Shown: positions 1 to 64,000 of the stretch, piece after piece
Layout of the letters: every line of letters starts with the position of its first letter
Position numbering within the stretch: the stretch's first letter is position 1
Source of the DNA: an uncultured Prevotella sp.
GTDB taxonomy: Bacteria; Bacteroidota; Bacteroidia; Bacteroidales; Bacteroidaceae
Direction of reading: 5' to 3'
DNA: 64,000 nucleotides
Assembly: GCA_905233165.1 (NCBI GenBank)
Contig: CAJODL010000005.1
Span: 1 to 64,000 of the forward strand
The notes under the pieces: model-generated
What the model saw: the letters and a program-made list of their open reading frames with translations, nothing else
Told to the model about the DNA's origin: nothing
Databases searched by the model: none
Translations under genes and position numbers: made by a program

Positions 1-2
1 AT

Positions 3-77
3 GGCGTGGAGATTTTGAGTCATACCATTGGTTCACCTTGGGTAGATGAAGGAACAACAGTTACCTTTGCAACCTAA
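3..77 (+). CDS. C-terminal end of a CDS truncated by the window edge (possibly sensor kinase-like)
   Basis: Open frame from base 3 reads GVEILSHTIGSPWVDEGTTVTFAT then TAA at 75-77; the ending resembles a histidine-kinase ATPase C-terminus. Confidence 0.4.
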   Translation, partial: GVEILSHTIGSPWVDEGTTVTFAT

Positions 78-394
78 TTTCATCGACTTGCGAAAGCAGC
101 AACGGCAGACCTTGTATATATACGCATACGCGCACGAAGGTTTCTGAGGATATAATTATCTTTTGCCGTCCAAAAGAGAGAGAAGGGGAACTCGGTTTAA
201 TTGGACAAGGAACGGTTTAGTTTATTCCCATATTAAATATCTATAACCTAAACTAAACCTTAATGCAAGAATGTGCAAAAATCTGCGTTAAAAAGTGTAA
301 AAGTGCAAAGAACTGGAAAATCGATTTTGCAGATGTTTGCATTTTCTTTTTGACGGCAGTCATATTTAACTTCGTTTTCTTCCGTCACGACTCG

Positions 395-421
395 GCAGAG
401 TTCAAGCCCGCTTGACTCTGC
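395..421. repeat. Hairpin (GCAGAGTTCAAG-CCCG-CTTGACTCTGC)
   Basis: Inverted repeat read directly, one bulged T. Confidence 0.5.
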
Positions 422-535
422 TCTCGCTGCTCCGTCAGTTGCAGACGTCCCTCGGAGTCACTTTATCTACCCTAAAACAAAGGCATTAGCACTGATTATC
501 AGACACTTATATTTACAGATAGTAACTTCAGCATC

Positions 536-604
536 GGAAAGTAGATTCTGCGTGGGAAAGTAGATTCTGCGTAGTAAAGTAGATTCTGCGTAGGAAAGTA
601 GATA
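536..604. repeat. 19-bp tandem repeat, about 3.6 copies (GGAAAGTAGATTCTGCGTA)
   Basis: Copies start at 536, 555, 574, 593. Confidence 0.9.
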
Positions 605-853
605 TAATTACTATGCTCAGCGACTCTTCCGCTGATACAATTCCGTCATTTCCAAAAGTTTTTTAAATTTCTAACCCTCTCCACTCTCAACTCTAAACTT
701 TACAAATACGTTTTTTGTTCAAATAGTTGTTTTTTCGCATTGCGCAAGACATGATGCGTTTCAGTATAGTTCAAAAGAGGTTTTTACTCTGCATTCGGCT
801 ATATATTAGACGCATCTGGGAATGTAAATAGTTCCTGATTACTAAATATTACT

Positions 854-1603
854 TTAGTGTGTTGCTGTTTCTTCTTTGTATAGCCAATGGGCGGCACAGC
901 CGTGCTCTGCTTCATAGTCCATTCTCTCAGAGCGTATCTGTATCTCTATCCAGTTGCAGTCCGGGCCCATCACTGTCATCTGCAATGCCTGATAGCCTGA
1001 TGGCTTCGGATGGGTCACCCAGTCCTTTATACGGTCAGGATGGATGCGATAAAGCATGGCAATGATATTGTATATGCGGAAACAATATAGCTTCTCTACA
1101 TCTACGTTTTCTGCCAACACTATATTCTCTGGCACCTTATACACTATACGCGTAGCAAAGAGGTCATATACATCATCAAACTCCTTGTGGTCTATGCGCA
1201 TCTTTCTCCAGATGCTATAAACAGACTTCATACGATACTGGAAGTCATACACTACGCCAGCATCGTCAAGCATAGCCTTTATAGGAAGTGCGAAAGTCTT
1301 GAAGACCACCTCGCACATAGCTTCCGAATCAGCCAATAATTGCTTTAGTTTTTTATAGTCTTCAGGATACCCAATGCGAACGCATGTGTCCTGCATCTCT
1401 TTCTGGTGACTATTCATAGCCAACCGCTCTGCTACAGGCACTACATTGTCAAGAATGTCATCGACAACCTTCTGAGTTTCTTCGCCATCCAACTCCTCAC
1501 CAGCATCATAACGCTTGGCATAGGAACGCAAAGAATTCAGTTTGTCATTGACATAATCAACCTGCTTAAGCTCCTCAGGTGTAAATTCTGTTTTCTCAAA
1601 CAT
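854..1603 (-). CDS. RelA/SpoT synthetase-domain protein
   Basis: Motifs YDLFATRIVYKV, KPSGYQALQMTV, EIQIRSERMDYEAEHGCAAHWLYK; start placed at MFEKTEF because the upstream codons lie in a heptamer array. Confidence 0.8.
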   Translation of the reverse strand: MFEKTEFTPEELKQVDYVNDKLNSLRSYAKRYDAGEELDGEETQKVVDDILDNVVPVAERLAMNSHQKEMQDTCVRIGYPEDYKKLKQLLADSEAMCEVVFKTFALPIKAMLDDAGVVYDFQYRMKSVYSIWRKMRIDHKEFDDVYDLFATRIVYKVPENIVLAENVDVEKLYCFRIYNIIAMLYRIHPDRIKDWVTHPKPSGYQALQMTVMGPDCNWIEIQIRSERMDYEAEHGCAAHWLYKEETATH

Positions 1604-1631
1604 TTTGTAACGGTTAACTATCAACTGTCAA

Positions 1632-1934
1632 CTATTCAAAGATGAATAGTGAATAGAAACCAGTAATTGTGAATACTTGCTTTATTTCAGGTGACACGCC
1701 CTTAATTGTTATGCTACCGCCCTTTGAGATAGTCTCTTTACGAAGTGCTAGGAACAGTCTCAAGCCTGATGATGAGATAAAGTCAAGATCTGTGCAATCC
1801 ATAAGGATTTTCTTGTCTGCATTGTCCATCAATGGTTGCATATCAATAGAGAACTGCTGCGAAGCAGCTGTGTCCAAACGACCAATGAGCTTTGCTACTA
1901 CCTGGTCTTCTTTCTGTGTAATTTCTAAAGTCAT
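1632..1934 (-). CDS. STAS-domain anti-sigma factor antagonist
   Basis: DCTDLDFISSSGLRLFLALRK motif; 100 aa. Confidence 0.85.
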   Translation of the reverse strand: MTLEITQKEDQVVAKLIGRLDTAASQQFSIDMQPLMDNADKKILMDCTDLDFISSSGLRLFLALRKETISKGGSITIKGVSPEIKQVFTITGFYSLFIFE

Positions 1935-2332
1935 TTCTTTTTATATATCATTGTTAAAACATTCTTTCCGTCCTTACGTCTATAAGCCACACTTTCCATA
2001 AACTGCTGCACAAGGAATATTCCTAATCCACCTATCTCTCTTTTCTCAGCGGAAAGGGTAATATCAGGGTCTTTCACCTTAGTGGGGTCAAATTCTTTGC
2101 CTTCATCTTCCATCACAAAGACTATTTCTTGTCCGTTGGAACTGACAGAGAGTTTTATCAAGCCCTCACCCTCATAGGCATAATTCATTACATTTACTGC
2201 AGCCTCCTCAAGAGCAAGGTTTAGCTGAAAGACTTCTGGCATATCAAGTCCTAATTCTTCACCAAGTTCCTCTACCCATGCAGCCAGCATAGGTACTTCG
2301 GCTACGTCATTATGTAATATCAGATTTTCCAA
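1931..2332 (-). CDS. RsbW-like ATP-binding anti-sigma regulatory kinase
   Basis: NLALEEAAVNVMNYAY, MEDEGKEFDP, GGLGIFLVQQFMESV; overlaps the STAS gene by 4 bp. Confidence 0.85.
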   Translation of the reverse strand: MENLILHNDVAEVPMLAAWVEELGEELGLDMPEVFQLNLALEEAAVNVMNYAYEGEGLIKLSVSSNGQEIVFVMEDEGKEFDPTKVKDPDITLSAEKREIGGLGIFLVQQFMESVAYRRKDGKNVLTMIYKKK

Positions 2333-2444
2333 GCGTGAAAGTGTATAATGCGTTACAAAGGTACTATAAAAAGTAGAAAGAGAGCATTTTTTACAATAGA
2401 CAATAGAACTTTCTGATGTTTTTTCTGAAAAAAACGAAAAAAAA

Positions 2445-2476
2445 TTTGGTAGTTACAGAAAAAAGTATTACCTTTG
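2445..2476 (+). promoter_or_regulatory. Bacteroidota-type promoter for tRNA-Arg (TTTG-N20-TACCTTTG)
   Basis: -33-like TTTG at 2445-2448 and -7-like TACCTTTG at 2469-2476. Confidence 0.6.
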
Positions 2477-2541
2477 CACCCGCATTCGAGAAAAAACAAG
2501 ATTTTTAACGAGTGCATTTGAAAATAGGAACATATAGTGAT

Positions 2542-2615
2542 GGCTCCTTAGCTCAACTGAATAGAGCATCTGACTACGGATCAGAAGGTTGCAGGTTTGA
2601 ATCCTGCAGGAGTCA
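2542..2615 (+). tRNA. tRNA-Arg (anticodon ACG)
   Basis: Cloverleaf read by eye: acceptor GGCTCCT/AGGAGTC, anticodon stem TCTGA/TCAGA with loop CTACGGA, T arm GCAGG TTTGAAT CCTGC. Confidence 0.95.
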
Positions 2616-2618
2616 CAA

Positions 2619-2650
2619 AAAAGAGGTCAACCGCTTGGTTGACCTCTTTT
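2619..2650. terminator. Bidirectional intrinsic terminator
   Basis: AAAAGAGGTCAACC-GCTT-GGTTGACCTCTTTT between tRNA-Arg and the convergent GH57 gene. Confidence 0.85.
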
Positions 2651-2670
2651 CTCATACATAGCTATATATA

Positions 2671-4092
2671 TCACTTCTTTTCCGGTTCAGCCTTCTCTGC
2701 CTCCTTCTTAACAGGAGCAGCCTTCTTCTTGGCTGGAGCTTTCTTAGCAGCGGGCTTCTTGACAGCAGTAGCTGCTGCAGGTTTCTTCTCTTCTGCAGCT
2801 CCTTCATACTTTGCCAGTTTTGCTCTTAGGCGGGCAATCTCATCAGCCTGTGCCTCTATTTCCTTACCCTGATTGGTAATGGTGGTGAGCATATTCTCAA
2901 GTTCCTCATTGTCAATACCTCCATACAAGGTACGAACACGAGAGATGAAGTCGCCGAGGATGTTCATATAGTTAGTGAAGGCATCAAAAGCGCCATCATA
3001 TATACCACGATCTATCCACCAGTTGCTTGGCTTTGTGGTCATGAATCTGAAGTTGTTGGAAGCCTGCAGATAATCCCAGTCCTGAAGCAGTCTTGGGTCC
3101 TTTGCTATAAGCAGACGGTCAGCAACGCTGTAAAGTTTGTTGAAAGCCTCACGCTGCATTTGGTTACCAAGCCAAACGGAGCAGTCACGTTCTTCGTCAA
3201 CCCATGACAGAGAATCGGGCACATCAATAGCACCGACAGAATCAAACTTGTCCATTACCTCAGATGGCGTAGCCCATTCCAGGCCCTTCTCCTTAGCATA
3301 TCCAGGCAGAGCCTTGAGGAAGTCAAGGATATGGCTTGACAATGGCTGTGCGATACCAAGTGCAGACAGTTCCATGAAGATATTTACTACCTGCTCTGAT
3401 TCTGGGCATGCAGCGATATCGTTGATATACTTGTCGGCAAACAATGGATAACCTTCCCAATCAGTATTTGAGAAACGCAGGGAGATATCGTCAGACAGGT
3501 TCACGTCACGCAGCAACAGCTTCAGATTTGGAGCCATGTTACAGTTATACACAAAATGTGGAGACTTCCAACCCAGTACGTGCTTTGCGCCCTCTGTCAA
3601 CATACCTTTGTAGCCCATTGATGCTACCTGCGCGCCAATCTCGTCTGTATAGATGAGAGAAGAGTTGCGCACCACCTGCGGCTTCTTGCCGAAGTACTCC
3701 TCTATCCTCTTCGACATCTTTGTGATGTCGCGCTTGAAGCTCTCCTCGTTTGCCAAGCCAGCAAGACCATGAGAATATGGTTCTGTCAGGAATTCTACCT
3801 GTCCAGACTTGTTCATCTCCTGCAATTTCTCCAGCACCTGCGGAGCGTGCATCTCCAGCTGTTCCATACCAACGCCAGAGAGTGAAAAGGCTACCTTGAA
3901 GCCCTTATCCTCGTTTATCATCTCATGCAAAGCATTGAGTGCCGGCATGTATGAGTGTTCTGCAATGTACGTGATGCTACGCTCATTCTCGTAGTCATCA
4001 TAATAATAATGATCAGTACCGATGTCAAAGAAACGATATCTCTTGAGATGTATTATCTGATGAATCTCAAAATATAGACAAATGGTTTTCAT
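2671..4092 (-). CDS. Glycoside hydrolase family 57 alpha-amylase-like protein with Lys/Ala/Pro-rich tail
   Basis: MKTICLYFEIHQIIHLKRYRFFDIG N-terminus and EPYSHGLAGL; located in a glycogen cluster. Confidence 0.85.
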   Translation of the reverse strand: MKTICLYFEIHQIIHLKRYRFFDIGTDHYYYDDYENERSITYIAEHSYMPALNALHEMINEDKGFKVAFSLSGVGMEQLEMHAPQVLEKLQEMNKSGQVEFLTEPYSHGLAGLANEESFKRDITKMSKRIEEYFGKKPQVVRNSSLIYTDEIGAQVASMGYKGMLTEGAKHVLGWKSPHFVYNCNMAPNLKLLLRDVNLSDDISLRFSNTDWEGYPLFADKYINDIAACPESEQVVNIFMELSALGIAQPLSSHILDFLKALPGYAKEKGLEWATPSEVMDKFDSVGAIDVPDSLSWVDEERDCSVWLGNQMQREAFNKLYSVADRLLIAKDPRLLQDWDYLQASNNFRFMTTKPSNWWIDRGIYDGAFDAFTNYMNILGDFISRVRTLYGGIDNEELENMLTTITNQGKEIEAQADEIARLRAKLAKYEGAAEEKKPAAATAVKKPAAKKAPAKKKAAPVKKEAEKAEPEKK

Positions 4093-4166
4093 GATTTATA
4101 TTTGTTTTATGTTTTTCTTATCTGTTTTTTACTCTATATTTTTCAGTTAGCATATTGCCACCTCTT

Positions 4167-5471
4167 TTAATTAGGAATATAGTTCTTCTGATATTCCTCA
4201 TGGTCGAACCATCCTTTTGACAAGAGCTGGTCATAACACTGTCTTATGCGCAGGCCTACCTTCTCCCATGTTATACCGGCAACCTCCTTCTTACCTTCCT
4301 CGGCGAGGTAGTTATGGAAGCCCTCATTGGTACATAGCGAGTAGATAGCATCAGCCATTGCATGAATATCCCAATAATCCACCTTCAAGACGTTGGTAAG
4401 AATCTCGCCGCATCCTGACTGCTTGGATATTATAGAAGGACATCCGCACTGCATAGCCTCCAGCGGAGCGATACCGAATGGCTCAGAAACAGATGGCATT
4501 ACAAAGACATCTGAATTCTTGTAGCATTCATATACCTGCTTACCCTTCTGGAATCCCGGGAAGTGACATCTGTCAGCAATACCATATGCCGCAGCGAGCT
4601 CTATCATAGCAGCCATCATATCGCCAGAGCCAGCAAAGCAGAAGCGAATGTTCTGGGTACGTTGCAGTACCAGCTTGGCAGCCTCGATAAAGTACTCTGG
4701 ACCTTTCTGCATAGTGATACGTCCGAGGTATGTCACCACCTTCTCGTTAGGAATCTTGTGAGGCTCTATGTCGAGATATTCCTGTGACAAAGGATACACG
4801 GCATTATGCATTGCCACACACTTGCGTGGGTCCTGATGGTACTGGTTGATGACTGTCTGTCTTGTCAGTTCTGACACACACATGATGCAGTCAGCATGGT
4901 CCATACCATTCTTCTCTATTGAATATACCGTTGGATTCACCTTTCCGCGAGAGCGGTCAAAGTCTGTTGCATGCACATGGATGCAGAGAGGTTTTCCACT
5001 CACCATCTTTGCATGCACTCCGGCAGGATATGTCAGCCAGTCATGGGCATGAATGATATCAAACTGCTCCGAGCGTGCCAATACGCCGGCAATGATAGAG
5101 AAGTTGTTAATCTCGTCATGCAGGTTGCCTGGATAGCCGCCGGCAAAGCCCATACAGCCCATATCGTCAAGACCCTGCATATAGTTGAAGTCTGCATAGA
5201 TATGGTCACGGAAGCGGTAGTAGTCTTCTGCAGTATGTCCTACAAAGCGGTTCTTGATATCGTCATACTGTACGTCGCGCCAGGCAATAGGCACCTGACT
5301 CATATTTATTATCTTGAGGAATTTTTCCTCATCACCACAAGGGCGTGGCATACAGAATGTTGTCTCCACATCACCCTGGGCATCAAGGCCTTTCGTAATA
5401 CCATAACTGGCAACAGCAAGACCTCCATATATTTTAGGAGGGAATTCCCATCCGAACATTAAAACTTTCAT
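4167..5471 (-). CDS. Glycosyltransferase (GT4-type), glycogen synthase-like
   Basis: MKVLMFGWEFPPKIYGGLAVASYGI, HAHDWLTYPAGV, PSVSEPFGIAPLEAMQCGCPSI. Confidence 0.85.
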   Translation of the reverse strand: MKVLMFGWEFPPKIYGGLAVASYGITKGLDAQGDVETTFCMPRPCGDEEKFLKIINMSQVPIAWRDVQYDDIKNRFVGHTAEDYYRFRDHIYADFNYMQGLDDMGCMGFAGGYPGNLHDEINNFSIIAGVLARSEQFDIIHAHDWLTYPAGVHAKMVSGKPLCIHVHATDFDRSRGKVNPTVYSIEKNGMDHADCIMCVSELTRQTVINQYHQDPRKCVAMHNAVYPLSQEYLDIEPHKIPNEKVVTYLGRITMQKGPEYFIEAAKLVLQRTQNIRFCFAGSGDMMAAMIELAAAYGIADRCHFPGFQKGKQVYECYKNSDVFVMPSVSEPFGIAPLEAMQCGCPSIISKQSGCGEILTNVLKVDYWDIHAMADAIYSLCTNEGFHNYLAEEGKKEVAGITWEKVGLRIRQCYDQLLSKGWFDHEEYQKNYIPN

Positions 5472-5475
5472 GGCA

Positions 5476-7455
5476 TCAATAATTATATTCGTCAATTAAC
5501 TTCATGGTACGCAGTATTTCTGCCACATTCATAGCAAAGGCCATAGCGCCACGTCCGTGGAATGGTGGGTTACCATCGAAGAGTTCTGATATAGTACCAG
5601 TAGCATGATACATCATCTCGTCCTCAAAGCCTACCATCTGTCTTTGTACGAAGCTCAGTCGCGTGCGCTTATAGATCTTCAGACACGCCTCCATATAGAA
5701 TCCTCCAAGCCACGGCCATGCTGTACCATTGTGGTATGCATAGTCACGCTTTATCTGAGGTCCTACATACATTGGGTTATATCCCCCACTCTTCGGTGAC
5801 AATGTACGCAGTCCCTTAGGTGTCAGCAGTTCTCTGGTACAGAAGTCCAGCACAGTCTTCTGCTGTACGGTATCAAGTGGAGAATAGTCAAGGGCGACAG
5901 CAAAAATCTGATTAGGACGTACATTCCAGTCTTCGATACCTTCTTCTCTGTAGTCAAACAGGTATCCGGCAGGAGTCTCGAATGTCTCAACAAAGGATGC
6001 CTTTGCCTTCTCTGCCATCTTCTGAAGATTTGCGATAACCTTCTTGTCGCCGCCATTTGCCTCCAGCATATCGGCACAGAAGCAGAGAGCATTATACCAC
6101 AGAGCATTAAACTCAACGATATATCCAGTACGAGGAACAACAGGCTTGCCATTAGCCACAGAGTTCATCCATGTCATAGGCTTCTCCCTGCCGTTAGTCC
6201 ACAAGAGACCATTATCCTTCAGCTTCAGGTATATGTGTTTGTTCTTGCTGATATAGGTAATCATATCCACTACCAGCTTCCCATAATCCTTATAAGTCTG
6301 CTCCTTGCCCACCTTCTTTGAGTACTGCTGAATAGCCCAAATGCACCACAGCATTATGTCTGGCTGCTCTATCTCGTAAATATTTACTGATAAAGGTTTG
6401 CCATCCATAAAGTCATAGAGTGCCTTTGCTGCAGTTTTCATGGTAGCGCGGAAATAATCTTCCTCATCCACAGCAAGAGTCAGTCCTGGGAGAGATATAA
6501 AGGTATCGCGTGCGCGAACCTTGAACCAAGGATAACCAGCCAGCAGGTAGTGTTCCTTCTTATCCTCTGGCACAGGGCCTTTTGCTCCCTTCGGAGTCTC
6601 CTTATAGTGGAATTGATGAGCTGCTGCCACGAGAGTGTTGTAGAAGTTATCACGAGGTCTGCGAACATCAACCTCCTTCTGGAAGAGTTTCTTCAGATTA
6701 GAGACATTGATACTATCCAGAGAAGCAGTGAAGATAACCTCATCACCCTTCTTCATGTCAATCTCGAAATAACCTGGTACGAACAAATCCTCGTGGAAGT
6801 CATAGCCTCTGTCTGCCTCCTTGTAATATTCAAGGTTCTTATTCCAAACAGGGTTATACTTAAACTCAAATTTCCTTGACAGCTGCATGTACAGGTCAGG
6901 ATATTCCTTATACATACGCATTGTTATGCCACCATCAACTTCCTTGTAAGAAGTGTTGGCCTGCCAGTTTTCGTGAGTCAGTTCGTCACATCTGCGGAAA
7001 GCTAGGAACGGACGCAGACGCAGTGTTACAGGTGAATGGGCATCATCGATGGTATATCTTACCATCACCCTATCATCATAGTTCTGGAGTATTACCTCCT
7101 TACGCAGCAACACACCACCTACGCGATAAATCGTTGTAGGTACTTTGTCGCAGTTAAATTCTCTGATGTACTTGTGACCGTTTGGATTAAATACGCCACC
7201 CTGATACATGTGCAGTCCGAGGTTGAATTCAGCCCCATGCTGCACAACAGAAGCATCCAAAGAAGAAATCATCACATGATTCTCCTCATCAATGCTTGGG
7301 ATAGGTATCACGAACAGGCCGTGATACTTTCTCGTATTACAATCCACTACGGTACTTGAAGAATAAGCACCAGAACGACTTGTACGCAGAACTTCCCTTC
7401 TAAGAGACTCCTGCAAGTTTGTCATTAGTGCCTTTTCAAACTTTAGGTAACTCAT
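5476..7455 (-). CDS. Amylo-alpha-1,6-glucosidase (glycogen debranching enzyme)
   Basis: SSTVVDCNTRKYHGLFV, AGYPWFKVRARDTFISLPGL, RPNQIFAVALDYSPL. Confidence 0.88.
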   Translation of the reverse strand: MSYLKFEKALMTNLQESLRREVLRTSRSGAYSSSTVVDCNTRKYHGLFVIPIPSIDEENHVMISSLDASVVQHGAEFNLGLHMYQGGVFNPNGHKYIREFNCDKVPTTIYRVGGVLLRKEVILQNYDDRVMVRYTIDDAHSPVTLRLRPFLAFRRCDELTHENWQANTSYKEVDGGITMRMYKEYPDLYMQLSRKFEFKYNPVWNKNLEYYKEADRGYDFHEDLFVPGYFEIDMKKGDEVIFTASLDSINVSNLKKLFQKEVDVRRPRDNFYNTLVAAAHQFHYKETPKGAKGPVPEDKKEHYLLAGYPWFKVRARDTFISLPGLTLAVDEEDYFRATMKTAAKALYDFMDGKPLSVNIYEIEQPDIMLWCIWAIQQYSKKVGKEQTYKDYGKLVVDMITYISKNKHIYLKLKDNGLLWTNGREKPMTWMNSVANGKPVVPRTGYIVEFNALWYNALCFCADMLEANGGDKKVIANLQKMAEKAKASFVETFETPAGYLFDYREEGIEDWNVRPNQIFAVALDYSPLDTVQQKTVLDFCTRELLTPKGLRTLSPKSGGYNPMYVGPQIKRDYAYHNGTAWPWLGGFYMEACLKIYKRTRLSFVQRQMVGFEDEMMYHATGTISELFDGNPPFHGRGAMAFAMNVAEILRTMKLIDEYNY

Positions 7456-7687
7456 AGTTTGTATTTAGGTTAATAATATTGTTTATGGTTTGTTTACAAT
7501 TTGTTTTTGCAAAATTATTAAATAATTCCACAAACGCCAAATAATTAACAAAGTTTAAGAAACTTGTAACGTTTAAAGATTAACGGTTAGCGGTAAAAGG
7601 CCTTCTTCCTTTGACTCCTTATTCACAATAATTATGATATATTACTATGGTGTCTTTGCCTGTTTTGTATTAGCATTCTTTGTATAG

Positions 7688-8272
7688 TCAAAGTTCGCCA
7701 AGGTTCACATACCCGTTCATGACGGCATATATGATGATGTCTGCCAATGAGCGGGCATGCAGTTTTTCCATGATGTTCTTGCGATGAGTGATAACCGTTG
7801 TAATACTGATGTTCATACGGTCGGCAATCTCCTTGTTGATGAGTCCCTTGGTCAGCAGGATGGTTACCTCCAGTTCACGGGGTGACAACTGGACAATACC
7901 GTTGTCTGTAGACATACGATGACTGGAATCGGAGTGTCCTTGCCTTTGCAAGGTTATGATAGATTTGACCACCATCTTCTCGCTCTGGCAGACGTTGAGT
8001 GTAGCAACTCCCTGTATCTGCATGTCGCCATTGACTAACACGATGGTTTGCTGAAGTCGGGTACGGAAAAAGGCGGAGTGCTCGAAATATATACGAGAAG
8101 CCACGAAATAATGTACGAACTGGTTATTTGCCACTTCCATCTCACTGAAGGTGACAAAAATCCTAATATCCACCATCGGCGCCATATCCTTCAGAATCTG
8201 CTGAAGCCCAAGTGCCGAAAGTATATTAGAATCAACTATTGCGATAGAAAAAACTGGTCGCAGACTTTCCAT
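7688..8272 (-). CDS. LuxR/FixJ-type HTH response regulator-like protein
   Basis: C-terminal LSPRELEVTILLTKGLINKEIADRMNISITTVITHRKNIMEKL; start moved to MESLRPV because CAAAGGTA (reverse -7) lies at 8291-8298. Confidence 0.8.
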   Translation of the reverse strand: MESLRPVFSIAIVDSNILSALGLQQILKDMAPMVDIRIFVTFSEMEVANNQFVHYFVASRIYFEHSAFFRTRLQQTIVLVNGDMQIQGVATLNVCQSEKMVVKSIITLQRQGHSDSSHRMSTDNGIVQLSPRELEVTILLTKGLINKEIADRMNISITTVITHRKNIMEKLHARSLADIIIYAVMNGYVNLGEL

Positions 8273-8384
8273 ATTTAGTAAAATATGGCACAAAGGTACT
8301 ATTTTTTTTTGGAACTTTTGTCTTTTTATGTAACGTTTCCTCATAAATGAGGATATAAAACGAACAATTCATTATTTTTTAGGA

Positions 8385-8415
8385 TTGTGAATGAAAAGAA
8401 ATCGTAGTATCTTTG
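8385..8415 (+). promoter_or_regulatory. Promoter for the heme cluster (TTG-N20-TATCTTTG)
   Basis: TTG 8385-8387 and TATCTTTG 8408-8415, inside the 5' part of the longest ORF. Confidence 0.55.
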
Positions 8416-8441
8416 CAGCCAAAATTGCGAAACCAGACTTT

Positions 8442-9779
8442 ATGCTGACACCAGATGTTATAAAAAAATACAATATACCTGTTCCACGATATACCAGTTA
8501 CCCGCCGGCAAACTATTTCAGAGATTTGTCTGAGGAAGAATACATCAGTGCAGTTCTTCGTTCAAACGATGCGAAAGACAGAAACCTGTCCTTCTATCTA
8601 CATATACCCTTCTGCTACCACTTGTGCCATTATTGCGCTTGTAACTCATACGCTATGCGAAGTAAGGTTGATGTGGATAACTACGTGAAGGCATTGCATA
8701 AGGAAATTGATTTGATAATTCCACTTTTACAGCCCGACAGGCAAGTTGCGCAGATACATTATGGAGGTGGGAGCCCCACAAGTCTTCAGCCAGCTGTCAT
8801 CAAGTCGCTCAACCAACACATTCTAAATATTTTTCCAAAGATTGACAGTCCTGAGGTGGCCATCGAGTGCCACCCCGGCTATCTGTCGCTCTCAGATTGG
8901 AAAGGACTTGTAGAAGCGGGCTTTTCCCGATTCAGTATTGGTGTTCAGGACTTTTACGAAAAAGTCTTGAAGACCGTCAACCGACGCCATTCCAAAGAGA
9001 GAATGGAAGACATCTTTGCCGTGCTGCGTGACGGAGGTGCACACATCAACCTGGATTTTCTTTATGGTCTGCCTTACCAGACAGCAGAGAGCTTTAGTCA
9101 CACCATAGAGCAGGCAATTCGTCTGCAGCCCGACCGGTTGGTGATGTTCAGCTATGCCCACGTACCCTGGCTGAAGAAACGACAGCTCATCTTGGAAAAG
9201 GCAGGACTGCCCACTGCCGAGGAGAAGGAACGGATGTTTAATGAGGCTGCTAAACTGCTTCTGGCAGCAGGCTACGTGAGAGTTGGTATGGATCATTTCG
9301 TACGTCCTGACGACGAGCTCTATACCGCATTGCAAGAAGGTCTTCTGCACAGGAATTTCCAAGGCTACTGTACCCGCAGAACGACAGCCCAGGTATATGC
9401 GCTAGGTGTGACAGGTATCACTCAACTGGAAACGGCTTACGCCCAAAATACGAAAGACATCGATGAATACATCCAAACAGTAAACAGCGGACATCTGCCT
9501 GTCAGGAAAGGTTATCTGTTAACCAGGGAAGAACAGTTGTCAAGGGAAGTCATCGACAGTCTGATGTGTAACTATGCCGTAACACTAACAGATAAGCAGC
9601 GGGCGGTGATGAATTATGACGAACAACGACTGGCGGAGATGCAGACCGACGGCATCATCACCATCGATGGTAACACTATAAGGATGGCACATGAGAGCAG
9701 TCCGTTTGTGAGAAATGTGGCAGCACTCCTCGATCCGCTGATGCAGCATACGACGAAAGCTTTCTCAAAACCCGTATAA
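8442..9779 (+). CDS. hemN: Oxygen-independent coproporphyrinogen III oxidase/dehydrogenase
   Basis: Radical-SAM CYHLCHYCACN motif, YGGGSPTSL, FSIGVQDFYEKVLKTVNR; start at MLTPDVIKKY after the promoter. Confidence 0.92.
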   Translation: MLTPDVIKKYNIPVPRYTSYPPANYFRDLSEEEYISAVLRSNDAKDRNLSFYLHIPFCYHLCHYCACNSYAMRSKVDVDNYVKALHKEIDLIIPLLQPDRQVAQIHYGGGSPTSLQPAVIKSLNQHILNIFPKIDSPEVAIECHPGYLSLSDWKGLVEAGFSRFSIGVQDFYEKVLKTVNRRHSKERMEDIFAVLRDGGAHINLDFLYGLPYQTAESFSHTIEQAIRLQPDRLVMFSYAHVPWLKKRQLILEKAGLPTAEEKERMFNEAAKLLLAAGYVRVGMDHFVRPDDELYTALQEGLLHRNFQGYCTRRTTAQVYALGVTGITQLETAYAQNTKDIDEYIQTVNSGHLPVRKGYLLTREEQLSREVIDSLMCNYAVTLTDKQRAVMNYDEQRLAEMQTDGIITIDGNTIRMAHESSPFVRNVAALLDPLMQHTTKAFSKPV

Positions 9780-9811
9780 GTGTTTAAGATTTCAAATAGT
9801 TCAAGTACAGG

Positions 9812-11197
9812 ATGAAAACAGATATATTGATTATAGGAGCCGGCTTGACCGGTCTGACAACAGCCTACACTTTAGCACGTCGAGGACGTCAGGTGACAGT
9901 GTTGGAACAAATGGACAGAACCGGAGGACAGATACAGACACATACGGAGCAGGGATTTGTTTTTGAGAGTGGACCGAATACAGGTACCATATCCAACCCC
10001 GAAGTAGCAGAACTGATGGCAGACCTGGAGAAAACATCGGGTGGCAAATGCCGGATAGAGACTGCACCTGATGCCTCGAAGCGTCGTCTGATATGGAAAG
10101 GCAATCGGTTTTATGATCTTCCTTCAGGGCCTGTGAGTGCCTTGAGTACTCCGTTGTTCACGTTGGCAGACAAGTTCAGAATACTTGGAGAGCCTTGGCG
10201 CAAGAAAGGCACTAATCCTGACGAGTCAGTAGGATCTTTAGCACGTCGAAGACTGGGCAAGTCGTTTGTCGATTATGCCGTTGATCCTTTTCTGTCGGGT
10301 GTCTATGCCGGTAACCCCAATACGCTTATTACGCGCTATGCGCTTCCGAAGCTCTATCGTCTTGAACAGGATTACGGCAGTTTCATCCGTGGTTCGTTTG
10401 CCAAGATGAAAGAGCCGAAGAGCGACAGAGACCGTCTGGCTACAAAGAAAATATTCTCAGCGGTAGGTGGATTAGGACAGATTACCCATGCTATGGCCGA
10501 TTATCTGGGTACAGCCCTGCTGACTGGGGTTCGCAATGTCAGAATAATGCCGACGGAAGACGGATGGGAAGTCGCATTTATAAATAAGGCAGGCGAGCGG
10601 CAGATTATCGAATGCCATCAGGTTGTCACGACTTGTGGTTCCTATTGTTTGCCCGAGTTGCTTCCCTTTATTGATAACAGTAGCATGCGCCAACTGAACA
10701 ACCTGACCTATGCCCCTGTGGTAGAGATTAGCGTGGGAGTTCGTGATACCTTTGGGGGCGACTATCGTGCCTTTGGCGGGTTGATACCTTCGTGCGAGCA
10801 GCAGCCCGTGCTGGGTATTCTATTCCCCTCAGCATGCTTTACAGGCCGTGCGCCTGAAGGTGGTGCCTTGTTCTCCTATTTTATGGGGGGTGTCAGACAT
10901 GCCGAGCTGCTCGAGAAAAGCGATGATGAACTGACTGCCGTAGTGGAGCAGCTTTTCTATTCAATGCTGAAGTTTCCTAAGCAAGCAAAGCCTGACCTCA
11001 TCCGCATCTTCCGCCACCAACGGGCCATACCTCAGTATGAGATTACATCAGGTGAACGTTTTGATACCATCGAGCGATTGCAACGAAGCTATAGCGGTCT
11101 GACCATTGCGGGCAATCTTCGTGACGGTATAGGTATGGCTCATCGTATCAAGCAGGCTGTAGAAACAGCCGATAGGTGTTTAAATTTTAAAGTATAG
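9812..11197 (+). CDS. hemG: Protoporphyrinogen oxidase (FAD)
   Basis: ILIIGAGLTGLTTAYTLARRGRQVTVLEQ dinucleotide motif; cluster context. Confidence 0.88.
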   Translation: MKTDILIIGAGLTGLTTAYTLARRGRQVTVLEQMDRTGGQIQTHTEQGFVFESGPNTGTISNPEVAELMADLEKTSGGKCRIETAPDASKRRLIWKGNRFYDLPSGPVSALSTPLFTLADKFRILGEPWRKKGTNPDESVGSLARRRLGKSFVDYAVDPFLSGVYAGNPNTLITRYALPKLYRLEQDYGSFIRGSFAKMKEPKSDRDRLATKKIFSAVGGLGQITHAMADYLGTALLTGVRNVRIMPTEDGWEVAFINKAGERQIIECHQVVTTCGSYCLPELLPFIDNSSMRQLNNLTYAPVVEISVGVRDTFGGDYRAFGGLIPSCEQQPVLGILFPSACFTGRAPEGGALFSYFMGGVRHAELLEKSDDELTAVVEQLFYSMLKFPKQAKPDLIRIFRHQRAIPQYEITSGERFDTIERLQRSYSGLTIAGNLRDGIGMAHRIKQAVETADRCLNFKV

Positions 11198-11201
11198 AGA
11201 T

Positions 11202-12221
11202 ATGGAAAGTATTTTCCTGAACACATTACTTGGTCGGGAGTGTCATCGACCGCCTGTGTGGCTGATGCGACAGGCAGGTCGTGTACTGCCACGTTACCAG
11301 AAGTTGCGTGAGCAATACTCCTTTTCAGAACTCATCAATACGCCAGAGTTGGCAGCACAGGTAACACTACTGCCTGTAGAGGACCTGGGTGTGGATGCCT
11401 CCATTCTGTTCAGCGACATCCTAATGGTGCCGATGGCTATGGGTATGGAGATAGAATGGACAGAGCAGGGACCCAAGTTCCTGAATCCGCTGGCTACACA
11501 AAAGCGGCCTTCAAGCTGTCTGAAAGTGCAGCCGGAACTCCTCGACAATGTATATCGCGCCATCGACCTTGTAGTTGAACAGAGCGAAGTGCCCCTGATA
11601 GGATTCTGTGGGGCTCCGCTGACCACCCTCTGTTATATGCTACAAGGCATGAGCACCAAGCAGACCTTTCCTGAGGCCAAACGTTTCTTTTACGAAAACA
11701 AGGAAGAGACACGACGACTGATTGATGCCGTGACTGACATGTCGATAGAATATGCCATCAAGCAGGTAGAGCATGGCATCGATGCTTTCCAACTGTTCGA
11801 TAGTCATGCAGGACTCCTGCCTGCCGACATCTATGCAGAACTGTTTCTGCCTGCTATTTGCAGGATTACTGATGCTGTGCGCTCTATGGGCACCCCCTTG
11901 ATATTCTTCCCCAAAGGACTTGGTTGTGGACTGAAGCAGATTACACCAGATGTGTGTGACGTTGTTAGTATTGACTGGCAGACGTCGCTGACAGAAGCCC
12001 GACAGATGGTGCACCCTGAAGTAGGCCTACAGGGAAATATCGACCCACACCTGCTTTTTGCCTCGCATGAGGAGATTCAGCGGGTGATGGAAACCTACAA
12101 GCCATTCTTCCGCGAAAATCACAGGTGGGTGGTAAACCTTGGGCATGGGGTTCTTGCCGACACACCTTTTGAGAACGTGAAGTTCTTGATTAACTGGATT
12201 AAAGAAACAAACTGGAAATGA
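11202..12221 (+). CDS. hemE: Uroporphyrinogen decarboxylase
   Basis: PPVWLMRQAGRVLPRYQKLRE, GFCGAPLTTLCYM, LQGNIDPHLL. Confidence 0.95.
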   Translation: MESIFLNTLLGRECHRPPVWLMRQAGRVLPRYQKLREQYSFSELINTPELAAQVTLLPVEDLGVDASILFSDILMVPMAMGMEIEWTEQGPKFLNPLATQKRPSSCLKVQPELLDNVYRAIDLVVEQSEVPLIGFCGAPLTTLCYMLQGMSTKQTFPEAKRFFYENKEETRRLIDAVTDMSIEYAIKQVEHGIDAFQLFDSHAGLLPADIYAELFLPAICRITDAVRSMGTPLIFFPKGLGCGLKQITPDVCDVVSIDWQTSLTEARQMVHPEVGLQGNIDPHLLFASHEEIQRVMETYKPFFRENHRWVVNLGHGVLADTPFENVKFLINWIKETNWK

Positions 12222-13744
12222 TACAATATAAATCGATTAATCACCTCACCACCTCTTTGAAAGAACGAGAGGACTACTTCAGCAACATGAACCGCAATGA
12301 CGTCGGTCCATCAGTGCTGCTGCAGACCTGTAACCGCGTTGAACTCTATTACGGAGAAGGTGAGGTTCCCGATGAAGTGGCACGACATCTCTTCCGGGTG
12401 GTGTGCGGTCTGGAATCTGCCATCACTGGCGAACGGGCCGTACAAGGACAGGTAAAAGATGCTTATCTGGCAGCCCTTCAGAGTGGCGCAAAACTCTCTG
12501 CAGGACTGAATAAACTCTTCGAGTGCGCCCTGCAGATAGGTAAGCGTGTACGAAACCAGACGGAGATATCTCATGGAGCCGTCAGTCACAGTCTGGCTGT
12601 TATCGAAATCATTGAGCAACAACACATCAATCTTTCTAATGCACAAATCACCATTGTCGGGGTGAACAAACTGACAGAAGACATCATCAAGTTCCTGAAA
12701 AACAAAGGGGCAAAGGTAATAATGCTGGCCAATCGTACTGAAGAGAAAGCCAGACGGATGGCTGCTCCATACGGTATTGATGTACGGCAACTCGATGAGA
12801 AAAACGATTTCCTGCAGCATACCGACATCCTGATTAGCGCAACCTCTGCCGACCATGCTATTATCTTTAAGGAAGACTTGAATCCAAATCGCAAACTGCT
12901 TGCTATTGACCTTGCCTTCCCCCGCGATATCGACCCTCGTGTTACTGAAATGGAGCAGGTGACTCTCTACAACCTGCAGGATGTAGAACGGAAAGTACAG
13001 GCTAACATCGCCGTTAGGGAGGATGAAGTGCAGAAGGCGAAAATGATGATTGAAGAAGAGATAGGACTGCTACACGAAATCATGGAACGACGTAAGAAAC
13101 ACAATACTCTCCGCATTGTGGCACGTGGAAGCCGACTCTCGCAGCTACAGGTTAAGGAAGTGATGCAACGTCTGCCTGAGGTGCCCTACGAGTTGAAGGT
13201 GCAGGCATCGCTAGGCGATAAGAATCAAAACATCTCGCTGCTCAACGGCCAGGCACCTGATGACTTCTTTACTCGTGAACTCGATCAGGCCCTGCTAAAG
13301 GGTGAGGCCGATGTGGCCATCCACTCTGCCAAAGATTTGCCTGAACAGTTGAATGGCGGTCTGGAAGTCATCGCCCTTTATGAGGCATTCGATAAGACCG
13401 ATGCTCTTGTAAGTCGCGACAACCAGACACTGGAAACACTACCTGCAGGCAGTCGCATCGGAACCAGTTCACCCTTGCGCAAACAAGAACTGCTGGCTCA
13501 GCGCCCTGATTTGGAAGTCGTAGGTATTCGCGGCTGCATCGAAGACAGGGTTCAGCAAGTAAGGTCGGGACAGATTGATGCCGCCATTGTGGCCACGTGT
13601 GCCTTGAAACGTCTCGGCATGGAGAGTGAGATTGCTGAGATATTATCCTTTGCAACCCATCCCATGCAAGGCCGACTGGCAGTGACAGCAAGGAAAGGGC
13701 GCAACGATCTGAAAGCGATATTCTCGAAAGGAAGCATCCTGTGA
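12218..13744 (+). CDS. Glutamyl-tRNA reductase / hydroxymethylbilane synthase fusion (HMBS domain lacks the C-terminal cofactor-Cys domain)
   Basis: GluTR: LLQTCNRVELYYG, SAITGERAVQGQVKDAY, LLAIDLAFPRDIDPRV. HMBS: RIVARGSRLSQLQ, FTRELDQALLKGEADVAIHSAKDLP, GTSSPLRKQELL, IRGCIEDRV. Confidence 0.9.
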   Translation: MIQYKSINHLTTSLKEREDYFSNMNRNDVGPSVLLQTCNRVELYYGEGEVPDEVARHLFRVVCGLESAITGERAVQGQVKDAYLAALQSGAKLSAGLNKLFECALQIGKRVRNQTEISHGAVSHSLAVIEIIEQQHINLSNAQITIVGVNKLTEDIIKFLKNKGAKVIMLANRTEEKARRMAAPYGIDVRQLDEKNDFLQHTDILISATSADHAIIFKEDLNPNRKLLAIDLAFPRDIDPRVTEMEQVTLYNLQDVERKVQANIAVREDEVQKAKMMIEEEIGLLHEIMERRKKHNTLRIVARGSRLSQLQVKEVMQRLPEVPYELKVQASLGDKNQNISLLNGQAPDDFFTRELDQALLKGEADVAIHSAKDLPEQLNGGLEVIALYEAFDKTDALVSRDNQTLETLPAGSRIGTSSPLRKQELLAQRPDLEVVGIRGCIEDRVQQVRSGQIDAAIVATCALKRLGMESEIAEILSFATHPMQGRLAVTARKGRNDLKAIFSKGSIL

Positions 13745-13766
13745 GTTAATAGTAAAAAGTTGAGAG

Positions 13767-14381
13767 ATGAAAACGCTCTATACTGGCATCACTTGTCCCA
13801 ATCCTGCGTATGTGCATACGCCACTAATTGAGATTCTGCCTGTTCAAGACAACAGTACCCTCATGCAAGCTGCTGGTAGCGTGGATCGCTATGACTATGT
13901 GCTCTTTACCAGTCGGTTTGCTGTGAAGCACTTTTGTTCTCTTCTCCCTCAACCAACAGCCATCAGCCATCATCCCTCTATAGTGTCAATCGGGAGTGCC
14001 ACAACTGTTGCCTTATATAATATAGGTGTAAAAGATGTACAGCAAGTAGATGAAGACAACTCTTATGGCGTAATAGAATGGTTCAGAAGCCAACCTTGTG
14101 GACGTATTCTTATCCCACGCTCCAATTTAGCATTACCCATCATTCCTGAGGGATTACGACAGATGGGCTTTGAGGTTGATACTGTGACAGCCTACATCAA
14201 CAGCATGCCCCAGAATCCGCAGCGGACAGATCTGAGCAAGATAGACCGTATTGTCTTCACATCGCCCTCAACCATCGACAACTTCATCCGTCTCTATGGT
14301 TCTCTGCCCGAAGGAAAGGTGTTTGATACCCGTGGCCCGGTAACCGAACAGCATTTACATACAAAGATAAAAACAACATAA
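13767..14381 (+). CDS. hemD: Uroporphyrinogen-III synthase-like protein
   Basis: YDYVLFTSRFAVKHF, IVSIGSATTVAL, RIVFTSPSTIDNF; cluster position. Confidence 0.8.
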   Translation: MKTLYTGITCPNPAYVHTPLIEILPVQDNSTLMQAAGSVDRYDYVLFTSRFAVKHFCSLLPQPTAISHHPSIVSIGSATTVALYNIGVKDVQQVDEDNSYGVIEWFRSQPCGRILIPRSNLALPIIPEGLRQMGFEVDTVTAYINSMPQNPQRTDLSKIDRIVFTSPSTIDNFIRLYGSLPEGKVFDTRGPVTEQHLHTKIKTT

Positions 14382-14384
14382 TTT

Positions 14385-15356
14385 ATGAAAAGATTTAGAC
14401 CCTATCGTTTAACACCGGAGATACGCGACAAGTATGCCGACGTATCCATCAATGTCAAAGACTTTATAAATCCTTATTTTGTAGTAGAAGGAGATGGCGT
14501 CAAGGAAGAGATTTCCACGATGCCGGGCATCTACCGCTTCTCCATCGACACGCTCGTAGAGGATGTCAAGGAGATATATGCACTTGGTATTGACAAAGTG
14601 CTGCTCTTCGGTGTCATTGATGACAACCAGAAGGATGAGCGCGGCTCGCTGGCCTACGCTGAAGATGCGCTGGTCTGCCGTGCTGTGAAGGCTATCAAGG
14701 CTGCCCAGCCAGAAGTGTGTGTTATCACCGATGTCTGCCTCTGCGAATATACCAGTCACGGACACTGTGGCCTGCTCTGCAACCACGATGTGGATAACGA
14801 CTCTACCCTGCCGCTACTTGCCGAGATGGCCTATGTTCATGCCAAAGCCGGTGCCGACTTCGTGGCTCCTTCGGCTATGATGGACGGACAGATTGAGGCG
14901 CTCGACAAGCGACTCCGCGAGGCTGGACTGCGTGATAAATGCAAGATATTGGCTTATTCCGCCAAGTATGCCTCAGCCTTCTACGGACCGTTCCGCGATG
15001 CAGCCGACTCAGCTCCTTCCTTCGGCGATCGCAAGACCTATCAGATGGACTACCGCACCCACGACCAGGGATTGGAGGAGATAGCTGCTGATATTGATGA
15101 AGGTGCCGACTGGACTATGGTAAAACCCGCCATGCCTTATCTCGATATGATTGCCCGTGGTGTGGAGCGTTTCCCGCAGACGCCGATGGTGGCCTATCAA
15201 GTGAGTGGTGAGTACTCAATGCTCAAGGCTGCTGCCAAACTCGGCTATCTCGACGAGCAGCGCGTAGTGTTCGAGAGTCTGATAGCCATCAAGCGTGCCG
15301 GTGCGCAGTATATCATCAGTTATTACGCTAAAGAGTACATGCAGCGATGGGCATGA
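14385..15356 (+). CDS. hemB: Delta-aminolevulinic acid dehydratase (porphobilinogen synthase)
   Basis: ITDVCLCEYTSHGHCGL, GADFVAPSAMMDGQI, MVKPAMPYLDMI. Confidence 0.96.
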   Translation: MKRFRPYRLTPEIRDKYADVSINVKDFINPYFVVEGDGVKEEISTMPGIYRFSIDTLVEDVKEIYALGIDKVLLFGVIDDNQKDERGSLAYAEDALVCRAVKAIKAAQPEVCVITDVCLCEYTSHGHCGLLCNHDVDNDSTLPLLAEMAYVHAKAGADFVAPSAMMDGQIEALDKRLREAGLRDKCKILAYSAKYASAFYGPFRDAADSAPSFGDRKTYQMDYRTHDQGLEEIAADIDEGADWTMVKPAMPYLDMIARGVERFPQTPMVAYQVSGEYSMLKAAAKLGYLDEQRVVFESLIAIKRAGAQYIISYYAKEYMQRWA

Positions 15357-15376
15357 TGGAAGGTGGAAGGTGAAAA

Positions 15377-16669
15377 ATGAAAATTGAAAAAATGATACAA
15401 CAGAGAATATTGTCTGAAAAAGCTTTTGAACGGGCACAGCAGGTGATACCCGGCGGGGTGAACAGTCCCGTTAGGGCACTCCGCAGCGTAGGCACCACAC
15501 CGCTCTTCGTGAAAGAGGCTAAAGGTGCTTATATCACTGATATCGATGACAACCACATCATCGACTTCTGCATGTCGTGGGGCGTATTCATCCTGGGTCA
15601 CAACAACGAGCGCGTCTCTCAGACGGCTATCGATGCCGTCAGTCGTGGCAGCAGTTATGGCATTCCCTGTGAGAACGAGACAATACTGGCTGAAAAAGTC
15701 CGCGAGGCCTTCCCCACGATGGAGCGTCTGCGCTTTGTCAACAGCGGCACCGAAGCAACCATGTCAGCCATCCGTGTGGCTCGCGGCTATACAGGACGTA
15801 ACATCCTCGTGAAGTTCGAAGGCAACTACCACGGTCATGCCGACCATCTATTGGTGGCAGCAGGCTCCGGCGTTGCCAATATCTCTAACGCCTCGTCGGC
15901 CGGTGTGCCCGATGGATTTGTGAAATATACAGTGGTGCTGCCTTATAACGACACCGAAGCCCTGCGCCAGTTCTTCAGCGAACATGGTCATGAGGTGGCA
16001 GCACTCATCATCGAGCCTGTGGCCTGCAATATGGGTGTGGTGGTGCCCACCGAAGACTTTCTGAAGGCTACCCGCGAGGTTACCGAACAGCATGGTGCCG
16101 TGCTCATCTTCGACGAGGTGATTACCGGCTTCCGTCTAGCTTTTGGCGGTGCCCAGCAGCGTTTTGGCATCACACCCGACATGACCACCGTTGGCAAGAT
16201 AGTCGGTGGCGGATTCCCTGCTGCAGCCTTTGGCGGTCGTGAGGACATTATGAAAGTGCTAGCCCCCGAGGGTCCCGTCTATCAGGCTGGTACGCTGAGC
16301 GGCAACCCCGTGGCTATGGCGGCAGGAATCGAGACGCTGACCCAGCTATCGCGAGCCGATTTCTATGAGACATTAGAGCGTAAGAGCAATGCATTTATTG
16401 CTCAACTCGAGCAGATTATCGCCGGCAAAGGCATCCAACTAAACTGTTGTGGCTCTATGTTCACGCTATTTTTCAACGAAAATCCTGTGCGCAATTTCAA
16501 GGACACACAACGCTCTGACCAACAGCGCTTTGCCCGATACTTCCGCAACATGCTCAGTCGTGGCATCTACGTCAGTCCTTCGCAGTTCGAGGGCAACTTC
16601 ATCTCAGAGTCTCACACACCAGAGATACTCGACTACGTCTTGGAGAGTATAGCACAGAGTATAGAATAA
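15377..16669 (+). CDS. hemL: Glutamate-1-semialdehyde 2,1-aminomutase
   Basis: IPGGVNSPVRAL, FVNSGTEATMSAIRVARGYTGR, LIFDEVITGFRLAFGGAQ. Confidence 0.95.
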   Translation: MKIEKMIQQRILSEKAFERAQQVIPGGVNSPVRALRSVGTTPLFVKEAKGAYITDIDDNHIIDFCMSWGVFILGHNNERVSQTAIDAVSRGSSYGIPCENETILAEKVREAFPTMERLRFVNSGTEATMSAIRVARGYTGRNILVKFEGNYHGHADHLLVAAGSGVANISNASSAGVPDGFVKYTVVLPYNDTEALRQFFSEHGHEVAALIIEPVACNMGVVVPTEDFLKATREVTEQHGAVLIFDEVITGFRLAFGGAQQRFGITPDMTTVGKIVGGGFPAAAFGGREDIMKVLAPEGPVYQAGTLSGNPVAMAAGIETLTQLSRADFYETLERKSNAFIAQLEQIIAGKGIQLNCCGSMFTLFFNENPVRNFKDTQRSDQQRFARYFRNMLSRGIYVSPSQFEGNFISESHTPEILDYVLESIAQSIE

Positions 16670-16675
16670 CCGACC

Positions 16676-16969
16676 ATGTATTTCACAGGAATTATCATAG
16701 CGGTTTGCACCTTCCTGACCATAGGCATCTGGCATCCTATTGTCATCAAGACTGAATATTATTGGGGTACGCGTCCTTGGGTCGTTTATCTGGTGATTGG
16801 CCTGGCAGCCATCATTGCCGCGCTATTCATTGAAAATGCCATCCTTTCCGCCATTGTAGGCGTATTCGGCGCCTCGGCCCTGTGGGGTATCGGAGAACTC
16901 TTCGAGCAGGAAAAGCGCGTAGAGCGCGGCTGGTTTCCTAAGAACCCAAAGCGGAAACAAACAAGGTGA
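16676..16969 (+). CDS. DUF4491-family small membrane protein
   Basis: 97 aa, YFTGIIIAVCTFLTIGIWHPIVIKTEYYWG with several hydrophobic segments. Confidence 0.7.
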   Translation: MYFTGIIIAVCTFLTIGIWHPIVIKTEYYWGTRPWVVYLVIGLAAIIAALFIENAILSAIVGVFGASALWGIGELFEQEKRVERGWFPKNPKRKQTR

Positions 16970-16990
16970 CTTTAAGCAGTTATATTTTCT

Positions 16991-17692
16991 TCATGCCCAT
17001 TTGAAGTTTTCCTTTCCTGCGGCTATTTCGAAGTGATATTTTGCTATTCCAAGGTCCATGTGTGTATAGCCAATGAGGGAAAATCCCTTTTTGGCTATTA
17101 CCTTATGGCGATTATTTTCTATACCAGCATATTCGAATGAGAACTTCTGCTGGTTTACTGCTGTCGGAGCGAGAAGAGCAGCTTCAACACCTTGTCTGAA
17201 CCATTCTGGGGTACTGTCACTAACGTTGCTCACCTGTTCTATGGTCTTTATCTTATGTGTCACACCTTGTGTCTCTCCATATCCGATGGCGATATATGCC
17301 TGTATTGTTTCTCCTTCTTCAAGCACATAGGTACCAGATATCTTTTTGTAGCTTAGCCCAACCCAGCAGGTATTCAATCCCAGTGTCTGTGCCAGCAACA
17401 CTAATGCCTCGCCATAATAGCCTATTCTATCGTCGAGGTCAGCAGCCTTTTTGCCAGCCATAACGATATAGTTCTGCACACCACGAAACCTTCCATATTT
17501 TGCAAGTGTTCCTAAGAAGGCTTTGGGTTCGTTCATTATCAATTGCATGTGCAACTGCCCCACCCTGTTCAGCTCTGCGATTTTCTGCTCAAGAACTTCT
17601 ACTACATCCTTTGTCAAAGGTTGTTCTTTATATGCTCTGACACTATGGCGAGCCGAGATTGCTTCTTGTAAATTCATTTCTTCCTTACTCAC
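16991..17692 (-). CDS. Nitroreductase family protein
   Basis: EAISARHSVRAYKEQPLTKDVVE; ALVLLAQTLGLNTCWVGL. Confidence 0.85.
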   Translation of the reverse strand: MSKEEMNLQEAISARHSVRAYKEQPLTKDVVEVLEQKIAELNRVGQLHMQLIMNEPKAFLGTLAKYGRFRGVQNYIVMAGKKAADLDDRIGYYGEALVLLAQTLGLNTCWVGLSYKKISGTYVLEEGETIQAYIAIGYGETQGVTHKIKTIEQVSNVSDSTPEWFRQGVEAALLAPTAVNQQKFSFEYAGIENNRHKVIAKKGFSLIGYTHMDLGIAKYHFEIAAGKENFKWA

Positions 17693-18788
17693 TATAATTA
17701 TGATCTATTACGATGGTGACATCCATTCCTGGTACGAGTGGTTTTACTTCCTCTTTGAGTTGGTTGACGAGAGCCTCTTCATCATGCACAGAATCGTCAG
17801 GAATAATGTCGAATGAAAGGCTGTTTTCATCTTCTGAATAAAGGAATCCATGCACCTGTACTATCTCCTTGTGATTAGTGAGAATATGCATTATCTTTGT
17901 CTGCAGTTCCGCCCTTCTGTTATCGCCTGTTGCTATAGCATATATTCCTATTGTGAGGACAATGTTATGTTTTTCTAATATCTTATTAAATATCTTGTGT
18001 GACAATATATGAATTTCATGTGCCGACATAGTATCATAGACATTGATATGCAATGAGCCGATGGTCATATTGGCACCATAGTTATGCAATATCAGGTCAT
18101 ACACTCCACGTACGCCTTCTACTTCCGACACCTCTTTCATTATCTGGTTTGTCAGTTCCTTTGGAATGCTTTTTCCCAAGAGTTCATTTACAGGCGATGC
18201 CAACATCTCGAAACCAGCCTTTATGATGGCAAGAGAAATAAGTGCTCCCAATATGCCGTCCAGTGAGAAATCCCACAACAGCATTACAACAGCCGAGAAG
18301 AGTGTTGCCAATGTGATGATAGCATCAAACAAAGCATCCGAACCAGAGGCTATCAAGGCATCGCTCTTCAGTTCTTCTCCTTTATGCTTTACATATCGTC
18401 CCAACACTAATTTTACTGCTATGGCAACCACTATGACGACGAGTGTTACTGTGGTATAGTCTGGCTCTGTTGGGTGAAAGAGTTTCTTTACTGATTCAAA
18501 CAACGATGTGATACCGGCCGACAATACAATGACAGCAATAATGATGGCGCTGAAATATTCTATGCGTCCATGTCCGAAAGGATGCTCTCTGTCAGCAGGC
18601 TTCATAGAAAGTTTTGTGCCTACGATAGTAATGACACTCGACAAAGCATCACTAAGGTTATTCACTGCATCCATTACGATGGCGAAACTGCCTGCGATAA
18701 CACCAACAGCAGCCTTGAATGCTGCCAACATCACATTGGCTATGATACCAACCCAACTGGTACGAATGATTTGTGAACTTCTATCCAT
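17685..18788 (-). CDS. Cation diffusion facilitator transporter
   Basis: AGSFAIVMDAVNNLSDALSSVITIVG, DREHPFGHGRIEYFSA. Confidence 0.92.
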   Translation of the reverse strand: MDRSSQIIRTSWVGIIANVMLAAFKAAVGVIAGSFAIVMDAVNNLSDALSSVITIVGTKLSMKPADREHPFGHGRIEYFSAIIIAVIVLSAGITSLFESVKKLFHPTEPDYTTVTLVVIVVAIAVKLVLGRYVKHKGEELKSDALIASGSDALFDAIITLATLFSAVVMLLWDFSLDGILGALISLAIIKAGFEMLASPVNELLGKSIPKELTNQIMKEVSEVEGVRGVYDLILHNYGANMTIGSLHINVYDTMSAHEIHILSHKIFNKILEKHNIVLTIGIYAIATGDNRRAELQTKIMHILTNHKEIVQVHGFLYSEDENSLSFDIIPDDSVHDEEALVNQLKEEVKPLVPGMDVTIVIDHNYSE

Positions 18789-18832
18789 TATGGCAATTTT
18801 GAATTATGAATTTTGAATTATGAAAATCTTTA

Positions 18833-19744
18833 TTACTTTTTCAGCGTAAATTCAAACATGAGCCCTCCTGTTTCCGGGGTACTGATTTCTATATTTCCAC
18901 CATGCAACAGCACAGCATTCTTTACTATTGAGAGTCCTAAGCCTGTGCCACCCATATCCCTGCTGCGTCCTTTGTCTATGCGATAGAAACGTTCAAAGAT
19001 ACGAGACAAATGTTCTGAAGGAATTCCTATGCCATTATCCTTAAACGTAAATCGCCAGCTGTCCGACTGTTGTGTGGCATTAATCTCTATGGTAGTACCA
19101 TTGCCGGCATAGTTTATACTGTTGTCTGTCAGATTACGAAAAATGCTATATAACAATGAGCTGCTACCATGTATGATGATATTTTGTGGCAAGTAGTTCT
19201 TTATGGTCATCTGGCGAGATTCCATTGCAAAAGAAGTCTCTTCTATTATATCAGCAATGAGCACAGAAACATCCACTCGTTCCATTGGAATCATATCCTT
19301 TGCATAGTCCATACGATTAAGGGTCGAGATGTCATGCAGCAATGTTGTCAGACGTTGAGCCTGCTCATTTGTTCTGGTGATAAACTGATTCTTCACATCT
19401 TCAGCAATATCAGGACTCTGCATTATCGTTTCTGTATATCCGAGAATGCTTGCAACAGGTGTCTTCAGCTCATGCGCAATATTTTGTGTCAGTTCCCTAC
19501 GCATACGATTTTCTTTTTCTGCCTGTTCTCTGCTGATGCGTTCGTCCATCCTTTTGGCATAGCGATAGAGAAGAAATCCGAGCCCTGACATTACTATCAG
19601 TGAAAAGAGCAACAGATGCCAGTCGCTAACTTCATTGAATGGCATGATGAATTTTCTGTCATAGTCTTCAAACAGTATAAAAACTATGGCATACACCAGG
19701 AATACTGCCATTACGCTAAGCCACATCTTATGTCCTTCACTCAT
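18833..19744 (-). CDS. Sensor histidine kinase
   Basis: NIAHELKTPVASILGYTE H-box, GGTGLGLSIVKN, membrane segments. Confidence 0.92.
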   Translation of the reverse strand: MSEGHKMWLSVMAVFLVYAIVFILFEDYDRKFIMPFNEVSDWHLLLFSLIVMSGLGFLLYRYAKRMDERISREQAEKENRMRRELTQNIAHELKTPVASILGYTETIMQSPDIAEDVKNQFITRTNEQAQRLTTLLHDISTLNRMDYAKDMIPMERVDVSVLIADIIEETSFAMESRQMTIKNYLPQNIIIHGSSSLLYSIFRNLTDNSINYAGNGTTIEINATQQSDSWRFTFKDNGIGIPSEHLSRIFERFYRIDKGRSRDMGGTGLGLSIVKNAVLLHGGNIEISTPETGGLMFEFTLKK

Positions 19745-19772
19745 GATTTAAGGGTTTAAGGGGTTTAAGAGT

Positions 19773-20447
19773 TTAAGGTTCAAAGCTATAGCCGAATCCT
19801 GTGCGGGATATCAGGCGGGTAGCATAATGGTTCAACTTCTTTCTCAGTCGTGTGATGTTCACATCCACTGTGCGCTCTGTAACAATAACATCCTTTGGCC
19901 ACACCATTTCGAGCAGCTGCTGACGACTGAATGTCTTTCCTTTGTTGGAAAGCAGTAACAGGAGCAACTCATATTCTGTCCTTGTGAGAGCTATCGGTTC
20001 GCCATCAACTGTTACGTTTTTGCTGGAGACATCCACGACGAGTCCCTCAAAAGCCACTTCCTTACCCCTTGTATTTATTCCCCTATTCAGGACGGCCTTC
20101 ACTCTTGCCATCACCTCACGAACAGAGAATGGTTTCGTCACATAGTCATCAGCTCCCAATGAGAAGCCTTGCAATGTGTCGTCCTCAGCATCTTTTGCAG
20201 TAAGAAAGATAATTGGGATATTATGGGTTCTGTCGTCGGATTTCAGTTTTTCTGCCAATTCAAAGCCTGACATACCAGGCATCATGACATCGAGCAGCAG
20301 AAGGTCAAAGGGATTTTGCAACTTCTCCAATGCTTCTTCTGCAGAATATGCTGCCTCTGCATGATAGCCTTCTGCATGAAGATTGAACAACAGAATGTCA
20401 CACAAATCCCGTTCGTCGTCAACAACTAAAATCCTTTTCTTTTCCAT
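19773..20447 (-). CDS. OmpR/PhoB-type response regulator
   Basis: ILVVDDERDLCDILLFNL, LLLLDVMMPGMSGFELAEKL, C-terminal winged helix; start at MEKKRIL because CAAAGTTA lies at 20457-20464. Confidence 0.92.
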   Translation of the reverse strand: MEKKRILVVDDERDLCDILLFNLHAEGYHAEAAYSAEEALEKLQNPFDLLLLDVMMPGMSGFELAEKLKSDDRTHNIPIIFLTAKDAEDDTLQGFSLGADDYVTKPFSVREVMARVKAVLNRGINTRGKEVAFEGLVVDVSSKNVTVDGEPIALTRTEYELLLLLLSNKGKTFSRQQLLEMVWPKDVIVTERTVDVNITRLRKKLNHYATRLISRTGFGYSFEP

Positions 20448-20526
20448 AACTTTGGGCAAAGTTACGAAAAATAATTAACATACCTAATATTATCGTCAAA
20501 AAAAGTATAAAAAAGGCTTTTTATTG

Positions 20527-22224
20527 CTATTCGTATTTCTTTCCGAAGCGTGCCTGAACTACATTGACAACATAGTCGCCAAGTCTCTCCATTTCGCTTA
20601 CCATATCTGTATATAATGTACCCACGCTATAGTCATACTCCTGCTCATTGACAGACTTTATATTTTCTGCTTTCAGTTTCTTACGTAAGGTGTTGATGTT
20701 GTTTTCTATGCGGAAGGTCTCACGAATCTTGTGGTCTCTCCTATGTCCATGCATTACAACATTCATTTGTGTAAGGGCTTCTACACAGAGTCTCATCAAT
20801 GCCTGCAGTTGTTCTGTCTGATGCTGAGTGAATTTCTTATTGGTGTCATTTTTTCGCTCCACCATTCTTGCCAATTTATAGCAAGCATCGCCAATAGATT
20901 CCAGTTCACTGATTTCACGCATCATCTGGCGAATCTTATGCTTTGTCTCACCACTAAGATGATCGTCGCCAACCTGCTCTAAGTAGTTTGCTATTTCTAT
21001 CTCTATTCTGTCTGTTGCGTCTTCCTCAAACTCTATCTTGCTAAAGAGTTCTGCAAACTTCTTTTTGTCTGTTTCTGCAAACAATAGGCACACCATATTG
21101 AACATCTCTCCTACTCTCTCAGCAAAGGCAGTAGTCTCTTTCTGTGCCTGAAGGACAGCAATTTCTGGCGTCTGCACCAAACCAGACTGAATATACTGCA
21201 GGCGGAATTCTCCCTTCTTTTCTTCCTGCTTTTCTGGCAGCAGGTAGCAGACAGCATGCTCCATCTGCTTAACAAGTCCGAGAAGAATAGCAGTATTTAT
21301 GACATTAAAGCAGGTGTGGAACATAGCCAGCACAACAGGCAGTCGCATTGTCTGTCCTCCTGCTGATGGATTATAGCCTACAAAGCCACACACCATATCC
21401 ACAAAAGGATAGAATACTATCAGCACCCACACCACTCCGAAGACGTTAAACAACAAGTGTGCAAGGGCTGCCCTACGAGCTTGGGTATTAGCACCCAAGG
21501 CTACAAGGTTGGCTGTTGCTGTAGTACCTATATTCTCACCCATCACCAATGCTATGCCAAGATATATGGGCAAGACACCTGTGGAACAAAGCAGAATGGT
21601 GATTGCCATAACTGCTGCTGATGATTGCACTATGCAGGTTATCAGAGTTCCTATAGCCAAGAAGGCCAGAATGGTAAGATGACTCGATGTGTCGAATGAT
21701 GCAAAGAATGAGATTACTGCATCATTGTGTTCCAAATCCATCGCTTTTCCTGTAGTACTGAGCATCACCAGTGACAGGAACATAAAGGCCGTACCAAACA
21801 AAAAGTCACCAATATAGTTATGACTCCTCTTATATATCAGGACCATTCCGACTAAGAAAGACGGATAAACGATATTTGTCAGGTCAACACTATATCCTAA
21901 CGACATAATCCATGCTGTCAGAGTGGTTCCAATATTCGCACCCATGATAACTGATATGGCTTGTGCCAATGTCAGCAGTCCTGCTGAAACGAATGATACA
22001 GTCATCACTGTAGTTGCTGACGAAGACTGTACAGCACAGGTGACGAGCATACCTGTCAGCATACCAGTAAAGCGATTGGTTGTCATCTTGGCAAGAATAT
22101 GCCTCAACCCAGGACCTGCCATCTTCTGAAGGGCTTCACTCATCATACGCATTCCGTAGATGAGAAGACTCAAAGAGCCCAACAGTTGAAAAGCAATAAA
22201 AGTGTAATTTTGATTTGTTTCCAT
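20527..22224 (-). CDS. Na/Pi cotransporter family protein with PhoU-like C-terminal region
   Basis: QSSSATTVMTVSFVSAGLL and QSSAAVMAITILL repeats; start at METNQNYTF. Confidence 0.9.
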   Translation of the reverse strand: METNQNYTFIAFQLLGSLSLLIYGMRMMSEALQKMAGPGLRHILAKMTTNRFTGMLTGMLVTCAVQSSSATTVMTVSFVSAGLLTLAQAISVIMGANIGTTLTAWIMSLGYSVDLTNIVYPSFLVGMVLIYKRSHNYIGDFLFGTAFMFLSLVMLSTTGKAMDLEHNDAVISFFASFDTSSHLTILAFLAIGTLITCIVQSSAAVMAITILLCSTGVLPIYLGIALVMGENIGTTATANLVALGANTQARRAALAHLLFNVFGVVWVLIVFYPFVDMVCGFVGYNPSAGGQTMRLPVVLAMFHTCFNVINTAILLGLVKQMEHAVCYLLPEKQEEKKGEFRLQYIQSGLVQTPEIAVLQAQKETTAFAERVGEMFNMVCLLFAETDKKKFAELFSKIEFEEDATDRIEIEIANYLEQVGDDHLSGETKHKIRQMMREISELESIGDACYKLARMVERKNDTNKKFTQHQTEQLQALMRLCVEALTQMNVVMHGHRRDHKIRETFRIENNINTLRKKLKAENIKSVNEQEYDYSVGTLYTDMVSEMERLGDYVVNVVQARFGKKYE

Positions 22225-22366
22225 ATTATACTGAATTCTGGGCACAAAGGTACGAGTCCTTTCTCTATTGGCCAAAGAATTCGTGTTACAATATGGTTAC
22301 ATTTTCAAGTTAAGAGTTAAGAATTAAGAGTTAATAATTTTCAATGGTCAATGCTCAATGTTCAAT

Positions 22367-24052
22367 TTACGAAAATCTCGCCTGTACTACATTTACTACA
22401 TAGTCGCCAAGTCTCTCCATTTCGTTTACCATATCTACATATAGAGTACCCAGGCTGTAGCTGTATTCCTGTTTGTCAACAGACATCGCATTCTCATCCC
22501 TCAGTTTCCTACGCTTCTCATTGATTTTGTTCTCTATGCGATAAGTATCGTGGATATCATGGTCTCTTCTGTGTCCACACATTACTACATTCATCTGTGC
22601 AAGGCTCTGAGTACATAGTGCCATCATAGCCTGTAGCTGTTCTGTCTGATGCTGAGTGAGTTTCTTGTCTGTCTCATGTTTGCGTTCTATTATCTGAGCC
22701 AACTTGTAGCAGGCATCACCAATAGATTCCAGCTCACCAATCTCACGCAGCATCATTCGAATCTTATGCTTTGTATCGCCACTGAGATGGTCATTGCTGA
22801 CATGCTCCAAGTACTGGGCTATCTCCAGTTCTGTCTTGTCTGTAGCCTCCTCTTCCTGTTCTATCTTTTTGAAGAGTTCTGCAAACTGCTTATCACTATT
22901 TTCTATAAACAGTTGGCACACCATATTAAACATCTCTCCTACCCTGTGAGCAAAGGCAGCCGTTTCTTTCTGTGCCTGGAGAACTGCAATTTCTGGTGTC
23001 TGCACCAAGCCTGACTGTATATATTGCAGGCGGAAAGCTCCATCTTTTGTTGTCTGCTTTTCAGGTATTAGCCAGCATACAATGCGCTCCATCTGCTTTA
23101 TGGGTCCTATGAGGACAGCAGTATTGGCAACATTAAAACAAGTGTGGAACATAGCCAGCACAACAGGCAGACGTGATGCCTGACCACCCGCTGCAGGATC
23201 ATAGCCTACCAAGCTGCATACCATATCAACAAAGGGATAGAACACTATGAGCACCCACATAACTCCAAAGACATTAAACAGCAAGTGTGCAAGGGCAGCC
23301 CGACGAGCCTGGGTATTTGCACCCAAAGCAGCAAGATTGGCAGTTGCTGTAGTGCCTATATTCTCACCCATCACCAATGCTATGCCAAGATATATGGGCA
23401 AGACACCTGTGGAACAAAGCAGAATGGTGATTGCCATAACTGCTGCAGAAGACTGCACTATACAGGTTATCAGGGTTCCTATTCCCAAGAATATCAGTAT
23501 TGTGAGATAACTTGATGTATCGAAGGAGGCAAAGAATGATATCACCTCTTGGTTATGCCCCAAATCCATTGCCTTGCCGGCATTGCTCAGCAACACCAAT
23601 GACAGGAACAGGAAGGCTGTGCCAAACAGGAAGTCACCAAAGATATGATGACGTTTTATATAGATAAGAATTATTCCCAACAGGAAACAGGGATATATAA
23701 CAGTTGTCAAATCGAGGCTGTATCCCAATGACATAATCCAAGCAGTCAGAGTGGTTCCGATGTTGGCACCCATGATAACAGAGATGGCCTGCAGCAATGT
23801 CAGCAGTCCTGCTGATACGAAAGAAACAGTCATAACAGTAGTAGCCGACGATGACTGTACAGCACAGGTGACGAGCATACCAGTCAGCATACCAGTAAAG
23901 CGATTGGTAGTCATTCTGGCAAGAACATGTCTCAATCCAGGGCCAGCCATCTTCTGAAGGGCCTCACTCATTACTCGCATACCATAGATGAGAAGACTCA
24001 AAGAGCCCATCATCTGTAATGCTATCAACACATAGTTATGATCTGTTTCCAT
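22367..24052 (-). CDS. Na/Pi cotransporter family protein (tandem paralog)
   Basis: Near-identical to the 20527-22224 product over most of its length. Confidence 0.9.
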   Translation of the reverse strand: METDHNYVLIALQMMGSLSLLIYGMRVMSEALQKMAGPGLRHVLARMTTNRFTGMLTGMLVTCAVQSSSATTVMTVSFVSAGLLTLLQAISVIMGANIGTTLTAWIMSLGYSLDLTTVIYPCFLLGIILIYIKRHHIFGDFLFGTAFLFLSLVLLSNAGKAMDLGHNQEVISFFASFDTSSYLTILIFLGIGTLITCIVQSSAAVMAITILLCSTGVLPIYLGIALVMGENIGTTATANLAALGANTQARRAALAHLLFNVFGVMWVLIVFYPFVDMVCSLVGYDPAAGGQASRLPVVLAMFHTCFNVANTAVLIGPIKQMERIVCWLIPEKQTTKDGAFRLQYIQSGLVQTPEIAVLQAQKETAAFAHRVGEMFNMVCQLFIENSDKQFAELFKKIEQEEEATDKTELEIAQYLEHVSNDHLSGDTKHKIRMMLREIGELESIGDACYKLAQIIERKHETDKKLTQHQTEQLQAMMALCTQSLAQMNVVMCGHRRDHDIHDTYRIENKINEKRRKLRDENAMSVDKQEYSYSLGTLYVDMVNEMERLGDYVVNVVQARFS

Positions 24053-24055
24053 GTT

Positions 24056-24121
24056 TCAACTATCAATTATCAGTTGTCAACTATCAGTTATCAATTGTCA
24101 GTTGTCAGTTATCAGTTGTCA
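24056..24121. repeat. Heptamer tandem array (TCAACTA/TCAATTA/TCAGTTG), 9.4 units
   Basis: Units counted individually. Confidence 0.9.
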
Positions 24122-24278
24122 TATTTCGAATGCAAAAATAAGAAAAAATATTCTATCTACCAAGAAAAATGTTCCAAACAGTTAACAAGGTTTAAGAAAA
24201 TGGCAGTAATGTTTATCATAGTTTAAAATTCGTGCCACTTTGTCTTTCGTTTTTGACATTTTGTCACCCCACCCTGAG

Positions 24279-24295
24279 TAGGCACGCCCTTTGCA
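24279..24295 (+). promoter_or_regulatory. Sigma-54-like -24/-12 promoter upstream of hsp20
   Basis: TAGGCACGCCCTTTGCA fits GGCACG-N4-TTGC. Confidence 0.5.
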
Positions 24296-24366
24296 CTATG
24301 GTAAGCAGAAGCTGAGGCAAGAAAAGCCAAGGCAACAACAAAACATACGTTTAACTTAAAATATAA

Positions 24367-24804
24367 TTGGAGGTAAAAATTATGTTGACATTAATGAAAA
24401 ACAACGATTGGTTCCCAACAATGTTTGATGATTTCTTTAACAATGGTTTTATGCCTCGTGCCAACAGTACAGCACCAGCAGTAAATGTCAAGGAGACTGA
24501 TAAGGAATACACTATGGAGCTTGCAGCCCCTGGCATTAAGAAAGAATATTGCCGCGTAGGCATCAATGATGAAGGCTTCCTCACCGTTGCCATTGAGAAT
24601 AAGCAAGAACATAAGCATGAGGACAAGAACCATCACTATCTGCGTCGTGAGTTCAGCTATTCTAACTACGAACAGAACTACACCCTGCCAGATGACGTAC
24701 AGAAAGACAACATAAGTGCTAAGGTCGAAGATGGCATCCTGACAATCACAATGCCAAAGACAGCACCAAAAGAGAAGGTAACAAAGTCTATCGAGATTTC
24801 ATAA
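24367..24804 (+). CDS. Hsp20/alpha-crystallin small heat-shock protein
   Basis: VNVKETDKEYTMELAAPGIKKEYCRVGI, KVEDGILTITMPKTAPKE. Confidence 0.95.
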   Translation: MEVKIMLTLMKNNDWFPTMFDDFFNNGFMPRANSTAPAVNVKETDKEYTMELAAPGIKKEYCRVGINDEGFLTVAIENKQEHKHEDKNHHYLRREFSYSNYEQNYTLPDDVQKDNISAKVEDGILTITMPKTAPKEKVTKSIEIS

Positions 24805-24874
24805 CCGTGGATTGTTTAACAACTAAAAAAATGGAGCAGCATCGCAATGATGTTGCTCTTTTTTTGTTATTTGA

Positions 24875-25178
24875 TTACTCAAGTCCGTCTGTCAAGAAAC
24901 GTCTCAAGTGGAGATGGATAATACCATTAGAATCCTGCCTACTAATAAGCGGAGTCATTGAGATGACATATTTGGGATAATTGTCTTTGATAGCTTGAAG
25001 GTTGCCAAACTCACGCTCCCTTGTGTATTCATCAGCAATGATGTACGATGCCTGAACATATAGACTTTGTCCATTAGCTTTTACCGACACGTCGCTGTCC
25101 TGTCAGAATAACAATGGTATCCTTGCCAAGATAGCGCTCTATCTTCTCCAAATAATTTTGTCTAAGAATTGCACCCAT
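24875..25178 (-). pseudogene. Remnant of an AAA+ ATPase with DUF4143-like C-terminus, internal deletion
   Basis: N-terminal MGAILRQNYLEKIERYLGKDTIVILTGQRRVGKS (Walker A), then stop/frame change, then ANGQSLYVQASYIIADEYTREREFGNLQAIKDNYPKYVISM. Confidence 0.8.
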
Positions 25179-25601
25179 AGCACCCACTAATTTATCTTCT
25201 ATAAAAGAAATTTTGTGCAAATATAATAGTTTTATCTTTTATAAAAGACAAAAACAAGTTTTTTTTTCGTAATATCTGCTTTTTAATAGTTTTTTTGGTT
25301 ATTAAGGAGTCTTATTTGGGTATTTTCCGTAAATTTTCCGACCCTTACGGAAAAACTTTTCGCTCGGGACGGAAAAATATTTCGTTAGTTACGAAAAAAA
25401 ACATACCAGCGATTACGATTACAGCGATGACACCCACCCTAATTTATTATATTAAAGATTAAAAATTAAAGATTAAATTCGGACTTGCGGTCCTCAAACC
25501 TTGGACCTTTGACGAAAATCTTGTCCGCCAAAGAAAAGCCCACTCCGAAGAGTGAGCTGGATGGGATAATTCAATAAATCAAAGGATATTCTCTGTCATA
25601 T

Positions 25602-25934
25602 TTATTCAATCTTGATACCAAGTATCTTTATTGCCTCTTCTTTTACCCTAAGTAATTCTTTGTAATTATATTTATTCTTAACAATCAGCTTAAAGATACG
25701 AGTTGCTTCACTATTCAATTCTGCATCAAATTTGTCTGGGTGACATTTCTTTTTAAGTTCATCATATAGTTGTTTATTCTTTACCCAATCGTGTGTAACA
25801 CCAGAAAAATCAATGTCTGCTGTATCTTTTAAAATTTTAGCTTTCGCATCTTTGAATTTTGTTCGGTCTGACGACGTAAATAATGATTTAATAATTGTTT
25901 TCAGACTCTTTGCTATGTTGGAGATATTATTCAT
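25602..25934 (-). CDS. Unknown protein with J-domain-like HPD segment
   Basis: QLYDELKKKCHPDKFDAELNSEATRIFKLIVKNKYNYKELLRVKEEAIKILGIK. Confidence 0.6.
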   Translation of the reverse strand: MNNISNIAKSLKTIIKSLFTSSDRTKFKDAKAKILKDTADIDFSGVTHDWVKNKQLYDELKKKCHPDKFDAELNSEATRIFKLIVKNKYNYKELLRVKEEAIKILGIKIE

Positions 25935-26361
25935 TATTTTTTATTTTCTGTTGTTCACCAAAAGCTCCTATAAGATTAATCTTACTGGTATATTCTATTA
26001 ATTTCCATTTACAGCCATAATTGCCTGTAGTGCCACATACTTCTAACGTGTCCCAACCAAGAACTATCAGTCTCCTAACTAAAGACTCGTTTGATATAAT
26101 AATATTACCAATATACATAATTTCATCCTTGGTTAGTTGACGCCCAGTAAATGCTTTTATGCGAAAACCAGAACTAAACCATTTAGAAAAAGCATGCCTG
26201 TATTCAGGTGTTCCTTTAGACACACTTGCTGTCAACCATACAGGGACTTCACCTGACACATATCCATCACGAGCATCAGCATTGAATCCATTTATCAATT
26301 TAACTCTTTCGCTTCTGTCTCTGAACCATCCAACGATTGCGTTCCATATTCTTGTAACCAT
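25927..26361 (-). CDS. Unknown protein
   Basis: 144 aa, overlapped at both ends by neighbouring co-directional ORFs. Confidence 0.6.
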   Translation of the reverse strand: MVTRIWNAIVGWFRDRSERVKLINGFNADARDGYVSGEVPVWLTASVSKGTPEYRHAFSKWFSSGFRIKAFTGRQLTKDEIMYIGNIIISNESLVRRLIVLGWDTLEVCGTTGNYGCKWKLIEYTSKINLIGAFGEQQKIKNNE

Positions 26362-27218
26362 TGTTCTATAACAGCTATCTTTGAATTTATTGTATTTTTA
26401 TTTTTTTTATATGATATGAATTCCAATATATAACAAGCAATTAATATAATGGTGCAAATGACAATCCCTCTTTCGAATAATTCTTTATTATTCTCATAAA
26501 TCCCCTTTAGAAGTGCACCTAATAAGACTGGAATTATGACTGCTATCATTCCATACAATCCATCATTCATATCAAGTTCGTCGATAAGACTAATGCGTTC
26601 CTTCCTTTTTGCATTAATCTCTTCTCTTAACTTCTTTTCTTTTTCCTTCCATTTTTGTTTTTCCAGTTCCTCTTCTTTACGCCTTTGCAATTCAGCAACC
26701 AAATCTCCAGTTTGTGTATCTATTTCTTCCAACTTCTCTATGTCATCTGCGTATTTCTTTATTTGTCCAAATAGAGTGTTAGCTAAATTGACAAAATCCT
26801 GGTTATAGTTGTCACCTGTGTAATTTTGTACATTACATATCTTCTCAAGTTTTTCATATAATTCTATAGTTGAAAACTTTATACCAAGTTCTTTGATTGC
26901 TCGTTTACGGATTTCTTTTAATACCTTTTCATCATTTTTGTTTTTAAGCGTTTTACTTTTACTATATAATTCATTCGATATTCTTACTTTTTCTTGATCG
27001 TAAGGATTCAAAAAATTGGCTGGATCGCATCTTTTTATAATTTCATCATACAACGATTCAAAAACTCCAGGTATAGGATTAGGGTGTTCTAGTTTATCGG
27101 AAACGCCATCGATATTTGAGAAGAGCTGTTGGGGATTACTTTTTACTTCTTCAAAATCATACTGATCATCGTTTTGCTGTGTCATATATTTGGTTTTGTT
27201 TTCGATTAAAAGTTTCAT
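26295..27218 (-). CDS. Unknown membrane protein: J-like repeats, coiled coil, two predicted TM segments
   Basis: ELQRRKEEELEKQKWKEKEKKLREEINAKRKER then IAVIIPVLLGALLKGIY and GIVICTIILIACYILEFI. Confidence 0.65.
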   Translation of the reverse strand: MKLLIENKTKYMTQQNDDQYDFEEVKSNPQQLFSNIDGVSDKLEHPNPIPGVFESLYDEIIKRCDPANFLNPYDQEKVRISNELYSKSKTLKNKNDEKVLKEIRKRAIKELGIKFSTIELYEKLEKICNVQNYTGDNYNQDFVNLANTLFGQIKKYADDIEKLEEIDTQTGDLVAELQRRKEEELEKQKWKEKEKKLREEINAKRKERISLIDELDMNDGLYGMIAVIIPVLLGALLKGIYENNKELFERGIVICTIILIACYILEFISYKKNKNTINSKIAVIEQWLQEYGTQSLDGSETEAKELN

Positions 27219-27688
27219 CGGTTTAATTTGATTTCAAGTTCTTTTAATGCTAAAAATATTGCAATCTTCTCATAGTTACTTAATTTTCTAACATCAACTC
27301 CTTTAATATAGATATTCGTAGAGTAAATCGTTGGTGTATTTGTAAAGCCAATACGAAAATCTGAACCTAACCCCGTCGAAGACAAATAAATCTTTTTGTC
27401 AGCATATAAAGCATTCTCTACAAAACAAAACCGATAATCAGCTTCAATAGTATTATATTCATATTCAACTTCTATTGCACCTTCTATAGGCTTGTTTGTA
27501 TAGCATACAAAAAAGTCTGGAAAACTATTTGTTAAATAAATATTATTGTCCACCCCTAAACTATTAGGGCTGATATATATTTTCATATCAGCAGATGGAA
27601 TATGTGGCGTTAAACTTAATTGAAAGGACCTTGCTTCCAAGAAAGTAGATGTAAATATTAAAAATATGAATAAGGCCCTTCTTAACAT
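27215..27688 (-). CDS. Secreted repetitive protein (DUF6150-like)
   Basis: Signal peptide; repeating units such as ADMKIYISPNSLGVDNNIYLTN. Confidence 0.55.
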   Translation of the reverse strand: MLRRALFIFLIFTSTFLEARSFQLSLTPHIPSADMKIYISPNSLGVDNNIYLTNSFPDFFVCYTNKPIEGAIEVEYEYNTIEADYRFCFVENALYADKKIYLSSTGLGSDFRIGFTNTPTIYSTNIYIKGVDVRKLSNYEKIAIFLALKELEIKLNR

Positions 27689-27692
27689 TGTA

Positions 27693-28052
27693 TTATTTTT
27701 TAATATAGTTTATTTCCTTTGATTTCGCTTCTTCTACAGGAATCTCTTTACTAACCACATACATTCTTGCAAGTCTATCATCTCCTGCAGACATATTCAC
27801 TGATTCCAATTTCCAACCTTGACTTACGAACCAATTAACTGCTCCCATAACAGTGTTAAATACTATGACTTCGCCTTCTTCTGTTTTATATTGTTCAGAG
27901 TATTTTCCATTACCTGTGTCAATCGTTGGTGTTGCCCCCCTTTGAACTGCTAAAATTTCAATATAGGTTTTCACGGTTTTTCGTTCTGTCGACTCTGCCC
28001 TCAATCCTGTTGTTAGTACACTTAATGTTAAAATCAAAAATAACTTTTTCAT
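27693..28052 (-). CDS. Secreted unknown protein
   Basis: MKKLFLILTLSVLTTGLRAES signal peptide; first gene of the cassette. Confidence 0.65.
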   Translation of the reverse strand: MKKLFLILTLSVLTTGLRAESTERKTVKTYIEILAVQRGATPTIDTGNGKYSEQYKTEEGEVIVFNTVMGAVNWFVSQGWKLESVNMSAGDDRLARMYVVSKEIPVEEAKSKEINYIKK

Positions 28053-28065
28053 AATCTTAAAGTTT

Positions 28066-28080
28066 TAATAGTAACTATTA
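28066..28080. promoter_or_regulatory. Perfect palindrome TAATAGT-A-ACTATTA upstream of the cassette
   Basis: 7-bp arms, 1-nt spacer, ends 14 nt upstream of the 28052 start. Confidence 0.5.
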
Positions 28081-28107
28081 GTTATTGGTATGATATACAC
28101 AAAAAAA

Positions 28108-28239
28108 CGTGGACAAATTACTTCGTCTACGCTTCCGAGGTATTGGGGATAACCTAGCATTCTTAAACGAGTAAATGTCCACGCTGAACAGCGTGAACTA
28201 TCTACTTCAATTCTTGAATGCTTCTTCTAATTCCCCAAT
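28108..28239. other. Structured intergenic element with interleaved inverted repeats
   Basis: Arms 28108-28122/28170-28183, 28142-28162/28216-28239, hairpin 28180-28195. Confidence 0.5.
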
Positions 28240-28348
28240 TATCGGATAGCAAGAATCAAAAGTGGATGTTCAAATCCTATATGTCTTTAGTTTATTTCGA
28301 TTATGTCATAAGCATTTGCTTTTGAGTTGTTCAACATTATCTGATGGT

Positions 28349-28618
28349 TTATACTTGTTCATGGGCATAGTTCTGATAGTTGCCCAATATCTGCTCAATA
28401 TGTATGACCTCAGGGCAGGAGTCCCATGTTACGCCTCCACCCATGAGGTACCACTTTTCGCGCTCTTTCGCTGGCACCTTCTTTAGTGAAGGGAAGGCAG
28501 AAATAGGCATCATTACAGAACGCCCGTCCTGCAAATCAACTTGAAATTTTCCTCTACGGGGAAATGACAAGCGCTTAATCTTCGGCTTTACATTCCAATA
28601 TCCTTCCGTCTTGTACAT
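28349..28618 (-). CDS. DUF2442-family protein
   Basis: FQVDLQDGRSVMMPISAFPSLKKVPAKEREKWYLMGGGVTWD. Confidence 0.75.
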   Translation of the reverse strand: MYKTEGYWNVKPKIKRLSFPRRGKFQVDLQDGRSVMMPISAFPSLKKVPAKEREKWYLMGGGVTWDSCPEVIHIEQILGNYQNYAHEQV

Positions 28619-28622
28619 AATG

Positions 28623-28919
28623 CTATTTGTTTTTATTAATCTTGATTATTCTAATTGTCTCACCCTGCTTGAAGTGGTTCCATTGGCTGAGCAGTTTGGC
28701 ACAGTATTGTCTAGCTATTTCCACCACTTCTTTTGCCTGTGCATCCGTCAAATCCCCTTTGTCCGCCAATTCCACGTTCGGTTCCAACCAAATCTTGCAT
28801 AGATGCTCAGTACTACGTTTACCTACATGAACGTGAGCACGGTTTTCATGATAGTCAGTATTCCAGAAAAGGAACTGCCATATGACTTTTGCTGTAATGT
28901 AGAGTAGTATTTTGGGCAT
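28623..28919 (-). CDS. DUF4160-family protein
   Basis: NRAHVHVGKRSTEHLCKIWLEPNVEL; 4-nt gap to the DUF2442 gene. Confidence 0.75.
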   Translation of the reverse strand: MPKILLYITAKVIWQFLFWNTDYHENRAHVHVGKRSTEHLCKIWLEPNVELADKGDLTDAQAKEVVEIARQYCAKLLSQWNHFKQGETIRIIKINKNK

Positions 28920-28956
28920 ATACTGCGATGTTTAGGTATTATTTGCATTAATCTGC

Positions 28957-29047
28957 CTGCAAAGGTACGATTAACTGAGCAAAATACCAAACAAAAAGGA
29001 AAGATTTTTCATTTTTGCTTGTATTTTCTAACGAAAGTACCTTAGAC
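28957..29047. repeat. 91-bp inverted repeat, left arm
   Basis: Aligned to the reverse complement of 29747-29837: 81/91 identities counted by hand. Confidence 0.9.
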
Positions 29048-29327
29048 CGACAGGTCAAAATTACAACTATTTTTCAAACTGACAAAGAAAATTGTAATAT
29101 TTTTCAAAAATAAGTTTTCTCTGTAGAAGGGATTATTAATTCTTGAGACCTCCGGAACAAGCGTCCCCTTGAGCCGGGCAGACAGTTTTCGTTAGAGGCT
29201 TTGAAAGGTGACGGTCTTTTTATGTTTTTAAAGATACGCCGTCTCGTTTTTTGCGCTCTCTTGCTTTTAATGCCATGGTGAGAAAAGTCGGATGAAATCC
29301 AACGAAAATATGAGAGCAAAACCTACA

Positions 29328-29411
29328 TAACGTGTATATAAAAAATTATAAGCCCCTATATACATATAAGTATATATAGGGGCATGTATTTAATTTTGTT
29401 TATACACGTTA
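29328..29411. repeat. Nested inverted repeat (outer TAACGTGTATA/TATACACGTTA, inner GCCCCTATATA/TATATAGGGGC)
   Basis: Arms at 29328-29338/29401-29411 and 29352-29362/29373-29383. Confidence 0.85.
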
Positions 29412-29444
29412 CCTTTGCTCAACGTAAAAGACTTTTTTTTACTG

Positions 29445-29476
29445 CAGTGCACAGGAAAACTTTTTTCAGTGCACTG
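29445..29476. repeat. Hairpin related to the RAYT-adjacent hairpin
   Basis: CAGTGCAC-aggaaaactttttTCA-GTGCACTG. Confidence 0.6.
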
Positions 29477-29583
29477 GAAAAATTCCTACTCTGCACTCCC
29501 GTAAATTGGGAACCCTAATAAAAAACGCAGATGTTAGCGACACATTCCCAGTGTGGGAACCAAATGTTCCCCCGCAGGGAATA

Positions 29584-29634
29584 TAATCTCGTGAGCAGTG
29601 AGCCGTAATCTCACTAAGGACGAGCCGTAATCTC
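29584..29634. repeat. 22-bp direct repeats (TAATCTC...GAGCCG)
   Basis: TAATCTC at 29584, 29606, 29628. Confidence 0.8.
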
Positions 29635-29746
29635 GTCATGAGTAACTTTGACTTAGCAGTCGAAGGTACTCCGTCATGGAAAAAAATAAAAAAAATTGTC
29701 TTTTTATTTGCATTTCTCATAACTTATTCGTACCTTTGACATTGCA

Positions 29747-29837
29747 GTCGAAGGTACTTTCGTTCGAAAATACAACCAAAAATGAAAATAATTTCACTTT
29801 TGTTTGGTATTTTGCTCACTTATTCGTACCTTTGCAG
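29747..29837. repeat. 91-bp inverted repeat, right arm (contains the tig promoter)
   Basis: See left arm; includes TACCTTTG at 29827-29834. Confidence 0.9.
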
Positions 29838-29878
29838 CCAATTTGTGAGAAAATTAAAAATAATACAATCATAAAATT

Positions 29879-31228
29879 ATGAACATTTCATTTGATAACA
29901 CAGAAAAGATTAGCGGCGTACTTACTATCGTTATAGAGGAGGCTGACTATCAGGCAGATGTAAAGAAACAGCTGAACGACTATCGCAAACGTGCAAACAT
30001 TCCTGGATTCCGTCCTGGTATGGCTCCTATGGGTCTCATCAAGAAGCAGGTTGAGCCATCAGTCAAGGTTGACGTCATTAACAAACTCGTTGGTAACAAG
30101 ATTTACGAGTATGTTCGTGAGCAGAAGATTAATATGCTGGGTGAGCCAATGCCACATGAGGGTGAGGCTCCTGTAGATCTCGACCAGCCAGCTCCTTATA
30201 CTCTGAAGTTCGACATCGCTGTTGCTCCAGAGATGGACGTAAAGTTATCAAAGCACAACAAGATAGCATACTATGACATTCAGGTTGATGAGAAGATGGT
30301 TAACGACCAGATTGACGCTTACGCTTCTCGTGGCGGTAAGTATGAGAAGGTTGACGACTACAAGGAAGGCGACATGCTGAAGGGCGACCTTCGCGAGCTC
30401 AATGCTGACGGTTCTACAAAGGAAGGTGGCATAGAGGTTGCTGACGCTGTAATGCTGCCTGGATATATGAAGAATGAGGATGAAAAGAAGAAGTTCGGCA
30501 AGTGTAAGGCTGGCGACATCATCTCTTTCAACCCAAAGAAGGCTTTTGAGTCTGAGATAGAGATTTCTTCTCTCCTGAAGATAACAAAGGAAGAGGCTCA
30601 GAACATTGAGGCTGACTTCTCATACCAGATTACTGAAATCACTCGCTACGTAAAGCATGCTATCGACCAGGAACTCTTCGACCAGACTTTTGGCGAGGGC
30701 AATGTAAAGAGCGAGAAGGAATTCAAGGAAAAGATTGAGGCTAATCTGAAGGAGCAGCTCGCTATGAATGCTGAGTACAGATTCCTTGCTGACGTTCGTG
30801 CTTATGTAGAGAAGAAACTTGGTAAGGTAGAGTATGCTGACTCTATCATGAAGCGCATCATGCTTGCCAACAACAAGGACAAGGATATGGACTATGTTGA
30901 GAAGAACTACGAGTCAAGCATCAAGGAACTCACATGGCACCTGGCTAAGAACCAGCTCCTTGAGCAGTGTGAGGTGAAGATTGAGGATGCCGACGTTAAG
31001 GAGGTAGCCAAAGAGATGACTCGCATGCAGTTTGCTCAGTATGGTATGTCAAACATCCCAGAGGAGTACATCGAGAACTATGCTGAGGAAATGCTGAAGA
31101 AGCCAGAGCAGGTTGACCAGCTCGTTAACCAGGCTGCTGACCGCAAGCTGATGAAGGCTCTGAAGGATGTTGTTACTCTGGAAGAGAAGCAGATTAGCTT
31201 CGAGGAGTTTAATAAGCTGGCTCAGTAG
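29879..31228 (+). CDS. tig: Trigger factor
   Basis: YRKRANIPGFRPGMAPMGLIKKQ, 449 aa, three-domain layout. Confidence 0.92.
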   Translation: MNISFDNTEKISGVLTIVIEEADYQADVKKQLNDYRKRANIPGFRPGMAPMGLIKKQVEPSVKVDVINKLVGNKIYEYVREQKINMLGEPMPHEGEAPVDLDQPAPYTLKFDIAVAPEMDVKLSKHNKIAYYDIQVDEKMVNDQIDAYASRGGKYEKVDDYKEGDMLKGDLRELNADGSTKEGGIEVADAVMLPGYMKNEDEKKKFGKCKAGDIISFNPKKAFESEIEISSLLKITKEEAQNIEADFSYQITEITRYVKHAIDQELFDQTFGEGNVKSEKEFKEKIEANLKEQLAMNAEYRFLADVRAYVEKKLGKVEYADSIMKRIMLANNKDKDMDYVEKNYESSIKELTWHLAKNQLLEQCEVKIEDADVKEVAKEMTRMQFAQYGMSNIPEEYIENYAEEMLKKPEQVDQLVNQAADRKLMKALKDVVTLEEKQISFEEFNKLAQ

Positions 31229-31295
31229 TTTCAGGTTTCAAGTTTCAGGTTTCAGGTTAAGACCTTTGACCTTAGACCTTTGACCTTTGACCTTA
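31228..31295. repeat. Composite heptamer array (GTTTCAG then GACCTTT)
   Basis: Units counted individually. Confidence 0.9.
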
Positions 31296-31318
31296 AGATA
31301 AACACATTATTTATATAT

Positions 31319-31355
31319 AAAAGCACCAGTTGGGGACTATCCAATTGGTGCTTTT
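31319..31355 (+). terminator. Intrinsic terminator after tig
   Basis: AAAAGCACCAGTTGG...CCAATTGGTGCTTTT. Confidence 0.8.
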
Positions 31356-31449
31356 GTGTTAAATTATGCTAAAAACACAATATTCTGCAAAAGTTACACA
31401 ACAGGTTTAAATGTTTTTTTATACCTTTGCATGCAGAAAAGCAATTATT

Positions 31450-31764
31450 ATGGCAAAACAGATACTTACGATATTATCATTGACTATGGCACTGACATTT
31501 ATGCCATGTATGCAGAATACTGCTTCTGCACGCATTGAGCTCAGTGAAATAGAACAACCCGTAAAGATAGAACTGACGGGTAACACTTTAGCGGTATCTG
31601 GTGCTCAGGGCAAGGTGCTGCATATATACAATCTCATTGGTGTTGAGATTTTGGTAGCAAAGATTGACAGCAACCTGAAATATTTCGACCTCACCAATCT
31701 TCCAAAGGGCATCTACCCCGTTAAGGTAGGTAATATCTCAAAGAAGATAAGCATTCAAAGATAA
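31450..31764 (+). CDS. Small exported protein ending in a T9SS-like sorting-tail sequence
   Basis: MAKQILTILSLTMALTFMPC leader; DLTNLPKGIYPVKVGNISKKISIQR C-terminus. Confidence 0.6.
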   Translation: MAKQILTILSLTMALTFMPCMQNTASARIELSEIEQPVKIELTGNTLAVSGAQGKVLHIYNLIGVEILVAKIDSNLKYFDLTNLPKGIYPVKVGNISKKISIQR

Positions 31765-31769
31765 ATTCT

Positions 31770-32339
31770 ATGGATGAGCAGGCGCTCCTACAAGCTCTGC
31801 GCAATACTGAGACGCGGCATAGAGCGTTCACCCAAATCGTAAATCAATATAGCGAGAAGGTTTATTGGATTGTGCGTCATATTGTCGGCACCCACGAGGA
31901 TGCAGACGATGTGGTGCAGAATACCTTTATAAAGCTATGGAACAAGATTGACGATTTTCGTGGTGACTCAAAGCTATCTACATGGATGCATCGTGTTGCA
32001 GTAAATGAAGCCCTCGATTTCCTGAGACGTGAAAAGAAACACAAGGACAACCTTACTGACGACTCTGTAATAACAGATCGCACCTCTGGAGAGGTCTCTT
32101 TGGGCGGTTTCTCTGACATATACTTTGATGGCGACGAACTGGACAAGGTGTTGAGAGACATCATCGACACATTGCCCGAAGCACAAAGAACAGTATTCTG
32201 CATGAGATACTTTGACAATATGTCGTACAAGGAGATTTCGGAGATACTGGGAACCTCGGAAGGAGGTCTGAAAGCCAACTATCATCATGCAGTAGAAAAA
32301 ATAAAATTAAACCTTTCGCAACGCATGACGTCAATATGA
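31770..32339 (+). CDS. ECF-type RNA polymerase sigma factor
   Basis: HEDADDVVQNTFIKLWNKIDDFRGDSKLSTWMHRVAVNEALDFLRR; MSYKEISEILGTSEGGLKANYHHAVEKIK. Confidence 0.92.
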   Translation: MDEQALLQALRNTETRHRAFTQIVNQYSEKVYWIVRHIVGTHEDADDVVQNTFIKLWNKIDDFRGDSKLSTWMHRVAVNEALDFLRREKKHKDNLTDDSVITDRTSGEVSLGGFSDIYFDGDELDKVLRDIIDTLPEAQRTVFCMRYFDNMSYKEISEILGTSEGGLKANYHHAVEKIKLNLSQRMTSI

Positions 32340-32369
32340 TGTAACTAACATATTAAAGAAGTATAAAGG

Positions 32370-32747
32370 ATGATGAACGTAAATCTTGACAAATTCACGG
32401 ACAAAGGCCAATATAAGGTGCCAGAAGGATATTTCGATACCCTTGCAGACCGTATTATGGCTAACATTCCAGAAGCTCCGATACAAGAGAAGAAGCAGAA
32501 GAAGTCAGCAAAAATCATATCTCTCAATACCAGAGTTAAAATTGCTGTTGCAGCAGCTATTGCCGGTGCTCTCATCAGCAGTATAACAGTACGTCTGTAC
32601 CAGCAAGACAAAAAACTTGCCGATGTTAACACAAAGACAGAAATGACAACAACCCCTGAAACATACGGCGAGGAGTATGTAAATGACTACATCGACTATG
32701 CTATGGTTGATGAGGATGATATTTACAAATACTTATCTGAAAACTAA
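32370..32747 (+). CDS. Putative anti-sigma-like membrane protein
   Basis: Short cytosolic segment then VKIAVAAAIAGALISSITVRLY; follows the sigma factor. Confidence 0.55.
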   Translation: MMNVNLDKFTDKGQYKVPEGYFDTLADRIMANIPEAPIQEKKQKKSAKIISLNTRVKIAVAAAIAGALISSITVRLYQQDKKLADVNTKTEMTTTPETYGEEYVNDYIDYAMVDEDDIYKYLSEN

Positions 32748-32769
32748 TTTTCTTAAAATACCCACTTTA

Positions 32770-33228
32770 ATGAATATAAGACAATTTTTCTTTATATTGG
32801 CGCTGATGCTCACCACACTTACTGTGAGTGCACAGTCACCAAAGCATCATGACCGTCCTGACAAAGAACATAAATTCAACCCTGAGCAGTTTGCACGCGC
32901 CCAAGAGGCTTTCATAGTGAAAGAGGCACAGCTGACACAACAGGAGACAGCAGCATTTATGCCTGTATTCAGGGAGATGTTGCAGAAGCAGAGAACTCTC
33001 TTCAGACAATATCGTCAATTCGCCCATGCAAAGCCACAAAACGACAAAGAGGCTGCAAAGCTGTTAAAGGACGTTGATGACCTGGATTTGCAGATAAAGA
33101 AAATCGAAATTGATTATCATGCAAAATTCTGCAAGGTGATATCACCAATGAAGGTGTATCAGGTGCATAAGGCAATGAACAGGTTCAAGCACATCACAAT
33201 GGAGCGTGTGGCAAAGCGCAAGAACTAA
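32770..33228 (+). CDS. Exported Spy/CpxP-like protein
   Basis: Signal peptide MNIRQFFFILALMLTTLTVSAQ, helical Lys/Gln-rich body. Confidence 0.55.
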   Translation: MNIRQFFFILALMLTTLTVSAQSPKHHDRPDKEHKFNPEQFARAQEAFIVKEAQLTQQETAAFMPVFREMLQKQRTLFRQYRQFAHAKPQNDKEAAKLLKDVDDLDLQIKKIEIDYHAKFCKVISPMKVYQVHKAMNRFKHITMERVAKRKN

Positions 33229-33929
33229 TAATCCCTGCTAATAGACTCAGCAAAAAGACGATATATTTCACGTGTCAGATGGTCTTCAATCATGGCCATC
33301 TGTTTTTTTATCACCTCCTTGTCGCCACGCCTCATAGGACCTGTCTGTGCATCCTTTGGAGACATGATGCAAGCCTTGGATGCTGTCTCACGAATGAGAG
33401 GACCAAAGAGTTTGAAATCAAGCCCTTCCTTCTCTACGAGTTTCTCTGCCAGACGATAGCAATGATTTGAGAGATTGGAAGCAAAGACAGCAGCCAGATG
33501 CAGCTTCTTACGGGTTTCGGAATCAGCCTCTGTGACATGTTGGGAAATGCTATTGGCAAGTTCCTCAACGACCTTCTTGGCATCAGCATTGGCAGCCTCT
33601 ATAAAAATAGGAATCTCAGAGAAATCAACCCTCTTGTCTTTTGAGAAAGACTGCATAGGATAAAGCACTCCAGAAAGACTACCCATAGGCACACTGCCGG
33701 CAGTATGGACGACAACAGGAGAAGGAGTGGCTTGCAGTACACCACTCTGCTCTATCTGACTGAAAACTATGTTGATAGCATCATCCTTTACACAGATGAT
33801 ATAGACATCAGCACCAGCAACAATCTTCTCATTGCGATGCCACACCTGAAGTATCTCATGACCTGCATCCAAAAGAGCATAACGCAACTGGGTGCCAAGA
33901 TTTCCTGAACCTAAAATTACTACTTTCAT
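33225..33929 (-). CDS. Rossmann-fold / DUF2520 oxidoreductase-like protein
   Basis: MKVVILGSGNLGTQLRYALLDAGHEI; VYIICVKDDAI; VHTAGSVPMGSL. Confidence 0.82.
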   Translation of the reverse strand: MKVVILGSGNLGTQLRYALLDAGHEILQVWHRNEKIVAGADVYIICVKDDAINIVFSQIEQSGVLQATPSPVVVHTAGSVPMGSLSGVLYPMQSFSKDKRVDFSEIPIFIEAANADAKKVVEELANSISQHVTEADSETRKKLHLAAVFASNLSNHCYRLAEKLVEKEGLDFKLFGPLIRETASKACIMSPKDAQTGPMRRGDKEVIKKQMAMIEDHLTREIYRLFAESISRDY

Positions 33930-34047
33930 AGCCCCAAAGGTACAAAGTACCTTAAATATTTCGATTATATTTCCGCTTTTTTATACCAAAACCCACGCAT
34001 TTAACTTCTTTTAACCCATATATAAGATTTAACTCCTTAAAAAATCG

Positions 34048-34055
34048 TACCTTTG
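34048..34055 (+). promoter_or_regulatory. -7 element (TACCTTTG) of the pan/coa operon
   Basis: TACCTTTG 8 nt upstream of the panB ATG. Confidence 0.6.
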
Positions 34056-34063
34056 CACCCCGT

Positions 34064-34858
34064 ATGAAAAAGACAATATTTGATTTTCTAAGTCTCAAGG
34101 GTAAGAGGGGGCTCAGTGTCCTTACTGCCTATGACTATCTCACAGCAAAGACGATAGATGAAGCTGGTGTTGATATGATACTTGTGGGTGACTCATTGGG
34201 AAATGTCATAATGGGATATGACAACACCCTTGCCGTTACTGTGGAAGACATGATACATCATGGCAAAGCCGTTTGTCGTGGTGCACAAAATACTTTCGTT
34301 ATGGTTGACATGCCGTTTATATCATACCAGACATCTGTAAGGGATGCTGTCATCAATGCCGGACGCATAATAAGCGAGACCAACTGTCAGGCAGTAAAGC
34401 TGGAAGGTGGTGTGGAATATGCAGACAGAATAAAGGCTATCACAGAAGCCGGAATACCTGTTGTAGCACACATAGGAATGACTCCACAGAGTTTCAACAC
34501 CCTCGGAGGTTTTAAGGTTCAGGGAAAGACAGAAAAATCTGCACAGAAGATTCTTGATGATGCCAAAGCAGTTGTAGAGGCTGGTGCCTTTGCTATAACG
34601 CTGGAGTGTGTGCCAGAATCAATTGCAGCACAGATAACAGAATCTACAGATGCCATAACCATCGGAATCGGTGCCGGCAACAAGTGCGATGCACAGGTAT
34701 TGGTTTGGCAGGATATGGCTGGTTACAGCAATGGATTCGTACCAAAGTTCGTGAAGCAATATGCCAATGTTCATGACACCCTGCTGGAAGCATTCAAGCA
34801 ATACAAGGAGGAAGTAGCGAACCACACTTTCCCAGATAAAGAACATACATTTCACTAA
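34064..34858 (+). CDS. panB: 3-methyl-2-oxobutanoate hydroxymethyltransferase
   Basis: LTAYDYLTAKTIDEAGVDMILVGDSLGNVIMGYDNT. Confidence 0.96.
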   Translation: MKKTIFDFLSLKGKRGLSVLTAYDYLTAKTIDEAGVDMILVGDSLGNVIMGYDNTLAVTVEDMIHHGKAVCRGAQNTFVMVDMPFISYQTSVRDAVINAGRIISETNCQAVKLEGGVEYADRIKAITEAGIPVVAHIGMTPQSFNTLGGFKVQGKTEKSAQKILDDAKAVVEAGAFAITLECVPESIAAQITESTDAITIGIGAGNKCDAQVLVWQDMAGYSNGFVPKFVKQYANVHDTLLEAFKQYKEEVANHTFPDKEHTFH

Positions 34859-34878
34859 ACACAGTTACTAAACAAGAT

Positions 34879-35721
34879 ATGCAACTCGTACACACAATAG
34901 CAGAGGTTAGAGAGATTGTCTCTTCATGGAGGAAAGAAGGACTCTCTGTAGGATTGGTGCCTACTATGGGATACCTGCATGAGGGTCACCAGAGTCTGAT
35001 AAAGAAGTCTGTAGAACAGAATGACCGCACAGTGGTTTCTGTTTTCGTTAACCCAATACAATTTGGCCCTAACGAGGACCTGGCTACCTATCCACGCGAC
35101 ATCAACCGCGATATGGAGAAAGTTAGCGAAGCAGGCGGCGACCTTATCTTCAATCCAGAACCAAGTGAGATGTACCCAGGACATTTCACATCATTCATCG
35201 ACACAACAGAGACAACAGAACTGCTCTGTGGTGCTGTGCGTCCGATACACTTCAGAGGTGTCTGCACAGTAGTTGGAAAACTCTTCAACATTGTATGTCC
35301 AGACCGTGCCTACTTTGGTCAGAAGGATGCGCAGCAGCTGGCAACGATAAAGCGTTTTACAAGAGACCTCAACTTCCCTATTGAGATTGTAGCATGCCCA
35401 ATAATCCGCGAAGAGGACGGCCTGGCTAAGTCAAGCCGCAACACTTACCTCTCACCAGAAGAGCGCAAGGCTGCCCTGATTCTCTCACAGAGCCTGAAGT
35501 TAGGTAAGAAGGCTATCGAAGAAGGCGAGAAATCAGCAAAGAAAGTAATCGACATCATTACGACAAACATAAAGACAGAGCCATTGGCACGCATTGACTA
35601 CGTTGAAGTGGTAGATTTTGAGAATATACAACGTGTCGATACTATCGAAGGCGAGACACTCGTTGCCATAGCTGTTTACATTGGTAAAACAAGACTCATA
35701 GATAACTTTATATGCAAATAA
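34879..35721 (+). CDS. panC: Pantothenate synthetase
   Basis: [37 protein letters not shown]. Confidence 0.96.
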
Positions 35722-36095
35722 TACTATTGAAGTCTAAGATACACAGGGCTACTGTTACACAGGCAGACCTTAACTATGTCGGCAGTATCACTATCGATTC
35801 TGACTTGCTCCGCGAATCGGGAATACAGGAATACGAAAAGGTGGAGATAGCAGACATCACAAATGGTAACCGCCTTGAGACATACGCCATTGCAGGAGAA
35901 GCCGGCTCTGGTATAATATGCCTTAACGGTGCTGCTGCCAAGCTCGTAAACCCTGGTGACAAAATCATCATCATGGCTTATGCTAATATGACTCCCGAAG
36001 AGGCAAAGAGCCATAAGCCGACAGTGATTTTCGTGGATGACAATAACGCCATTACGAGAAAAGCAAACTACGAGAAGCACGGACTGTTATGTTAG
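35712..36095 (+). CDS. panD: Aspartate 1-decarboxylase
   Basis: [24 protein letters not shown]. Confidence 0.96.
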
Positions 36096-37279
36096 CAGGA
36101 AAGACCATAGTACTGGGAGTAACGGGAAGCATTGCGGCATATAAGATTGCCAACCTGGCGTCTATGCTGGTGAAGCAGCATGCTGATGTGCATGTCATCA
36201 TGACAAAGAACGCATGTCAGTTCATTACTCCTATGACTTTCGAGACGCTGACAGAAAACAAATGCATCGTTGACACCTTTGACAGAAACTTCTCTTTCGA
36301 CGTAAAACACGTTTCACTGGCAAAGGCAGCAGACCTCATCCTTATTGCCCCATGTACAGCAAACGTAATCGGCAAGATTGCCGGAGGCATCTGTGACGAT
36401 ATGCTGACGACAACAGTGATGGCGACAAAGGCTCCCGTCATCATCTCTCCTGCAATGAATACCGGAATGTGGGAGAACCCAATACTGCAGGACAACATCA
36501 AGAAGTTAGAGAATTACGGCTACACCATCATCGAGCCTGCTTCCGGACGCTTAGCTTGTGGCGATATCGGCAGCGGCAAAATGCCTTCCGAGGAAATTCT
36601 CATGCAGCATATCATGTTGCAGGTGGCCAAGGAGAAAGATTTTGCAGGAAAGAAAATCCTCATCACTGCAGGACCGACCCAGGAAGCCATTGACCCAGTA
36701 AGATATATCACCAACCACTCTTCAGGCAAGATGGGATATGCCATTGCCAAGATGGCTGCGCTACGTGGTGCCGAGGTGTCATTGATATCCGGTCCGGTAG
36801 CAATAGAGCCTTATATGGGAGTACACCTCGTAAATGTCACCTCGGCAGAAGATATGTACAACGTAGTGACAACCCACTACGACTATTTCGACATCATCAT
36901 AGCATGTGCTGCCGTTGCTGACTATACCCCAGCGGAATACAAAGACCAGAAGATAAAGAAAGGCAACAATGACGAGGAGGCAAAGATAGCACTGAAGCGC
37001 ACCAACGACATCCTCGCTTTCCTCGGTGAGCATAAGAAGGAAAACCAGTTGCTTGTTGGTTTCTCTATGGAGACAGAAAACCTCATCGAGAACTCACGCA
37101 AGAAACTGCTGAAAAAGAATGCCGACATTATCTGTGCCAACACTATCTCTGCCGGAAAGAGCGGATTCCAGTGTGACACCAACGAAATAACCATTATCAC
37201 CCCAACAGCAGTAACCGAATTGCCACTGTGCAGCAAGGAAGAAACTGCTGACAAAATCCTTGACTCATGCATTTGCTAA
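36089..37279 (+). CDS. coaBC: Bifunctional phosphopantothenoylcysteine decarboxylase / phosphopantothenate-cysteine ligase
   Basis: [55 protein letters not shown]. Confidence 0.95.
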
Positions 37280-38070
37280 TTGACATCGGCAACTCTACTG
37301 TTGTTGTTGCCGTAACAGACGACAGTGGCGCAATCTTCAAGACATGGCGCTATAAGACCCTTAAAGACCAGACCATGGCCTACTATCGTCATGAACTTTA
37401 TACGGGTTCGAAGAAATACAAGATTGATTTCTCACAGATATCAAGGGTGTTTATTTCGTCTGTTGTCCCAGAGGTCAACGACGACATAGCACAGGCCATC
37501 TCAGACCTTACAGGAGTAACCCCGCTGTTCTTCTCCATAGAGCATGCCAAGCGTTTTATGACCTTTGACGTGGAGTCTCCGTCACAGGTGGGAAAAGACA
37601 GGCTGGCCGATGCGATAGGCGCTATATGCCATTATGGTACTCCTGCTATCATCATCGACATGGGAACAGCTACTACCATCAGCGTTATTGATGAGAACAG
37701 ACGTTTCCTCGGAGGTATGATAATCCCAGGCACGAAAACATCTCTTGCTGCCCTTAGCAACAGAGCATCGCAACTGCCATCCATCACCATAGAGCATCCA
37801 AACGATGTCATTGGCAAGAATACCCTTGACAATATGCTCAGCGGCATAGTATATGGTACTGCTGCCATGATTGACGGAATAATTGAGAAGATTATCTCGG
37901 AGCTGCCCGACAGCGCGTCTTACAAGTCTCCGAAACTGATAGCCACCGGTGGTATGGCAAAAACCATCATGCCATATTGTGAGCATGATATTACAGTTGA
38001 TGACCACCTTATATTTAAAGGACTGGACATCGCCTGTTCCACCACCCTCGGCATAGAGGTTAGTGCGTAA
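37267..38070 (+). CDS. coaX: Type III pantothenate kinase
   Basis: [40 protein letters not shown]. Confidence 0.93.
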   Translation: MHLLIDIGNSTVVVAVTDDSGAIFKTWRYKTLKDQTMAYYRHELYTGSKKYKIDFSQISRVFISSVVPEVNDDIAQAISDLTGVTPLFFSIEHAKRFMTFDVESPSQVGKDRLADAIGAICHYGTPAIIIDMGTATTISVIDENRRFLGGMIIPGTKTSLAALSNRASQLPSITIEHPNDVIGKNTLDNMLSGIVYGTAAMIDGIIEKIISELPDSASYKSPKLIATGGMAKTIMPYCEHDITVDDHLIFKGLDIACSTTLGIEVSA

Positions 38071-38112
38071 TCGTATTTTAGAAATTCATCCCTCGCAGCG
38101 AGGGAAGACTTT

Positions 38113-39411
38113 CTAATTTGTTTTCTGCGGTCTGTGCCGCTTGGGTCTTGGTTTTTGCTCAGGCTTGGGGGCAGACTTGTGTGTTGGGGTTTCCTTAACA
38201 GCAGGTGGGTCTGCTACTACCCTACTCTGGAACAGGCGCTCGGGGAAAAGATTATCCGTCTTACGCTTATCGCCCGGAACGAAGGCATCGTCGCACATTG
38301 TCAACGGTGTCACCTTCTCACGATGCATAGCAGGCTCAACGTCACACATCCAAGGCTGACCTGATGCCATCTGAATGAAGTGATACTGACGGGTATAGCT
38401 CTCCAGCAGGCGCAAATCCTCGAACATGAAGACCATCGGACGAAGAGGAGCATAAAGCCTGTTCCATTCCTCGTCGGAGATATTATTATAGCGCTGCAGG
38501 TCGTCACAAACGCCCATAGTGCGTATTGCGACGGAAGCATCGTTGGTGAGCAGTAACACCTTCTTGCCCTCGGCAAAGAGTTCTGTCACCCTGCGCACGA
38601 TAGCGGGGTCGGCAAAAGAAGCATGATGCGACTCTGCCCCGATGCCATCGATACGCAGGCGGTTCTCACGCTGCTGCTGCAGGATGAGACGCTTTGCCAA
38701 ACGTGCCGCCGCATTGAGGCAGACGCTATTGTCAGAAAAATCTGCATCCTTATAGTTCTGAGGATCAAGGAGACAGGCAAAGCGGTCTATCTCCTCATAG
38801 GTCTCGGACATCATCATAAAACGTCCGCCACGATAGGCACACATCTTTGAGATAAACTCCAACTGGCGTTCGTACAGCAGTCTCTGAGGCTGCGCTGCAG
38901 GCTTTGCATCGCCACCAGCAGCAGTCTGTCCCGACGGTGCTTTGCCGAAAAGCAGTTCCAGCCATACATTAGTGTCGGAGATGACAACATCATAGTCGAG
39001 AACATTTGCAAGGGTCTCCTGCAAGAACTTGTGGCGCTTTATAATCTCATCCATAGAGAGCAGCTGTATCTGCGCATCGCTGAGGATGATGGCACGCATC
39101 GGAGCCTGCTGAAGTTCTATGATATTGTGTATGGCGATGTTAGGCAGCGGCAGCGGTTCAGGAATAATCTGCACCTGCACATCAGGCTGTTGCTTTGGCT
39201 GCGGCTCTACTGCCTGCGGCTTCTTCACAGGCTCCTTAGGTTGTGCTTTCACGGGCTGCTGTTTAGGCTGCGGCTCTGCTGCCTGTGGCTGCTGTTTCTT
39301 CACAGGCTTCCTGCGTACAGTCTTCTTTGGCTTTACTTCTACGTTAGACTCTGTCTTCACCTCTGCGTTTGCATTGCTATCTTTCACATTCTTTTTTGTT
39401 CTTGTTGCCAT
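38113..39411 (-). CDS. PIN-like domain protein with Lys/Gln/Pro-rich N-terminal region
   Basis: VISDTNVWLELLFG, MMSETYEEIDRF, VLLLTNDASVAIRTMG. Confidence 0.6.
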   Translation of the reverse strand: MATRTKKNVKDSNANAEVKTESNVEVKPKKTVRRKPVKKQQPQAAEPQPKQQPVKAQPKEPVKKPQAVEPQPKQQPDVQVQIIPEPLPLPNIAIHNIIELQQAPMRAIILSDAQIQLLSMDEIIKRHKFLQETLANVLDYDVVISDTNVWLELLFGKAPSGQTAAGGDAKPAAQPQRLLYERQLEFISKMCAYRGGRFMMMSETYEEIDRFACLLDPQNYKDADFSDNSVCLNAAARLAKRLILQQQRENRLRIDGIGAESHHASFADPAIVRRVTELFAEGKKVLLLTNDASVAIRTMGVCDDLQRYNNISDEEWNRLYAPLRPMVFMFEDLRLLESYTRQYHFIQMASGQPWMCDVEPAMHREKVTPLTMCDDAFVPGDKRKTDNLFPERLFQSRVVADPPAVKETPTHKSAPKPEQKPRPKRHRPQKTN

Positions 39412-39413
39412 AA

Positions 39414-42323
39414 TTACTTTAACTTTGGTTTGAGTTCATCAGGAGAATCATTGGTGTACATATTCACCTCTCCTGCTACCTTTACAAATAGATCTTTTAT
39501 CAGTTGCACGTCAAGACTCCACTGCGGACGGAAATTCTCTGACTGCATATAGTTAATTATTGACTCCCTCATCTGGCGAGCCACAAGTCGTGAGTCGAGA
39601 TTATTGGTTATGTCCATCGTAGTCATCACGAGGCGGCCTTTGCCGATATTACACTCGAACAGCATACCAATCTTACGACTTACAAACCATGTGTCGATAC
39701 TTTGTACCAAAGGCTGGAAATCAGCGGGAAAATCCGTAAACTGCATCACCTGTGCCTTATTGAGAAGTTCCCACCACTGAAGGTCGCTATGATAATCGGT
39801 TGGAAAATTGCGGAATATAGGATGCTCATTATTTATATATACGCCTGTGGTATGAGGAGGGCGCATCTTGAACCATGATGTATTCCAGAAGACAGGAGTG
39901 AAGTATTGCTTCACCTCGCGGCCATAGGTAACCTTTCCTGCTGCACACAGCAACACCTTGCCGCCCTTCTCCAAAACCTTAAGAGCCTTCTTGTCGAGGG
40001 TGTCGGTAATAAGGAAATTCTTTCCAAGGTTCTCGGCTGCTGGGATTTGCGGATAAACCCAGAAGTCCCAATGATTCCTTGCCTGCATCTCAGGATTATA
40101 GACAGAGAGGGTCAGCTTTGCAGGCTGTGAGACATCGCTGAGCGAAACAGAGACATGTCCGACAGCATTGTTCTGACCAACAGGGAAACGGAGATTATCC
40201 CACTGGCCTTTCTTTACGAATGAATTGTCAGAGGAAGTAACGGTCCAATACAGGTTGCCGCTCAATTCCTTACCCGAGAAATTATTCAGTGTTATGTCAG
40301 CATCGAAACTCTCTGCTGGGGTATATGTGAATTTAGGGAATTTTGCCAAAGGCACCACTTCTGAGCAGAATTCCTTAAACTCGTTGTTGGTAATATAACC
40401 CTTAGGGTCGAAGAACACATCCGTCACACCCACCAAAGCAGTACCCTGACCGCTGTAGTCATTCAGCGACAGCAGTTGAAATCCAGCATAATTTGGAGTG
40501 CGCAAAGTACGTTCAATCTCATACTTATAACACAAGGCCTGTAGTTTTCCGGATGCAAGGAGAAATTTCTTTGCCATCGCTCCCATGTTGTTCTCGGTAA
40601 GGATGTCTCGGAAAATCTCAAAGTTCTTGGCACGATTAACACCTGTGTATTTAGGTATCTCGTCAAAGTTCGGGAAAGCACACCACTGACCTGTCTCATG
40701 GCTCACGAAAGGCATCGTGATAGGTGTTCCGGGCATATCCTTTCCGTTGTAGGTATTTATCTTCGCCGAGAAATCCTTCACTGACTCAGGCATAGAGCGA
40801 CTCCACTCATCAAGTCCTCTGGCACCAGCCTTCACGGCAAATTCGCTACCAGGCTGCCAAGCCCATCCGCCACCGACACTGAAGCCACAATACAGATGAC
40901 GGGTATCATACTGCTTTATCATAGCTGTCTTTTCTGTGGACCATTTCACCCAATTTCCTGCAGGCTCGTTACCAAAGGCAAAGAATGTGAAAGAAGGGTG
41001 ATTTCCGTAGGTATCACAGATGCGAATAGCTTCATCATAAAGGTAATTGTCTATGAACTCTCCCCTACCCAACTTCACGCCATGATTAGGCCAAGATGGT
41101 CCTTCAGGCTGGATATACATTCCTACCATATCAGCAGCTAAGAAAGCAGCTTCAGGAGGACAATAGGTATGGAAACGAACATGATTGAGTCCCCACTGTT
41201 TGCATTTTTCATAAAAAGAAATCCATGACTTCAGGTCTGTCGGAGGATAACCGGTATTTGGGAAATCACAGTTTTCCACTGTTCCACGCAGCTGAATTTC
41301 CTTACCATTAACATAGAACATCTTTCCACGGATTTCAATCTTCCGCATCCCGAAACATGTCTCACTTGTGCGAGCCACATTTTTCTGTGTCAATGTTGCT
41401 GTTAGATGATATAATTGTGGAGAGTGCTCATCCCACAAAAGCATATCATCTCCCATAGAGAGTATCACCTCCTGAGTGTCTGCGTCTTTCACCTGAACAG
41501 GCACAGACTTCACAACGTGACGTTTGTCAGTGTTGAAAGATACGGCCTCCAACACCAAGGTACCGCTAACCTTCTTGGCAAATTTTATCTTTACCCTCGC
41601 CTCCTTCCTGTCGATATCCGGATAAACGGAAACAGAACTTATCGGGTTGTATTCGCGCAGTTCTATCTTTCCGACAATACCGTTCCAGTCGCCCTGAGTC
41701 TGGTCCGAAACAGAATGAGAGTCCTTGCCTACATTCGCTGCCTCCAAACGATTATCAACACAAATAACTATTGTGTTTTCTTCAACACCTTTATTTAAAG
41801 GGATATTGTATACGTGTGGCTCAGACAAGGAATTCTTCTCTCCGATAAGCTTTCCATTTACCCAAACCTTTGTTGCTATATGCGGACGCTCAAGATACAA
41901 AACAGCATCATTGGAAGACCAGTCTTTATCACATCTTAGGGTGTACTTATACCACGCCTTGCCCACATAATGTTTTACGGGAGTAAGGAAAAACGGTACC
42001 TTCACATTACCAGCTACACGATATTTCTCCATGTAAGGATTGCGATAATAGGAGGAGTCGTACAAGCCGCCCACCCATTGAGTGTTGACAGTAACATCAT
42101 CACCCTTCAGGCGTTCTGGCATAGAACCCGGAAGCTGTATTTTATCATTAAACTGACAGCCTGGCTCATACCATTTTTCCTTCTCTCCGACATCTTTTCT
42201 GTCTATCTGGAAATCCCATAACCCTGACAAATCACAAACATGATAGCCATTTGCGTCTATATTCAATTTTGCAGCAAGAAAACTTGAATATATCAATAAA
42301 GATAGAATTAATACTTTTCTCAT
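39414..42323 (-). CDS. Glycoside hydrolase family 2-like protein, exported
   Basis: Sugar-binding jelly-roll SSNDAVLYLERPHIATKVWVNGKLIGE; RGTVENCDFPNTGYPP; ALCYKYEIERT. Confidence 0.85.
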   Translation of the reverse strand: MRKVLILSLLIYSSFLAAKLNIDANGYHVCDLSGLWDFQIDRKDVGEKEKWYEPGCQFNDKIQLPGSMPERLKGDDVTVNTQWVGGLYDSSYYRNPYMEKYRVAGNVKVPFFLTPVKHYVGKAWYKYTLRCDKDWSSNDAVLYLERPHIATKVWVNGKLIGEKNSLSEPHVYNIPLNKGVEENTIVICVDNRLEAANVGKDSHSVSDQTQGDWNGIVGKIELREYNPISSVSVYPDIDRKEARVKIKFAKKVSGTLVLEAVSFNTDKRHVVKSVPVQVKDADTQEVILSMGDDMLLWDEHSPQLYHLTATLTQKNVARTSETCFGMRKIEIRGKMFYVNGKEIQLRGTVENCDFPNTGYPPTDLKSWISFYEKCKQWGLNHVRFHTYCPPEAAFLAADMVGMYIQPEGPSWPNHGVKLGRGEFIDNYLYDEAIRICDTYGNHPSFTFFAFGNEPAGNWVKWSTEKTAMIKQYDTRHLYCGFSVGGGWAWQPGSEFAVKAGARGLDEWSRSMPESVKDFSAKINTYNGKDMPGTPITMPFVSHETGQWCAFPNFDEIPKYTGVNRAKNFEIFRDILTENNMGAMAKKFLLASGKLQALCYKYEIERTLRTPNYAGFQLLSLNDYSGQGTALVGVTDVFFDPKGYITNNEFKEFCSEVVPLAKFPKFTYTPAESFDADITLNNFSGKELSGNLYWTVTSSDNSFVKKGQWDNLRFPVGQNNAVGHVSVSLSDVSQPAKLTLSVYNPEMQARNHWDFWVYPQIPAAENLGKNFLITDTLDKKALKVLEKGGKVLLCAAGKVTYGREVKQYFTPVFWNTSWFKMRPPHTTGVYINNEHPIFRNFPTDYHSDLQWWELLNKAQVMQFTDFPADFQPLVQSIDTWFVSRKIGMLFECNIGKGRLVMTTMDITNNLDSRLVARQMRESIINYMQSENFRPQWSLDVQLIKDLFVKVAGEVNMYTNDSPDELKPKLK

Positions 42324-42445
42324 AATGGCAACAAAAGTACAAAAAAAATATAAAATGCAAAAACTTTTATACTGTTATCTTTGTTTATTGACGATTTTTT
42401 TGTACCTTTGCACGCGTTAAATTTAACGAAAACACCTAAATAGAT

Positions 42446-44134
42446 ATGGATTGGCTAATTAATCTATTTACAAATACTGAAAGCATAGCACACATTGCTC
42501 TGCTATACGCTCTCGTCATTGCCGTCGGCGTATATTTGGGTAAAATTAAAGTTGGTGGCATTTCACTTGGTGTCACCTTTGTTTTGTTCGCCGGTATCGT
42601 AGCCGGGCATTTTGGGCTCACCGCTCCATTGCCTACTCTGAATTTTGTTCAGGACTTCGGCTTGATACTGTTTGTCTTTATGATAGGACTGCAGGTAGGC
42701 CCGGGCTTCTTCTCCAGCTTCAAGGAAGGAGGCGTCAGACTGAACCTTATGGCAGTATCCATCATACTGTTGAACATTGCTGTGATGTTCGCTTGCTATT
42801 TCATTTTCTTTGACACAAGTGATCCACGTAACCTCCCAATGATGATTGGTACTTTGTATGGTGCTGTCACAAATACACCAGGTCTTGGTGCTGCGCAAGA
42901 AGCTCTTACAAGCATTATGGGGAACGCCACTCCTGCAATAGCAAACGGATATGCCTGTGCTTATCCTTTAGGTGTTATCGGTATTATTGGTGCAACAATT
43001 GCTGTCAGATATCTCTGTCACATAAAGTTGGAACAGGAAGAGGAGGCACTAAATTCCAAAGAGGATGATGCTACGTCAAAGCCGCACTTTATGCATCTTA
43101 TCGTAAAGAACGAATTCCTTGCAGGACACACCATCCTTGAAATTCACGACTTTCTAAAGCGTGACTTCATCTGCTCAAGAATATTGCGCGACGGGGAACT
43201 GATTATCCCAAAGAGCAGCACTACTCTTGAACTCGAAGACAAGATATTTATAGTTTGTCCTGAAGCTGATGCTACTGCAGTACAGGCATTCATCGGAAGA
43301 GAGACTGTCGTACCAGAATTTGCCGAGCAGGAAAAGACAAAGCAGATGGTTTCCCGCCGCATTCTTATTACCCGACCAGAGATAAATGGTAAGACACCAG
43401 CAAAGTTACATTTCTCAAGCGTATATGGTGTCAATGTCACCAGAGTAACTCGTCAGGGAATGGAAATCTTTGCACGCCCAGACCTGCCACTTCAGGTTGG
43501 TGATAAAGTGATGGTCGTTGGTGACAAGGTAAGTGTAGGACGTGTATCTTCTGTATTGGGAAATATGGAAAAGCGCCTTGATACTCCAAATATAGCAACC
43601 ATATTCGTAGGTATTATCATCGGTCTTATCTTTGGTAGCATGCCATTCGCAGTTCCAGGTATTCCTGTACCTTTGAAACTGGGTCTTGCAGGTGGTCCGC
43701 TGATTATTGCCATACTGATAGGGCGCTATGGTTACAAGGCCAAGCTGGTGACATACACTACAACATCTGCAAATCTTATGCTCCGCGAAATAGGACTTGT
43801 TCTATTCCTTTCTTCTGTAGGCATAAAAGCAGGAGCCGACTTCGTAAAGACTGTTGTCGACGGTGACGGATTGCTCTATGTTGGATGCGGTTTCTTAATC
43901 ACTATCCTTCCACTCCTTATCATGGGTGTTATCACCAGAAAGATATACAAGTTCAACTATTTCACAATAATGGGTATGATGGCAGGTGCTTGCACCGACC
44001 CACCAGCATTGGCTTTTGCAAATGCCACTTGTTCTAAGGATGCTCCATCAATCGGATATTCTACAGTTTATCCATTATCAATGTTCTTGAGGATCTTTAC
44101 AGCACAGCTGATAGTCCTTATCTGCTGTTCATAA
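42446..44134 (+). CDS. AspT/YidE-family transporter with TrkA-C domains
   Basis: [58 protein letters not shown]. Confidence 0.88.
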
Positions 44135-44168
44135 TATCAAGAAAACAATAATTTTATAATTCACAATA

Positions 44169-44636
44169 ATGAAACGTTATCTATTTACATTACTTGCTTG
44201 CGGAGCGATGGTTACCAACGCTCTCGCTTATGAAGGAGCAAATTCCGACATAATGGCAAGGCTGAAGCAAGATGACCCTTATGGCATTGGAATATCTATT
44301 CTATGCATGAGTGTCGTTTTCCTGTGCCTTACATTATTGTTTGTATTCTTCAAAATCTTCGAATTCGTAGCAGATCGTCAGAAGAAGATTGCCAAAGTTC
44401 AACCTATCAAGCCTATCATTCAGACAGGTAAGAAGATTGAAGAGGTACGTCAGATTACTAAAAACATCCTTCAGGACGGACTTGAGACAAGAGGACGCGA
44501 CAAGGAGATTTACATTGCAGTCATCTCTATGGCCCTGATGCAGTATCAGGAAGATGTTCACGATGTGGAGTCAGGCGTTCTGACAATTAAGGAGCACCAA
44601 ACCCCATGGGCTGCTCATCATTTTAACAACATATAA
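44169..44636 (+). CDS. OadG-family decarboxylase gamma subunit
   Basis: Single TM segment (ISILCMSVVFLCLTLLFVFFKIFEFV), gene context. Confidence 0.75.
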   Translation: MKRYLFTLLACGAMVTNALAYEGANSDIMARLKQDDPYGIGISILCMSVVFLCLTLLFVFFKIFEFVADRQKKIAKVQPIKPIIQTGKKIEEVRQITKNILQDGLETRGRDKEIYIAVISMALMQYQEDVHDVESGVLTIKEHQTPWAAHHFNNI

Positions 44637-44660
44637 AAAATACTATTCCTTTATTAGATT

Positions 44661-45113
44661 ATGGCAAAATATGAATATACAGTACAGGGTGTTGATTATG
44701 AAGTAGAAATCCTCGAAGTAGAGGGTACCCTGGCAAAAGTTACCGTTAATGGTATTGATTTTGATGTAGAGATGAAGCAACCTATCTCTGTTGGTAAGAC
44801 AATTGCTAAGCCTATTGCTCCAAAGCCACAGCCTGCAAAGGTTGAAGGTCCTGCACCAAAGGCAGCAGAAGAGGCTAAGCCAGTTGTTCAGGCTGGTGAA
44901 GGTACAAAGGTTTGTTCTCCATTGCCTGGTACTATTACAGCTATTCCTGTAAAGGTTGGTGATGCTGTTGCTGTTGGTGATACTGTATGTATCCTCGAAG
45001 CAATGAAGATGCAGAACAACATCGAAGCCGAAAATGCCGGAACAATTACAAGTATTATGGTTAAAGAAGGAGACACAGTAATGGAAGGTGCTGTTCTCGT
45101 AACAATAGCCTAA
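44661..45113 (+). CDS. Biotin carboxyl carrier protein
   Basis: CILEAMKMQNNIEAENAGTI biotinylation motif, Pro/Ala linker. Confidence 0.93.
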   Translation: MAKYEYTVQGVDYEVEILEVEGTLAKVTVNGIDFDVEMKQPISVGKTIAKPIAPKPQPAKVEGPAPKAAEEAKPVVQAGEGTKVCSPLPGTITAIPVKVGDAVAVGDTVCILEAMKMQNNIEAENAGTITSIMVKEGDTVMEGAVLVTIA

Positions 45114-45144
45114 CTCTTAAAAATCTTAATAATTCACAACATTT

Positions 45145-46296
45145 ATGAGTATAGGTGATTTTATAGTTAACAACCTTGAGACTTTCTTAAATCTCACAGG
45201 TGTTGCGCAATGCCAATATGAGAACTTACTTATGATAGCAGTAGGTGCTCTGTTTATCTGGCTTGCAATAAAGCATAATTTTGAACCTCTGCTGCTTGTT
45301 CCAATAGGAATGGGTATCATCATTGGTAATATACCATTCGTTCCAGGAATGGAAGTAGGACTATATGAAGAAGGTTCTGTATTGAATATATTCTATCAGG
45401 GTGTCCGCCAAGGATGGTATCCCCCACTCATCTTCTTAGGTATTGGTGCAATGACAGACTTCTCTGCACTTATCAGTAATCCAAAACTGATCCTTATCGG
45501 TGCTGCTGCTCAGTTTGGTATCTTCGGAGCATACATGATTGCTTTGGCACTTGGTTTCGAACCTAACCAAGCAGCCTCTATAGCAATAATTGGTGGTGCA
45601 GACGGTCCTACAGCAATATTCCTTTCAAGCAAACTGTGCCCAAGTTTCCTTGGAGCTGTAGCAGTATGTGCTTATTCTTATATGGCACTTGTTCCTGTAT
45701 TACAGCCAGTCGTTATGCGTCTGCTGACAACAAAGAAAGAGCGTGTCATCAAGATGAAGCCAGGTCGTCAGGTTTCTCAGACAGAGAAGATTCTCTTCCC
45801 TATCATCGGCCTGCTGCTGACAACCTTCATCGTACCTTCCGGCCTCCCTCTGTTGGGTATGCTGTTCTTCGGTAATCTGCTCAAGGAAAGCGGAAAGACA
45901 GACCGTCTGGCAAAGACTGCGACAAACGCTTTGAACAATGCTATCGTGATACTTCTCGGTCTTACTGTCGGTTGCTCTACACAAGCAAGTGTATTCCTCA
46001 CCATTGATACCATCAAGATTTTCTTCCTCGGTGCTTTGGCCTTCATCATTGCAACTGCCAGCGGTGTACTCTTCGTGAAGTTAATGAACCTGTTCCTGTC
46101 AAAGGATAATCAAATTAACCCACTTATCGGTAATGCCGGTGTTAGTGCCGTTCCAATGGCAGCACGTATATCCAACAATCTCGGACTTGAATATGACCGC
46201 CACAACTTCCTTCTCATGCACGCCATGGGACCAAACGTAGGAGGTGTCATTGGTTCTGCAGTTGCAGCAGGTGCGCTGTTGGGATTCCTGTCATAA
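45145..46296 (+). CDS. Sodium ion-translocating decarboxylase beta subunit
   Basis: IIGGADGPTAIFLSSKL, NAGVSAVPMAARISN, HAMGPNVGGVIGSAVAAG. Confidence 0.95.
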   Translation: MSIGDFIVNNLETFLNLTGVAQCQYENLLMIAVGALFIWLAIKHNFEPLLLVPIGMGIIIGNIPFVPGMEVGLYEEGSVLNIFYQGVRQGWYPPLIFLGIGAMTDFSALISNPKLILIGAAAQFGIFGAYMIALALGFEPNQAASIAIIGGADGPTAIFLSSKLCPSFLGAVAVCAYSYMALVPVLQPVVMRLLTTKKERVIKMKPGRQVSQTEKILFPIIGLLLTTFIVPSGLPLLGMLFFGNLLKESGKTDRLAKTATNALNNAIVILLGLTVGCSTQASVFLTIDTIKIFFLGALAFIIATASGVLFVKLMNLFLSKDNQINPLIGNAGVSAVPMAARISNNLGLEYDRHNFLLMHAMGPNVGGVIGSAVAAGALLGFLS

Positions 46297-46344
46297 GAAT
46301 AATTACATAAATAAGAATAACAAACTAAAAATTATTATACAACA

Positions 46345-46755
46345 ATGAAAATTTCAAGAATTGACCACCTGGGAATAGGTGTAAAGAGTATCGAAGAAGC
46401 ACTTCCATTTTTTGAGAATGTCCTCGGACTTAAGTGTTATGCAGTTGAAGAAGTAGCAGACCAGAAGGTAAAGACAGCATTCCTGAAGGTTGGCGAAGTA
46501 AAATTGGAACTTTTGGAGCCAACATCTCCTGAGTCAGCTGTAGCAAAGTGGCTTGAGAATGGTGGTAAGGGCGTTCATCACGTAGCATTCGCTGTTGAAG
46601 ATGGTGTTCAGGAAGCTCTCCTTGAGTGTGAGTCAAAGGAAATACGTCTTATCGACAAGGCTCCACGTCCGGGTGCAGAGAATATGATGATAGGTTTCTT
46701 GCATCCTAAGTTTACAGCAGGTATCCTGACAGAGCTCTGCGAACCAAAGAAGTAA
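46345..46755 (+). CDS. mce: Methylmalonyl-CoA epimerase
   Basis: IDHLGIGVKSIEEALPFFENVLGL, KGVHHVAFAVED. Confidence 0.93.
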   Translation: MKISRIDHLGIGVKSIEEALPFFENVLGLKCYAVEEVADQKVKTAFLKVGEVKLELLEPTSPESAVAKWLENGGKGVHHVAFAVEDGVQEALLECESKEIRLIDKAPRPGAENMMIGFLHPKFTAGILTELCEPKK

Positions 46756-46792
46756 AATTGTATAATAAAAGGTATAAAGTACAATATTAACT

Positions 46793-48358
46793 ATGTCAAT
46801 ACAAGCAAATAAGATAAAGAAGCTCATCGAGAATCGTGAAAAGGCACGTCTCGGTGGTGGCGAAAAAGCTATTGAGAAGCAACATGCACGTGGCAAATAT
46901 ACTGCTCGTGAGAGAATAGCACTACTTCTTGATGAAGGTTCATTTGAAGAATATGACATGTTCAAACTCCACCGCTGCACTAACTTCGGTATGGAGAAGA
47001 AGCAATACCTCGGAGATGGTGTCGTAGTCGGCTCTGGTACTATCAATGGCAGATTGGTATATGTCTTTGCACAGGACTTTACCGTAAACGGTGGTTCTCT
47101 TTCAAAGACAATGTCTGAGAAAATCTGTAAGGTAATGGATATGGCAATGACAATGGGTGCTCCAGTTATCGGTATCAACGACTCTGGCGGTGCTCGTATT
47201 CAGGAAGGTATCGACGCTCTTGCCGGTTATGGTGAGATTTTCGAGCGTAATATCCTTGCTTCCGGTGTTATACCACAGATTTCTATGATTTACGGTCCTT
47301 GTGCAGGTGGTGCGGTTTATTCTCCAGCCCTTACCGACTTCACACTGATGATGGAAGGTACATCATATATGTTCCTTACAGGTCCTGCAGTGGTAAAGAC
47401 CGTTACAGGTGAAGACATTGATGCAGAGCATCTTGGTGGTGCTTCTGTTCATAGCTCCAAGTCTGGTGTTACACACTTTACAGCAAAGACTGAGGAAGAA
47501 GGTATCGAGATGATTAAAACCCTTATGTCTTATATTCCTTCCAATAATATGGAGGAGGCTCCACGCGTGGAGTGCAATGACCCTATCGATCGTCTTGATG
47601 ACTCTCTGAACGAGATTATCCCAGAAGATCCAAACCAGGCTTACGATATGTACAAAGTCATCAGCGCCATTACCGACGAAGGTGAGTTCTTTGAGGTACA
47701 GCCAAAGTTTGCTAAAAATATCATCGTAGGTTTTGCACGCTTCAACGGTCAGTCAGTAGGTATCGTTGCCAATCAGCCTTCTGCTTATGCCGGAGTGCTT
47801 GACGTTAATGCTTCTCGTAAGGGCGCACGTTTCGTACGTTTCTGCGATGCTTTCAATATACCTATTGTATCACTCGTTGACGTACCAGGCTTCCTCCCAG
47901 GAACAGGTCAGGAATACAATGCCGTAATCCTTCATGGTGCAAAACTGCTCTATGCTTATGGTGAGGCTACTGTACCAAAGGTGACCGTTACTCTGAGAAA
48001 GAGTTATGGTGGTTCACACATCGTGATGGGTTGTAAGCAGTTGCGTGCTGACATCAACTTCGCATGGCCATCAGCAGAGATTGCTGTGATGGGTGCAGCA
48101 GGTGCAGTTGCAGTACTTCAGGCAAAGGGAGCAAAGCAGGTAAAAGAAGAAGGTGGTGACGTTAAAGCATTCCTTGCAGAAAAAGAACAAGAATACTCTG
48201 ATCTTTTCGCTAATCCTTATCAGGCAGCGAAATATGGTTATATCGATGACGTCATCGAACCACGTAACACCCGCTTCCGTATCTGCCGTGCATTAGCACA
48301 GTTGCAGACAAAGCAACAGCATCTGCCTGCTAAGAAGCACGGATGCATACCAATGTAA
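46793..48358 (+). CDS. mmdA: Methylmalonyl-CoA decarboxylase alpha / acyl-CoA carboxylase carboxyltransferase subunit
   Basis: KQHARGKYTARERIALLLDEGSFEEYD, NDSGGARIQEGIDALAGYGEIF, SYGGSHIVMGCKQLRAD. Confidence 0.94.
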   Translation: MSIQANKIKKLIENREKARLGGGEKAIEKQHARGKYTARERIALLLDEGSFEEYDMFKLHRCTNFGMEKKQYLGDGVVVGSGTINGRLVYVFAQDFTVNGGSLSKTMSEKICKVMDMAMTMGAPVIGINDSGGARIQEGIDALAGYGEIFERNILASGVIPQISMIYGPCAGGAVYSPALTDFTLMMEGTSYMFLTGPAVVKTVTGEDIDAEHLGGASVHSSKSGVTHFTAKTEEEGIEMIKTLMSYIPSNNMEEAPRVECNDPIDRLDDSLNEIIPEDPNQAYDMYKVISAITDEGEFFEVQPKFAKNIIVGFARFNGQSVGIVANQPSAYAGVLDVNASRKGARFVRFCDAFNIPIVSLVDVPGFLPGTGQEYNAVILHGAKLLYAYGEATVPKVTVTLRKSYGGSHIVMGCKQLRADINFAWPSAEIAVMGAAGAVAVLQAKGAKQVKEEGGDVKAFLAEKEQEYSDLFANPYQAAKYGYIDDVIEPRNTRFRICRALAQLQTKQQHLPAKKHGCIPM

Positions 48359-48370
48359 AAACAACCTTTA

Positions 48371-49060
48371 ATGAAAAAGATTCTTTTTATTAATCAAGAC
48401 ATAGCGCCTTATGTAGAAGAGACGCCAATGTCTATAATGTGCAAAGAAAACTCTTGTGGCATGCAGGATGCGGGCTTTGAAACCCGCACCTTTATGCCGC
48501 GATGGGGAGTCATCAATGAACGACGCGGACAACTACATGAGGTAATACGACTCTCTGGCATCAATATCTCCATTGGTGAACTGGACCTTCCCTTGCTCAT
48601 TAAGGTTGCAAGTATCGTAGGCTCTAAGGCACAGGTGTATTTCATTGACAATGAGGAACTCTATGGTAAGAAAAATATCAAGAAAACTCATGCCAAAGGT
48701 GGAATACATGCAGAATTCTTTGCCCGTGGAGTCATCGAAACTGTAAAGAAACTGAGATGGGTTCCTGATATCATCCATTGTCAGGGAACGATAACACACA
48801 TGGTACCATACCTGCTCAAGAAACTCTATGCCGACGAACCAGTAGTGAACCGTGCAAAAGTCATCACTACTCTCTTTGAAAAAGATTCTATTAAGACAGC
48901 GCATTTTGCCATTGACAACTCTAATGGTATCATTCTCGCTTCAGACACTTACAACAAGAATCTGCTTAAATATCTCTCAGAGTCAAATGTAAAGATTCTG
49001 AAGAAGGTTGAACAAGAAGACATTATTAAGAAATATACTGATTTTTACAATAAAGTATAG
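48371..49060 (+). CDS. Glycogen/starch synthase N-terminal (GT5-like) domain only
   Basis: ILFINQDIAPYVEETPMSIMC, PDIIHCQGTITHMVPYLLKK; 229 aa with no second GT-B domain. Confidence 0.75.
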   Translation: MKKILFINQDIAPYVEETPMSIMCKENSCGMQDAGFETRTFMPRWGVINERRGQLHEVIRLSGINISIGELDLPLLIKVASIVGSKAQVYFIDNEELYGKKNIKKTHAKGGIHAEFFARGVIETVKKLRWVPDIIHCQGTITHMVPYLLKKLYADEPVVNRAKVITTLFEKDSIKTAHFAIDNSNGIILASDTYNKNLLKYLSESNVKILKKVEQEDIIKKYTDFYNKV

Positions 49061-49074
49061 GACAACATCTAACA

Positions 49075-50535
49075 ATGAGACAGCGTTTCATACCCTTATA
49101 CCTTTTTATATATATACTTCTATTAGGCTCTTGTACAGAGAATACTGATACCATTGGTACCACACTTACTGACACAGAGAGGACATATAGTGAAACGGCA
49201 GTAACCTATCCCGTTACTTCTAAATCAGTCAAATCCGTCAACGTTTTCTCACGTGGTAGGAATGGCTATTTAGGTCAAGCAAAGGACTTGGAGACAGATT
49301 GCTACCTTACTTGTAATTATATGACTCAGATGCGTACCATAGGAAAGCATCAATTCCCTGACGTTATGAGTGTCAACATCAATCCTGCAAAATATGATCC
49401 TTCTATAGAAAGGTGGAAGCAGGTTGAAGCAGACTCTTGCTGGCTGGAGTTGTATATTCTTTCCTCTGTCGGTGATTCCCTGACACCTATGAAGGTTTCT
49501 GTTCGTGAGATGTCAGAGCCATACGAAGAGGGTGTGACGTATTATGTCGATTTTGATCCTGAGGCTCTTAATATGATTCGCACTGGTAAAGGGGCTGTCA
49601 ATAGTTACATGACTTACACTACCAGCAACCATGTTTTTAGCGATGCAGAACGTGCTAAGACTAACTTTGCAAACTATATCAGCATCGGATTGAACGATTC
49701 TATTTATGACAAAAATGACCCTACAGTAAAATACAACAACTACGGAACATACCTCATGAGGAAATTCTATGACCCTGCAACACATGACAATTTCCTCAAT
49801 CAGTATAAGTTTACCCATAACATCTGTCCAGGTTTTTATATCAAGCATGCCGGAGGTATCGGTAACATTGCTACCATATATGCCGCACGACTTGTTGTCG
49901 CCTACGTTGGCGCAGTCCATGAACAACCCTTGTATTCTGCCTTTGGCGGAACGGAAGAGGTTATACAGAAGAGTAGTCTTTCACAAAGCGATACAGAACT
50001 GCAAGACCTCATTGACAACAATACATGTACTTATATCAAGTCTCCAGCCGGTATATGGACAGAATTAGAACTGCCCGTGGAGGAAATCATGAATGGACAC
50101 GAGAATGACACTCTAAATACTGCACGCATATTCATTCCAAGACTCAATAATGAACACATGAATGATTATGCATTCAAGGTTCCACAAACACTTCTAATGA
50201 TACCTACAGATAGTATTTCCGACTTCTTTGATAACCAGAAGGTTGCAAATTTCCGTAACACCTATTTGGCATCATATGCTTCAAAGACCAACGGATATAC
50301 CTTTAATAATATATCTATTCTCATTTCAAATCTATATCGTAAGAAGCAGGCTGGAAATGTATCGGCCAATTGGAACAGGGTGACACTCATTCCGGTTGAG
50401 ACAACCTACTCTACTGTCTCTTCGACAGCGTCACAGGTGCTGACAAAAGTCACCCACGATATGTCAATGTCCAGTACGCGACTTATCAAAGATGGTCTGA
50501 AGGTCAGCGTTATCTACTCAAATAAATCGAGGTAG
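49075..50535 (+). CDS. DUF4270-family lipoprotein-like protein
   Basis: Lipoprotein-type leader ILLLGSCTENTDTIGTTL; linked to the GT5-like gene. Confidence 0.75.
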   Translation: MRQRFIPLYLFIYILLLGSCTENTDTIGTTLTDTERTYSETAVTYPVTSKSVKSVNVFSRGRNGYLGQAKDLETDCYLTCNYMTQMRTIGKHQFPDVMSVNINPAKYDPSIERWKQVEADSCWLELYILSSVGDSLTPMKVSVREMSEPYEEGVTYYVDFDPEALNMIRTGKGAVNSYMTYTTSNHVFSDAERAKTNFANYISIGLNDSIYDKNDPTVKYNNYGTYLMRKFYDPATHDNFLNQYKFTHNICPGFYIKHAGGIGNIATIYAARLVVAYVGAVHEQPLYSAFGGTEEVIQKSSLSQSDTELQDLIDNNTCTYIKSPAGIWTELELPVEEIMNGHENDTLNTARIFIPRLNNEHMNDYAFKVPQTLLMIPTDSISDFFDNQKVANFRNTYLASYASKTNGYTFNNISILISNLYRKKQAGNVSANWNRVTLIPVETTYSTVSSTASQVLTKVTHDMSMSSTRLIKDGLKVSVIYSNKSR

Positions 50536-50537
50536 CG

Positions 50538-50651
50538 ATGGCCGACAACTATTTAGAATATCACCACGACGAATACGAAAAACGTAAGGCTAAGTGGCTC
50601 GCAAAGAAACAAAATAACAAATTAATATATAGGAACAATGATAAAAATTAG
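50538..50651 (+). CDS. 37-aa small protein [37 protein letters not shown]
   Basis: ATG at 50538, TAG at 50649-50651; overlaps the thrS start; absent from the ORF track. Confidence 0.55.
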
Positions 50652-52608
50652 TTTTCCTGACGGTTCTGTCCGTGAATATGAAAATGGTGTAACTGGTATG
50701 CAGATTGCAGAGAGCATCTCACCTGCTCTTGCCCGCAACTGTGTAGCATGTGGTGTTAATGGTGAGACAACAGAGTTAAACCGTCCTATCAACGAGGACG
50801 CAAAGATAAATCTTTATCGCTTCGAAGATAAAGAGGGACAGCATGCCTTCTGGCATACATCTGCTCACCTCCTTGCAGAGGCTCTGCAGGAACTATTCCC
50901 TGGCATACAGTTTGGCTTTGGTCCCGCTGTCGAGAATGGTTTCTTCTATGATGTTCTCCTTCCTAACGGAGAAATGATTAAGGAGAGCGACTTCAAGAAG
51001 ATTGAGGATAAGATGTTGGAATTGGCTCGTAAGGACGAGGCTGTCGTACGTTGCGAGGTTTCAAAGGCTGATGCAATAAAGCAGTTCAGTGCTCAAGGTC
51101 AGACATATAAGGTAGAGCATATCGAACAGGACCTCGAAGATGGTTCTATCACTACTTATACTCAGGGAGCCTTCACTGACCTCTGTAAGGGTCCACACAT
51201 AGTTTCTACAGGTATCATCAAAGCCGTGAAGCTGACATCCGTTGCCGGTGCTTTCTGGCGCGGTGATGCTACAAAGACACAGCTACAGCGTCTCTACGGT
51301 ATCTCTTTCCCAAAGAAGAAGATGCTTGACGAATATCTCGTAATGCTCGAGGAGGCAAAGAAGCGCGACCACCGTAAGATTGGTAAGGAGATGGAACTCT
51401 TTATGTTCTCTGACCGCGTAGGTAAGGGACTGCCTATCTGGCTTCCAAAGGGTACAGACCTCCGTCTGCGTCTGCAGGAGATGCTCCGCACCATACAGAA
51501 ACGTTTCGGTTATCAGGAGGTTATCACTCCACACATCGGCAGTAAGAATCTATATGTCACCTCAGGCCATTGGGCTCACTATGGCAAGGACTCTTTCCAG
51601 CCTATCCATACTCCTGAAGAGGACGAGGAATATATGCTGAAACCAATGAACTGTCCTCATCATTGCGAGGTGTTCGCTTCAAAGCCACGTTCATACCGCG
51701 AGCTGCCTTTCCGTTGTGCAGAGTTTGGTACTGTATATCGCTATGAGCAGAGCGGTGAGCTCCATGGTTTGACTCGCGTACGTTCCTTCACACAGGATGA
51801 TGCACACATCTTCTGCCGTCCAGATCAAGTAAAGACAGAGTTCCTCCGTGTGCTCGACATCATACAGGCTGTATTCTCCATCTTCGGCTTCAAGGACGAC
51901 CAGGTAGAGTTCCAGATTTCTCTCCGTGACCCTAACGACAAGGAGAAGTATATCGGTACTGACGAGATGTGGCAGAGTGCAGAGCAGGCTATTATCGATG
52001 CTTGTGCAGACCGCGGTTTGAATGCAAGAACCGAGACAGGTGAGGCTGCTTTCTATGGTCCTAAGCTCGACTGTATGGTGAAGGATGCCATCGGTCGTCG
52101 TTGGCAGTTGGGTACTATTCAGGTTGACTACAACCTTCCTAACCGTTTCGAATTGGAGTATGCTGCAGAGGATAATACCAAGCAGCGTCCTGTTATGATA
52201 CATCGTGCGCCATTCGGTTCTATGGAGCGTTTCACAGCTGTGCTCATCGAGCATACTGCAGGACACTTCCCACTATGGCTCACACCAGAGCAGGTCGCTA
52301 TTCTCCCAATCTCCGACAAGTATATCGACTATGCGGAGAAGGTGCAGGATTACCTCGAAAGTGTCGGCGTACGTTCTGTCATCGACTCACGCAGCGAGAA
52401 GATTGGTCGTAAGGTGCGTGATACCGAGGTAAAGCGCATACCATACATGGTTATCGTTGGTGAGAAAGAAGCAGCAGACGGTACTGTGGCAATGCGTCAG
52501 CAAGGTGGCGGCGAACAGGCTGTTATGTCTATGCAGGACTTCGCAGCACGCATCAACAAGGAAGTGGCAGAAATGCTACAGGCCATGAACATACGTCCGA
52601 AAGAATAA
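50638..52608 (+). CDS. thrS: Threonyl-tRNA synthetase
   Basis: [50 protein letters not shown]. Confidence 0.97.
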
Positions 52609-52611
52609 AAG

Positions 52612-52674
52612 AGGTCAAAGGTCTAAGGTCAAAGGTCTGAGGCTTTCAATTTTCAATTATCAATTATCAATTAA
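52612..52674. repeat. Composite heptamer array (AGGTCAA then CAATTAT), 9 units
   Basis: Units counted individually; phase kept across the switch. Confidence 0.9.
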
Positions 52675-52679
52675 AAAAC

Positions 52680-54041
52680 GTGTTTGAAAACTTATCAGAT
52701 AGATTAGAACGCTCGTTTAAGATTCTCAAGGGTGAAGGTAAAATCACCGAGATAAACGTAGCGGAAACCCTGAAAGATGTACGTCGTGCATTGCTTGATG
52801 CCGATGTTAATTATAAGGTTGCCAAGACATTCACAGACACCGTGAAGAAGAAGGCTCTCGGCATGAATGTGCTCACCGCCATCAAGCCAGGACAACTCAT
52901 GGTGAAGCTCGTCCACGACGAGATGGCAGAGTTGATGGGTGGCGAGGCTGTAGAACTCAATCTCACTGGCCGTCCTACCGTCATTATGATGGCAGGTCTT
53001 AACGGTGCCGGTAAGACAACGATGTCAGGCAAGCTGGCTCTTTTCCTCAAGAAGCAGAAGAACAAGCGTCCTCTCCTTGCTGCCTGCGACACCTTCCGTC
53101 CTGCTGCTATGGAACAGCTGCGCGTATTGGCAGAGCAGGTTGATGTGCCTATACATATCGAAGAAGGTGCAACAGACCCTGTACAGGTAGCTCTCAACGC
53201 CATTGCCGAGGCGAAGGCAAAGAGCTATGATGTTGTCATCATCGATACCGCTGGTCGTCAGAGCATTGATGAGGAACTCATGCAGCAGGCTGAGGATATC
53301 AAGCGTGCCGCAGAGCCACAGGAGACCCTTCTCGTGGTTGATGCCATGACGGGTCAGGATGCTGTGAATACCGCAAAGACCTTCAACGAACGCCTTGAGA
53401 TTGACGGTGTCATCCTCTCAAAACTCGATGGCGACACACGTGGCGGTGCTGCATTGTCTATACGAAATGTTGTCGATAAGCCTATAAAGTTCATCGGCAC
53501 CGGTGAGAAGATGGAAGCCCTTGATGTCTTCCACCCAGACCGTATGGCAGACCGCATCCTCGGCATGGGTGATGTAGTGTCTCTCGTAGAGCGTGCACAG
53601 CAGCAGTTTGACCTTGAGGAGGCAAAGCGTCTTCAGAAGAAGATGGCGAAGAACAAGTTTGACTTCGAAGACTTCCTCAACCAGATACATCAGATACAGA
53701 AGATGGGTAATATCAAGGACCTTGCCGGCATGATACCCGGTGTAGGCAAAGCCATCAAGGATGTTGATATCGACGACAATGCCTTCAAGGGCATCGAGGC
53801 CATCATCTTCTCTATGACACCAAAGGAGCGTCACAACCCTGAAATTCTCAACCTTTCCCGCAAGCAACGTATTGCGAAGGGCGCAGGACGTGACATCAAG
53901 GAGGTCAACCAGCTCATAAAGCAGTTCGACCAGATGCGAAAGGTGCTCCGCATGTTCTCCGGTCCTGGTGGCATGGCAAATATGGCAAAGATGGCCGGCA
54001 TGATGAAAGGCGGCTTCCCAGGAGGAATGCCGAAACTTTAA
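52680..54041 (+). CDS. ffh: Signal recognition particle protein (GTG start)
   Basis: MAGLNGAGKTTMSGKLALFLK, DTAGRQSIDEELMQQ, KLDGDTRGGAALSI. Confidence 0.97.
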   Translation: MFENLSDRLERSFKILKGEGKITEINVAETLKDVRRALLDADVNYKVAKTFTDTVKKKALGMNVLTAIKPGQLMVKLVHDEMAELMGGEAVELNLTGRPTVIMMAGLNGAGKTTMSGKLALFLKKQKNKRPLLAACDTFRPAAMEQLRVLAEQVDVPIHIEEGATDPVQVALNAIAEAKAKSYDVVIIDTAGRQSIDEELMQQAEDIKRAAEPQETLLVVDAMTGQDAVNTAKTFNERLEIDGVILSKLDGDTRGGAALSIRNVVDKPIKFIGTGEKMEALDVFHPDRMADRILGMGDVVSLVERAQQQFDLEEAKRLQKKMAKNKFDFEDFLNQIHQIQKMGNIKDLAGMIPGVGKAIKDVDIDDNAFKGIEAIIFSMTPKERHNPEILNLSRKQRIAKGAGRDIKEVNQLIKQFDQMRKVLRMFSGPGGMANMAKMAGMMKGGFPGGMPKL

Positions 54042-54042
54042 C

Positions 54043-54119
54043 GGTCTAAGGTCAAAGGTCAAAGGTCAAAGGTCTAAGGTCTAAGGTCTAAGGTCAAAGG
54101 TCCAAGGTCAAAGGTCTAA
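54043..54119. repeat. Heptamer array (GGTCAAA/GGTCTAA/GGTCCAA), 11 units
   Basis: Units counted individually. Confidence 0.95.
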
Positions 54120-54162
54120 GGCGGCTTCTGAGTATTCTGATTACTCCGAAAAACCAGCCGCC
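54120..54162. other. Hairpin GGCGGCT...AGCCGCC with inner GAGTA/TACTC
   Basis: Inverted repeats read directly between ffh and folD. Confidence 0.6.
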
Positions 54163-54183
54163 TATAATTATCAATTATGAATT

Positions 54184-55065
54184 ATGAATTATCAACTTAT
54201 CGACGGAAAGGCGACAGCCACAGCCATTAAGGCAGAAATAGCTCAGGAAGTAAACGACATAGTAGCCCGTGGTGGCAAGCGTCCCCATTTGGCAGCAGTT
54301 CTCGTAGGCCACGATGGTGGTTCGGAGACATATGTCAAGAACAAAGTCCTTGCCTGCGAGGCATGCGGCTTTAAGTCAACACTCATACGTTATGAAGACG
54401 ACATCACGGAGGCAGAGCTCCTTGAGTGCGTCAATCGCCTCAATAACGATGCCGACATCGACGGCTTCATAGTACAGCTGCCGCTGCCGAAGCATATCGA
54501 CGAGCAGAAGATTATCGAGGCCATCGACTACCGCAAGGATGTTGACGGCTTCCATCCAATCAATGTAGGACGTATGTCTATCGGACTCCCTTGCTTCATC
54601 TCCGCTACCCCACTGGGCATCATAACGCTCCTGAAGCGTTACAACATCCCTACCAGCGGAAAGAAATGTGTTGTTCTCGGACGCTCCAACATCGTTGGCA
54701 AGCCAATGGCACAGCTCATGATGCAGAAGGAATATGGCGACGCTACTGTCACCGTATGTCACTCCCACTCTGCCGACCTGAAGAAGGAGTGTCGTGAGGC
54801 TGACATCATCATTGCTGCCATCGGCAAGCCAGGTTTTGTCACTGCCGATATGGTAAAGGACGGTGCTGTAATCATTGATGTGGGTACTACCCGCGTTCCC
54901 GATGCTACCCGCAAGAGCGGTTTCCGCCTCTCGGGAGATGTTGACTTCGAGAATGTTGCCCCAAAGTGTTCCTTCATCACCCCCGTTCCAGGCGGCGTCG
55001 GTCCGATGACCATCTGCTCACTGATGAAGAATACGCTGATGGCGTACCAAAGGAGGAATGCATAA
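54184..55065 (+). CDS. folD: Methylenetetrahydrofolate dehydrogenase / cyclohydrolase
   Basis: [59 protein letters not shown]. Confidence 0.97.
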
Positions 55066-55093
55066 TTCATAATGCATAATTGAAAGGTTTCAA

Positions 55094-55519
55094 ATGAATA
55101 GTTTCCGCACCTTTTTGGTTTTCGTTATCGTTAACGTTATCGTTTGTTCCGCCAACGCGGAACAGCCGTTCAAGTGCATTGTTACCAATAAGGAATATAA
55201 TGTATTCCTGCGCCTGAATCTGTACGAAGAAACCATTCCTATTCCCGGACAGGATGTCCTTGGCAATACCTTCGGTTATCTGAAGAAGCCTACCGACTCC
55301 CGCGTATGGATTATCACAGGTGTTGATATCAGTAAAGACGGCAAGAAGGCCAATCTGGAGATGGTAAACGACTATGGTTCAGAAGACCTCAATGCCGAAC
55401 TCATCATAAGCAACGACAGCACCTATATCCTGCGCCAACTCGAAGGTAGCACCATCAAGGTTGCCGGCAAGAGCAAATGGATAAAACTCCCCAAAGAACT
55501 GAAGTTTATTAAAAACTAA
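55094..55519 (+). CDS. Exported unknown protein
   Basis: Signal peptide, 141 aa. Confidence 0.6.
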   Translation: MNSFRTFLVFVIVNVIVCSANAEQPFKCIVTNKEYNVFLRLNLYEETIPIPGQDVLGNTFGYLKKPTDSRVWIITGVDISKDGKKANLEMVNDYGSEDLNAELIISNDSTYILRQLEGSTIKVAGKSKWIKLPKELKFIKN

Positions 55520-55589
55520 ATAAACAACACAAGCATAGCAAAAAAGTGATTTTTCGCCTAAAATCACACAAATCGAAAACAGAAACAAT

Positions 55590-55617
55590 GGCGCAAGATG
55601 CTTTTGCATCCTGCGCC
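55590..55617. terminator. Hairpin GGCGCAaGATGC-TTTT-GCATCcTGCGCC
   Basis: Strong stem with one mismatch after the 55519 stop. Confidence 0.6.
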
Positions 55618-55626
55618 AATTTCAAT

Positions 55627-55680
55627 CAAAGGTCAAAGGTCTTTAACCGTTAAACGTTAACCGTTAAACGTTAACCGTTA
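55627..55680. repeat. Composite heptamer array (CAAAGGT then CGTTAAA/CGTTAAC), 7.7 units
   Basis: Units counted individually. Confidence 0.9.
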
Positions 55681-55681
55681 C

Positions 55682-56254
55682 TTAACCTTCTTCCCAACCA
55701 TCGCCGGTGCCGCCTCCGGTGCTTGGATTGTCCGGTGTTGTTGGCGTTGTGGTTCCGCCACCCTGGTTCTGACCGTCGTTCTCACCAGTTTCGGTAGTGT
55801 TGTCCGGCTCCTCTACGGTGCCGTCGTCGTCACTGGTGACGCGCTTCACTTCCTTGCCGGTGCGGTCGTAGCAGGTGATGACAACAGATGTCTCCTTCAG
55901 TTCCTGCTTCAACTCAACAGCTGGTGTGAAGACGATGCGACGTGTGCGGATTAAGCCTGCCTTGACGTCGTTGACGTCAGCAACACTCTTGGCACTCAAA
56001 CCAAAACGGGCACTGCCGAGACCAGGAATAGGAATGCTATGTCCCTCAGGAAGCCATGCCTTGATAACCTCTCCGGCAGCATCCCAGCATGCTTTCATAA
56101 CTCCCTCAGAAACCCCGCTTCTGAGTGCGGCCTCACGGATAACCTTGTCTTGTGAGAGCGCCGAGTACAACTCAGGCGCCATCACGTAACGATACTCGCC
56201 GGCGTACTTGCCGACCTTGAACTTGCGTTCTTTTGCTTTAACTTTTAAAGCCAT
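55682..56254 (-). CDS. HU-like DNA-binding protein with low-complexity C-terminal tail
   Basis: HU-like fold sequence (GHSIPIPGLGSARFGLSAKSV), then GENDGQNQGGGTTTPTTPDNPSTGGGTGDGWEEG. Confidence 0.75.
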   Translation of the reverse strand: MALKVKAKERKFKVGKYAGEYRYVMAPELYSALSQDKVIREAALRSGVSEGVMKACWDAAGEVIKAWLPEGHSIPIPGLGSARFGLSAKSVADVNDVKAGLIRTRRIVFTPAVELKQELKETSVVITCYDRTGKEVKRVTSDDDGTVEEPDNTTETGENDGQNQGGGTTTPTTPDNPSTGGGTGDGWEEG

Positions 56255-56298
56255 AAATGTGTGTTTTTAATGGTATTAAACCTATTCGGCCAACTACA

Positions 56299-56387
56299 TC
56301 GGGTGACCGATCCCGCGTTATTTATTGAAAAATCTCTGTCAAGAGATTGCAGACAAACTTGTTTGTATGCCTTGAGACCACTGTCTC
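56299..56387 (-). promoter_or_regulatory. 5' UTR of the HU-like gene with consecutive short hairpins
   Basis: TCGG/CCGA, AATCTCT/AGAGATT, ACAAAC/GTTTGT, GAGAC/GTCTC; -7-like CAAAGGTA just upstream. Confidence 0.5.
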
Positions 56388-56547
56388 TCATCTATTTGCA
56401 AAGGTACAAAAAAAATCTGACATGTGCAAATATTTAAGCAATTATTTTTCAATAAATTGTATTTATTTTTGTCAAGTAAAATACAGAGATGTTCTTCGTA
56501 ATAAATTTTGTTGTTTCAGAGAAAATTTGTACCTTTGCTCACCGAGT

Positions 56548-57741
56548 ATGGAAGCACTATCCTATCGTCCACGTAATGCAGGTCACGACTACTATGGTCG
56601 CGGCACTTATCTCATCACCCTTGTGGTGAGCGGCAGAGAGCAGCTACTCTCCCATTTCGTGACCGATTTCGGTCGCGAACACCCTACCTCCGGTCGCGAA
56701 CACCCCACCTCCGGTCGCAAACAACCCCGCCTTGCCCTCACCCCTCTTGGCGAAGTGGTACAGGAGACATGGCTAAACATTCCCGCCCATCAGTCGGCTC
56801 ATGGCAACAACGTAGCAGTGCATGCGTGCGTATGTATGCCTGACCATTTTCATGGTGTCATAGAGGTGCTTGAGCCCATGCAATGGAGCCTTGGCGATAT
56901 CATTCAGGCCTTCAAGGCCGTCTGTACCAGCCGCTGGCAGCAAGGGCAGGGCCTCCCCTCTTCCACCAATCGGCCGATACCGGTTGATTGCTTCACCGAC
57001 AGCGCCCCAGCCTGGCTGTGCGAGAAAGCCACCCGGCATTATAATGAGGGAGCCTTGATACGCGCCATGTCAAAGAAACAGCGGCAGGAATACTACACCT
57101 TCGTAGGACGTAGCCAAAGGCCTCTTTTCGATGACAACTACGACGATACCGTATGCCTCAACGAGCGCCACCGGCAAGCAATGATAGCTTATGTGCATGA
57201 CAACCCGAGGCGTGCCATATTGCGACGACTCCTGCCCGACTACATGCGCAGATGTCTGCATGTGCAGATAGGCAACCGCAGCTATGGAGCATTCGGCAAT
57301 CTGTTCTTGCTCAGATGGCCTCGTAAGGTGCAGGTGATGTGCCACAGAAACCACCCCGTGAGTCGTCAGCCATACGAAACAACTGACGACTATGTCCGTG
57401 AACACGACCAATGGGTAGCAGAAATCATGGAAGGCGGCACAGCTATCGTCACCCCAGGCATATCACGCGGTGAACTGATGATGAAGAACGAGTGTATAGA
57501 ACAGGGCTATCCGCTGATACACCTGCAGAAGGAACCCATCGGTCAGTATTGGAAACCCGAGAAAAAACGCTTTGACGCTTGCGTAAACGGAAGTCTACTA
57601 ATCTTAGCCCCTTGGGACCTCGACACAATGGGCAATGTCGGCAATGTACCATCAGACAGCGACTACAGCCGTTTTCACAACCTCAACACACTGGCAGCAG
57701 AGATAAGCACCTTCAACAGCGAGGCAAAGATAATCAGATAA
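56548..57741 (+). CDS. RAYT/IS200-like (Y1/HUH) transposase with extra C-terminal domain
   Basis: VCMPDHFHGVIEV (HxH), AFKAVCTSRW; start after TACCTTTG 56530-56537. Confidence 0.75.
   Translation: MEALSYRPRNAGHDYYGRGTYLITLVVSGREQLLSHFVTDFGREHPTSGREHPTSGRKQPRLALTPLGEVVQETWLNIPAHQSAHGNNVAVHACVCMPDHFHGVIEVLEPMQWSLGDIIQAFKAVCTSRWQQGQGLPSSTNRPIPVDCFTDSAPAWLCEKATRHYNEGALIRAMSKKQRQEYYTFVGRSQRPLFDDNYDDTVCLNERHRQAMIAYVHDNPRRAILRRLLPDYMRRCLHVQIGNRSYGAFGNLFLLRWPRKVQVMCHRNHPVSRQPYETTDDYVREHDQWVAEIMEGGTAIVTPGISRGELMMKNECIEQGYPLIHLQKEPIGQYWKPEKKRFDACVNGSLLILAPWDLDTMGNVGNVPSDSDYSRFHNLNTLAAEISTFNSEAKIIR
56671..56730 (+). repeat. In-frame 21-bp tandem repeat (GREHPTS x about 3)
   Basis: GGTCGCGAACACCCTACCTCC at 56671, 56692, 56713. 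Confidence 0.85.
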
Positions 57742-57777
57742 CCCTCCCCCGTTTTTTTGACTGCACAGTAAAAAAAT

Positions 57778-57815
57778 CTCCACTGCACAGGAAAAAGTTC
57801 CCGAGTGCAGTGGAG
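57778..57815. repeat. Hairpin next to RAYT: CTCCACTGCAC-N16-GTGCAGTGGAG
   Basis: Perfect 11-bp stem, 37 nt after the RAYT stop. Confidence 0.85.
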
Positions 57816-57836
57816 GAAAAAGGAGTGTGTGTGAAA

Positions 57837-58049
57837 TGTTCCTGATAACTTATCGGGAACAAATCAGGAACAAATCAGGAACAACTTAGAATCACACATA
57901 ACTATTTGACTTTTAGTGCTTTCCTCTTACTTTAACATTCTTGTTCCTGATGTTCCTGATAAAATACAAAAAATTGGATATTAAAGAAAGAATAGAAGAA
58001 TTAGCAGGGAAAGAATAGAACCTATCAGGAACAAAACCTATCAGGAACA
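57837..58049. repeat. Iteron-like ATCAGGAACA motif, 8 copies in both orientations
   Basis: Copies at 57837(-), 57852, 57863, 57874, 57942(-), 57951(-), 58024, 58040. Confidence 0.85.
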
Positions 58050-58114
58050 AAAACAATGGCCTGTTCCATATATTATGAAACAGACCATGAATTATACACA
58101 CTATTATCAATCAA

Positions 58115-60886
58115 CTAAAATGGCAATTCCGGTTCTTCCGGTTCCTTTGGCTTTTGACTTGCAAGAAACTCTTTTTCTGACTGTACGTAGTAGTAATATT
58201 TCGGATCACCATTTTCGTCCCGACAGCGCCACTGCTCACCATCCTTCTCCTTCTTCGTTATGCTGGCAGGATTGAGACAGTGCAGATGGTCTGCAAATTT
58301 GCAATACTCCGTCAAGTGTTGCTTCAATATTCGCGGTATCCATACGAACTTTGTTTCATTGGTGAAGTCAGCGAGTACTTTTTCAACCTTTATCATTGTA
58401 TCCACATTACCGCTGCCGTCACAGAAATAGTCATCGGCCCACTGTTTGAAGTCCTTACCGACTGACATCAGCTGTTCGCGACGTTCTATGCGATTCAGTG
58501 GTGGCAGTATGCGTCTCTTTCCCTTTGGTAATGAGAGGTGGAACTGCACGCACTGCAGCATAAAGGCAAAGTCGAGCTGCCAGTCGTGTTCACTATACTC
58601 CGTGCCCATAAGTTCCATACCGAAGTCGTCGCGTATAGTGCGCGTCTCCTGGTAGTCGTTATTTGGAGTCTTGACGTGATAGTAGTCACTGAACGGCAGC
58701 TGCCATATACGGCCCTCTGTGCTTGGATCGTGACGTGACAACACATAGTTTGTAGCCAACACAAACTTCGGGCTCTGCGTAAACGGTATGACGTAAGAGT
58801 GTCGGTTTTTCTCCTCCACACGGAAGTCACCCGTCACCATGCCGTAGATGAAGTTGTAGTCGAACTTATTTGAACACTCATCAATGAAGACAATGTCTGT
58901 GTCGTTCGTCACTCCGTCAAACAGAAAGCGAGGCTCTCTGAATGACGTATTGCCTGCGTCTATCCTAAAGTGCTTGCGCATCGTCAAGATAGCATTAACA
59001 TAGAACGACTTTCCGCTGCGTCCGTTGCAATCATCACTATTCTCCGTCATAGTGCTATCCAGACAGATGGTAGCATAGGCTTCCGATTGCGACTTCTGGT
59101 TGTAGAGCAGATAACCCACATTGTCTATCTTGCTCACCTTGTTAAGGTCCTCCTCAGCCTTCTCTTCATCAGTCAGAGGCAGTTGCCCTTCGTCGGTCTT
59201 ACGCCAATAGATACGTGAGGTATTCAACACAAACTGCATGAAGTTACTCCGTTCTATACTGTCATTGACATCAACGTGATATGTGCCATCCTCGTCGGTG
59301 GTTATGGTAAACATTTTCGGCATCTCCCGATAGTCATGCTCTATGATGTTCTCTTCCCACACGTAGTGTCCGGCACCCTCGTTGTAAGAGTGGCGTATGA
59401 TGCTGTCTGCCGTAACCTCTACCCAGCAATTTCTGAAGAAGAAATACTGCGATGTGGAGGTAGCCTTACTGAAGTCCAAATCATCACGCTCACGCAACGT
59501 GCTCATGTGCGCTGTAGGTAAATCACGGCTACGAAGCACTCTGTCCTGCAATGCAGCAGGAAGACCATGCTTCTCCATCCAGCCTTTGAGGAACGATGCT
59601 ATAGCCTTGTGTGTCACGCGTTGCACCTTTATACCTTGTATGCGTACATACACGGGGTCACTCTGCGTCTCGTCCTTGATGGTGAAGAAGCCGTTAAGCT
59701 CAAGGAAGTAGTCAAGCGACGTACGCGAAATCTCATACGTCTTCACGCCGTTCTGCTTTTCTGCAATGTTCCAGAACTTGGCACTCTTGGCACGAGCCAC
59801 AAGTTGGTCCATAGCACTCTTCTGAGGATGCAGACGACGGAAGTCACGTAGGTCTTTACGCACGCGTCCTCTTTCATCATGCAATCCTCCCATGTCTTCT
59901 TGTGTAAGCCACGCTGTGGAGATGTCAAGATGCTCAAGTGCCATACGCTCCCCCGCCCTGATGCCGGTAGAGTCGATATCAGGAATGTTGACAATACGCT
60001 CGGCATACTTCTTTAATATGCTCAAGTCATAATCTGTCAATCCCTTTACCTCGCTATCCAGCCATACGGCGTAATAGCCAGCACTGAGAGCACTGATAGC
60101 ATCAGAACCGCCACTGACAATAAGCAGCACGGGCAGTTTTTTCTCACCACCCTCGTTATACACTTTCCGCACGGCATCGAGTCCGTAGATGTAGTTACCA
60201 TCCTTTGGCTTTTTGCCAGAAATCAGAAAGCGATGAGCCTTGTCAGGATTCTTCGGTTCATAAACCTTATAGAACACCTGCTGCTGTCCCTGTTCGTCGG
60301 TGTAGCAACACTTCTGGGCAAAGATAGGATACGTGTCCGTAGGCTTGCGTATGGTCATTTTATCACCATACACTATGCGCACCTCCTTTACGGCACACCA
60401 GCCGTACGTTTCCAAGTGTTCAGCCTTTACACCTGCACCCCAGCAGCTGAGGTCAACATTTCCGAAGCCCTCACAGAGTTCTACTTTAGGCGCACTACCC
60501 TTCTCTTCTGCCGCAGCATCACGTTGCTCAACGACAGGCTTATTGACACTCTTCGACAGCGTCTCCTGCACGCCATAGCGTTCAGCAAGTTCTTCCAGCG
60601 CCAAGCGGAAGTCGCCCTTGCCATAGCCATGCACCCACATGTAGAGGTCGATAGGCGAAAAATATCCGCCACCGTCACTCATACCATAGTCTTTCACATG
60701 CCAGCAGTCTTCTCCATCCTTTGGCGGATAGAGATATGCCGATGGCGTACGCTCATCAGAGCGAAGGCGAAAAGCCTTCTTTGTGTTGTTTACAGAATCA
60801 CCGATGTTCGGAAACAATTCTGCGATAATTTCCAGACCTCCGTTTGTATTTCTATAGAGGTCGGTTAACAATGTATTATTATACAT
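58115..60886 (-). CDS. Toprim-like primase / SF3-type helicase (mobile-element or phage type)
   Basis: VSGGSDAISALSAGYYAVWLDS and NIPDIDSTGIRAGERMA; Walker A NGRSGKSFYVNAIL; IVFIDECSNKFDY. Confidence 0.75.
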   Translation of the reverse strand: MYNNTLLTDLYRNTNGGLEIIAELFPNIGDSVNNTKKAFRLRSDERTPSAYLYPPKDGEDCWHVKDYGMSDGGGYFSPIDLYMWVHGYGKGDFRLALEELAERYGVQETLSKSVNKPVVEQRDAAAEEKGSAPKVELCEGFGNVDLSCWGAGVKAEHLETYGWCAVKEVRIVYGDKMTIRKPTDTYPIFAQKCCYTDEQGQQQVFYKVYEPKNPDKAHRFLISGKKPKDGNYIYGLDAVRKVYNEGGEKKLPVLLIVSGGSDAISALSAGYYAVWLDSEVKGLTDYDLSILKKYAERIVNIPDIDSTGIRAGERMALEHLDISTAWLTQEDMGGLHDERGRVRKDLRDFRRLHPQKSAMDQLVARAKSAKFWNIAEKQNGVKTYEISRTSLDYFLELNGFFTIKDETQSDPVYVRIQGIKVQRVTHKAIASFLKGWMEKHGLPAALQDRVLRSRDLPTAHMSTLRERDDLDFSKATSTSQYFFFRNCWVEVTADSIIRHSYNEGAGHYVWEENIIEHDYREMPKMFTITTDEDGTYHVDVNDSIERSNFMQFVLNTSRIYWRKTDEGQLPLTDEEKAEEDLNKVSKIDNVGYLLYNQKSQSEAYATICLDSTMTENSDDCNGRSGKSFYVNAILTMRKHFRIDAGNTSFREPRFLFDGVTNDTDIVFIDECSNKFDYNFIYGMVTGDFRVEEKNRHSYVIPFTQSPKFVLATNYVLSRHDPSTEGRIWQLPFSDYYHVKTPNNDYQETRTIRDDFGMELMGTEYSEHDWQLDFAFMLQCVQFHLSLPKGKRRILPPLNRIERREQLMSVGKDFKQWADDYFCDGSGNVDTMIKVEKVLADFTNETKFVWIPRILKQHLTEYCKFADHLHCLNPASITKKEKDGEQWRCRDENGDPKYYYYVQSEKEFLASQKPKEPEEPELPF

Positions 60887-61380
60887 ATTAATAATTTTTA
60901 ATTTTATGTGGTCCCAAATCACTTTGCCGTCGGTTATTGTTTTGCCACCCCTTCATAATCGGCACGCGGCTTCGTACCTAAGAAGTTGGTGCAAAGGTAA
61001 TGTGAAAAACATGGTAAAAAAAATACCGCTATTTTCCACAGACCATAAAGTGTTGTTTATCAGATGTTTAGCATTAGCCCTGCACGTTACAGAATTAATC
61101 AACACTTTATATTGGTATTTAAATTAAAGAATTTAAGAAAACGTAATAAGAGCGTTTTAGTTGAGATTATGCAATCAGAACAAGGAAAAAGTCTTAAAAA
61201 ATACGCAAAAGTACGCAAAAGTACGGAGTATGACAAATTAGGGTCTATCGTAGTAATATTTTTTTTTTTTGAAAAATTCAACACTTGGGCATCTCTTCCG
61301 GCATCAACCCTTATCCATACGCGCCAAAAGTGTTTTCTCAAAAAAACGTCTTTTTGTTTTGTTAATAAAATTATTTTTCA

Positions 61381-61388
61381 TACCTTTG
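61381..61388 (+). promoter_or_regulatory. -7 element TACCTTTG upstream of the ncRNA candidate
   Basis: Motif match. Confidence 0.5.
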
Positions 61389-61455
61389 CACTCAGATGCT
61401 GGCGATAGACCTCAGCGGAGGTGCTGGCATGACTTTATTGGTAAAAAATTAACAA

Positions 61456-61609
61456 GCGTTTGCTGTTATTCGGAACATCTTAGAATCTACCACATTCAAA
61501 AGACCAAATACCGAAGAGTAAGTTGCAAACGTCTGTGCGCATAGCATGGGCGTGACTTATCTGGTATTTGAGGCTTGTGGTAGAGCCGTAGGATGTGGAT
61601 TAGAAACGT
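61456..61609 (+). ncRNA. Long-hairpin RNA candidate, 6S-like architecture
   Basis: Nested pairings: 61456-61461/61604-61609, 61487-61494/61576-61583, 61505-61512/61563-61570, 61529-61538/61544-61553. Confidence 0.5.
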
Positions 61610-61680
61610 CCATGTCTTTTTGTGCTCTGTCCATAGTCTCTTTCCTCCGAAGATAAGCAATACGCATTTATGCATAGCGT

Positions 61681-62790
61681 ATGGCAAACAAAAACCTAAA
61701 TGCGGCTAAGACTGCAAAGAAGGATGAGTTTTACACGCAGTTGACAGACATAGAACGGGAGTTGCAACATTATTGGCAGCATTTTCGTGATAAGGTAGTG
61801 CTCTGCAATTGCGATGACCCTTATGAGAGTAACTTCTTTAAATATTTCGCCCTGAGATTTAACCAGTTGGGGCTGAAGAAACTTATATGCACTTGCTATG
61901 ATGGTTCTCCTCTTGCAGGTACACAACTCTCATTGTTCTCACTTGATACTGATGGTAACGAAAAGAAAACAGCATACAAAGTAGAGATAAGTGAAGTAAA
62001 GGACTTGAATGGTGATGGGGCTGTAGATTTGGCAGATGTAGAATACCTTATAAAGAATGATAAGAATGTATTATCTATCCTTCGTGGTAATGGTGATTTT
62101 CGTTCCGAAGAATGTATAGAACTGCTGAAACAAGCTGACATTGTTGTAACCAATCCCCCGTTCTCGCTGTTCCGTGAGTATATAGGGCAACTGATGAAGT
62201 ATGAAAAGAAGTTCCTGATAATAGGGAATCAGAATGGAACATCCTACAAAGAAATATTCCCTTTATTAATGAATAATGAGATATGGCTCGGATATAATTC
62301 TGGACACACATGGTTTGCTGTACCAGAGCATTATACAATTCCTGACTTCTATGATTTAAATGATGTTCAAAGGCTTCGTTCTAATGGTTATGCATATAAA
62401 GATGGAAAATTATGGAGAAACCTTGGTAATATCTGCTGGTTTACTAACCTTGACCATAAAAAACGACACGAAGAAATTGATTTAATTAATCACTATTCTC
62501 CAGAAGAATATCCTACGTATGTAAATTATGATGCAATAGAAGTGAGCAAATATACCGATATTCCATGTGATTATGATGGCTATATGGGAGTTCCTATTAC
62601 TTTTTTAGATAAATATAACCCTAATCAGTTTGAAATATTGGGAATAAGTACAGTTATTGGAACAAACAAACCTAAAGATTTACCTAAATCAAAACAAGGA
62701 GGTCCTGCATTCTATATAAAACAGAATGGTGAATACAAACGAATGTACACGAGAATCCTCATCCGCAACAAACACCCTCAAAAGATATGA
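61681..62790 (+). CDS. EcoRI-family adenine-specific DNA methyltransferase
   Basis: AKKDEFYTQLTDIERELQHY, CDDPYESNFFKYF, ADIVVTNPPFSLFREYI. Confidence 0.88.
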   Translation: MANKNLNAAKTAKKDEFYTQLTDIERELQHYWQHFRDKVVLCNCDDPYESNFFKYFALRFNQLGLKKLICTCYDGSPLAGTQLSLFSLDTDGNEKKTAYKVEISEVKDLNGDGAVDLADVEYLIKNDKNVLSILRGNGDFRSEECIELLKQADIVVTNPPFSLFREYIGQLMKYEKKFLIIGNQNGTSYKEIFPLLMNNEIWLGYNSGHTWFAVPEHYTIPDFYDLNDVQRLRSNGYAYKDGKLWRNLGNICWFTNLDHKKRHEEIDLINHYSPEEYPTYVNYDAIEVSKYTDIPCDYDGYMGVPITFLDKYNPNQFEILGISTVIGTNKPKDLPKSKQGGPAFYIKQNGEYKRMYTRILIRNKHPQKI

Positions 62791-63911
62791 TGACAATAAA
62801 GCAGATAGAAGTAACCGTTGGTGAAATCACAAAAGGTTATCTAAACAACGACGAACAAGGCGTTCGTGGATATGACGGCAGACTGGATATCCGGCCGCCA
62901 TATCAGCGTGAATTTATATATAATGAGAAAGAGCAACAGGCTGTTATTACAACTGTCCTTAATGGCTACCCATTGAACGTGATGTATTGGGTGAAGCGTA
63001 GCGATGACGCCGAGTGTCCTTATGAAGTGATGGACGGACAACAGCGTACACTTTCACTATGCGAATACGTGGACGGCAAGTTTGCATATGACTTTAAAAA
63101 CTTCTTTAATCAACCGAAAGATATTCAGGAGAAGATACTGAACTATCCTCTGACAATATATCTCTGCGAAGGTGAGCCAAGCGAGAAACTGGAGTGGTTT
63201 AAGACCATTAACATAGCAGGCAAACCTCTGAATGAACAGGAGATAAACAACGCCATCTTTGCAGGGCCTTTCGTGAGCGATGCTAAGCGACATTTCTCAA
63301 AGTCGAATTGTGGTGCTTATCGTTTAGGAAAAGACCTCGTAAACGGAACTCCTATACGTCAGGATTTTTTGAAGAAAGCCCTTGAATGGATGGCTGACCA
63401 CGAGACACGAGAGGGCCACAGAATGAATGCCGTACAATATATGGCAGACCACCAGCATGACCCTAATGCCAATAATCTTTGGACGTATTTCCAGACAGTA
63501 TTGAATTGGGCCATAACGAACTTCGATATGAAGAAGTTCAAGAAGATAATGAAAGGGCTTGACTGGGCCTTCTTATATGACAAATATGGTTCTGAAACTC
63601 TCGACACAGCAGAGTTAGGAAAGCGCATATCACAACTGATGCGCGACAGCGAGATACAAAAGCAACAAGGCATCATACCTTATGTGCTGACAGGTGATGA
63701 ACATTATCTCGACCTGCGTAGTTTTCCTGATGACATTAAACTGGCTGCATGGGAAAAACAGAATCATATCTGCCCAATATGTGGTAAGGAATTTGACTTT
63801 GAGTTCATGGAGGGTGACCACATCACTCCGTGGCGTGACGGAGGACGTACGGTAATTGAAAATTGCCAGATGCTCTGCCGAGAATGTAACAGAAGAAAGG
63901 GAGCAAAATAA
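62787..63911 (+). CDS. DUF262 (GmrS-like) and HNH endonuclease protein
   Basis: IRPPYQREFIY, VMDGQQRTLSL (DGQQR), CPICGKEFDFEFMEGDHITPWRDGGRTVIENCQMLCRECNRRKG. Confidence 0.88.
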   Translation: MMTIKQIEVTVGEITKGYLNNDEQGVRGYDGRLDIRPPYQREFIYNEKEQQAVITTVLNGYPLNVMYWVKRSDDAECPYEVMDGQQRTLSLCEYVDGKFAYDFKNFFNQPKDIQEKILNYPLTIYLCEGEPSEKLEWFKTINIAGKPLNEQEINNAIFAGPFVSDAKRHFSKSNCGAYRLGKDLVNGTPIRQDFLKKALEWMADHETREGHRMNAVQYMADHQHDPNANNLWTYFQTVLNWAITNFDMKKFKKIMKGLDWAFLYDKYGSETLDTAELGKRISQLMRDSEIQKQQGIIPYVLTGDEHYLDLRSFPDDIKLAAWEKQNHICPICGKEFDFEFMEGDHITPWRDGGRTVIENCQMLCRECNRRKGAK

Positions 63912-63926
63912 AGCACACAAAAAAAT

Positions 63927-63959
63927 ACCGGAAGGATGTTGTCATCTTTCCGGTTTTTC
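63927..63959 (+). terminator. Intrinsic terminator after the DUF262-HNH gene
   Basis: ACCGGAAGGATG-TTGT-CATCTTTCCGGT-TTTTT. Confidence 0.85.
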
Positions 63960-64000
63960 ATTTTTTTATTCTTTCATTCTTTGCAGGACTCGCTGATGGG

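Follow-up and report, generated by a model that had tools for sequence, protein, structure and literature searches.

A GluTR-fused HMBS lacking domain 3 in a Prevotella hem operon belongs to a widespread two-domain class predicted to be active

Hydroxymethylbilane synthase (HMBS; EC 2.5.1.61), also called porphobilinogen deaminase, is the textbook example of a self-primed enzyme: it assembles a covalent primer of its own, which hangs on an invariant cysteine of domain 3. In humans, HMBS deficiency leads to acute intermittent porphyria; among the patient variants, one amounts to exactly the loss of domain 3. The hem operon studied here, located in a 64,000-nucleotide stretch of DNA from an uncultured Prevotella sp. 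(the window), encodes a GluTR-HMBS fusion in which the HMBS part stops once domain 2 and the final elements of domain 1 are complete, raising the question of whether such a protein can work and, if so, how its pyrrole chain is held. The cofactor cysteine has been described as invariant (PMC3949521), the growing chain in human HMBS is bound exclusively via Cys261 (PMC7907807), and a human HMBS that stops short of domain 3 is unstable, with almost no activity (PMC10773753).

The genes of the operon are arranged in the order hemN, hemG, hemE, GluTR-HMBS fusion, hemD, hemB, and hemL (Table 1), and the hemE stop and the fusion start overlap by 4 nt (ATGA). The original prediction placed hemD close behind the fusion stop, which holds, at a distance of 22 nt instead of the 20 nt given. 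Three Pfam domains were found in the fusion (GlutR_N, Shikimate_DH, and Porphobil_deam), the last matching residues 298-499 over profile positions 1-206 of 207 (E = 1e-51). The fusion also exceeded the cut-offs of TIGR01035 for GluTR (215.8 versus 209.55) and of TIGR00212 for hemC (176.9 versus 164), the latter covering the HMBS part at model positions 1-212 of 293 only. Cys38 of the GluTR half was invariant in our alignment A3, and the GluTR dimerisation domain PF00745 had no match in the fusion protein in the Pfam search. GluTR measures about 300 aa in these operons (L040-L096), so the first enzyme of the pathway is shortened as well. The lack of PF00745 and the conserved domain-2 cysteine discussed below had both been overlooked in the original prediction. 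The operon extends to protoporphyrinogen oxidase, yet no ferrochelatase of the HemH (PF00762), CbiK (PF06180), or CobN (PF02514) families was found in this Prevotella genome.

Table 1. Coordinates in the window of the hem genes and of the parts of the fusion.
Feature	Position	Strand	Remarks
hemN	8391..9779	+	TIGR00538
hemG-type protoporphyrinogen oxidase	9812..11197	+	TIGR00562
hemE	11202..12221	+	TIGR01464
GluTR-HMBS fusion, 508 aa	12218..13744	+	ATG start, ORF read directly
GluTR half (residues 1-293) of fusion	12218..13096	+	catalytic Cys38 (QTCNR), NADPH domain, without PF00745
HMBS half (residues 294-508) of fusion	13097..13744	+	domains 1 and 2 only, domain 3 absent
Cys440 codon (RGC), aligned with E. 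coli Asn151	13535..13537	+	second active-site-region cysteine
Cys461 codon (TGT), aligned with E. coli Ala172	13598..13600	+	candidate re-sited pyrrole-primer anchor
hemD, uroporphyrinogen-III synthase, 204 aa	13767..14381	+	PF02602
hemB	14385..15356	+	PF00490, NF006762
hemL	15377..16669	+	TIGR00713

Domain 3 (PF03900) was not matched by Pfam in the fusion protein, nor anywhere in this genome (3.02 Mb, 99.9% complete) in a six-frame search reading through stops, as judged with a profile that may miss a highly divergent domain 3. In the same kind of search, PF01379 was found once in the whole genome, at the fusion gene. A second full-length hemC and a frameshifted domain 3, the two contrary cases named in the original prediction, were thus looked for genome-wide and ruled out. 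The absence of domain 3 and of its LEGGC-type cysteine from the HMBS half, as first read from the DNA, was therefore confirmed by Pfam, by the coverage of TIGR00212, and by the PF03900 search of the genome that had been proposed at that time, which returned zero matches.

The fusion is not an isolated case, and its membership in a whole two-domain class had not been seen in the original prediction. Among 251 genomes of the family, HMBS was detected in nine, all without domain 3, and PF03900 was absent from all 251. At the level of the order, 71 of 394 genomes carried HMBS, most of them the three-domain form and 11 the short one; PF03900 was absent from the short-class genomes. When 85,462 species genomes were scanned with the short-HMBS alignment as a query, 80 loci were recovered, the majority of them short, in Bacteroidales, Margulisiibacteriota, Elusimicrobiota, Spirochaetota, Omnitrophota, Auribacterota, Kiritimatiellota, Verrucomicrobiota, Planctomycetota, and Chlamydiota, and PF03900 was absent from 33/33 further carrier genomes (locus L049 being truncated at the edge of its contig). 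We assign the two-domain class to Bacteroidales, Omnitrophota, Elusimicrobiota, Spirochaetota, Kiritimatiellota, and Chlamydiota. In the last phylum, PF01379 was present in 102 of 117 genomes, and 101 of these 102 encoded a two-domain HMBS. A single Chlamydiota genome of the 117 (G732) had a recognisable domain 3, weak and divergent, which fell below the PF03900 cut-off.

In a maximum-likelihood tree, one branch with a support of 100/100 parted 81 short from 47 three-domain HMBS, and the window protein grouped with the other domain-3-less proteins on the short side of this split. The two-domain HMBS is a deep-branching lineage. Domain loss in the short branch would be the simpler reading, which the tree, with its root not fixed, does not prove. 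Within the genus, HMBS was found in this genome only, out of 17 sampled, and the gene groups with its closest relative L058 as well as with genomes from another family, a pattern suggestive of horizontal transfer or of repeated losses.

The surroundings of the short HMBS vary. Outside Chlamydiota, the commonest layout is a single HMBS-SUMT-HemD chain accompanied by a roughly 300-aa GluTR, HemB, and HemL. SUMT begins about five residues past the end of HMBS in these chains, leaving no room for domain 3; in the short-form loci, the position of domain 3 is taken by SUMT or by a stop within a few residues. These operons (L040-L129; Bacteroidales, Omnitrophota, and others) share with that of the window the two-domain HMBS, in most cases a Cys at the E. 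coli A172 position, and the short GluTR, HemB, and HemL alongside. In contrast, the window's operon has no SUMT; in its sublineage, HMBS is fused to GluTR, HemD is separate, and hemE, hemG, and hemN lie upstream. At three loci (L059, L068, and L043), GluTR, HMBS, and HemD are separate genes. The Chlamydiota frames fall into two size ranges, about 203-285 aa and about 420-476 aa; of the long ones, L116 and L132 were examined and proved to be fusions of HMBS with HemD.

Selection on the fusion was analyzed by comparison with L058, whose HMBS half is 88% identical to that of the window. The dN/dS values were 0.044 for the HMBS half and 0.096 for the GluTR half, figures that are rough because dS was near or above 1. 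The HMBS half is thus under strong purifying selection and is not decaying. AlphaFold, run with a 62-sequence alignment, predicted an HMBS fold for this half (pLDDT 96.3, pTM 0.91); the model of the whole fusion (pTM 0.43) was set aside. The best 32 PDB matches of the HMBS-half model were all HMBS, headed by the E. coli enzyme (1pda, TMq 0.88) and including that of Arabidopsis (4htg, 0.93); HMBS of the short kind was absent among the matched PDB sequences, all of which were at least 310 aa long.

In E. coli numbering, R11, S13, Q19, D46, F62, S81, K83, D84, S128, S129, R132, R149, and R155 were kept in 81/81 short forms, as were R176 and Q198 in every sequence that extends that far. The window protein shares the domain 1-2 fold, the catalytic residues, and the pathway position with three-domain HMBS (E. 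coli HemC, human HMBS; TIGR00212), and differs from them in lacking domain 3, Cys242/Cys261, and R232, and in having a changed R131, a changed K55/K59 loop, and a Cys at A172. K55 and K59 are altered in short forms generally, and R131 was conserved in 46/46 three-domain versus 8/81 short forms; Chlamydiota, unlike this 81-sequence set, mostly keep it. R131 is a classical cofactor contact, and the E. coli mutants R131L and R132L no longer bind the cofactor (PMC3945110).

These results argue for a predicted active two-domain HMBS without the classical anchor, a reading based on sequence and modelling to which we give a probability of about 0.82, and the short HMBS of the window very probably works. 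Porphobilinogen would be deaminated by the Asp equivalent to D84 and polymerised in the cleft between domains 1 and 2 as in the classical enzyme. The class probably has no covalent dipyrromethane cofactor or, in the lineage of the window, has its anchor moved to another domain. The view that the chain must be held otherwise than by a LEGGC cysteine is supported.

Less certainly, the primer may be bound as a thioether to Cys461 in domain 2, which would replace the domain-3 cysteine. The cofactor-loop Cys of domain 3 was kept in 47/47 three-domain HMBS, and the position of Cys461 was a Cys in 63/80 short versus 3/46 three-domain forms (Fisher p = 4e-16, relatedness being ignored). In the Rickettsiales-type three-domain HMBS of L123, L133, and L136, the domain-3 Cys coexists with a Cys at A172. 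Cys461 is invariant in the Bacteroidales relatives of the window among short forms with coverage, while the neighbouring residue varies, and in an E. coli simulation A172 touches the pyrrole chain when it is four, five, or six rings long (PMC3945110). Taken together, these two observations mark out Cys461 as a good candidate for the relocated anchor, its presumed cleft-facing position resting on that published simulation. For the window's protein we consider this role a tentative proposal, its chances being somewhat short of even.

For the class as a whole, Cys461 as the anchor was rejected: the site holds A or S in Chlamydiota, I in two Spirochaetota, and V in one Omnitrophota clade. Cys440, found in only 21/81 short forms, all close relatives, was rejected as the anchor. 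The Omnitrophota forms with Val172 (L099, L101, L105, L106, and L112) have a Cys at the E. coli Y164 position in 5/5 cases, which the Cys172 short forms lack, and a Cys at the A75 position occurs in 39/50 Chlamydiota sequences (L139-L187). C164, C75, and also C77 in Spirochaetota were set aside as clade-specific and, from their aligned positions, probably off-cleft.

The alternative to a Cys461 anchor concerns this step only and keeps the same active two-domain enzyme: the chain would be held non-covalently by the arginine-rich cleft, with a first porphobilinogen or a loosely bound dipyrromethane as the primer, and Cys461 would merely be a packing residue. A mechanism free of a covalent cofactor would be compatible with the lineages without Cys461 and with two Chlamydiota forms (L127 and L132) whose domains 1-2 are devoid of cysteine. 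No adjacent replacement nucleophile is conserved in Chlamydiota, the exchange of A, C, V, and I is also expected of a buried packing residue, and a non-covalent mode would suit the whole class. However, the invariance of the site in Bacteroidales next to a varying neighbour speaks for Cys461, as does the tree, on which the Cys/non-Cys label among short forms requires only about five changes. We regard non-covalent binding as a serious possibility, just below an even chance. Either the class has two anchoring solutions, or it can do without an anchor and Cys461 serves for packing.

A partner protein (GluTR, HemD, SUMT, or a small protein) could also supply the anchor, as the original prediction had considered and as the very frequent fusion or adjacency of HMBS to another pathway enzyme might suggest. 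However, the partner differs among loci (GluTR, SUMT-HemD, HemD, or none), PF03900 is absent from carrier genomes, in SUMT and HemD the conservation of Cys stays at or below 30% in every alignment column, and the only conserved Cys of GluTR is that enzyme's own catalytic residue. An anchoring Cys on SUMT or HemD was rejected, and a partner-borne anchor in general is very unlikely. It is also highly improbable that the protein is active with a product or role other than HMB synthesis; the missing anchor and the changes around the cleft (R131, K55, and K59) would fit, but HemD is fused or downstream in most loci, the operons also hold GluTR, HemB, HemL, and often HemE, HemG, and HemN, and this genome has no other HMBS. 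Finally, a degenerate, inactive HMBS half, once envisaged in view of the missing cofactor domain and compatible with the human enzyme's need for it and with the apparent lack of a ferrochelatase, is scarcely credible against a dN/dS of 0.04, catalytic residues invariant in 81 sequences, the surrounding hem operons, and a lineage conserved across many phyla whose carrier genomes have no domain 3 and no accompanying three-domain HMBS.

The HMBS of the window is a widely distributed variant of a known enzyme. An NCBIfam model, NF002202 (PRK01066, 241 positions), presumably describes the short HMBS of Chlamydiota, an attribution that the standalone chlamydial frames of 203-285 aa fit, so short HMBS is already annotated in databases. 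The window protein scored 168.9 bits against this model, below the curated cut-off of 251. The chlamydial proteins resemble it in having two domains, in lacking PF03900, and in falling on the same side of the tree split, but they have no Cys at A172, mostly keep R131, and were not seen fused to GluTR. In the open-access literature, which leaves most subscription papers outside its scope, no discussion of a two-domain, cofactor-free, or GluTR-fused HMBS was found.

That a natural lineage exists with neither domain 3 nor an accompanying three-domain HMBS suggests that domains 1 and 2 are all that the core HMBS reaction needs. If this is true, the supposedly invariant anchor cysteine is dispensable in nature, with Chlamydiota having no replacement cysteine at the corresponding site. 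A naturally shortened enzyme in many gut and environmental bacteria and in nearly all Chlamydiota makes the textbook requirement for an anchor testable, and offers a small system for telling apart what the anchor, the primer, and ring counting each contribute. Nearly all HMBS-bearing Chlamydiota carry a version of the enzyme that is mechanistically unexamined.

Elsewhere in the window, positions 20527-24052 of the minus strand encode two adjoining, highly similar large membrane proteins (582 and 561 aa) that apparently arose by tandem duplication and that we take to resemble Na/Pi cotransporters.
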